Positions 1 through 64,000 of a stretch of DNA of 64,000 nt are shown piece by piece (position 1 is the stretch's first letter; every line of letters starts with the position of its first letter). Location: positions 10,340,369 to 10,404,368 of the forward strand of contig NC_049986.1 in assembly GCF_000003815.2 (NCBI RefSeq), given 5' to 3'. A program made the position numbers and the translations under genes. A model generated the notes under the pieces. The model did no database searches. It had not been told where the DNA came from and saw nothing but the letters and a program-made list of their open reading frames with translations. The stretch is from Branchiostoma floridae. Lineage: Eukaryota; Chordata; Leptocardii; Amphioxiformes; Branchiostomatidae.

Positions 1-236
1 TATACACATACATCTTATGACATTTTTGTATAAAAACCGCTACTTGGCCCAGTACAGGTTAGGTGAAGGTAGACATACCTGCACAGCTCCAATTTTACCT
101 GCACTAACCTGCATATGCAGGTGGTAAATTGAGCCCAGCTGTTAAGAAATACCGATTATGGTATCAACGATAAGTGTGTTTGATTATGCTTATTGATAAT
201 CTAAGTATTTCTACACCTTAAAGAACTGAAATAAGG
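1..236. other. Upstream flank of WDR5 with a MITE fragment
   Basis: Bases about 44-140 carry the repeated tacctgcac/gcaggt motifs and the end sequence aattgagccc that recur at 3217-3540 and 20952-21243, so this is a fragment of that short inverted-repeat family. The remaining bases are AT-rich flank or 5' UTR. No TATA box or initiator can be named with confidence; a possible splice acceptor lies a few bases before the ATG at 237. Confidence 0.5.
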
Positions 237-6487
<6,251 letters not shown>

Positions 6488-8090
6488 TGGCCCCCGTGAC
6501 TCTATACATGTAGAACCTCCTGTACATATAACTCTAGTCACACTCTTTTTATACTACATGTCTGTAGGACAGCTAGCACCTGTGTCGTTGCAAAGCATTT
6601 CTTCCCATCCCAATACATGTACTTCTTTTTGGCGATGCCTCAGGGGCAGAGCCTGCTTTATAGTACTGGGCTCAGTTTGTCCAGTTGCACTAGACTCCAC
6701 AAAAGTTACATTTTCTTTACATGCATGTTGTGCACAACAATACAAGATTAACAGAGATACACTGACTTTCTAGCCAAAACTTTCTTAAAGATATCTTCTT
6801 TCTGTTCCTCTGTCTTGAGCCGATGTTGATACTGTCTTATTAAGGAGAATGTAGGGTGAAAGATTTAAGAATATGTTGATATTGCTAAGACAGTTTACCC
6901 TCCAAAATTTGTCAACACAAGTACTAGTACTATTGATACTCACAAAAAAGTTTCTGTACAGATGTTATAATCACTGTAGTAGAATTTCAAATCTACAAAT
7001 TGAGAATCTGATGCCCGAAAGTTTTGTGGATGCTAACATTAACAAGGTGGCATTTATGTATCTAGTCCAACGTTCAGGTCATTGACGATTTGTAGAGGGG
7101 GTAGTGTCAACTTTGTTTGTTGCTGGAGCTCACACAGTCTTGCTGGGCTAATTGCTAACAGAGATGTTTAGTTTAGTTAGATTGGTATATTTTACTGAGG
7201 TGGGATGGAAAATGGAAAGCGTGCATATGTTCACACTGTGTTGTTGTAGCAAGATTTTGTCTCCTCTCACTAGGAATTAGTCTTCCCAAGAATTGTTTTC
7301 CATGTAGGATCAGGGTTTAGTTTTGCGATCCTCTCATACCAGCATGCGTATTTGAAGCAACGACCCTGGTGTACCAGACCGTGATTGTTTTTCTCACTGG
7401 CGTTTCACTGGCCAACCATCAGCCAATCAAATACTCCCTCTCCTAGCATTGGAGGAAAAGTGACTGTTGCCCCTTGACTGTAAAGAGTGACTTGATTGGC
7501 CAGTAAATTTAGCACTAACAACAGGAGAGTATCTGATTAAGGCATTGAGGACGACATATCGCATGTGGGTACACCAAGGCCATTGATTGAAAGGCACTAG
7601 CAAAAAACCTGGCACTAGAGGGTGAGTTTTGCTTGAAAAAACATGTGGCATTTTGATTAAGGGAAACGAAATTACTGAAGAGAAAGGATGTGTTTTGATA
7701 TGGCAGCTGTTAGAATGTCTTTTCCAAAGTTGGAAGAAAAATGTGTGGATGGATGGAAGGATGGATGGAATATGTGTGAATGCAGTACATGTCTCAGTTG
7801 TTAAGTGGCACCTGTAAGCAGGTGAAGCTCAGCTCATGAAGGTAGAATGTCTTTAGTTTTATGCAGAAGAACTCAACAATGTGGACCAATATGTACAATG
7901 TGACGTGATATGAACAGTAATATTCACACCATTAGAATGCTGTGTATTACAAAACTACATACCATAAAAGAAGGGCATACAGAGAATTACAAAGCCAATT
8001 GTATTTTATTCTTTCCGAGACAGCAATAAACATATATGAAAGACATTTCATTTGATGTTTAACTTCTTTATTACTTGTGCATACATATAC
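6488..8090. other. WDR5 3' UTR and intergenic DNA
   Basis: No coding sequence was recognised. A possible polyadenylation signal, aataaa, lies at 8025-8030, about 1.5 kb past the WDR5 stop, just before the TTAA element at 8091. A short run of ggatggatgg lies near 7747-7769. Confidence 0.4.
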
Positions 8091-11000
8091 TTAAGAGTCA
8101 TTGCACGAGAAAACCAGGCAAAACCAGGCAGAGGCCGGAAGATGGGGGTCGGCCAAATCGGTTCATACTTTGTGTGTGTGATAGGTATGTGGAACTATTA
8201 ACAGCCATATACTTAAAACCCTCCAGCTATTTTTCGTTATGGCGTTCTGGGACCCCCCTAAGAGACCCTCGAAAATCCGACAATTAATGGCTCAAAATTA
8301 CTGAAATTGCGATGGCTATCCTGAGAAATGTACATAAGATACAAATCTAACTTTTATATTTCCATATAGCATGGGTCCTTAAGTTTTACAGACCAAAAGT
8401 TGAAGATGATACATTAAAGTTAAGAGGGTGTACTAGGGGGTTACCTGAATCACTGAAAGCAGATTTTTTATTACTGTAAATTTTAGTGATATTCAAGGCC
8501 CATTATCTGCTATACGCAGTGGCTCTGGTAAATGGTTTTACTTTTGCTAGAGAGAGGAACATCTACTTATTCAAAAACAATTGTCATCTATTTGGGCCAT
8601 AACGCGAGCCATGAGAGGAGGGTCTTTATGGGGATTTTTCGAGTTTTGGGCCATAATAAATCGGGTAATTATATTACAATATGGGGGTAAGTCATGGCAA
8701 ATGTTTGTATAGTTGCTTGTAAACCATGCATAACTGTCAAAAATATTTTGATTGATTGGTTATGTTAATTGGGGCTCCACATGGGGGATATAAGGATACT
8801 TGAAATGGAATTTTGCTGATTTTACACATTTAAATTATTGCTTTCTTATGCGATTAAGCCTGTACCTTCCTAAATCACTTCGTACATACGTACTTTGTCG
8901 TGCCCAAGTAAAATGGGGGTTACCAGGTCTCCAAAAATGTGATACCATTTAATAAACAAGGCACATGGATTCATACCTACTTCATAAATGCTGAAAAATA
9001 TAAATCAAGATTAATGCTACTTTGGGATGGATACTTTTGTTATCAATTACGGTATACCATAGGGTACAGTTTAGGTATACTTCTATAGACAAAGTGCTGT
9101 CCACCAATGGCGTGTGAGTATGCCTGACTATTCTGTCATCACCATAAGGACAAACCAAAAACAAAACCTATCACAAAACCTTTATATGTAGAACCCCTTT
9201 AGAAGGGAACAGTGTATTGTACGATCTGCAAAATACGTGTATACTAATAACTCAAAAGAAATTAGAAAATAGCTAAACCATCGAAATGCATATTTACAAA
9301 AAGAATTTTGTTGGAGTAGTGATAAAAGCACTTTGGTGAAAAGTATGCTACAAAAGAATAAAAGTAACAAATTACAAAAATCAATTCGCACTACTCATAC
9401 AGTCACGTGCCTAGGATTGGCCGACTTATGTCTGGTCAGAAAGCTGGTGATAGTGAAGTGGCCAGTTAGTTAAGGTAGCTGATGCGAAGCTGTTGTTCCA
9501 GCCCATTGTGTGTCAGACAGATTACAATATTTTGCTAGACTTTCAGTAACACAGACTCAGCACAGATTAGATGGCCATTTACGTGGAGGCGTTACACTAG
9601 AGAAGAGAAGAGGAGACAGGAATTATCTCACTCCAGACATAATACTCTATCTGTACAAATCCACTATCCGGCCTTGTATGGAATACTGCTGTCATCTATG
9701 GGGAGGTGCCCCGAAGGACTGTCTGCAACTTCTAGACTGCATTCAAAGAAGAATCTGTATGGCTATTAGTAATCAATTATCACCTAAGCTTGACCCTCTC
9801 TCCCACAGGCGAAATATGGCATCCCTGTCCCTTTTTACCGGAACTTCCATGGGAATTACTCCAATGATCTCTTGCTACTTGTCCCTCCGGTGCAAGCCTT
9901 TCAGCGCAACACAAGGTTCTTAGCAAACTCACATCACTTTACTGTTCAATTACCGGTTTCCTGGCCATCCTGGAGCAACAGTTTACAGCAAAATTATGGA
10001 ACTCACTTGACGACTCTTGTTTCTCTCCTGTCTACAACTTATCAGCCTTCAAAACAAATGTTCACCGCTATCTCCGTACACAGTTTCCAACTCCTTAGTT
10101 CATTGCCTTGAAGTAGTCTCGTGACCTTGCTTTGAACAATCTTGTTACAAAAAGTTAAAGGTTTAATCAGATAGTGCTTTATTGTAACACTAGTCTTACC
10201 AAAGTAAACTTTTTCTTTTTTTTTAAAGAATGCATTTCAACAGTTTTATATATTTGTATTACTTTCTTGTGTGTAGTTGTATTTTGCAGAGCGGATGATT
10301 TATCATTTGTCTCTTTATGTAAATGGTTTGTCATAGAGTTTACTTTTGGCTTGACTATAGGCCAAATCGGTTTGAATGACATCCGTGTGCACGTCAGTTA
10401 TTGGCAACTTTCACTTAGGAAAAAAATAAAACCATACTGTTTATCAAACAAAGCAGCTACATATTGAACAAACAAGAAGATGTGAAGGAACGAAAATCAA
10501 GAATGTGTTGGTATATCATAATCTGCGTGTGTTCATCCTTCCTGACTACAATACCTCACCTGATCATGATTTCATAATGAATGCAACTTTTTGGCCATTT
10601 GGCCATGTCATCCACATAGACAAATCAACAGGACCTTTGAGTGATGAAGTCAGGCATACTAACACGCCATTGGTGGACAGCACTTTGTCTATAGCTGTAC
10701 CTCTGCTGTATTCCGTAATTGATAACAAAAGTACAATGCACATGTATCCATCCCTAAAGAGCATTAATTTTTGCTTTTGTTGTGGTCTTGTTTCAACATT
10801 TATGAAGTAGGTATGCATCCATGTGCCCTGTTTATTAAATGGTATCACATTGTTCGAGTCCTGGTAACCCCCATGCAGAGCCTTTTCACTTGGGCACGAC
10901 AAAGTACTAGTACGTATGTACGAAGTGATTTAGGAAGGTACAGGCTTAATCGCATAAGAAAGCAATAATTTAAATGTGTAAAATCAGCAAAATTCCGTTT

Positions 11001-11702
11001 CAAGTATCCCTATATCCCCCATGTGGAGCCCCAATTAACATAACCAATCAATCAAAATATTTTTGACAGTTATGCATGGTTTACAAGCAACTATACAAAC
11101 ATTTGCCATGACTTACCCCCATAGTGTAATATAATTACCCGGTTTATTATGGCCCAAAACTCGAAAAATCCCCATAAAGACCCCCCTCTCATGGCTCGCG
11201 TTATGGCCCAAATAGATGACGATTGTTTTTGAATAAGTAGATGTTCCTCTCTCTAGCAAAAGTAAAACCATTTACCAGAGCCACTGCGTATAGCAGATAA
11301 TGGGCCTTGAATATCACTAAAATTTACAGTGATAAAAAATCTGCTTTCAGTGATTCAGGTAACCCCCTAGTACACCCTCTTAACTTTAATGTATCATCTT
11401 CAACTTTTGGTCTGTAAAACTTAAGGACCCATGCCATATGGAAATATAAAAGTTAGATTTGTATCTTATGTACATTTCTCAGGATAGCCATCGCAATTTC
11501 AGTAATTTTGAGCCATAAATTGTCGGATTTTCGAGGGTCTCTTAGGGGGGTCCCAGAACGCCATAACGAAAAATAGCTGGAGGGTTTTAATCATATGGCT
11601 GTTAATAGTTCCACATACCTATCACACATACAAAGTATGAACCGATTTGGCCGACCCCCATCTTCCGGCCTCTGCCTGGTTTTCTCGTGCAATGACTCTT
11701 AA
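8091..11702. mobile_element. Large TTAA-flanked element with ~1.05-kb terminal inverted repeats
   Basis: The left arm (about 8095-9160) is repeated in reverse complement at about 10630-11698. The outer ends read TTAA-gagtcattgcacgag and ctcgtgcaatgactc-TTAA, so TTAA at 8091-8094 and 11699-11702 is the target-site duplication. TTAA targeting is typical of piggyBac and Kolobok transposons. Neither arm nor the AT-rich centre codes for a transposase, so it is non-autonomous. The arms differ at scattered bases and by a short ccaggcaaaa duplication in the left arm. The centre contains a truncated LINE listed separately. Confidence 0.85.
9610..10160 (+). mobile_element. 5'-truncated LINE fragment nested in the TTAA element
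   Basis: The reading frame around 9630-9830 translates to a typical end-of-reverse-transcriptase segment of non-LTR retrotransposons (LYKSTIRPCMEYCCHLWGG, then CIQRRICMAISNQL). The sequence continues from about 9836 in another frame with FHGNYSNDLLLLVPPVQAF and RNTRFLANSHHFTVQLP, the usual C-terminus of such ORF2 proteins, so a frameshift separates the two parts. Only the last 160 or so codons of the polymerase remain. It is a dead copy, of a jockey/CR1-like group by appearance. Confidence 0.8.
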
Positions 11703-13801
11703 TTATCATCCCGGTGCCATCTTAAACAATATTTGAATTGACAAAATTGTAACACCAAATTTGGTGCTTCGATTATTTGCCTGTCCATTTGTATTCATCT
11801 TTCAGTCCTGAGAAGAAAATCATACAGGATTTGCTATTGCAAAGCTCTAAATATTACCGTTCAGGTCCACATACACATGATTTTAGTCTTAAAACAATGC
11901 CTTTTATTCAGAACAGTAGTAACAAATCAAAGGATGGGATTCGTTGCATAAAAGGTGCCACGAAATCCTGTTATTGTTAAGTAAGCTGTATATCTTCACA
12001 AACTTTTTGAAAAATTGTATTTTTTGTTCGTCCAAATTTTTTTCGGAAAAAAATCTGAGAAGCAACAAATAAATTTGGTGTGACATAACTAATGACAATG
12101 TGTATACATAGACACTAGGGCTGGGTATCGGTACAGCGTACCGGTACAAAACCGTTTTTTCTTATTGGACCGGTCCAGAAAAACCGGACCTGAAAAAATT
12201 AGGTGCACCGGATGTTGGACCGATTAGAAAATTAACAGATTATTTTATCAGGCATATACACGTTTTGGCGCTTGCAGGTGGAAGAAAATAACAAGAGTGA
12301 AGTAGGGTAGAGTTTATAGTAATTTCTACCAAGTTTTACAGCCAATCGTACAGGTGCAGTTAGCGTTGAAGGATTTTAAAACACCAGTGTAAGTCTAATA
12401 CTCCACCAAACAGATCTCTTTGTAGTGAAATGGACCATTGGTATGAGTCATACTGCATCAGGTTCAGGTCCGGACCTGGACCTGATCCTTTGGACCTGAA
12501 CCGGACCTGGACCTGAATTTTCTGTATCGGTACCCAGCCCTAATAGACACGACTTTATTTGAACTGTGAACTGAGGTGTGCGGGTCAACCTGCTCTGTTG
12601 AAAGTCAGATATCCACTTATTTCTAGTTGAAGTACAAGGGAAATCCTCATCAAGGATTTCAGCAATGTTTCCTAGATTTCATAGCATAACAGCGTACAAA
12701 ATACCACTTGCACATTGCAACCACTTTTTGCTTGTTGCAACTTACTTCTAAACTCAGGTTGTGGTTGCACAGAGTGTAACTTTTGGGCCTCAGCACTCGA
12801 TCTTGTTGTCAGTTAAACCTTAAACAGTATGGTACATAAATTGCACTTACCTGATTATATTTTCTGCTATCTGACGAATTATCTGTTGTTGTCATTAAGT
12901 AGTTCAGATTCGCCAAGAGAAATAAACATAAATAATAGCAAGCTGGGCATGCAGATTTAATCCGGGGCGCTACACATGCAAGATATCATGCGAAAGAATC
13001 ACGCGACTTTTTATAACCAATCAACTTTGAATTGAGATAATAAATGATAATCTAAAACTCGCTATTTAATTGGATGGCAGATGAAAAGACCCTAATCGGT
13101 GGCCAATGGGGTCGTTTCAGTATTCGACATAACAAAGACATTGAGCGTTCCAATTCGCTGATTGGCTGCAGTTTGATAATCGAATTATCAACTGCACGTG
13201 CAGGAAGACGCATTGTCAATCACAGGTGCTTGTCAAGGATTTGGGTTGCTTTGTTCATGTTTCGCCATATTTCTGGTGGTTTGGGGATTCCGCGTTGGAT
13301 ATTCTTCGGAAGAGTGCGGGACTGCTGACCGCCTAGAACTACACTAATGTCTGAGGTAGGTGGATTACTCGTTACAATTTGTCGATTACCACTAAACGGG
13401 CCGTTAACATTGATAATAGCACATGCGTTCCATGCGTTAGCTTCCTTACGTTAGGCCATGTTGATTTCATTGTATGGATGATATCTACACCAGTAATAAT
13501 TTTCGGCACAAATTTTCAAGCTCATCCGCAAGTATCTCAGTCAAACTTTTAGGAGGGTGGACCAATCCTCGCTGCTCGTCCGTCCAGAATGAAGGGATCT
13601 AAGTTATGACAGTCTTATTAACTTCTACAATTCTACGAGTATTGACATCACGGTTGAATATGTTTCAAAGTGGTTGTTTGGGCGCAGAACAACCATGCAA
13701 TTTTCAACATTTTTAATTACAGAATTAAATGTAGAACTAACTATACTGTAATCTATTATCTAAAGCCGTCAGTATATTATGTGTATTTCTATGTCTATGC
13801 A

Positions 13802-13857
<56 letters not shown>

Positions 13858-13894
13858 TGAGTGAGTGTGCGTGTGTGTGTGTGTGCGTGCGTGT
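11703..13894. other. Intergenic DNA with one MITE and a microsatellite
   Basis: Apart from the hAT-like MITE (12116-12542) and the GT run (13802-13896) no gene was recognised. Short open frames here show no codon or family signal. Confidence 0.5.
12116..12542. mobile_element. hAT-like MITE with 8-bp target-site duplication
   Basis: The ends are tagggctgggtatcggtac and gtatcggtacccagcccta, an almost perfect terminal inverted repeat. They are bounded by identical 8-mers, atagacac, at 12108-12115 and 12543-12550. An 8-bp duplication and ends of this type fit a non-autonomous hAT element. The interior holds ggaccggacctg-type repeats. Relic copies occur at about 34584-34950, 50850-51000 and 46930-47020. 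Confidence 0.85.
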
Positions 13895-13896
13895 CC
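13802..13896. repeat. (GT)n microsatellite
   Basis: About 50 bases of uninterrupted gt, then gagt and gtgc variants, immediately ahead of the 182-bp tandem array. Confidence 0.95.
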
Positions 13897-15170
13897 GCAA
13901 ACCGCATTAAAATATTGTACTTTGTTGCCGAGATATTCTCGGATATAGGTTCAACTAAGCTAACCGCTTACGTACCCTTATGCGTATATACGCTTGAGAT
14001 TCCGAAATCTTCAAAGTTATTCCGGTGGGTCAAACTTTGTATCGTTTGAAAGGTCCCTTGATAGTGAATTGTAATCTGCAAACCGCCTTGAAATATTGTA
14101 CTTTGTTGTCGAGATATTCTCGGATATAGGTTCAGCTTAGCTAACCGCTAACGTACCCCTACGCACGTATACACGCTTAAAATTCCGAAATCTTCAAAGT
14201 TATTCCGATGGGTCAAACTTGGTATCGTTTGAAAGGTCTCTTGGTAGGGAATTGTAATCCGCAAACCGCATTAAGATATTTTACTTTGTTGCCGAGATAT
14301 TCTCGGATATAGGTTCAGCTTAGCTAAGCGCTAACGTACCCTTACACGTATATACGCTTGAGATTCCGAAATCTTCAAAGTTATTGCGGTGGGTCAAACT
14401 TGATATCGTTTGAAATGTCTCTTGGTAGGGAATTGTAATCCGCATACTTCATTAAAATATTGTACTTTGTTGTCGAGATATTCTCGGATATAGGTTCATC
14501 TTAGCTAAGCGCTAACTACCCTTACACGTATATACGCTTGAGATTCCGAAATCTTCAAAGTTATTGCGATGGGTCAAACTTGGTATCGTATGAAAGGTCT
14601 CTTGGTAGGGAATTGTAATCCGCAAACCGCATTAAAATATTGTTCTTTGTTGCCGAGATATTCTCGGAGATAGGTTCAGCTTAGCTAACCGCTAACGTAC
14701 CCTTACGCGCGTATATTCGCTTGAGATTCCGAAATCTTCAAAGTTATTCCGCTGGGTCAAACTTGGTATCGTTTGAAAGGTCTCTTGGTAGCGAATTGTA
14801 ATCCGCAAACCGCATGAAATATTGTACTTTGTTACCGAGATATTCTCGGATATAGGTTCAGCTTAGCTAACCGCTAACGTACCATTACGCGCGTATATAT
14901 GCTTGAAATTCCGAAATCTTCAAAGTTATTGCGGTGGGTCAAGCTTGGTATCTTATGAAAGGTCTTTTGGTAGTCAATTGTAATCCGCAAACCACATTAG
15001 AATATTGTACTTTGTTGCCAAGATATTCTCGGATTTAGGTTCAGCTTAGCTAACCGCTAACGTACCCTTACGCGCGTATATTCGCTTGAGATTCCGAAAT
15101 CTTCAAAGTTATTGTGGTGGGTCAAACTTGGTATCGTTTGAAATGTCACTTGGTAGGGAATTGTAATCCG
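13895..15170 (+). repeat. 182-bp tandem array, seven copies, abutting the LINE ORF
   Basis: Unit starts (ccgcaaaccgcatt or variant) lie at 13895, 14076, 14259, 14440, 14620, 14803, 14985 and 15168, giving a period of 180-183 bp. Each unit contains the palindrome ccgagatattctcgg, the phrase gattccgaaatcttcaaag and a gggtcaaacttggtatcg block. The eighth copy breaks off after ccgc at about 15170, where the LINE-specific sequence begins. It may be the 5' UTR of the LINE, or a satellite into which a truncated LINE was inserted. Confidence 0.93.
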
Positions 15171-18100
15171 CTAGCACTGTGCAATCTGGATCAGAATTGT
15201 ATTTTGTACACTGGCATAAGGAACACAGTTCACCCTTGTTTTTCTTGCCACTTGCGTTCTCATTTTCAAAATAAAGTTTATAGCGAGAAGAAGGAGAAGA
15301 TCAAGTGGCCTAAAGCCAACAACAAAGCAGTGTGGGAAGAGCTAGATAGTGATCTTAGCAACGTTCTGGAGCAAAGCCTGAAAGGGGATGTAGAAAGGAA
15401 GTTGAACCACTTTGGAACTTTGGTGTATAGCTTCTGCAGCGAGAGGTTTGGAACTCTAGTGAGCCAGGGGCGTGGTTCCAATGTACAAGCTAGCACAGGA
15501 AGGAGGGAAAGAGAAATTGCCAGACTAGTCCAGCGTAGACGTCAGCTAAGGAAACTATGGAGGAAGGCAAGTCCCGACGAGAGGGTTGGCCTCCATGCGC
15601 TATGGGAGGAAGTAAGATCCAGACTAAAGTCCTTAAGAAGAGCAGAAAGGTTGAGGAGGAAGCGTAAGAGAAAAGAGACACAAAGACGGCAGTTCTACAA
15701 GCACCCCTACAAATTTGCCAGGTCCTTGTTAGAAGAGAAGAAGGGTGGGACATTGTCTGTCGAGAAAGAAGACCTCGAGGCTCACCTGAGGGAAACTTAC
15801 TCTGACCCGGAAAGAAGTAAGCCACTGAGCTCTCCCGGATATGTACCCAGGCCGCCTGAGCCTTCAATCCCCATGGACATATCCCAACCAAAGTGGAGTG
15901 AGCTGTCTGCAGCAGTACGCAGAGCAAGAGCAGCAGCAGCTCCTGGACCGAATGGAGTTCCTTATAGAGTTTACAAAATGTGCCCAAAGACTCTGTACCT
16001 TCTATGGAAGCTCATGAGGGTGGCATGGAGAAAGCATTGTATTCCAGTCTCATGGAGAAGAGCAGGTGGGGTCCTGATACCCAAGGAAAAGGTGTCAACA
16101 ACCATCAACCAGTTTCGTAACATTTCATTGCTGAATGTGGAAGGCAAACTGTTCTTCACTGTATTGGCTAAAAGACTCACAAGCTACCTGATCAGCAACA
16201 GGCTCATCGATACAGAAGTGCAAAAAGCAGGAATCCCTGGTTTTCCAGGATGCATAGAACACGCAAACACAATTTGGAGTCAAATTCAGTCCGCCAGGAA
16301 ACAGAAGGAAGATCTCCATGTTGTATGGCTTGATCTTGCCAATGCCTACGGTTCCCTACCCCATAAGGTCATTCAGTATGCCTTGAACTTCTTCCATGTT
16401 CCAGGGGAAGTAAAGGGGATGATTAACAACTATTTTGCGGACTTCAAACTCAGCATCAGCACAAGGAACTTCACAACCGAATGGCAGAGACTGGAAAAGG
16501 GAATAGCGATGGGCTGCTCAATATCCCCCCTGCTATTCACCATGGGGTTTGAGATCCTGTTGATTGGAGCCAAGCAAGTGGTGGGGGGTGTGAGAGCACC
16601 ATCAGGAGAGAAGATGCCACCATTGCGAGCATTCATGGACGATGTTACGAGCATCCTCCGAACAGCACCATGTACCAACCGGGTTTTACTCAGACTGGAA
16701 GAGCTCACAGCATGGGCAGGCATGCAGTTCAAGCCATCCAAATCAAGAAGCCTATCCCTCAGGAAGGGAAAGCTCAGCGGTAGGACCTTCTCCGTCAATG
16801 GCCAACATATTCCTACCATCCAAGAAGAGTCAGTCAAAAGTCTGGGCCGCCTGTACACAAGTAATCTGAATGACAAAGGAAGGGGGCAGGAAGTATTAGA
16901 GCAAGCCTGCAATGGTCTCCAACAGATAGACAAGAGTGAGCTCCCAGGCAGACTGAAAATGTGGTGTGTTCAATTTATGCTGTTTCCAAGGCTCAAGTGG
17001 CCACTCAAGATGTACAACATTTCTGTGTCAACAGTTGACCAGATCGACAGAAAGGCCAACGCCTACTTCCGACGGTGGTTAGGTGTGCCGAGATGTCTCT
17101 CATCTGTCGCTCTGTATGGCAAGAACAAGCTCAACCTTCCTTTCTCGTCAATTGCAGAAGACTTCAAGTTAGAAAAGGTCCGACTGGTGTTGGAATTGGA
17201 GGGCTCTCAGGACTCTTCAGTGAGAGCAGCAAACCAAGGCCTTAGCACTGGAAAGAAATGGAGTGCAAGTACCTCCATTAGTCAAGCCATCAGTAGACAA
17301 CAACACAAAGACCTGGTGGGATCAGTCCAAGTGGGGCGAGCAGGTTTTGGCTGGGGCAAGAGAGACCAAAGGTGGAAAAGTGCGAACCCCAGTGAAAGGA
17401 GACAGTTGGTTATCCAAGAGGTTAAGAGGATGGAGGAGGAGAGGCGGAGAGTAACAGCAGTCGGCCAGAGCCAACAGGGAGCCTGGCTCAACTGGGAAGG
17501 CGCAGTGGAGAGGAGGCTCACGTGGAGCGATCTGTGGAGCATGCAGAATGCTAGGTTGAGTTTCCTCCTCCGCTCAGTGTATGATGTCCTCCCCAGCCCC
17601 TACAACCTCACCCGCTGGTATAAAAACGAGGAGTCTTGTCAACTGTGCGGCCAAGCCCAAGCTGACCTGAAACACATTCTATCTAACTGCAAAATTGCCT
17701 TACAACAGGGTCGTTACACATGGAGGCATAACAAGGTGCTCAGGCTAATTGCAGTGATGCTGGAGGAGGTGAGGAAGAAAGCCAAAGGTGCTACTGCACG
17801 AACACAACCAATCCAGTTTGTAAGGGAGGGCCAGAAGCCCAAATCAGCAGACAGCAACAACATCAACACTGGCGGCGGCCCACTGAGTAGAGGGAAATGG
17901 GAAATGGCAGTAGATCTTGATAGACAACTCCGTTTTCCAAGTACAATTTGTGTCACACAGTTGAGACCCGATCTGGTTCTGTGGTCAGAGGACCAGAAGT
18001 CTGTGCTGATTATAGAACTTACCGTTCCATGGGAAGAGAATATTCAAGAGGCCTACGAGAGGAAGAAACTAAAATACGAAGAGTTAGCTGATCAATGTAA

Positions 18101-18475
18101 ACAACAAGGGTGGAGAAGCAGAGTCTACCCAGTCGAGGTCGGAACCAGAGGGTTTGCAGGAACATCCCTCCTACGCTTGTGTAGGGATCTACAGATACAG
18201 GGGAAGATACAGTCTCAGTTTGTCAGGCAGGTGACTGAAGAGGCAGAAAGAAGCAGCTTTGTCCTGTGGATCAAAAGGAAGGACAAGTGTTGGAAGAAAG
18301 CCGCCTAGAAGTGAGGCACCAGTGCCGGAAGCAGGTGGGAGACGTCCCCCCTGCTGTCCCGCCGCCCGGAAGCGTATCAGTAGCAAAGGGGACGAAACGT
18401 TGAGGAAGGGCGGAGACTGACTGAGGATCCGGCATTGGTGCCCCAGCAGAGTGCTGAGAAGCACATACAGTTTAG
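15171..18475 (+). mobile_element. RLE-type non-LTR retrotransposon (HERO-like) with long open reading frame
   Basis: An uninterrupted frame runs to the stop at 18306-18308; counted from 15114 it is 1,064 codons. Order (residues counted from 15114): basic N-terminal part; reverse transcriptase with VWLDLANAYGSLPHKVI near 403, GIAMGCSISPLL near 465 and FMDD at about 507-510 in place of the usual YADD; a CCHC knuckle (CQLCGQAQADLKHILSNC) near 842; then a restriction-like endonuclease (RPDLVLW near 951, followed by IIELTVPWEE). RT before a CCHC and a C-terminal nuclease is the R2/R4/NeSL/HERO layout; HERO is my best guess. No ATG occurs in frame before about 15872 and no N-terminal zinc finger is seen, so the copy is probably 5'-truncated near 15171. 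A 3' UTR of about 165 bp (gacgaaacgttgaggaag) ends near 18475. The open frame suggests a young insertion. Confidence 0.88.
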
Positions 18476-19826
18476 CAGGTTAGTTTACCTGTATTCTCTA
18501 ATAGCTACAATGGCTTTAAATTTCATACTATATAATCATGTACACAAAATTTAGTTGTGTACCTTATTTTTCGTATGAGGCTTAAAACGTATTTTTACCC
18601 CTTTCACCATTATTTAAAGTCAGGAACTCCAGGATGTGTTTTTCTGAACAACTTTGAATGAGGAACGGATGTTTTTTTGTTTATTTTTTATGTTGGGCAT
18701 GTCCTTATACTTAGTAAATAGAGATACACATAATAAGATACACTTTCCTACTCTGCATCTATGTGATTGTTCCTGTTAAGACAGCCTTGATTTGTATGTG
18801 ATTATGCAACTTAATACTTGGTTTTCAACAAGGAAACATTCCGGTACTATACCGTGAAAATCGATTCGGTACAGGTCCGAAATACCGGTTCTTCATTGTA
18901 CCCATATGAACAATGTACACTAAGTCATGCTTATTCTATGTGAATCTTACCACAAAGACGAAAACTTAGCTCTGAAAAAGGCTAAAATGCAGTAAAATTT
19001 GAAATTGGGGAAATCTTTGAAATAAGTATGTTTAAATTTTTATTTCTTAACTTCATGGCCGCAGGCGGACACCAAACCTGACCAAAGTGTCAGCTAGGGA
19101 CAGCGTAACTAAAATTATACTACACATCAAATCTCAGGCAGGAAGTTCTGTTCAAGGACAGGTACAGATCTGCATACGTACTTGTTATGTTTAGGTACGC
19201 AGCCCTTTTCTAAAGGTTTTGTGTTTAGACCGTCACCTTACGTCCTCTAGGAGGGGTTGTGATAAAGCCGGTTGCACGGGGCCCCGTGTTTTAGGAGAAG
19301 TAAGCCTCGAACACGCTGTAGTTAGCAAACAAACAACTACAAAAAACAGGAGGACGCCGGCGGATCCCCAAAACTCAAGCCTCCCTGGCCATGCTGCGCT
19401 GCATTCTCCCATGTCACTCTCTTTGTGCTTTCCTGCAAAGGACGGACAAAGATGTTAGTATTAACACGGGAGGAACATGAGAATAGTTAGCAAGAAAGAC
19501 TGGAGAAGCTACCAACTTCCAATCACCTTTTACCTTTAAAAAAAGTGTGGCAGGAATATGAATATCAATAGCATGAAAGACGGGTGACGATACCAACTTC
19601 CAACCACCTTAGACCTTTGAAAACTATTTGCACGGGAGGAAGATGGATATCCTTATATCAATAGAGTGAAAGACGCGGGTGACGATGCCAACTTCCAACC
19701 ACCTTTGGCCTTTTCAAAATACTATCAGCACGACAGGAACATGAATATCAATAACGTGAAAGACGGGTGACGATACCAACTTCCAACCACCTTAGACCTT
19801 TGCTCACGTGACACTAACGTTATTGT
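18476..19826. other. Intergenic DNA downstream of the tyrosinase gene
   Basis: No gene was recognised. 18838-18905 has ccggtac/gaccggt-like fragments of the hAT MITE family. A 90-bp tandem repeat at about 19465-19800 is listed separately. Confidence 0.5.
19465..19800. repeat. ~90-bp tandem repeat, about four copies
   Basis: Each copy contains variants of a gtgaaagacgggtgacgat block, accaacttccaaccacctt, and a cgggaggaacatg block. The copies diverge by substitutions and small indels, so the array is not recent. Confidence 0.8.
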
Positions 19827-22800
19827 TCAATTAAGTTTAACAATCACGTCTGTAGTCATCCAGAGGACATGCCAAACGTTATTCAGTAAGTCCGGTGAAT
19901 CTAAATCTATCAAACAAGGAGTTTGCCTCGAACCTTGGCCGTGAAGCTCTTGGTAGTCGTAGCCTAACTCCGTGGACGGTTTGAACATGTCGGCGTGGCT
20001 GTATGGCGGGAAGAACGGCACCATGTACTCATGGCGGTTATGGCCGGGCGGGGCACCTCTCTCCGGCTGGGCCGAGTCAGCAGTCCTGGGACATCAATCA
20101 ATCAATCAATCAATCAACCAATTAATCAATCAACCAATCAATCGATCAATCAACCAACTAATGAAACTTTCACCCGCGGAGCCGAGTCAGCGGTCCTGGA
20201 ACATTAATAACCAATCAATCAATCGCTCAATCAATCAATCATTTAATCAATCAATCAATCAATTGAACTTTCACAGACTGAGCCAAGTTAGTCTAGGGGT
20301 CCTGGATCATCAATCAACCAACCAACCAACCAACCAATCATACTCAAGCGTCTGTTTTATCAATCAATCAATAATCAACCAATCATTAAGTAATCGTTCT
20401 CCAGCTGAGCCTTGTCAGAAGTTTTATTTGGATAGTCAATAATCAGCAAACCATGTATCAACCAACCAACCAACCAACCAATCAACAAAACAATCAATCA
20501 GCCAATTAGTAAAACGTTCACCGGTTGAGCCGAGAGAATAGTCGTGGGCGTTATTTGTGTATATATTATTTACATATATACAAACAGCCCGGCTGGGCCC
20601 CGGTTTGGAAATGTGACGTCAGCCTAAGGAATAAGAAAGGGACTTCCTCTTACGACGTGATAAACAAACACAGTTGAAGACGATAGACGCCCAACATCAT
20701 TCACTACTTGTGCACAAGATACTCACCCGTGCCGGCGGATCCACGTCTCGAACAGGCGGTCCACGTTGGAGTGGTGCAGGAGGAAGATGGGATCGTTGGC
20801 TGCGGTGATGACACCGGTCGACATCGTGCCGTTCAGGTAGAGGTGCACGTGGTTGTGCAGGGTGTGAGCTCCGGGAACAAGAGTACCATCTTCGTGTGTT
20901 CTGGACATGGGCATATACCACATTGGGCTCTGAATACCCTTTTCTGTATACCTGCGCAGGTGAAGGTATAACACTGGAAATTACCTGCACCAGACAACTT
21001 TTACCTGCACCTCTCAGAATTTAGATCTTACTAAAAATCTGTTCAGACACCATTGCTATTATCTATCTTAAACTTCATAGGTGGTAACTATGCAGCTTGT
21101 AAAATTCCTTATTGTGAAACATGTATACATAAACCCAGTACATGGATCATTGCAAGTTAGGAGCAGGTAGGCATAAGATATACCTGCATAGCATTAATCT
21201 TACCTGCACTAAGCTGCATATGCTGGTAGTATTTCGAGCCCTGCCACTGTTAGACTTATCCATGGAATATCATTTTAAAATACACTGAAATAAGGCTTCA
21301 TAAAAAGTGGCAACTAACCCTAGTATCAATCTTAAAATCTCTTCTCCATCAGAAAGTCACAAGGGTCATCTTTATAAACATTCAAAGAAAACAGTGTCAA
21401 CCAGCTCAATATATGGAAGAAACCTCACCTTTGACCCCAAATTTCTCCTGATTCAACCCGAAGGACCCAACAGCTCACATCTTCTCGCACGTCAAGTTAA
21501 ATGAACAAATTTCACAAATTTTGACCCTAATGGGTAAGCTCAGACCCAACGTGTTCATTCTGACTCAAAAGGCCAAGGGGCCAAACTCCTACGTCACTTC
21601 TTCCTGATCTCGTGCACAAGATTTATAAATCGTGAATATAGCTTGTCCAAAACGCGAGATATTAAAACCGAAAGTTCCACTGTAGTACCAAGAAAAAGCC
21701 CCCAGGCCAGGGGGCACAAAATCTAATCATTTGCATATTTTTTTTTACTACCTATACAAAAACACAAAATATGAAATCAATCCATTTAATGCAGCAGTTC
21801 TTGAAGTATTCCTGTTCACGGTTTCAAATGCGCATGCACAATGTGATGCATTGTGGGTAATATGTAAAAAATGAAGGCATTTCTCACCTAAACCATTGTA
21901 AACATGTCTTATCTGGATTATTTCAACACAGTTACACAGACGTGTTTTCTTCACGTCTCAGGTTGACAAAAAAGTAGGACTAATTTTGCTCACATGTCTC
22001 CCCGGTACTTGCCGGTGCTGGTGTCTGCGAATCCGTCCAGGAGGTTCCGGAAGCTGCAGTTCGAGGTCCTGCTGTAAGGGGGCGTGTCGAACACGGGGAA
22101 GCGCAGGGCGAAGTCCACCTCGGTCGCCAGGGGCAGGCGAGTCATTGACGGCCCGAACCTATTCGGGTCCTGGTGTCCGGGGTTTCTCTTCAACCGCCCG
22201 GTAGGCTTGGTCACGTCGCACGGTCTGGTGTGGTTCGTATGGGTGTCGTTGTAGAACGGAACCTGGTGTTCACAGATGGTCCGCCAGGTGGCGAAGATTG
22301 ACTCCGAGTCCAGGTTGCCGTGCTCGTCGTTGGTGCCGACGTACTCGTTGGTGCAGATGTCGCACTGGTGCTGCTCGGCCGCGCTCCAGTCCCAGTACGG
22401 TAGGGTCCAGTCGGGGTCACCGTTAACCTCCTGCAGGGCCCGCTCGGCCTCTAGTAGGAAGGCGCGGTGCCAAGTAGGGAAACCCGCACCCTCGTGTGCG
22501 AAGTCCAGGGAACAGTCTTTCTCCTCAACACAGATACCTGTGAGGTTTGATATTACGATGGCCCACAAGTACACTATGTTTTGTGGTTTATTATTTTACG
22601 GACTGTACACCAACAAACAAATCAACAAACACACAAAGTGATTATGATGCCTATTTTTTTACGGAGGTAAAGAATAACGAATGTTGTTATACCCGTTAAT
22701 TCAATATCGTTTGAACTGGTCATTTTTTATTCTTAGTCAGTAAAATGAGTGTACTGTGTTTTCGTATTGCAAATTGTGGTAAATGATTTGATATTTCTTC

Positions 22801-24295
22801 GTATTTGATAGATTTGGTCGTATTTGAATGCTTTGCCTTTAGACAGTGTTCTGAACGCTTGAGTCTCTCAAGTTTTCAATCCTGTGGAAAATTACCAATA
22901 TTGCATTTAGCATATCCCCTCAATACCCTGTATTCTAGAGAGCCGAATATAGGTACACGGCGAATAAAGGTCTACTATCGTTGCATACCTGTACTGGACG
23001 GTGGCAAGGTTTCACGACTGGCGTAGTAATGCACAGCCACGAAGTAGTCATACACTGAAATATTGGCGAAGTCTTGACTTCCCTTGATGTTTTCTTTAAA
23101 CTCCAGGGCGAAGACGAAATCGCTGACAGTGTTCTTGGCGCGGTCCATGTAGCGGCGGAACTTGGCCCTCTCCTTAGTGCTGATGTCCCGGATGTTTCTG
23201 CGCACTGTCGGCTGCTGTTTGGTTTCACAGCTGGGCCCGCGGTATCCCCAACTGCACCTTTTTGTATTGGTAAACAAAAGTATATACATGACACAGAAGT
23301 GATGCATTGTAGCAAATAGCTATAAACCAAATATCACCTCTAGAAATAAAAACTACAGCTGACAAATACAATTATATTAACAATGACAAATGAATCACAA
23401 CATTTAGGTTGAGTAGTCAAGACACATGTAGTATAACAAAGTCATATTTTTATAGAGTTGTAAAATGAATGCTTTAGTAGACGGTACAGTTTAGATGATT
23501 AAAAACGTTTGGTGTCTACAATATATGTTGGTTAATTGGGGTAGATCTAAACTTTTACTGTTACTTTTATAAGACAAGAAATGTAAACCTCTTTATAGGT
23601 CCCCATTGCGGTGTACGTCAGGGATGTAGCCCCGGCTGGACTCCATAACCACAGAATTGTCACGGTGGATTGTCGGATTTGTTACTGGGTCCCGGGAACA
23701 TTTGAAGTCCGACTTAAATTCAACCCACCGGGCCCAATAATACCCCACAAGGTGCCCCATGGAGCTACATAGGGTGCCCCCCCCCCTCCAAAAAAAACGC
23801 TTGTTAACTGCCCGTCATACGCAGCCCCCCCCCCCCTTTTTTAATTGGGACGTAAGCCTTGCCAGATAAGTACGGGTTTGTTCAGGTAGACTGTCAAAAT
23901 CAAGGGTGGGACCTACTAGGTTCTGTAGATTGCGAAGAAGGTTTATTCGATCATTGCTGATTATAGACAGAGTAGTATAATAAGGTGTACCTTGTACAGT
24001 CGTATCCACTGAAGTTGCCCTCGCACAAACAGGTCCTGTTGAAGAAGACAGTCGGCCAGTGGCGACGGTCGTCTACGTGGTATGCGTCCTTCCAATGGAC
24101 GTCTTCCACGACTAGGTCGGGGATGTCTGCGCAGTGGCCCCGCCCGGTTCCGCCGCAAGGCTCGGTAAACCCCGGCGGGACCGGGCAGCACTCCTTGCGG
24201 TCCAGGGCGGCATCGTTGGTGCACACGCGCGGGAACTGCGAGTCACCCCGCCTGAAACACTCCGCCAAAACGATCAGCAGGGCGATGGCTTTCAT
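19827..24295 (-). CDS. Tyrosinase-family copper monooxygenase, secreted type
   Basis: Tyrosinases hydroxylate monophenols and oxidise diphenols at a two-copper centre (melanin synthesis). Exons in reading order: 24295-23991, 23257-22989, 22537-21994, 20951-20727, 20085-19827; 1,602 nt, 533 residues, phase kept. The start [14 protein letters not shown] is a signal peptide; an in-frame ATG 12 codons upstream (24331) is less likely. Then comes an EGF-like Cys motif ([12 protein letters not shown] joined by splicing to [12 protein letters not shown]). CuA ligands are visible as [14 protein letters not shown] and TWHRAF; CuB as HNHVH and LLHHSNVD. The last exon has [16 protein letters not shown] and LGYDYQEL, the conserved end of the luminal domain. 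About 37 more residues follow with no clear membrane segment, unlike vertebrate TYR/TYRP. Either this is a soluble form or the last stretch is intron read-through and one more exon is missed. Confidence 0.9.
20090..20515. repeat. (CAAT/CAAC)n simple-sequence tract inside a tyrosinase intron
   Basis: Runs of atcaatcaatca and accaaccaacca alternate with repeats of a ttcacc..gctgagccgagtcag phrase, which resembles the start of the adjacent last exon (20061-20083). The intron next to this exon therefore seems to contain degenerate exon-edge duplications separated by simple repeats. Confidence 0.8.
20952..21243. mobile_element. MITE copy touching the acceptor of tyrosinase exon 4
   Basis: Same family as 3217-3540: ttacctgcac motifs, a taggtggtaactatg block and the end ggtagtatttcgagccctg. 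On the minus strand its inner edge supplies the pyrimidine-poor acceptor ending cctgcgcag immediately before exon 4 (upper border 20951). Confidence 0.55.
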
Positions 24296-27037
24296 GGTGA
24301 GGTAGCCCCGACTCGAACTCACCCCGTCCACGTTTGTACCACCTACTGATCTCGTATTTAAACGTATTGCCCTAGGGAAAAAAAGCGCGAAAAAGGTGAT
24401 AATGTCAGGCGGTAATAAAAAAAAGAAGTTTCGACGCTATTTTCAAACTAATGGCTTTGTGCTGTCCACACGAGGGACAACGATGTCTGATGTCTTTATT
24501 TGTAAAGGTATACGTAACGAAAAAAAAAAGTTTACAAAAAAACAAACAGATGGGTCGGAACAGAAATTGCGAACTTAATGCAACTTTTGACAGAAATTTA
24601 GATGTGCAAAAAAAAAGCCGACCAACCCGTAAATTTGTTTTTGTTATTTATCATAAATACGCGTAGAACACGGAAATATGATACTAGTACGTATCTAATC
24701 TGAATATATTCCCACGACACTTCTCCGTATATCTGATTTTCGTCGGGAGTCACTCGGTCACCTAATAAAGATGATAACAACAAATTACAAATGCCGTTTA
24801 AGTGTTCTGTAAAATAGGTAGCTAAATAACGTAATAAAAAGCTTTCTAAAGCTTTTTTACTACGATGATTTAAATCATATCGAAAATAATACAAAAACCT
24901 AGCGCTTGGTAGATAACTATCCCGGATTCACTGATTACAGATATACCTGCCCTTTTCTTTCGAAAAAGTTAAAGATACACTTTACTACTAGAACAAGGGA
25001 AAGGACTAACATTCTGAATTAGAAAGATTTCTGGCTAATAATATATAATAATAATGATATTTCATTAAAAAGATGTGCTTCGCAGCCCCCAAAACGGGCT
25101 GAATTATGCAACAAATTCACAGACTTCAAGTGTCTACTAACAACTGACTGACTCATCAAACTTTACACATTAATGTCTCCGAAACAGCATTATTCATGTG
25201 ACCATACATATTTAAAAGTTCAATGCTTAAAAGAGATAGATCGGTATGTGCAATAAAATTGGAGAGGAAAATTTGATCATAAAGGTCGAGGATGGACAAA
25301 AAAATGTGTATTCCTAAAATCTGGCAAAAACGTGTGATCTTTGCCGCATTATACGGCATTCCAACGTTATTCGAAACACTCCACTCTGATCTCATTCCAT
25401 GGAGAGCCGAAATGGCAGGCTACTTTCAGTCCTGCCAGAATGTCACAAACATGGGCACACATATAAGGAATTTAGTGAGAATTTACAGAATACACTGTGA
25501 CAGCTTTCATGCAAACTGATCTGGTTTTTATAGGATAATCCAGCTTATGTAGGTAAAAAATGATCATATTTCTATAGTTTGTGCGCCTCTGTCTTCCCAT
25601 ATCGCTAACATACAAAATTGCAAGTTCTACATTTCATGGCCAACTCTGTCAAAAAACCGTCAATTTTTTGCATTTCTAAGCACAGCATCTGAGGTCAGTA
25701 TGTTTGTAGAAAATGTGCCCCAAAGGTACAGCACAGGGTTGTCAATGTTTTAGTATCTTCTGGACTTCGAGCCTGGTAACCATACCATCGGGAGCTCGCC
25801 GCCATCTCCACGGTGCTGGAAGTGTTCCCCACCCGTCCAGTTCATTAGCGCACGCCGGGCATTTTTACTGGTATAACTTAACCTACTAGCTAGCCCTGTA
25901 GCAATAGACACCTGTTTACTAAATGACATATATGTTTTAGTGTGATTGTTTTGTAGCTTCCCTGTCTGCCATGTGGTATTGTATTAATGTACTTCATGCA
26001 TAGGACAACAAGAAGAATAGCTGACAGAAATGTCTATCTGACTGTGGATCTAGATAAAGTCAAGTATAGAGTACACATCGTCAAAAGTCCTTACCTGACA
26101 GTGTAGTCGTAGGGCTGCCTTCTCTCTCAGAACACAAAGGTCACAAGAGACTGTGGGATGTGTTCACGGAGAGTTATTCTAGCAGTATGTGTGGGTGGAT
26201 ATCTCTCACGTGTTGTCCCACTTTGATGTGAAAGAGTGACTGGTAAAAAGCCATCATAATTGTATATGAAGAACACCCCTCCTGTAAGGTGGCATCGTCC
26301 ATCAGTGACGTCACTCTAGTGGTACGAATCAGTTACAAAACGTCTCTGTCAGATTTTCTTTTCTTTTCTATTTTATTTTATTTTATTTCCTTCATCTGTT
26401 AGGCCTAGGAAAAATTCTTATGTTTATTCCGGTTACCGCGACCGATACAAGACATAACTACTAGTAAGACAACCTTTTTGGTCCACAGGTAACAAGGGAC
26501 TTTCGGTATGACATCTGCGTGATGAAAAAGAATCATTTTCCAACATGCTTCCCCCATTTCTGTTTCAATAGAAAAGGTAACATCAGAAACAGACTCACTG
26601 AACATAGGTCCCGTTTATCTCGACAACTCGCATATAGAGTATTGTAAAAACCAGACTTATGTAACGTTAACCTCATACCTTCGCTGAATGATATAAACAG
26701 ACTGACTCTTTATAAAAAAATTTACATTATACATATTAGATATTCATTTAGCAAGAAGTTAAGACACATTAAAACCCGATAGCAATTTTGACGTAAGTTG
26801 ACACGTACAATTACAAACGCCCACCTTTAGCTATATGGTTGGCCACGTTACACATTCGAAAGCTTTCAATTCGAAAGAAACGTTCTTTTGGAAACGTACA
26901 TATTCCTGTGTACTGTGACACGCGCTAGTTGTAACATATAAAGTGTATTACATAGCCAGCGCATTGCGCATTGCATATTACGTCACAGCAGCGCCCCCTA
27001 TACGTAGGTCAGTAGCACGACAGGTCATCATTTAATT
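24296..27037. other. Intergenic region between divergent tyrosinase and PLAAT genes
   Basis: Promoters of both genes must lie here, but no core element stands out clearly. The region is AT-rich. Around 25770 there is a fragment gagcctggtaaccatacca related to the TAGCCTGG MITE family. Open frames at 24396-24666 and 25156-25519 have no recognisable protein signal. Confidence 0.5.
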
Positions 27038-29370
27038 ATGGGAGGACGATGGATGTTTTGGCACCAGCTCCTCGAGCACTGCGAACGCGGAGATCTGATC
27101 GAGATCGACCGGACGACATACTACCACTGGTGCGTCTACATCGGCCAGGGTGATGTGGTCCACCTCACCGGGCTAGAGGACAACACTAAACCCGACTCCA
27201 AACCCAGCCTCAGTTCATCGGCATCCTCCGCAAGCGTCCTCGGGGAGACAGCGCTGGTGCGCCGACAACATCTCCGGGAGGTCGCGCGGAATGACCGATG
27301 CAGGGTGAACAATAAATGGGACGCTAAACACGAGCCGCTAGAGCCGGATGAGATCGTGGCCATGGCGGTGTCGTGTGTAGGGCAGGAGATGCGGTACGAT
27401 GTGGTGGGGAGGAACTGTGAACATTTCGTCACCGCTTCCCGATATGGGCGTTCTGGAGGATTCAGTGATCAGGTATTGTATTTTTACCTTGCCGGGCAAG
27501 GTAATGAGGCCCGATCTTTACATGGTTCAATCAATGGTTCAATCAATGGTTCAATCAATGGTTCAATGTTAACCCAGCCCTTCCAAAGGCCCTTCAAAAG
27601 GCCCTTTTCTCTTTGCCCAATTTTATGGCTTAGTTAGACAAGGGTACATTGCAGGCCAGTATTAAAACTGTATTTTAGACGTATGTGGTCCAGCGTAAAT
27701 AAATCTACGCTTTAACCCATGTTTATCATAAAGATATATCAAAAATTGCATCAGAAGGAATTTATTTTGTAATAAAGAATAATGCATACTCATTGTGGGT
27801 CAAAAAGTTTTACAATACCGGTTTATTGTGCCAATAATTTATCTGACATAGATTATGTTAATGAGGTAAATTTCCCTACACTTGGGGATTTTTGCTGCAT
27901 TTCATACTGAAGTTGCTAGGTGTCGCTCTTTGTACATTGCAACAACATGAAACAAAAAAATAGCCGCAAACTTCGGGACTAGTAGCCAGGTAAGTACATT
28001 TTAAAGCCATTTGTGACTATGAATGTCCTTGATAGAGTTTGTATTGTGTGAAAAATAGATTTGAGACTGGATTGGCAGCTGGAGAAGTCACTAAAGCTTT
28101 CCCGTACAGGAATTGGGGTGGGAGGGGGGCGACATGTGGAACTCTGTGGTTGTCTCTGATTATTTTGATGTGATCCCAATGTTAACTGATGAACACTGGT
28201 GAAGCGCCGAGGTACCTTTTCCTGACGAAATCCCTACTACCCGGCAAGGTACAGCTTTTTTTAAAGCACTTGTTTCCCATGAGACATATAACGTTACATA
28301 GCGAGCTATTCTAATTTACCGGTCCACTCAAAGTCAACGTAAGCGTTGCCGGTGTATTAATATTGTTCGTAGAGTGGAATACGTGTCATATCATTTGGAT
28401 GAACATCCGATGTTTCCGTATCGCGTATATACGTGGTCACGCGAACGCCCTATTGCCGGAAGTCCCAATTAATGGGATATCCGGATGTCACGATGCTCGC
28501 AGCTGTGGTTGACACGATGATATGGATGCCATTTTCTGGGGACCGCAAAACTGCTGCAAGGTGCAAGTAAAAAGATTACCCAATCCCGTGCACATCTACA
28601 TACATTTGCAAACCTCATGTCTTTACCCCACTGCAAAGCTGGATTTGTCGGGTTTGTTTTGGTTTAAAAATGGGAGGTCATCTCCCGTGTTTTAACGAGC
28701 TACAACCATGCGGATGATTCCAATAACACAAGGATTTCACCTCCTGTCCTATTGTACCAGTCCTGTCCGGGAGCTGTCATTCAGGGGCTAACTTCAGTTC
28801 TAAACATGACAAGACCTGGGTCAAAATTGTTTGCCAATTTTTAAAATTTAAATGCTTCTGTCCTCGAGGCCTCCCATCAGAAGACTTGACCTTTTAGTAT
28901 GACTAAAGTTGGCCCAGGAATAAATATTAAAAACTAAATAATATTCAGGTCGATGGTATGCACGATGCAATCGACTGCACAAATCAAACGCTGGTCCCTC
29001 CCCTTACTGTAAATGCATTTATGTTCAATCAGATTTTTTATCATGCGTTTGTCGCGTTAGCTAGCGGGAAAGTGGATTGTTCGCGGCAGTGCTATACACT
29101 GTAGTCACATACTGTAATGGAAAAATGTTCGCGTTGGGTTTAAGTTCGCGGTAAGACTGCCTCGTGAAAACCGCGAAAATAAAACCACTGTGAAGATGTC
29201 TGCATTTACAGTAGCGCATATGAATTTAGCGCATATGAATTTTCAAGCCATGTTTAATATTTTGTCCTCTTTTTCAATTCCAGGCTAACAACGCCGTGGC
29301 GGCAGTAGGCGGGGTGACTGGTGGTCTCATTATAGGATTCCTCCTCAGTATGTTCTTCGGCAGGCGGTGA
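27038..29370 (+). CDS. PLAAT/HRASLS-like LRAT-domain phospholipase A/acyltransferase
   Basis: Two exons, 27038-27472 and 29284-29370, give 173 residues. LRAT-domain enzymes of this group use a Cys/His/His centre to cleave phospholipids or transfer their acyl chains at intracellular membranes. Visible: GDLIEIDRTTYYHWCVYIG with His30, VVHL with His42, and the active-site box GRNCEHFV with Cys127. Spacing matches human PLAAT proteins (His23, His35, Cys113) except for a Ser-rich insert (SSSASSASVLGETAL) after the second His. The second exon codes only for the hydrophobic C-terminal anchor (GGLIIGFLLSMFFGRR), as in PLAAT tail-anchored proteins. The ATG lies in a good context after an AT-rich leader. 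It converges with the RdRP gene, whose stop is 800 bases away. Which PLAAT paralogue it corresponds to cannot be told. Confidence 0.92.
27473..29283 (+). other. PLAAT intron with small repeats
   Basis: The intron contains a 12-bp tandem repeat (ggttcaatcaat, four copies, 27524-27567), duplicated aaaggccctt blocks near 27580-27605, and the MITE at 29005-29213. The bases from 29214 repeat tagcgcatatgaattt twice. No exon was recognised inside. Confidence 0.6.
29005..29213. mobile_element. Short MITE with tactgtaaatgca ends
   Basis: Ends tactgtaaatgca and tgcatttacagta form a perfect 13-bp inverted repeat. The interior has gttcgcg and ccgcgaaaat blocks in opposed orientation. It is non-coding; the target-site duplication is not clear. 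Confidence 0.7.
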
Positions 29371-30167
29371 TGCTCACGAACAATAATATCTATATAAAAC
29401 ATAACTCGACAGAAACGCACAGTTTAGGACTATTTCTGAACTAGGAATGAACGGATCGGTATTACTACGGTCATAATTTGAAAAAAAAAATCTGCCCCCG
29501 GATATAGTTTATGGGCTATTTCAATTTAGAAATCCGAGGGTGACACCATATGACACCTTGGGGATACCGGGCTACTTTTGGTCACGGTCGTGCCCCCGAA
29601 GTTGTTAAACTCGTACTTAAAAGGAACCAGGGATAGGGACCCGGCGATAAATAGACGCCGTGAAAACACCGGGAAAAATTTGTGACTTTGGAGCTTGGTC
29701 GGGATGCCAGTGCAAATGCATGATGACAGATAATATGTTATGTCTTAATGAATAGACTGGGTATTCATACACATAGCAAAAGTCACTACTTTAATATAGA
29801 CACTGTGCAATATGCTGCAATGCAAATAGTTGGTGCTTGATTCACACGGACTTCAAACTTGTGACATATGCAAATTAGGGTACAGTTCCTAATTGATAGG
29901 AACTTCGTATTTGCGACATACGCAAATGAAGTGGAATTGAACATTAAAGGTAACGTTGTATGCAAATTAGATAATTCTTTCCATAGTTTTGCATTATTAG
30001 TTGGCGAAGGTATAGGGTCGTACTGTCTCAGAAAAAGTCAAACCCAACAAGTTACAATTCAGAGTTAGCTTTTAGACTAGAGTTGACATATTCTATACTG
30101 TTCTACACTGTTTGTCCCCTTCATGTTAACTGTAATTAGCCCTCGGGCAAAAATTTGCAACAAATTA
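29371..30167. other. Short convergent intergenic region (PLAAT 3' end / RdRP 3' end)
   Basis: It contains the 3' ends of two genes transcribed towards each other. No further gene or clear polyadenylation signal was identified. Confidence 0.45.
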
Positions 30168-33100
30168 TTATCTATATAAGGTGTCGCCAAGTTCAAGGCA
30201 AAAGTGCCAGTATTCCCGTGCGAAGGCCTCGACGTCCCCGGGCCCGGTCCAGTCGGGCAGAGGCGGGATGACTGTGACCTCCTGCCGCCCGGGGATGACT
30301 CGGGTGAACCGTCCGCTGTCGTCAGGTCGGGAGTACTCCCACACTTCGGTTAGACGCACCTAGAGCATGTTGAAACACGGAGAGGTACGGTTTGTAGTAA
30401 ACGTAGAGGTTAAACTACAACGATATTGAGACAAAGAAGACAAATCCGCTGTCATTTATCAGATCAGGTACTCACAAATAGAGGTCCGTGCCTAGCCTCC
30501 ATAGCAGGCTCTCTTGGGTCTTTTTTGGGGTCATAATACACTTTTGCTGGCCATTTCTATTTGTTCTCCTGGGGGCCGGCAGTCAGAAAAGGCCCGCAAT
30601 CAGCGACCGAGTACAAATAGAAATGGCCAGCAAAAGTGTATTATGAGCCAAAAAAGGCCCCAGAGAGCCTGCTATGGCCTTGCCGTTGAAACGTAATTTT
30701 GTCTAAATAACATACTTTCTGAAAAGAAGCTACTTACTTGAATGCAGTGTAACCGAATGCAGTGTGCGGGGCGGGGCGAAACTCCTTCCTCGTTAAACTC
30801 CCTTTCCCGGCATAAGAGACCCTAGCCAACGTTGAAAATCGCGAACCAGCGCGAAGTCTACCAAGGAGGCTACTTTACCTCCACATCTGTCCGAAAGCGG
30901 CTGTGCTGGACATCGTCAGCTGCCCGGAACCGTCGGATGACCCTTCTCCGGACAAAGGGGACATTACCCTGGTAGTGAGGGTGGATCTGGAGAGTCGTTA
31001 CCCCATCACGACATTGAAAGTCATAGCTGAAATAACAAGAGACAAAACATGATAAGAAATTGTGGCTTCCTGGGTTTCTGTATGTTCGTAACAATATCTA
31101 TTAAATCTCACTTGTCGTTAATATTAGAATTGTCGAACGACTACAGACACATTACTAGTTGTGCACAAGGGAAGTCCATTAGTCTATATGCGCTACCACC
31201 CTGATGACATTATGTTCGGAAATACAACTGCAAGATTTGCAACAACGAACTTGAGCACTACATGTATGGCTATTTACAAGGTTGATTTTTAGAAGAACAG
31301 ATCGAACGTACCTGTGCACCTGTACCAACACTTTGACATCTGGGTCCAAGAACTTCTTGTACGTTTCGTTCTTCTCCACACTCTCTCCCCTCAGAGCGCG
31401 CCGCGACTGAATTTTGAGGCGAATGTCAGTCCCGGACGGATGGTCGTCGCTCGTCGGATCGCGTGGACGTCGCTTGAGGTCCAGAGCCATCCACGTCACG
31501 TCAGGTAAGCGGAGTTCAACAAAGTTGAAAGCCTTGTCTAAAATGAGGGCTCCTTTGGTACCTCTGTCTAGCTTGAAGGACACGTTGTACTTCTCTGTGC
31601 AGGAAAACTCTTCAAAGTTGAAGGTTTCCAGGAATTTCGGCAGGACGTTCTCGGTAGCCGTACACGGGATGAAAGAGTGCTGCATGTGGGGATCTACAGA
31701 CGGTGTCGAGGCATTACCACGCCGTCGGCCCCTCCTCTTACCACGCACTCTGCTAAGGTAAGCATCAATAGCCAGGTGCCCGTGCTCTACATCCTGTTCG
31801 AATTGTTCTACGGTCATCGTTTTCGGCAAGTGCGACGTGTTGTACACGTAGACGTTGCCGTAACGAAAGGTCGCCCTAAGTTGGCCGTGTTTTGCTTCAT
31901 CGTATTCATCACTTATACACTGACCTTGCCGCCGTAACATTTGAAGGAACAGCTCGAAGTCGGCACCGTCCCCCGTCTGTGTAGTGATCTGAGGACCGTC
32001 CAGCAGGTAAGGGGATTCTAGCGTCTTGTCATCATGTTCAGGATTTCTTTGTCCGTCGTACGACCTGAGTTGGATATTATCCTGTTTCGATTTGAAGCCT
32101 TCGAACACAATACAACGGCCCTCTTGAACGGACGGCTGTCTCCCGACAGCCAAAGGCACAGGGTGCTTTGATCTTACCTCCAACTGTTTGACTTCTTCCT
32201 CCACCCGCCTGAGAGCGTCCTGATCGCCCCACGCCTCTAGGATGAAGCCGATGACGTCACGGAACATGCGGCGCCTGATGGCGACCTGGGCTCCGGTCAA
32301 ATCCGACAGGCGAGTAGCGTTAAAGTCTTCCGCATGCAGAACAAAACCGAGACTTTCTCGACACAAGTTGAGAACCAGGTGCCCCGGTGCTGTCATCTGC
32401 CTGCCGAGGAGGCCGAACACCCCGATAGCCTGTGCAACATGGTGATAGGCGTGCAGCATGTTGTCTCGCAGCTTCTTCTCTTTGTCTCGGGAGATGTGAT
32501 CAACCAACGGCCGTCGATGTTCCTTCATCGACGGATCCGGCACCATCAGCAACTCTCTCTTTGAGATGGAGCTGAAATGCTCAAAGAACTTCAGTAGCAC
32601 AACTCCATCATCTAAGCTTTGGATACTCGCTGGTGTTTTTGACTGTTTGCCTCTGACGATCGCCTCACACTCGGTCTGGATGTCGGGATCTCGGAGCTTC
32701 GCGATGAAGTCGTGGGTTTCTGCGAAGCCCAGAAACAACAGAGTGAGAATCTCTTCCGGAATGACGTCATCTCTACCCCTTCCGCAGATGTGAAACTTTC
32801 GGGACCAGTCCATCAAAACGTGCAACACCGCCAGTAGGTCCGGGCGTCGGGCTGTGTGGAGTTTGATGTATGCCGACCTCCTAAGGTCGTGTAGCGAGGA
32901 TGTGAGGCTCACTGTCGCCTTCGCTCCTGAGTCTTCTTTGAACAAAAGCGTGAACCCCTTTCCCGCTTTCACATGCGTTGCTTCCTTGACACTAGTCTTT
33001 ATGGCGCTGCAGATTAACGGTAGTATTTGTCGGCCATCAGAGCTGAGATTACTGTCTACTCCCCTGTCTTCAGAGACAAAGATCTCAACTGTTGAGTCGT

Positions 33101-36100
33101 CATCACAAATCCCCGTCAGACCAGGGCCTATGAGCACGAGCTTGACACCGCCCACCACTCCTTCAACAGCCTTCTGTATCTTTCGAAAAAGCTCCGTTTG
33201 TCTCGTCTGAGCCCCAGTGATTCGTGTAAGCTGTAGATCCAAGTGTCCCCGTAGGCTCTTGGATATCGAGATCAGGGCCTTGTTTGTATCTTCTTCTGAA
33301 GCTTGTCCTGGTTCCAAACCTCTTCCACGTGCAATCTTCTTCAAACTCGCCAGGACGTCATATACCACCCAGGGAAAGCTGAGAAGTTTGGGCGAGGGAT
33401 CGTGAGGCTTTTCGTCATAGGCATCAGAATAGGTCACCATGTACCAAGCTGAGGCCCTCTTCAGTTGTTCTTCCTTACGTCTCTCTTCTGATAACTCTTC
33501 CACGTCGAACTGCTTGAAGAACTCGGCACGAGTCTTCCTCCAGAGTGTCTTGAACCTCGCCCTGACGTATTCGGTGACCTCGAAACGTTCGTTCTTCAGG
33601 AGACCCAGTCGCTGTTTGACTTTCAGAATGCAACCTGACACCACTTCACCCTCACTGGTTATGCCATACAGAGACATGATGGACATCATCATGTTGTTGT
33701 AGATGTTGAGTTGCGTCTGTGCATCTTCGATATAGGAATCGAAACCCTCGCGGACTAAGTCGTGGTCTATGCCACTAGTATGGTACACGATATCGTCAGT
33801 GCCGGAACGTTGGTTAGCACTGTCCAGTTCCTGACACTTTCGAAACAGCCTCCCTATAATCCTCTCAGACCGATACTGTGGCTTGTCCGATTTCATCATG
33901 AAGTCTGGATACACTTCGGGTCTGAGATCTCCCTTCAATTCCGGACACTGACCAGTCTTCGGCGCGTCTACTGCATCTGAGTGGAGCTGGGCTAGGTCGA
34001 TACACTTCTGGGAGAAGATGCCTTGATCCTCCTTGTCTGCGTGAACGAGATGGGCGTTGGCAATTAGGCCGAGCTGATTGCTTCCGATGTACTCCGCGAA
34101 GAACTCTATCATGTCTGATTCTTGGACGGGGCGGTGGAGAACTCGCTTCGGTTGCGCAGTGAAGTCCATGGCTGGTCTGTTCTCTCGCGGTAGGATGAGA
34201 CCCTCTCTCCACGTCACGAAGTACATGTCGCCGTCCAGGTCCGACCCGGACATCTCATCGGGGTGGGGGCGGGGTCCTCGCGACGGGAAGACGATGCAGT
34301 CCACCATGTGTCGGAGCTCCGGCACGTCCACGGCAGTGAACTTGCGCATGTCCCCGGGGTGGAAACAGGGATTTTTGGTGACGGTGACCTGACCTTGGTG
34401 GACGACTTTGTCAGCCTGTGGTTTATCTACTTCCCTTGAGTACTGGATGAAAACCTGTCCGTACTGTAACTTTCCAGTCTCGTCCATTGTCCCCATCATG
34501 ATTCGTCCCTCTCCAGCAGGTATCTGAAAGATAAACTTTATTGCACGACAATTGTATTTGGTACAATGTATGGTAGCAACTTGGGGTGAGTACCAAAACG
34601 GTGTACCGGTACAAAACCGTTTTTTTTGTTGTTGGACCGGACCTGAAAAAAATCCGTGGACCGGATTTTGGACCGAATAGAAAATGAAAAAAACTATACC
34701 GGCAGGCGTTGACGTTTTTTTTTGGGGGGGGGGGGGCATGTTTAAGAAAATAACTAGAGTGAAGCAGACTATAGTTAATTGCTATTCTTACCAAGTTTCC
34801 ACAGTCAAAATTGGTTTAAAACAGAGGCAGTTAGTGTTGTTTACATGAAGGTAGGATTTTAAAACGCCAGTGGACGTCGGATATGCCACCAAGCAGAATC
34901 CTTTGTAGCGAAATGGGCCATTGTTTTGAGTATCGCCCATTCTATCAAAAGTATACCCCGTTTTAGACAAATTGTACAAGTTATTCTATTAAGTGAATTA
35001 CTGGACATCGCTACCTCTATCCTCGTTCGCCGGAGAAGTTCTCCCATTCGGTTCCGGTAAACAGCCAACAACATCGACCGGAAGAACGGCTCAGTAGTCA
35101 GCGAGATTCCGCTGTCATGGAGAGCTCGGATGCTGCAAGAAGAGTGCAAGATATAACCGTTACGATATAACGCAAGTTCACCTTTATCCGCGGGATAACC
35201 TATATTCGTTTTTTTTTATATTTAGGGATATCAGGTTAACGGACGGCGGTTTCAAACAGAATTTTCAAAAACATTGTTTGTACTTATAATTTTGCAATTT
35301 GAAAACACAGTCTGTCGACTTGATTTCCCCAAATAATCAGACATCTAAATGTGTTCCAATGCCCATACTTTTAGGTACACGATACTTAGGCTTCTTGTAT
35401 ATGCTACGGTGTAATTTGGAAACAAAGGACTCCTCCGGGTAGCTTACTAACTGTTTGCGGGGGGTTACATGGGACACACGGTGGCTATAGGCTATTTTGA
35501 GGCACAGCCGGGCCAAATAAAATCCATGTTTCTAAACTCGAAGTTAAAATCAACCCGGGACCCTGCGAAAAATGCTACCCGGTATCCTGCAGTACATGGG
35601 ACGTAATTGGAGCTTGGCTGGGGCTACACTCCTTGATGAGGGCACCGTTGGAAATCCGACAGTAGCTAGTACTTACTCCATGCCGACCCGGGCGCCCGAC
35701 AGTGCCTTCACAGCCGCCTCATCTAGGATCAGCATTTCCGCCAGCTGGTTGAGAACACGTTCTTGTAGCTTCAAGAACTCCATGTCAGGCACGTTGAGAC
35801 CAGACAGCAACGTGATGGCCTGTCTGTTCAAACTCAGGACTCCTGTATAGGGTGGAGGGAGGCATTGAAGACATGAAAGATCCGATCTACACTAAAACTT
35901 TCAAATACTAGTTCACCTTTATCCGCCGGGTAATCAATATCCATATAAAAATTATATGACCTTATGGCCAAATTATAACAACACTGTCAGGAAGGCAAAA
36001 TGGTTTTCTAACCTGGAGTAGTGACTGAGGTGACTTCCAGAGTTTTGTGTTCTGACTCGAACTTTTTCATGCTGCCGCGGATTTGGATCCTGTCGGTGTT

Positions 36101-38605
36101 CCCCAGGGTAGGGTCTTGGGCCAGCACACCTTTACAGCCGGCGTACCGGATTTGGAAGGCAGAAGGGACTGGGGAAACACCCAGAGCTGCCGCGACCTGT
36201 AAAATGTTGTATTGAAAGTCACGTTAAAGTCATGTTAAAAGTTACGCTGAAAGTTATGTTAGACGTTACGTTGAAAGTTACGTTAAGAATTACGTTGAAA
36301 GTTACATTAAAGGTTACGTTAAAAGGTATATTAAAGGTAAGGGTCCTTCCCGCAACAAATAGTGCATCGGACGGCGCCCATCTCAGTTTCAGTAGCCCTG
36401 GGCCGCACAACGTTTGTGCAATCGCTACAGCAGGTGGATAGTCTACTGATAGTGGTCTGTGTACTCAACTACTACGTACTTTCCCAAAGGCTGAGTGCTG
36501 AGCAGAGAAACACTGTACACCATTTTTACGTTTGAAGGCCCAATGGCAAAGTGTGCATGCATCAGGGATTGCTGATACTGGGTTAGTGAATAAAAGACCT
36601 TCATTTTACATTTATGCTCTAACAAGGTTCATAGCGATAAGGCACAATTTTTATGCAAGAAAATTAGTCTTATTTTCATAGACTGAGACGGATACCGGTA
36701 CCTACAAGAACAGGTTCTACATCTTACGTCTTATATAGTTGTCTAATTGCATGAGGAATATGAATTTTTCCGTGCATTTTAAATTGGCAGAAATGTATGG
36801 CACATACCAGTAGGTCTCTTTAAATTAGTAATTTTATACACACGGTGGTCTTGGCAATAGGGTACAAGGTGTAAAGATGAGAGTCGACGTTAAACAAAAT
36901 GTATCAACTCAAGCTACAATACCTTCTTGGCAAGTGGGACGGAGATTTTCCCGATGCCGTCAGAGAAGGTGTGCGTCCCTGAACTTGTCTCAACGTCGGC
37001 GATCAGTTCGACGCTCCGATCCTCGACGCTGACGCTGACGGCGTTCCAAGAGGAGGAGAAGAACTGACCCAGTCGTGAGACGTACGTCGCCACGCAGCGC
37101 TCGTGCGACAGGTCGCCCATCCACCCGCGGATGTCCGACGTCGACGTCGTTGTCTTGTCCACTGCCGCATACATCCAACAGCCGTGCTCCCTCATCTGGC
37201 TGTTGGAAGATCCAAGATACTTGAAGTGTCGTTCTCCAATCCTGATTCCTTTCTCTAGGACATCCTTCACCCGTGACGTCACGCACCTGATGGGGTTGGG
37301 GTTTGTAACGGCAAGCTTGCTGAAGTCCTCGTCTCGGAAAGCCACGCGGATGAAGTTGTCGACGCCGTATTCTCGGACCACCCTGTTCTCGACGATAGGC
37401 TCGGGCTTGAGAAACAACATTTGAGTAGGCGTGACCACCACCTTTCTCGCGTAGACGTAGTGGTCGGGGAGGTCTTCAGTGTGGTTTTGATCGATGGTAG
37501 ATGCGTTTTTCAACTCTGTCTGAAACGCCGCTTGCAAGTCGCAAAAACAGTCCCCATCAAGCCATACATCTGCCACTTGATGTAGTGCAGAAGCGGTCGC
37601 TATCGGGTCTTTCCTTGCAGCAATGTCCAACGTGGACAGAAAAGCCGGTAGGGCACGGTCGGAGACTTTGTACCCCCTGGAAAGTGCGCAGCGCCATGCA
37701 TATGTAACGGAAAAGTCATCGAAGGCTTTACTTAGGTTACCGTCAGTAGGGGGCGCTGTAATCACTCTTGTCGATGAAAAGTAGATTTTAAAGCCAACCT
37801 TTTCCAGCCTGCGAAGAGCGCCCTCTATAACAGACCCGTCTGTTGAGCTCTCAACTACGTCAAGGGCTAACACTGAGCTCGAACCGATGGTGTCAGGAGG
37901 ACAAGTGGAGAAAGATAGGACCCTGTCTTCTTGAGCGGCCCTAGTTGACTTCGATACGAAACACCGAGGCGCAATGTTGAGTGGAAAGAACAGCGTCGTG
38001 TTTCTACTCTCGCGAGAGCACACGAGAACAAAGCTGTCTAAACCTGAGTAAGGTACTGCCATTTTCTCGATGTTGTTATTGTTCTTCAAGCACACAGACA
38101 AGGACTGAAGGTCGTGCTCAAGGTGTAGTGAAATATCCGGCGTGCTATCGTGTGATTCCTCCATCCAGTGGCTCACATACGTACCGTGGTGTAGAAAACA
38201 ACCAAGGGACACTCTGACAACATCTAAGACTTGTAAAGATGTGAGTCTTCCGGGAGACTTTTTCTCCGTTGTTGAGATGTGAGTTGAGGACAATTCCAGC
38301 CAGTAAGGCTTTCCTACCTCCACAGCGCGACACCACTGTTTACACACACTCAACGTGTTCGCTGCTTTTTCAGAGGGAACAAAAGAAATCTGATACACGC
38401 CCTTTGACGTTGACGTTTCCTGTACAGTGAAACTTGGCGAGAGCAGAAAAAACACTTCTTTAACGTAGTGCAGCGACTCGGAACTTCCAACGTTATGAAC
38501 CTTTCCTTTCAGTGGTAGAGTGTCCTGTACAGGTGCAGTTTTTAATTGGGGAAGACTTGTAACAAGCAGTTCCTCGCTTTTCACTTTTAACGAAGAACCT
38601 TCCAT
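30168..38605 (-). CDS. Cellular RNA-dependent RNA polymerase with degenerate nucleotidyltransferase-like region
   Basis: Cellular RdRPs copy RNA into double-stranded RNA for silencing pathways. Exons in order: 38605-36923, 36196-36013, 35842-35677, 35132-35015, 34523-31312, 31026-30879, 30359-30168; 5,703 nt, 1,900 residues, phases consistent. Residues 1 to about 380 have no motif I know. The RdRP core spans about 386-1115: VTPTQMLFLKPEPIVENRVV (391), HTFSDGIGKIS (545), IRGSMKKFE, AGEGRIMMGTMDETG (720) and PHPDEMSGSDLDGD with metal-binding Asp812, 814 and 816, then SAWYMVTY and LLSFPWVVYDVL. All key residues are present, so it should be active. Residues about 1160-1380 resemble a PAP/TUTase nucleotidyltransferase (IGPGLTGICDDDSTVEIFV; RPDLLAVLHVLMDWSRKFHI; EEILTLLFLGFAE), but DSTVE stands where DxD is expected, so it is probably inactive. 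The last 480 or so residues are unassigned. The 3.2-kb fifth exon holds most of the core and the extra region. The start is the first ATG of the large first exon; upstream exons cannot be excluded. Confidence 0.93.
30499..30677. repeat. Near-perfect hairpin, ~65-bp arms, in the last RdRP intron
   Basis: The left arm 30499-30564 (starts ccatagcaggctctcttggg) pairs with the right arm 30613-30677 (ends cagagagcctgctatgg). The loop is about 48 bases. Mismatches are few (a short difference around ttttttggggtc/gagccaaaaaag). It is probably a small foldback transposon. Transcribed with the intron, it would form a long RNA hairpin. Confidence 0.85.
34584..34950. mobile_element. Relic of the hAT-like MITE in RdRP intron 4
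   Basis: It shares gtgtaccggtacaaaaccg, ggaccggacctgaaaaa, accaagtttccacag and gattttaaaacgccagtg with the element at 12116-12542, but lacks its right end. It also has a T/G run near 34710-34737. The copy is decayed. Confidence 0.75.
35176..35345. mobile_element. Partial copy of the gttcaccttta MITE in RdRP intron 3
   Basis: It starts with caagttcacctttatccgcg and contains gtctgtcgactt, both found in the fuller element at 47270-47478. A second fragment (ctagttcacctttatccgcc) lies at 35909-35945 in intron 2. Confidence 0.6.
36212..36340. repeat. ~15-bp degenerate tandem repeat in RdRP intron 1
   Basis: There are about eight to nine copies of a gttacgttgaaa-type unit with substitutions. On both strands they give short repeated peptides in open frames, which I take as a by-product of the repeat. 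Confidence 0.8.
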
Positions 38606-40308
38606 TGTCCCAATGTTTCACTGTGAATATTCAATAACCTGGATTTCAATGAACTGTCGTTAGGTGTCAATCTTACCAAGGAGGTTTTGATCAAGTTTCC
38701 TTGATCATAACTATCTACATGTACATAGGATTGTTCAACTTGATAACTTATCAGACTCTCAAAGATCATAAGAAACATACCTTTTGTGGACGGGTGGATA
38801 ACGATTTATAGTACATATCAACAATTTCGTGGCATCACCCAGAATTAAGGTGAAAAACTCAAATTTCGGGGCAGATTTTATCTGTTTCCACTATCCACCA
38901 ATTTGTCAAATGCGCGCAGTCACGTATATTTTCCAGTCGACGTTCTTTTGAAAATAAGTACTAGGTATGTGGTGAGAAAAAACAATGGTGAACTGTGATA
39001 AGAGCTGTGTGAATCTTGTTCCTCATGTCGTGAAATCTTTGAAGAAATGGTCAAAATGTTTCATGAGGATTTCCTTCCTATTTCAACTAGACAGAAGTGT
39101 CTATCTGACTTTCAGCAGCGCAATTTGACCCGCACACCTCAGGTAGCAGCTTAATTACCCATGTTTTGTTTTCCTTCTGTTATCAAACCTAACCTGGTTT
39201 CGTCTGCAATGTAAAAATCACAATTTGACTCTTGGTTGACATTCATGAAAGGCTTGATTTTTTCGCAGTTATGCCCCGAATTGTGCACCTTATTTCTGGG
39301 TGAGGCTGCGAACTTATTGATCACCGCTATTGACAGACACCAGTCCGTAACCTGATACACGTACTTCACTATAAAGGTGCTACCAAACAACACAACAATC
39401 ATAAAGTATAACAACATGCATATATATGATCGAAAACAGTTGGTCGTTCACTGTAGGTACACTTTGACTAGCTATTGGAATCTATTGACGGCACTGTGTT
39501 CAACATAGAACATAACTCAAGTTCTTACCTTTTTTTCTGAGGAAGAGTTGTTTTTCAACCCAGATGTATTTGACAAAATGCCGACGTCACGTCTTAGTTT
39601 GCACTTTCGGCATTAACTGCACAAAACACTGCTTTAAGTTTCTTTGAATATCTGTCACTTAACTGCAAAGGAACACCTAGAACTGATTCAGTTCTAAAAT
39701 GTTATGTTAATGTTATGAAATGTTAGTTCTAAAAGGTAACAGGGAATGGAACTTGGTTATGTCTAGACCAAGAAGGCAAGGTTTCAGTTCCGCTCGTAGA
39801 CTATTATGTAGCCTATTGTAATGGTTTGAAAGGGTAGTGTTTCACGTGACGTCATCGCTTTTAGGTGGTACGTTTGAGTAGGATTCTTGTGAGGTCGAAT
39901 AAACACATGACGTTGGACAGAAGAGATTCCAACTTTTCTTTTAAGAAACACGGAAATCTCGCTTATAGCATCCCGCCTAACAATTGATTGGTCTTTACTG
40001 CGGCAAGGGGTCAGTTACAGCCCTGGACAGCAGAGTTTGTGTTACACAGACTTATAGTTCAACCAGGTACACACAAAGGCCCTAAAGTACTACTCAAAAG
40101 AAAGACGAAGCAAAACAAAAACAAAAACAAAAAAAAAACTACGAATGTTTAATATTTTAATGCAGCAATACAACTTCAAAATTTACATGTAATAAACGAA
40201 GTACTCTGAAGTAAGTTACATTAAAAGAAGAGCATTCTATGGTCTTGTAGAAGCAAGTTTGTGTATCATTAAGTACACATTTTCTAGCCAGTCTGTATGC
40301 CATATGTA

Positions 40309-40886
40309 CGAGGGGCGTTCAATAAGTAATAACTCTGACTCATTTCCCATAGCAGGAGATTAATGAAACTTGGCACAGTTATTAGTCTCTCTCTTCATAG
40401 GAACCACCCAGAGTTATGCATTTCTCCCATCATTTGATGTAGCTCTGGACACCGTTTTTGTAGGACACCCCAGGTTGGTCCTCCAACAGATGCCTCATCA
40501 ATGGCAGAAGAGGAATGACCAGGTCTGGGAGCTGTTTCCACAGACTTCCGGCCATGTTTGAATTCAGGATGCCAGCGTTTTAGAAGGTCATATGATGGGG
40601 CATCATCACCTTAAGTTTCTTTCATTTCATCAAAAGTCTGCTCTGGTGTGCGTCCTTTCAAATACAAAAACCGGATCACTGCGCGACACTCAACTGTCTC
40701 TATTTCACACCTGGTCCATTTCACACCTAACTCAGTTCAAACACTAGTAAATCAAAAACCACAATTAGTTCAGAGCTCTTTTTTGCAACATAAACTATAG
40801 AGGTCTGAATCATTACACATGCAAAATTTCATCTAGATCAGACAACTGGAAATGGGTCAGAGTTATTACTTATTGAACGCCCCTCG
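40309..40886 (-). mobile_element. Tc1/mariner relic, internally deleted
   Basis: Ends cgaggggcgttcaataagta and tacttattgaacgcccctcg form a long terminal inverted repeat flanked by TA (40307-40308, 40887-40888), the mariner target. The minus strand encodes part of a mariner transposase N-terminus (AVIRFLYLKGRTPEQTFDEM, then LLKRWHPEFKHGRKS) with a stop between them; the catalytic domain is absent. Non-functional. Confidence 0.88.
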
Positions 40887-41235
40887 TACATTGCTGACAG
40901 CTTTGTTTTGCACACGAATACAAAAAGACTTATTAGCTACACCGATCATAATAAACACATATGGTTGTTGTATGGATTTTGGAATGGATATAACATTAAC
41001 AGGTCATTTAGAAGTCCATATGTACATTCAACTTAACCAGTATAAAGAGCAGAAACAAACAAAAGCTGTAACTAAGGTGATAAGTGAATGATCTACCTCT
41101 TCCAGAGTTCAGTTGGAGAATTTTATGTTGAAATTGAGCATTCTACCTCTTCCTGAGGGGCACAATTCATGCCAGACAGGTCACATTTGAAGACTTTTTG
41201 TTCACTTGTGGCCTGGTATAGGTAACCTCCCCAGA

Positions 41236-41485
41236 CTCTCTCAAAAGATCAGGAAACGGAGGATGGCGCTGGCCGGACATTGTGTCCAACATACAGAACT
41301 AGTAGCCAACCAGCTTATCCTCTAGGAGCCAACTGAGGGAAAGCTAAGAAGGGGAAGAAAGCGTACAACCTTCATCAACAGCCTTAAAAGAGACACATAA
41401 ATCAGTAACATTACCACAGCAGAGCTTTGCTCGCTCATGGAGGTCAAGGCTGTCACCGTGGAGAAGAAGGATCCATTGTGACCCG
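41236..41485 (+). mobile_element. LINE ORF2 3'-end fragment
   Basis: The frame starting near 41242 reads IRKRRMALAGHCVQHTELVA, then a stop in place of a Trp, then EPTEGKLRRGRKRTTFINSL, KRDT, a second stop, and TTAELCSLMEVKAVTVE. This is the usual C-terminal tail of a non-LTR retrotransposon polymerase. It is a dead, heavily 5'-truncated copy of a different family from those at 9610 and 15171. Confidence 0.75.
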
Positions 41486-42356
41486 TGATGGCTTGAAAAA
41501 GATGTCCACGTTCAAGGTTCAAGTAGCCTCTTAATCTTAGAACAATCATAATTTTATGTTTGCCAGAGAATTTGCCCCTGGGGGGTAAGTTAGAGGGCAA
41601 ATTGTCAGCATGGGGGCATGGTTCTTTGGAAAAAAAAAGCTATAGCATACCTAAGTCTACTTTGAGAATTTTTTTACCAGGCAGGATACATTTACTGCCT
41701 TCAAACTTGAACTAGGCTTTGTTCAGAAAGGTTTGTTGGAAGAAAAAAGTATACTTTAAAAAACTTTTCTAAACCATAAAAACAGCCGTATGCTGGGCCC
41801 ATGAGAGGATACTAATGATATGCTGTGTGGAAAATAACTGATTCAGAAGTACTAGGGGAAATGTTCACATTTGTTTTATGTTTGCAAACTCAAACCCTGC
41901 AAACATTTGCCCTATAACAGTAAAATCCTCCATAGCAGCTTTAACTGCATACTCGAAACTGCACACCATAGATTTTCTTCCTATGTACAGTGAAATGAAC
42001 TCTTACACTAACAGTCAGAACTCTTACTTGGTTCACAAAATATATACACTCACATGTACACATATATCCATAGTGTAGATACAATAAGGTGTTTCCATAG
42101 CCTTTTTGAGGCTGTAGGGGCAGTGTGTTATTATCCACTGTGTCTAGGGCACGGTATTGGAAGGCAGAGCCAAACCCTCTCCTTCCACTGTCTTTAGTTT
42201 TACCTACCCAACCAAAGTATTGTGCATGTACATTAGATACAGAAAGGTTTGATTTCACTTTACATACAACATGACATGTACACAAGCCTTCACAATGACA
42301 TACTGAAGGTAAACATAATATATTATAATTAATCGCTACAGTAAAAGTCTCTTTCT

Positions 42357-43226
42357 TCAGTTGCCCACTTGGCACGCTCTAATCATCAACACCTGAAGGA
42401 GAATGAATACAGGTGACATGATCATAGCGAACGTAAGATTGTTCTGGTCTTCAAGTTTCTGACACAGCAGCATCTTGAAGGCGAACGGAAGGACCAAGAC
42501 GACCGCACTCCAAGCCGTCCGGATCCCGGCCGTTCTCAGGTCGCCCTCGAGGTTCAGTCTCAGGAAAACAATAGAGGAGAAGTAGGCGTGGAGACCGTCG
42601 CTGGCGAACAGCGGGATGAACACAGTCCACCAGGTGGTTGAGAGTACGCCCTCCAGCTTTAAAGGCACACAATGTAAGATTAGAAAAGTACACCCTCCAG
42701 CTTAAAGGCATACAATGTAAGATTAGGAAAACAACAATAAGAAAGTTTAAAGTAAAATTCTTCAAGTCAATTCTATAACCATGTCTTTATATGGTACCTT
42801 GTATCTATACTGTCACATTCAATGGTCAGAGAACAAAAAAATGCACCATCATTGCTTCAGACAAACTTACAGAAAAGCTGCCAAATTGTGCAAGCACATT
42901 CTACTAGGCTGCATTTTTTGGTACCACCCCAAAATAGGGGCACCCAGCATCTTAGTGTGAATTGTATTGTCGGCGCTCGAAAGGACATTATATAACATCC
43001 TTTACCAGGTGCTCAAATGAATATGAAATATGCATCTGAGTCATGTCAATATCACGAAGATGTTGATATCCAGAATATTTGTGGTCTTGTCAAAGAAAAA
43101 AAAATCTCCTTTGCCCACCTTTAAGGCGAGGAGGATGCTGAAGACCAGGAGGGAGACGACGTGGAGCCACAGCTCGAAGGCGGAGAGACCGATCCACTGG
43201 ATGATTTCCTTCAGTGAGAACAGCAT
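42357..43226 (-). CDS. TMEM203: TMEM203, four-helix endoplasmic reticulum membrane protein
   Basis: TMEM203 is a small ER membrane protein linked to calcium handling and STING signalling in mammals. Exons 43226-43119 (36 codons) and 42656-42357 give 135 residues; human TMEM203 has 136. The start MLFSLKEIIQWIGLSAFELW and end SPVFILLQVLMIRACQVGN match the vertebrate protein closely as I remember it. Four hydrophobic segments are visible: about 13-35, 46-66, 76-98 and 109-131. The acceptor of exon 2 lies in one of two tandem ~44-bp copies (42645-42732). The second, upstream acceptor would add 44 nt and meet a stop, so only the inner one is productive. It is divergent from NDOR1, with 1.9 kb between the start codons. 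Confidence 0.96.
42645..42732. repeat. Tandem duplication covering the TMEM203 exon 2 acceptor
   Basis: Two copies of about 44 bp, each with ccctccagcttt(a)aaaggc and acaatgtaagattag, lie side by side. The first spans the exon 2 border and the second is wholly intronic. Confidence 0.85.
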
Positions 43227-43951
43227 GGTTCGCCACGAGTGTCTAACTGCGAAGAGACGCTGCAATGGCTCTTACAAAATGCTACTTTCTTTTCAGGAAC
43301 CCAACACGATATCGTGGTTTGCCTAGCTCCACCATCATCGGAAATTATGGCGTTTTCTACCGCGAAACTCGGACTCAAATGGTGCAGCAGCCTACTCCGG
43401 AATCACTAGAAGATGCCAGAGTCTCTCTCTTTGTGACTGGAGTCTATTGATGCCTTTTATCCAGCGTTATTCCAAGAAAAACGCCGCGACTGCTGCAAAA
43501 TTTCAAAGGAATGGCGGAAGTGATTTCTCAGAGAGAGCAAAGGTCAATAGATTAGTCCTCTTGATATTAGAGGGGAGATAAACGTTGTCGTAAAAGATTG
43601 ATATTAATTTTTCAAAACAAAACATGCCTATATATAACATTTAATAGATAAAGAATCTTGTCTAGAGGTTTAAAATAATTGATAAATCCTTCAAATACGA
43701 GTTATATCAAAAGAAAAGTTTGCTTTCCTAATAAAAAATGGAACTTTCCAGTAAAGGTCATAGGTTATGACAGGTTACTGACGTAACCCAACTCGTGGAA
43801 AGTCGAGAGCAGTCTACGGTGTGTAAAATATTAATTGTTTGTTTTCTGTAAGAGCATTCATAGCACAGAGTCGAAATAGACCTTGGTTAAGCGTTATAGT
43901 CTGATTATGGAGCCATAGATTGTGAAATTTAGATCGCTGATCCATATGGTA

Positions 43952-44069
43952 TAGCCTGGGTACCATCCTATTTCTACCGGGGCTCCTTACACTCACTTCC
44001 CTAAAAAAATATTTTTTAGGGGTAGCGAGTGTAAGGAGCCCCGGTAGAATACGGATGATACTCAGGCTA
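43952..44069. mobile_element. 118-bp foldback MITE, TAGCCTGG family, 9-bp duplication
   Basis: Nearly the whole element is one palindrome around aaaaaaatattttttag. Ends are tagcctgggtaccatc and gatgatactcaggcta. The flanks catatggta at 43943-43951 and 44070-44078 are identical 9-mers. Confidence 0.88.
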
Positions 44070-44344
44070 CATATGGTAAACCAAGGTAACAAAAACGTCA
44101 AAGCACATGTGACCATATAACGTTACCGACGAATTAACTATTAAAAGTCTGTATTTAGGAAAAGGAAGTTTTCCTATTGTTTTAAGTAACAAATGCTAGT
44201 CTACGTAACATAAACTCTGCTGTCTGGGGCTGTACCTGGCAGTTGATGTTGGGCAGGCTGCTATATGTGAGATTTTATCAGGATATAACTTAAGCATTCA
44301 AACCAAACTAGTAAATGTTTATGAAGGTTAGACATATATTCAGG

Positions 44345-44920
44345 TAAACAATATTGAAATACAATTCAATCTCTACAACTGGATAAAAAAAGTCATCTAC
44401 AGATTTACCTTTGGGTGTTTTGACTGATATCCATCACTTTTCTTCAGCATCACCAGGGTTGAACAAGTTTTCTAAAATCCACTTGTCCTATCGGGCAAGC
44501 ACATGAAAAATGTACTTGCCCGAACCAATTTGTCACTTGCCCAAAATTCAAATGTCACTGTTACTAGTTTATGCATTTTCACTTCCAGCAATGGAATTCT
44601 CTGTAGACAATTGCTTGATGTCATGACTGTAAAAAGTAACAAGTATATCAAAATTGCACTAAAATCAATGGAAAAATCTTACTTGCCCGATCGGGCAAGT
44701 GGGGTAGGACATGCACTTGCCCGAACAGCACTTTCACTTGCCCTGGACAATAGGGCTAGTGGACTTGTTTATCCCTGATCACTAGAATGTCATCTTCACA
44801 TCATGTAGTGACGCTGAATTTGAAGAAGAGTGATGGATGTCACTTGAAACGTCCGGAGGTAAATATCCATTTTTTTGATCCAGTTGCAGAGATTTAATTG
44901 TATTTGAATGTAGTTAAAGT
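44345..44920. mobile_element. Foldback MITE interrupted by a second MITE
   Basis: The outer arms (about 44345-44447 and 44818-44920) are inverted: gaaatacaattcaatctcta with its mirror near 44892-44912, and tatccatcacttttcttca with its mirror gaagaagagtgatggatg. The second element, 44454-44777, sits in the loop and is listed separately. Confidence 0.75.
44454..44777. mobile_element. MITE with caggg..aacaagt ends
   Basis: It begins cagggttgaacaagt and ends acttgtttatccctg. The pentamer atcac flanks it at 44449-44453 and 44778-44782. The interior repeats cttgcccga/tcgggcaag motifs. A near-identical copy in reverse orientation lies at 60533-60850; both share the same short open frame, which I regard as non-coding. 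Confidence 0.82.
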
Positions 44921-45072
44921 TAAATAATTATGAACAACAAAATTCATATTATAATTTGCGGTTTAATGATTTTGCAACTTAAGACCACCTTGCAGTAAGA
45001 AACCATTAAAACAAAGAAATCAAATCAAATCAGTCATTTTAAGATTACATTACATTACAAGTATTATCTTGA

Positions 45073-54154
<9,082 letters not shown>

Positions 54155-54655
54155 CCCCACCAAAACTCGTAGTAGTAACCTTACTGTAAGAAAGTTCTGT
54201 GTTGTAGTAGCTGTATCTATCATGATCTATATAGGCAGTTTAACCGCCTTCGACATAATACACCAGTTTCTGTATCTGTATACCCAGTGCAATTACCCTT
54301 TGGCATAACACACCATCTTTGCTCTATGCAGAGCAGCAGCAGCTGGTTATATTACTATGACCACATCTAACCTTTGTACATCTATCTGCAAATGTTGCTT
54401 TAAAGATATCTAGTGAGGATGCCCCTACTGCACTTGATGGCAATGAATTCCACTCAGTGATAGTTCTAGGAAAGTATGAATATTTGAACATATCAATCCT
54501 TGTATAAAAACTTTGGTACCTGAAGATATGACTAATGTTGTTCTTGTCTGAAAAATTGGTATTAGCGGTAGTAGTGGAATTTCAGATGGCCGTGAAAAAA
54601 CAAAACAAAAACAAACTCGGTATTACCTGAAAGATGGCAATGGTCACTAGCGAGA

Positions 54656-54855
54656 TGGTGTTCAGGGACAGGTATGTTTATCTGTGGGGATGTCATTCAG
54701 CACCAAGGACTGGCGTGCTTGCCAGTATGGAAGGCATTCTGCACTAAGGAAAGGTCTATGTGGATGGCATTCAGCACCAAGGAAAGGTCTGTGTGGATGG
54801 TGTTCAGCACCAAGGACAGATGTGTTGAACGGTATGTGGATGGTGTTCAGCACTA
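54656..54855. repeat. ~38-bp minisatellite, about five copies
   Basis: Units contain gtggatggtgttcagcacca and aggaaaggtctg with variation. Short open frames on both strands are products of the repeat. Confidence 0.8.
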
Positions 54856-56591
54856 GGCACAAGTCTGTCTACAATGCTATACATGTGCTCCTGTTCCTGA
54901 AATAACATCAAAACTATTGAATAGTACAGAGACCATAGAGCACACAAAGTCCAAGGCAAAGTCAATGCTTACATTTTATTAGAAGCTATATCATATATAA
55001 CAATGTTACAGAAAATTTTACATGCAGATCCAATATCTTACATTCAGAGCGATTATACTTAATTGGCAAGACGACAATAAAGGTTGAAGAATACTTCTCG
55101 ATATGGGTGTGTCAGTAGAGATTGGAAAGTATTGCATCTGTCATTAGATACAAAGGCACTGGATTATACTTCAATTTAGTGCAGTTGCATTAGGACAGTG
55201 AAGAAACTGCTGGAATGCCATTAGCGGTACACAGTTTACTTATAACACTGTATCAAGCTATCCTAGAGTTACGGCACATTGCAACAAAACGGCTCAAATT
55301 GTACTGACTGTTTCAAACCAAGCAAAATAATCTTTAAGTAACATTTAGGTTGATATTACGCCCTTTCTTTTGGCAATTTACCATGAAACAGGAAAACAGT
55401 TACTTGTGACTATGTGCCAATACCTGACTAACAATATAACTTGTTACATGTACAAATGTAGTACAAAGTTATATATGTACATGTACATTATATATGTCTA
55501 ATCATAAATTTTTTCGCTCATGTTAAGGCTATACTTATCATATGGTTAGACTGATGTTTTATATATTTTTGGCAGACAATATGATACAGTTTAAACTTAA
55601 TATACCCATCACTACCATAAAGGCATTCAATGAATCTGCTCATTACCTTGACTCTCAACTTACTTTCACAAATCCTATATTCAACCATAAATTCCACGGT
55701 TTTCATATCAATTATATACAGAGTTACTTTCACCATTCAAAAGGTGTTCAAATGCCATTGCCTTGTATGCCTTTTCCTACACTACAATATAGATAAACTT
55801 TTGTCTCAAAAAATATAAACTTAACTAAATCAAGCACGGCGGCCACCACATATCTGTAGATAAATTCTTGATTTATGGATTGAAAAGCAGTGTTTTGGAT
55901 GACACTATAACTTATTTCCACATACAACACCAGTGAAGACATGATAGACCCTACAACGATCCCATTGCATGCTGGGAAATGTGGGGCATTGTGGGTAGCT
56001 GAGCGGTACACAAAGCATTTCTAAGACAAGACTGGGCTGTCTCCAAGACCCGTCCCTCCGTCCTAGGACGGAAATTTGCTTCTTTAACCTGTCCAAAAAT
56101 CTGAACCGATGCACACAACACACCAGCATTATGATAGAAATGACGTTGTTTGCCACCTGACCTACCCATAGTACTCAATGTCTCCCTGCATGTGAATTGA
56201 ATCCATGAAAGGCTCTATGCAATGTCCAGGTCAAAACTGATAAAAAATGTAATAGTGATACTCAAATTGATAGAAGAAAACAACAGTATATAAAGGCTAA
56301 TATATTACTGCTGAGTAGAGAGTTCTGAGGTTTCTGTAGGATGACTTTTTCAATAAGCTAGTTCAGACTGTAAACTGCTCATGCTCTGTGATAGACATGT
56401 CAAAGGTGAAGACTTCCAATGTCTAAACAGTTATTGCCCAAGACCATGTTTAGTACATATCCAGATGTATTTTGTTTGTCTCAGGGAATTTGGCATATTG
56501 GCATGCAGTTTTATCTGTGAACGGTATTATTGCAAGGTGTGATCTGAAGCATCTCTCCTCAATACTCACTAGCTGTGTTAAGACCACAGAA

Positions 56592-56706
56592 CCCACTGCA
56601 TGCTGGGAAATGCAAAGCACCATGGGTAGCCTTGATCATCAATACAATGATTTTGTTTGCTCTCCAAGCTACCCATTGTGCTCTGCATCTCCCAGCATGC
56701 AATGGA
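56592..56706. repeat. Foldback element with gcatgctggga arms
   Basis: Left arm ccactgcatgctgggaaatg, then caccatgggtagc, is mirrored by gctacccattgtg and catctcccagcatgcaatgg. A related single arm lies at 55965-56000 (cattgcatgctgggaaatg). Confidence 0.75.
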
Positions 56707-56802
56707 ATCTTCAAAAAGATCTAATAGTAATAATATGGAAGAAAGCATTCGAGCTCAAACACCTGGAGAACATTGTGTCTACACATACCCTGTGGCTTTT
56801 AA

Positions 56803-57316
56803 AGGTCTACTACGCAGTTATTTGCGCTCAAATTTGAAATATTCTAGAACTAAGAAATCTCAGATTTACTACTACTTTTTGACACTTTTTGACACTTTTG
56901 TGTCATTATTTCACGTTTGCAACGTAGAGAATTAGCCTACAAACATTTCGTCCTACGCGCGCTGTAACTTGTTGACCCCCCTAGTTAGGCACTGGTGAGA
57001 ATTCAAACAAGAATCAATCATCAACGGTTATTGGTCGGGAATCTCCGGTGAGTTCCGGGTGCGTGACGTCATGACTTGGTAGGCTCGGGCAGACTCGGAT
57101 TTCGTCGGTGAAGAAACAAAATGGCTGAAACCCAGCGCGGGCGTGCAGATTCCCAGGTTTTCAAACGTGCTCGCACGGGGAAAATATCGACTCCTGACAT
57201 GCCTTGAATAGTGTTCCGTAACGTGGTAGGCTTGATTCAACTAACTATATAAAGAAATGGCCGGAAAATGGATTTTTTGTTTTCAGTTTGAAGCGCAAAA
57301 AACTGCGTAGTAGACC
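56803..57316. mobile_element. MITE with aggtctactacgcag ends and TTAA duplication
   Basis: Ends aggtctactacgcag and ctgcgtagtagacct are perfect inverted repeats, flanked by TTAA at 56799-56802 and 57317-57320. It is 514 bp and non-coding. TTAA targeting fits piggyBac or Kolobok groups. The centre is CpG-rich (tgcgtgacgtcatgac). Confidence 0.85.
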
Positions 57317-58165
57317 TTTAAACAGTATATAACTTATGCTTGAACTATTGGCACCATTTTCATGGGAAAGTCTCCCACGCATAATAAAACTTCCTCTAAT
57401 GATATATCTATGCACTTTGGGGAAGAACGGCTACTACAAAAGACTTACATAGCTGTTATCTATCATATGCATATTAGATATATTTTGAAAAATAACACAG
57501 AAAGGCTTTAAGTCCATTTTTGATTGGCCAAGTCCACTTTTATCCGGACACAATTGTATGGAAACTACTATATTAAGTAAACACGGCTTTACACACGTAC
57601 ATTTCAGTGACGTGCTTCGGAAGGAAATAAAGGTGTCGCTCAACAGAAAACTGTAGAAATACCACGGCTTTAAACACCATGTCAAGCTTACATACACCAC
57701 AGGGTATACCAATGTGCTACGCTCCTTGCAGAGTTTGCAAAAATGGCAGGTATATTTAATACCACTCGCTCATTCCTTCCTTTCTTTAACATCTAGCGCT
57801 AGAGATACTCTAGACCTTATGCGGGTATTTTACTGAAGCTGTGGCACTTTGACGACCTACCTGCGGCAGAGCAATTTGATGGAGCACGCAACAAATTCTA
57901 TCAGTAAATAAATCATTTTACGTTTGTTAAAGTTGTTGTCTTTTGGTCATACTTGTACGTTTTGCATGATATTTCCATTATATTACGCTGCCATTGTGCC
58001 ACAATTCAAATCCAGTGAGATACCGGCTTTACTGAACAATCTTGCACAGAGATCTCTGCATAACAAAAAAAGATATCATAGTATACAAAACGATCCATTC
58101 CTTGTCCTTCCCCTTACTAGCCATTGTGTTGTTGTGTAGTGAAAGTTGTTGACGACTGGTTTGGC

Positions 58166-61100
58166 TCAGTGCAGCGTGATCTCCATACCCTCGGAGTCCG
58201 AACGGTTGCGCCCGTTGTGTCTCTTCCACCCCCCGTTCATCAGGTCCTGGATGTGCTGTACGATCAGATTGATGGCAACTGTGGGAGGAACATATTCTTT
58301 AAAGAAAGTCTTCCAGTAAAGCAATGCTGTGCTGTAAACTGGAAAGGAAACATTCGCAAGCAAATGTATAATGTTTACCTTCACATGTTATAGTCTAACA
58401 CTGACTTCTGTTATATTTATTCTTACTCCAACACATTCAGATATATCGTGACCAAGTCATTGCTACATCATGTAGCCAAACACCACTGGGTGTTTACGTT
58501 TTTTATCAGTCACCATGGTGACAGCTGCCTGGTCCAGGTCAATGACCATATTTGTATGGAGAAGAGGAAGAAGAAACAGAACAAAAACAACATGATTACC
58601 TCCAGTGAAGGTAAAAATAATAAAGAATGATACAACGAGGTGTATTCTGTATTACCCTATGTTCCAGCCCAACTGCTAGTAGGGTTGCCAAAAGACCATG
58701 CAGAAATCACAAATTTAATGTCGATATTACTTACCTTTGTTTTCTACTCCTCTTGGAATGATGACATCTGCATACTTTTTTGTCTGCAAAAAAAGAATAA
58801 TGATTTTTATATGCTACATTGTACATATTAGATACAAATCCATCCTTATTTACATGTACATTTATAGCAGTATTCTGCATTGTACATTTGTACTGTAGTC
58901 TTCACTGTCGTTAGTTGCTTTGCACAGATTCATAGCATAGAGTCAAGGCGAAAGGAGGCGTCTCTACGCGAGTTGAAAAGGATTCTGAAAGACCCCTCAC
59001 ACCTGTGTCAAGTCTTCCTTCAACCAACTGAGGAACCATGATATGAACTGAGACATAGAAAACCGTATAAACTGCCAGTCAGCTGTACTGAGAGACATCG
59101 GAACTCGTTTGTGGTGAGGGCAGCAAGAGACTTAGTAGATTTAGTCTGAGACCAATGTCACTATGTGCAGTATCATTCGCGTTGCCTAAATGTATACATG
59201 TAGTTTTGATGTTGTTGTGTTGTGTCGTGAAGAAATTTTAACTGACACACGAAATTGTTTTAAAAAAATGTATTATTTGTTTTTAATTGCCAGTGAATTT
59301 GCAGTATTAACTTGTTGGAATTTATTTGTAAAATCGTCACAATTCAGTCAGAATTTTTGACTGCCAAGCTTGATTAAATAAAGTTTGATTTGTTTAGTCT
59401 GTATTGATCGACTGACGGAGAGAGGATAATAGGACAGTCACTTTAGGAAACCAGTCATTTTTGAGATTAACATTGCATTTTTGTATATCTTGTATATTAC
59501 TACAATATCACACTGAAAGATGAATCCCTACACTTATTGATAAGTGTGGTGGGTTCTTTAAGTTTAATATGCTCTTGGATTGGCTCTCTTTCAATATGGG
59601 ACTTACATGAAATGTTCCATTCTAGAGGACATCCCAAACCGAAACTAGGTATTCATTTTCACCAGTGAGCATCTGTTTTCCTAATGGTAAAACATTGAAA
59701 TTCCTTGGGATTCCAACCTTTTGACTTTAACAGTATGTGCTTTCCCTAAGAGGGGATTCAAAACTTTTGTCTTGTACTCACTGGCAGACAGAACTCCTCG
59801 AATGCTGGTTTGACGAATGTTGTGTACTGGACAAGCACATTCTCCAGGTCTCTCCCTCTCTCATTGATGTCCCTCAAAACTGGAGGAAAAAAATAACAAC
59901 ACAACAGCAATTAAATTGCCACTCAAAAATAAAACTTTTCTAAAAAATTTCACCAATCCCATAGTCCTGCCCACCTGTGTCAAAATGAAAATTGCAAAAA
60001 CATAATACAGTGGAAGCCGCTTAATTGCACACCCAATTTGCCAGCAATATCCGTGCAATTATCTGGCGTGTGCGATAATGCGAAGTTACCCAGTTGGACC
60101 GCACCGCCACGGGATTTGGGAATTTCGTGCAATTGACCGAAGTGTGCGTTTATCCGATGTGCAATTAACTGGCTTCAACTGTAATCCAAATATTTCACAA
60201 ATATGCAGCCATTCGCTGATTGGTCAATTGGATAACTGCCATGCTATCATTGGCAAACTGCTACTTATGATTGACAGTCAGGACAAACCTCTTCTGGACA
60301 GTCTTGTGTCTGCGTCTGTGTCGACAAACAGCTTCATGTTGAAAAGGTCGCGGATGTTTCTGTAGTAGAAGACCAGGATCCCTTCGAACAGCACCACATC
60401 TGCTGGGTAGATAGTGATGAACTCCCCCTCTCTCCTATAGTGGAGACAACAAGTCAGGTAAGGAAACTGTCCTGTTGTGTTTTTGAGGCCGAAGGGCAGT
60501 AGGTTGTTATCCATTTTGTCTAGGACACAGCAGGGATAAACAAGTCCACTAGCCCTATTGTCCAGGGCAAGTGAAAGTGCTGTTCGGGCAAGTGCATGTC
60601 TTACCCCACTTGTCCGATCGGGCAAGTAAGATTTTTCCATTGATTTTAGTGCAATTTTGATATACTTGTTACTTTTTACAGTCATGACATCAAGCAATTG
60701 TCTACAGAGAATTCCATTGCTGGAAGTGAAAATGCATATACTAGTAACAGTGACATTTGAATTTTGGGTAAGTGAAAAATTGGTTCGGGCAAGTACATTT
60801 TTTATGTGCTTGCCCGATAGGACAAGTGGATTTTAGAAAACTTGTTCAACAGTATTGGAAGGTGGGCCCATCCCTCAGCTCTCCTACACCTTTTACCTCT
60901 CTAACGGAAGTCAGGTACCCATTTTATACCTGGGTGGATTGAGAAAAGTTGTGTATCTTTCCCAAGGACACAATTGTTGGCCAAATGCAGCTGGAATTCG
61001 GACATGTGACCTTTCTATTAGACGTAATTAGTAGTAGGGAATCAATGCCACTACTAAAATTTTAAGTTGATACCAAAAAAGCTAAAATGACATCTTCAAT

Positions 61101-61842
61101 CTCTTACCTCTGGCAAACATCTTGCACATTTTCAGATTTTCATTCACAAAACATCAATATTCTTATAGGAAATTGTCATTCTTGACTTTTGTCATTGACA
61201 GCCAGTAGAAAAAGGGACAGCTAAAAGCCCTTGAACCTTGACCTAGACCACAATGCATCAGTCACATGAGTTTGTAGAGCTGTGAGATGGTTTATCATCT
61301 GACACCCACCTGGCATGTGTGACGAAGTCGTAGACTGGGATGTGAACTGTCTGTCCTGCAACAATGTTTCTCAGTGTTTCCTCGATCAAGGCATTGTCAA
61401 AGGCATCTGGATACAAAACAAGAACAGTTGTTATAATAATACAGTATACATGGTTGGGGATGAAACATTTTTGGGTTATCTTTGCAGAAAAAGTTTTAAA
61501 GTGAGAGTATTTCATCCCATGGCATCTTCGAGTTTCCCACATGATTTTGCTCGCGATGTGTTATTTCTTAACTAAATGACATGAATCCCCCCCCCACACA
61601 CACACACATTAATACACATAGAACGTTTATTAAAAACAAAAATTAAAACAAGACAATTCTTTCTACAATGTCTTAGAATTACCTGGATGGTCAAAGTTAA
61701 ACTGCCCCTTGAAGGCCTTAGCCTTCTCCTCAGGTGTTAAGACTTTGTAGAAGGCGTCTTGGCTGAGGATGGCGACCTGGCGCTGCTTACAGTCCACCTC
61801 ATGTTGTCCCAGGAGCTCCATAATCCGCGCACAGACTGACGA
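58166..61842 (-). CDS. UCK: Uridine-cytidine kinase (UCK1/UCK2 type), 5' end outside the window
   Basis: UCK phosphorylates uridine and cytidine to UMP and CMP in pyrimidine salvage (cytosol). Exons in order: 61842-61683, 61406-61310, 60434-60289, 59879-59782, 58783-58735, 58278-58166, all phase-consistent and ending in TGA. The visible protein runs from [20 protein letters not shown] through [109 protein letters not shown] and PRG to [20 protein letters not shown]. All are close to vertebrate UCK1/2. The P-loop exon (expected GVSGGTASGK) would lie upstream at positions above 61842 and was not found before 64000. The C-terminal tail is short (to EITLH). UCK1 and UCK2 cannot be told apart safely. 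Confidence 0.95.
60460..61015 (-). repeat. SINE interrupted by a MITE
   Basis: Read on the minus strand from about 61015: B-box-like gtccgaattcc, gtgtccttgggaaagataca, cacccaggtataaaatgggt, acctgacttcc and the 3' half ending ggataacaacctactgccc. The 3' half is split by the element at 60533-60850. Pieces of the same 3' half appear at 42095-42200 and 46850-46930. Confidence 0.6.
60533..60850. mobile_element. Second copy of the caggg..aacaagt MITE
   Basis: Reverse-oriented copy of 44454-44777 with very few differences. The left end is cagggataaacaagt; the right end is slightly truncated (aaaacttgttcaacag). It sits inside the SINE. Confidence 0.8.
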
Positions 61843-64000
61843 CTGGGGGTGAAGAAAGAAGAATTCATTATTGTCAATACAATTAGAATTCAAACGTACT
61901 ATGTGAGTTTTGGACAGTTGTGAAACTTAAAGCTGGTTGCCAGCTTCAAAGTTCAAGTCCCCATCTAAAAGACTGAAGCAGGTTTTTAGCTAGGATTTCA
62001 TGATAGGGAGTCCAAATTTCTTAGTGATTAGAGTGGCCACATGCCACAGGTAGTGCTAAGGTATCTAAGGTATCCTGAGGGGCAAAATTACTGTCTGAGA
62101 GGTCACAGTTGAAAACTGTCATGCAAGTGACCTACTAGCATCCCTGGTCAATCAGGGTTTTATGCTTGCCAGGGGATCTGCTCCCAGTGTGAGTGAGTCC
62201 AATCTTTTTAATCATTTTTGAACAGCGCATCCAAATTAAGACACCCCCTGGATAAAAGCCTGGATCAAAGGCACCTGACCAATGCCAAGGTATACAATGC
62301 AGTGATCATGCGAGAAAGAACACAAAATCTCAATAATGTTACAACTTACAAGCACAGTATATCAACCTTTAGCACATTGAACTTGGCTGAACTCTGAAGT
62401 ACCTGTTTGTCTATCACTTCTCTATATATTGATTAGGGGGTTTAGCCAGCACAAGAAAAAGGTGTTTCAGTGAGAATAGTATCCTTCAACTTCCTCTGGT
62501 GAGTCTGGTCTGACTCTAGAGTCAATTCTACATTAGCAATAACTTATTGGCAATAAGGTATCTTTTGCCCTGTGTTCGAACATTTTGGAAATCTTTGTAA
62601 CTGGAACAGTCTAAATGTGATTAGTAACTGATTAAAACTATTTATAACATCTGTGTGATGTTCTAAAATGTTTTCTACAGTATGCATACATGTTAGGAAC
62701 ATTTCTAACAAATACATTACTTCTGTTAGTTTCTAAACTGTTCCAATATAGATTCATTGTTTGTGATCACATGTTTGAAAATGAAACAACATTGTGTAAC
62801 TGGGTCAGTGGGCTGGGAATAGGGCCTTTACACATCCCTGCCAACCCCAATTTTTCCAATAAATATAAATATGTTCAAACATGTTCAATCTTTCATGTTG
62901 AAGCTCAAACTTTAAATTACTTCTCCGTGACTCAGAAAGGACTCTACTGTCTTTCAGAATCAGACTGAGTTGGTGATCTGCTTGAAATGATGGGAGTAAT
63001 GTTGGATGTATTGACTTAGGGTGGAGACTGGAGGTATACAAACAAGCTTTTCTGTGTAACTTAACCAAAAATTAACTTTGCAAAACCTAATAAAAAAATC
63101 AAGATGGGTTAATCTAAAATCGCATCTTAGACTGGTCAACATAAAACTTGAAAAGAATTTTGTTAGCAGCGGCCAATTGTTCTTGCTCAGGAATGTAAAT
63201 ATTTTTGATCATAAATATTTTTTGCCGCCAATTTTTAGGTTCATCCTCAGGAATAGGGTTAGGGATGACAGGGTCATGAAATGTTATTCAGGTTGATCAA
63301 AGGTTCATCAAAAACTCTAATTGACAGGAGCATTATGTCAATAATGCCAAAAAATATCTAATTGACAGGAACATCCAGTCAATCGTGATGCACAAATGAT
63401 TCGGTATTGAAATCCTTCCAATAGTGCCCCCAATCATCATTATTGACGATAACATATTGTTAACAGTGCAAAACAAAAAATGTGCCAAAAACTTCCTGTC
63501 ACTAGATCAAAAATTCATTTCGGTATGCACATGTAGATGAGTATCTAAACACTTGTTCAAGATAACGTTTGAAATTAAAAAAAAAAACACATTTAGTTGA
63601 TCTTCAGTCGGCCACACCATGACTTTGGTGCAAAAAATTCATCGGCATCCACTTTGGTGCAACAAAAAAAACTTTGCAGAGTTTGCTACAAAATAATTTT
63701 TTCAAGGGATGAGGGTGAATTTGTAAGGAAACACATCCACATTTAAAAAGATAATTTCACCTGATTTGAATTGATTCTGCAATTTCTGTAACCCACACAT
63801 CTTTCAGTGTCATCATACAGTATTGTGTAGCATGCATATTTCCTTACATATCATATCATATCATATCATATCATCCACATGATCATGATGATGTAATCGG
63901 TACAGAGATACTGTACCAGTACAAGGACCAGCTGTAAACGCTGTGTGAGCACTTTAAAACTATCATGTTACAACATTTCATAAACGTGTCTAGGAATTGC
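61843..64000 (-). other. UCK first-intron sequence to the window end
   Basis: No exon was recognised on either strand. 61979-62230 contains blocks shared with the repeat at 1615 (gtttttagctaggatttc). A (catat) microsatellite lies at about 63847-63874. 63290-63400 has twice attgacaggaacat-type phrases. Confidence 0.55.

Follow-up and report, generated by a model that had tools for sequence, protein, structure and literature searches.

A gene for an RNA-dependent RNA polymerase (RdRP) in the lancelet Branchiostoma floridae contains an exon that continues far beyond its polymerase core, which raises the question of what the additional chain is and whether it could still act as an enzyme. The initial annotation of the window, meaning the whole 64,000-nucleotide stretch of DNA analysed here, had read this part from motif shape as a degenerate poly(A)-polymerase/TUTase-like domain. 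Judged from its sequence, the protein is very probably a silencing-type eukaryotic RdRP with an intact DLDGD motif, whose C-terminal tail, behind the head domain, derives from a TUTase or non-canonical poly(A) polymerase.

Exons of the RdRP gene and layout of its tail

The gene lies on the minus strand, to which all coordinates below refer. PF05183, the eukaryotic RdRP family, is matched in two exons (Pfam, E 1.8e-85 and 2e-44). The latter match falls in exon 1, the first recognised exon frame (36914..38617), which covers the N-terminal part and PF05183 positions 1-177 and is 63% identical to the paralogue on C1. Exons 2 (36011..36196; PF05183 positions 176-239), 3 (35676..35842; acceptor at 35842) and 4 (35012..35132; acceptor at 35132), all with approximate ends, show 92%, 82% and 86% identity to the same paralogue, and beyond the long exon 5 (31312..34523) lie exon 6 (about 30877..31026; 64%, acceptor at 31026) and exon 7 (approximately 30174..30359; 85%). 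The frame of exon 5 is open from 34781 to 31182, and the exon aligns with the C1 copy in a single alignment of 1135 columns at 67% identity. The assigned end of this exon fits a donor-like site scoring 5.6 at 31312, while its start was placed by conserved reading because the acceptor at 34523 is weak (score -0.2 with rough splice-site weights).

Exon 5 begins with the end of the RdRP core and the head (33321..34523), including the intact DLDGD (34227..34241). A phmmer comparison of this part with PDB chains matched residues 718-1115 of the 1133 in 7eu0_M (E 1.3e-77); homology to RDR1/RDR2 stops at frame residue 482-487, and the exon extends about 670 residues further. The TUTase-like module that follows consists of a degenerate nucleotidyltransferase palm-like part (32862..33242; frame residues ~514-640), indicated by MTPAP-like_central and hhalign, and a helical part resembling the PAP central and PAP-associated regions (32382..32861), which is under sequence constraint and corresponds to the part matched by DUF7752 in the C13 paralogues. 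Behind the module come a KH-like piece (32166..32300; residues ~828-872) and a C-terminal domain of unknown kind (31312..32129), common to the C1 copy at 59% identity. Pfam gives no match in 32381-31182 and does not name KH for the KH-like piece, whose fold name is a by-eye call; tblastn among the paralogues, with a small database and pieces chosen by eye, found counterparts of this piece in the other four related RdRPs. The three motifs quoted in the initial annotation, namely the GS/DxD stretch IGPGLTGICDDDSTVEIFV (33131-33075), the helix RPDLLAVLHVLMDWSRKFHI (32846-32787) and EEILTLLFLGFAE (32756-32718), sit in one open frame. The nucleotidyltransferase outline that it had placed at about residues 1160-1380 is supported, and the module is longer, including a PAP-associated-like part.

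Removal of the palm by splicing was considered and rejected. A scan inside exon 5 found one donor-like site scoring at least 5 (32178) and no acceptor-like site scoring at least 6, which argues weakly against such an event because the same rough weights give low scores to several of the RdRP gene's own sites.

Relationship of the tail to TUTases and its distribution among paralogues

By hhalign, the tails of the window and C1 copies together scored 42.9 (probability 75%, P 2.6e-5) against a TUTase/MTPAP/GLD2 profile built from 10 transferase sequences, in a match of 233 collinear columns at 13% identity; as single sequences, the window copy scored 32.2 and the C1 copy 39.2. This joint score was reached by none of 400 column shuffles (maximum 27.7; reversed, 13.5) and by none of 69 E. 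coli ORF segments (maximum 20.8), and seven other stretches of the window gave 8.7-17.2, the controls being single sequences while 42.9 belongs to a two-sequence profile. Omitting the inactive module of TUT4 from the template left the score at 43.0. The helical half alone scored 30.0, with 0 of 200 shuffles as high, and the palm alone was marginal (23.9; 1 of 200 as high). The family call refers to this TUTase-type profile, the one transferase profile used in the comparison. Pfam listed only two nucleotidyltransferase families, both in the expected places: MTPAP-like_central (E 0.18 in the window copy, 0.018 in C1) and PAP_assoc (PF03828), the latter only in paralogue C13c and below cut-off (E 0.07).

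The tail had no match in NCBIfam, and a protein kinase identity was dismissed, the PDB sequence matches (E 0.17) being taken as chance; other PDB sequence searches with the tail returned RDR2 only (E 0.5-0.8) or nothing. A pattern search of viral_contigs matched five stretches, none of which was confirmed. Structure prediction yielded two low-confidence models with a palm-like order of elements, which is no more than compatible with a Pol-beta palm. Foldseek returned 163 matches at E <=10 for the first model and none at E <=0.001. For the second, FliF domains lead the list of structural matches, and since all Z values are below 8, no fold is claimed from it. CD-NTases, OAS and NF90-NF45 also appear among its structural rows. 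Taken together, the profile comparison with its controls, the order of the weak Pfam matches and the two models support the proposal of a degenerate PAP/TUTase-like module behind an intact polymerase core in the same exon.

The analysis located six RdRP loci in this genome: the window copy on C8, one on C1, three on C13 and one on C4. Across these paralogues, to which the comparison with other RdRPs was confined, the module recurs in part. Palm and helical half are both kept in the window and C1 copies, in the three C13 paralogues only the helical half is present, and no tail of this type was found in the C4 RdRP, which scored 11.8 against the TUTase profile. The C13 tails scored 41.0 (at most 26.4 in 200 shuffles), and all five tails jointly reached 49.0 (at most 25.6 in the 197 of 200 shuffles that ran). 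Pfam names the helical half of the C13 trio DUF7752 (PF24934); these three tails exceed its gathering threshold of 29 bits, while the window copy (14.4-15.0 bits, E 0.027-0.042) and C1 (15.0-15.6 bits) stay below it. Genome-wide, DUF7752 has three matches, each within an RdRP tail. DUF7636 (PF24642) matches C13b at E 4.8e-4, below cut-off.

Catalytic positions, constraint and competing readings

The DxD metal-binding pair is absent from both copies that keep the palm, where the position (33084..33092) reads T-V-E, and on the later strand Thr occupies the place of the third catalytic Asp (32913..32915). The hG[GS] motif is absent from the window copy, in which the GS position reads GP, and C1 has GS. 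The reading of GP and DSTVE with a missing third acid in the initial annotation is thereby confirmed, GP being particular to the window copy. Because two of the three metal-binding acids are missing, the module is likely a degenerate pseudo-enzyme that should not transfer nucleotides. Transfer through non-standard metal ligands, such as the Glu of TxE or the nearby Asp560-562, could draw on a Glu as second acid in both copies and on the DDD (NDN in C1) shortly before TxE, but with Thr at acids one and three in both copies, GP for GS in the window and three paralogues that carry the helical half without a palm, continued activity seems highly improbable. Between the window and C1 copies, dN/dS is 0.28 in the module, 0.12 in the core and head and 0.15 in the C-terminal domain. 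The higher value in the module than in the core, and a palm missing from three of five related copies, would suit a functionless relic of a fused transferase that is being lost; this is improbable in view of an exon 5 that has no stop codon in either copy and of a dN/dS of 0.14-0.54 per 60 codons over residues 507-866. Since both palm-bearing copies lack the acids and are under purifying selection, the module had probably lost its activity by the time they diverged and probably remains in use.

Convergence offers another reading, in which the helical tail would be an RdRP-specific domain with an independently acquired likeness to PAP/TUTase and the "palm" an alpha-beta insertion of other origin, present in two copies. 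The marginal score of the palm alone, the lead of FliF domains in the second structural list and the palm-less C13 trio could all be explained in this way; we nevertheless give it little chance, as palm and helical parts share one collinear match far above the controls and the weak Pfam matches fall in the right places. A pseudo-transferase might also be a protein-protein platform without RNA contact, whose partner would be an active TUTase or a different RNAi factor. The NF45/NF90 pair and the inactive module of TUT4 are both catalytically dead. Docking of the kind suggested by these examples is conceivable though rather unlikely, and the adjoining KH-like piece, named by eye, would favour RNA. 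Retention of the helical half without the palm in the C13 trio argues that binding rather than catalysis was kept, and on balance we favour a TUTase that became joined to the RdRP of an animal, ceased to be catalytic and would now hold RNA or a partner.

Possible role of the TUTase-like module and known systems

For such a fused and inactivated transferase, a course of events can be envisaged in which a TUTase or non-canonical poly(A) polymerase joined the RdRP behind its head domain and then lost its catalytic acids. The module and the KH-like piece would grip the 3' end of the template RNA, or a protein doing so, and this end would be presented to the polymerase of the same chain. We propose this role of a 3'-end (or partner) receptor acting in cis only tentatively, by analogy with other systems in which an RdRP works with a separate transferase; the module is plausibly a covalent form of the Rdp1-Cid12 or Rdr1-Rdn partnership. 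The fission yeast RDRC couples its RdRP to a separate nucleotidyltransferase subunit. In Tetrahymena, Rdr1 is coupled to a nucleotidyltransferase, Rdn1 or Rdn2, according to the available part of PMC6562869. With nearly even chances, the fusion may date back to an animal ancestor, in whose RdRP the partnership would once have been covalent; DUF7752 would then be an unrecognised fossil of that transferase, a dead receptor for RNA ends or partners in animal RdRPs, and in this genome the C8 and C1 copies would be those that still show the palm.

In the available part of PMC6396948, Branchiostoma lanceolatum has six candidate RdRPs, three with an intact active site, AAA_12 in BL02069 is the only extra domain named, lancelet small RNAs give no convincing RdRP activity, and the word "nucleotidyltransferase" has no occurrence in the main text. 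For B. belcheri, PMC12373286 describes one of six RdRP genes as dispensable in 50% of the individuals examined. In C. elegans EGO-1, the changes V1128E and S1198L fall outside the RdRP domain and accompany exo-RNAi defects (PMC12457629). Among the matches listed from mostly open literature, no published RdRP-nucleotidyltransferase fusion in amphioxus or animals was found, and this literature returned nothing on DUF7752 or DUF7636. Fused nucleotidyltransferase domains appeared, among the matches listed, in virus or phage work. A built-in pseudo-transferase would hint at RNA 3' ends or tailing factors as what such animal RdRPs recognise. If the fusion is real, a Pfam domain of unknown function would become a testable module, and an RdRP-transferase coupling that involves separate proteins in other lineages would be covalent in an animal.

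Compared with RDR1, RDR2 and other PF05183 RdRPs, the lancelet protein is alike in core and head (E about 1e-77) and in its intact DLDGD, and differs in its tail, since homology to RDR2 ends at chain residue 1115-1116 of 1133. With TUT1, MTPAP, GLD2 and TUT4-7 it shares collinear palm-like, central and PAP-associated-like parts, whereas its GS/DxD/D positions are degenerate, it stands behind an RdRP and the relationship is remote. The inactive N-terminal module of TUT4 likewise has degenerate acids, and the C1 copy has a similar GSxLTR....S.V.I.I spacing; however, that module is no closer by profile and adjoins a TUTase module rather than an RdRP. The names DUF7752 and DUF7636 give neither function nor fold, and the window copy falls below the DUF7752 cut-off. 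In RDRC and Tetrahymena Rdr1-Rdn, the transferase is a separate subunit, whereas in the lancelet a degenerate one is, as read from the gene, part of the same chain.

An RdRP exon with a long C-terminal addition

The exon under study lies within a single minus-strand open frame of the window (34781-31182), and the initial annotation's placing of its motifs in one exon was borne out, as DLDGD (34241-34227) and the three quoted motifs (33131-33075, 32846-32787 and 32756-32718) all occur in this frame. Recognisable coding starts at about 34523, at an acceptor with a poor score on rough weights, and a donor lies at 31312; a scan with the same weights found no acceptor-like site scoring 6 or more inside the exon. 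The window lies on contig C8 of a 513-Mb assembly. The flanking minus-strand exons, namely those upstream (near 38605-36914, 36196-36011, 35842-35676 and 35132-35012) and exons 6 (about 31026-30877) and 7 (about 30359-30174, 85% with C1), are 63-92% conserved in C1, a paralogous RdRP gene. A 12/24-base minisatellite (36206-36335) separates the first and second recognised exons. Past the 3' end of the gene lies a plus-strand LRAT-domain frame (27008-27637; PF04970, E 3.8e-38), and a retrotransposon-like open frame of 1072 residues with an RVT_1 reverse transcriptase domain (E 8.9e-16) occupies 15090-18308 (+).

Frame residues 82-483 align with RDR2 and 86-487 with RDR1-like chains; the RDR2 match stops at 1115-1116 of a chain of 1133, and a profile of five tails matched RDR2 at 1101-1125 only (E 0.5). 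Because the RDR1/RDR2 homology stops at 483-487, residues about 488-1156 are, as judged by alignment, an addition of about 670 residues, and a larger one with exons 6 and 7.

Relation of the tail to nucleotidyltransferases

An unbiased scan of pieces of the tail against Pfam named just two nucleotidyltransferase families: MTPAP-like_central, which fell on the palm region (window E 0.18, C1 E 0.018), and PAP_assoc (E 0.07 in C13c, one of three RdRP paralogues on contig C13); since these matches are below cut-off and the same scans give unrelated families at E 0.14-0.25, they carry weight by place and order alone. The PAP/TUTase-like call of the initial annotation was upheld by HMM-HMM comparison, in which a two-sequence tail alignment (window and C1) was compared by hhalign with a ten-sequence transferase template, in which seven stretches came from six PDB chains and the other three were genes of this genome. 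The match scored 42.9 (probability 75%, P 2.6e-5, 233 columns) and ran collinearly from the helix ahead of the GS strand through to the PAP-associated part, and none of 400 column shuffles reached this score (best 27.7). Single tails scored 32.2 (window) and 39.2 (C1), against 13.5 for the reversed control, 20.8 at best for 69 E. coli ORF segments taken as single sequences, 8.7-17.2 for seven other window stretches and 11.8 for the tail of C4, a sixth RdRP gene; known transferase members, each left out in turn, scored 131-421. The helical half by itself scored 30.0 versus 22.3 for the best of 200 shuffles, while the palm by itself was marginal at 23.9, not clear of 200 shuffles (one at 24.0). 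On these comparisons the tail is genuinely, though remotely, related to the transferases, a relation that rests mainly on the helical half and the joint collinear match.

In the joint alignment, the GS position reads GP in the window, a change not common to C1, which has GS; the DxD position reads T-V-E and the third Asp position T in both copies, in keeping with the degeneracy described earlier. Constraint on the module, the TUTase/PAP-like part of the tail, is weaker than that on the core yet plainly present: between the window and C1, core and head had a dN/dS of 0.12 and a dS of 0.83, the module 0.28 (0.14-0.54 per 60 codons) and 0.79, and the C-terminal domain 0.15 and 1.91, this dS being close to saturation. 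Given degenerate catalytic positions within an otherwise constrained module, the module reads as a putative pseudo-enzyme. The GSxLTR....S.V.I.I spacing of the C1 copy is strikingly similar to that of the TUT4 N-terminal module; as omitting the TUT4 module from the template leaves the score effectively unchanged (43.0), no special kinship is claimed.

Tails of the other RdRP genes

A PF05183 search of the genome gave at least 26 exon matches at at least six places, and a tail search at E <= 0.001 found the window and C1 only. C1 shares the window's architecture, with 66% identity in the module and 59% in the C-terminal domain. In each of the three C13 genes, about 70 residues separate SFPW at the head end from the first central helix, where the window has about 178, and by this spacing there is no room for a palm in them. 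As an alignment they scored 41.0 against the TUTase template (best of 200 shuffles 26.4); singly, C13c matches (45.7) but neither C13a (12.4) nor C13b (18.6) does. Their tails match DUF7752 (1.7e-10, 1.3e-10 and 7.9e-12), which a genome search listed nowhere else; that DUF7752 is a Pfam family suggests a range wider than lancelets. Two of these genes lie tail to tail (L023/L024, G000:C13:11813000-11825400), and about 160 kb of the contig separates them from the third.

Behind the PAP-like part, all five related RdRPs have a KH-like piece (window 32166-32300, minus strand; L023:5512-5655, L024:4549-4403 and L025:4763-4620 in the C13 stretches). With a small database and pieces picked by eye, the window's piece matches those of C13a and C13c (E 0.015, 0.003), through which C13b is reached (E 8e-7, 1.6e-7); the C13b piece meets Pfam DUF7636 at E 4.8e-4, below cut-off. 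A second C-terminal domain, which takes in 31312-32129 of the window (minus strand) and continues through exons 6 and 7 as far as 30174, is conserved with C1; tblastn gave no match to it in the 10 kb examined at each of the other four RdRP loci. C4 is a divergent copy with a different tail, and the AAA_11 helicase frame downstream of it (6761-7447 of L026, G000:C4:19538500-19548400) recalls the AAA_12 described for B. lanceolatum BL02069 (PMC6396948).

History and proposed role

In the most economical history, the common ancestor of the five genes would already have had a TUTase fused behind its RdRP, catalysis would have been lost before C8 and C1 separated, and the C13 genes would have lost the palm. 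A palm gained by a helical domain already in place is the less probable course, given the joint alignment of palm and centre to a single family. The tail may bind either a partner or the 3' ends of RNA and feed template to the polymerase, a role proposed because separate RdRP-transferase pairs are known. Cid12 of fission yeast is one such separate transferase coupled to an RdRP. Tetrahymena Rdr1 is described as pairing with Rdn1 or Rdn2, again separate transferases (PMC6562869), and worm RDE-3 is proposed to be linked to RRF-1 via MUT-16 (PMC12265681). Also in worms, EGO-1 V1128E and S1198L, both outside the RdRP domain, are reported to go with exo-RNAi defects (PMC12457629).
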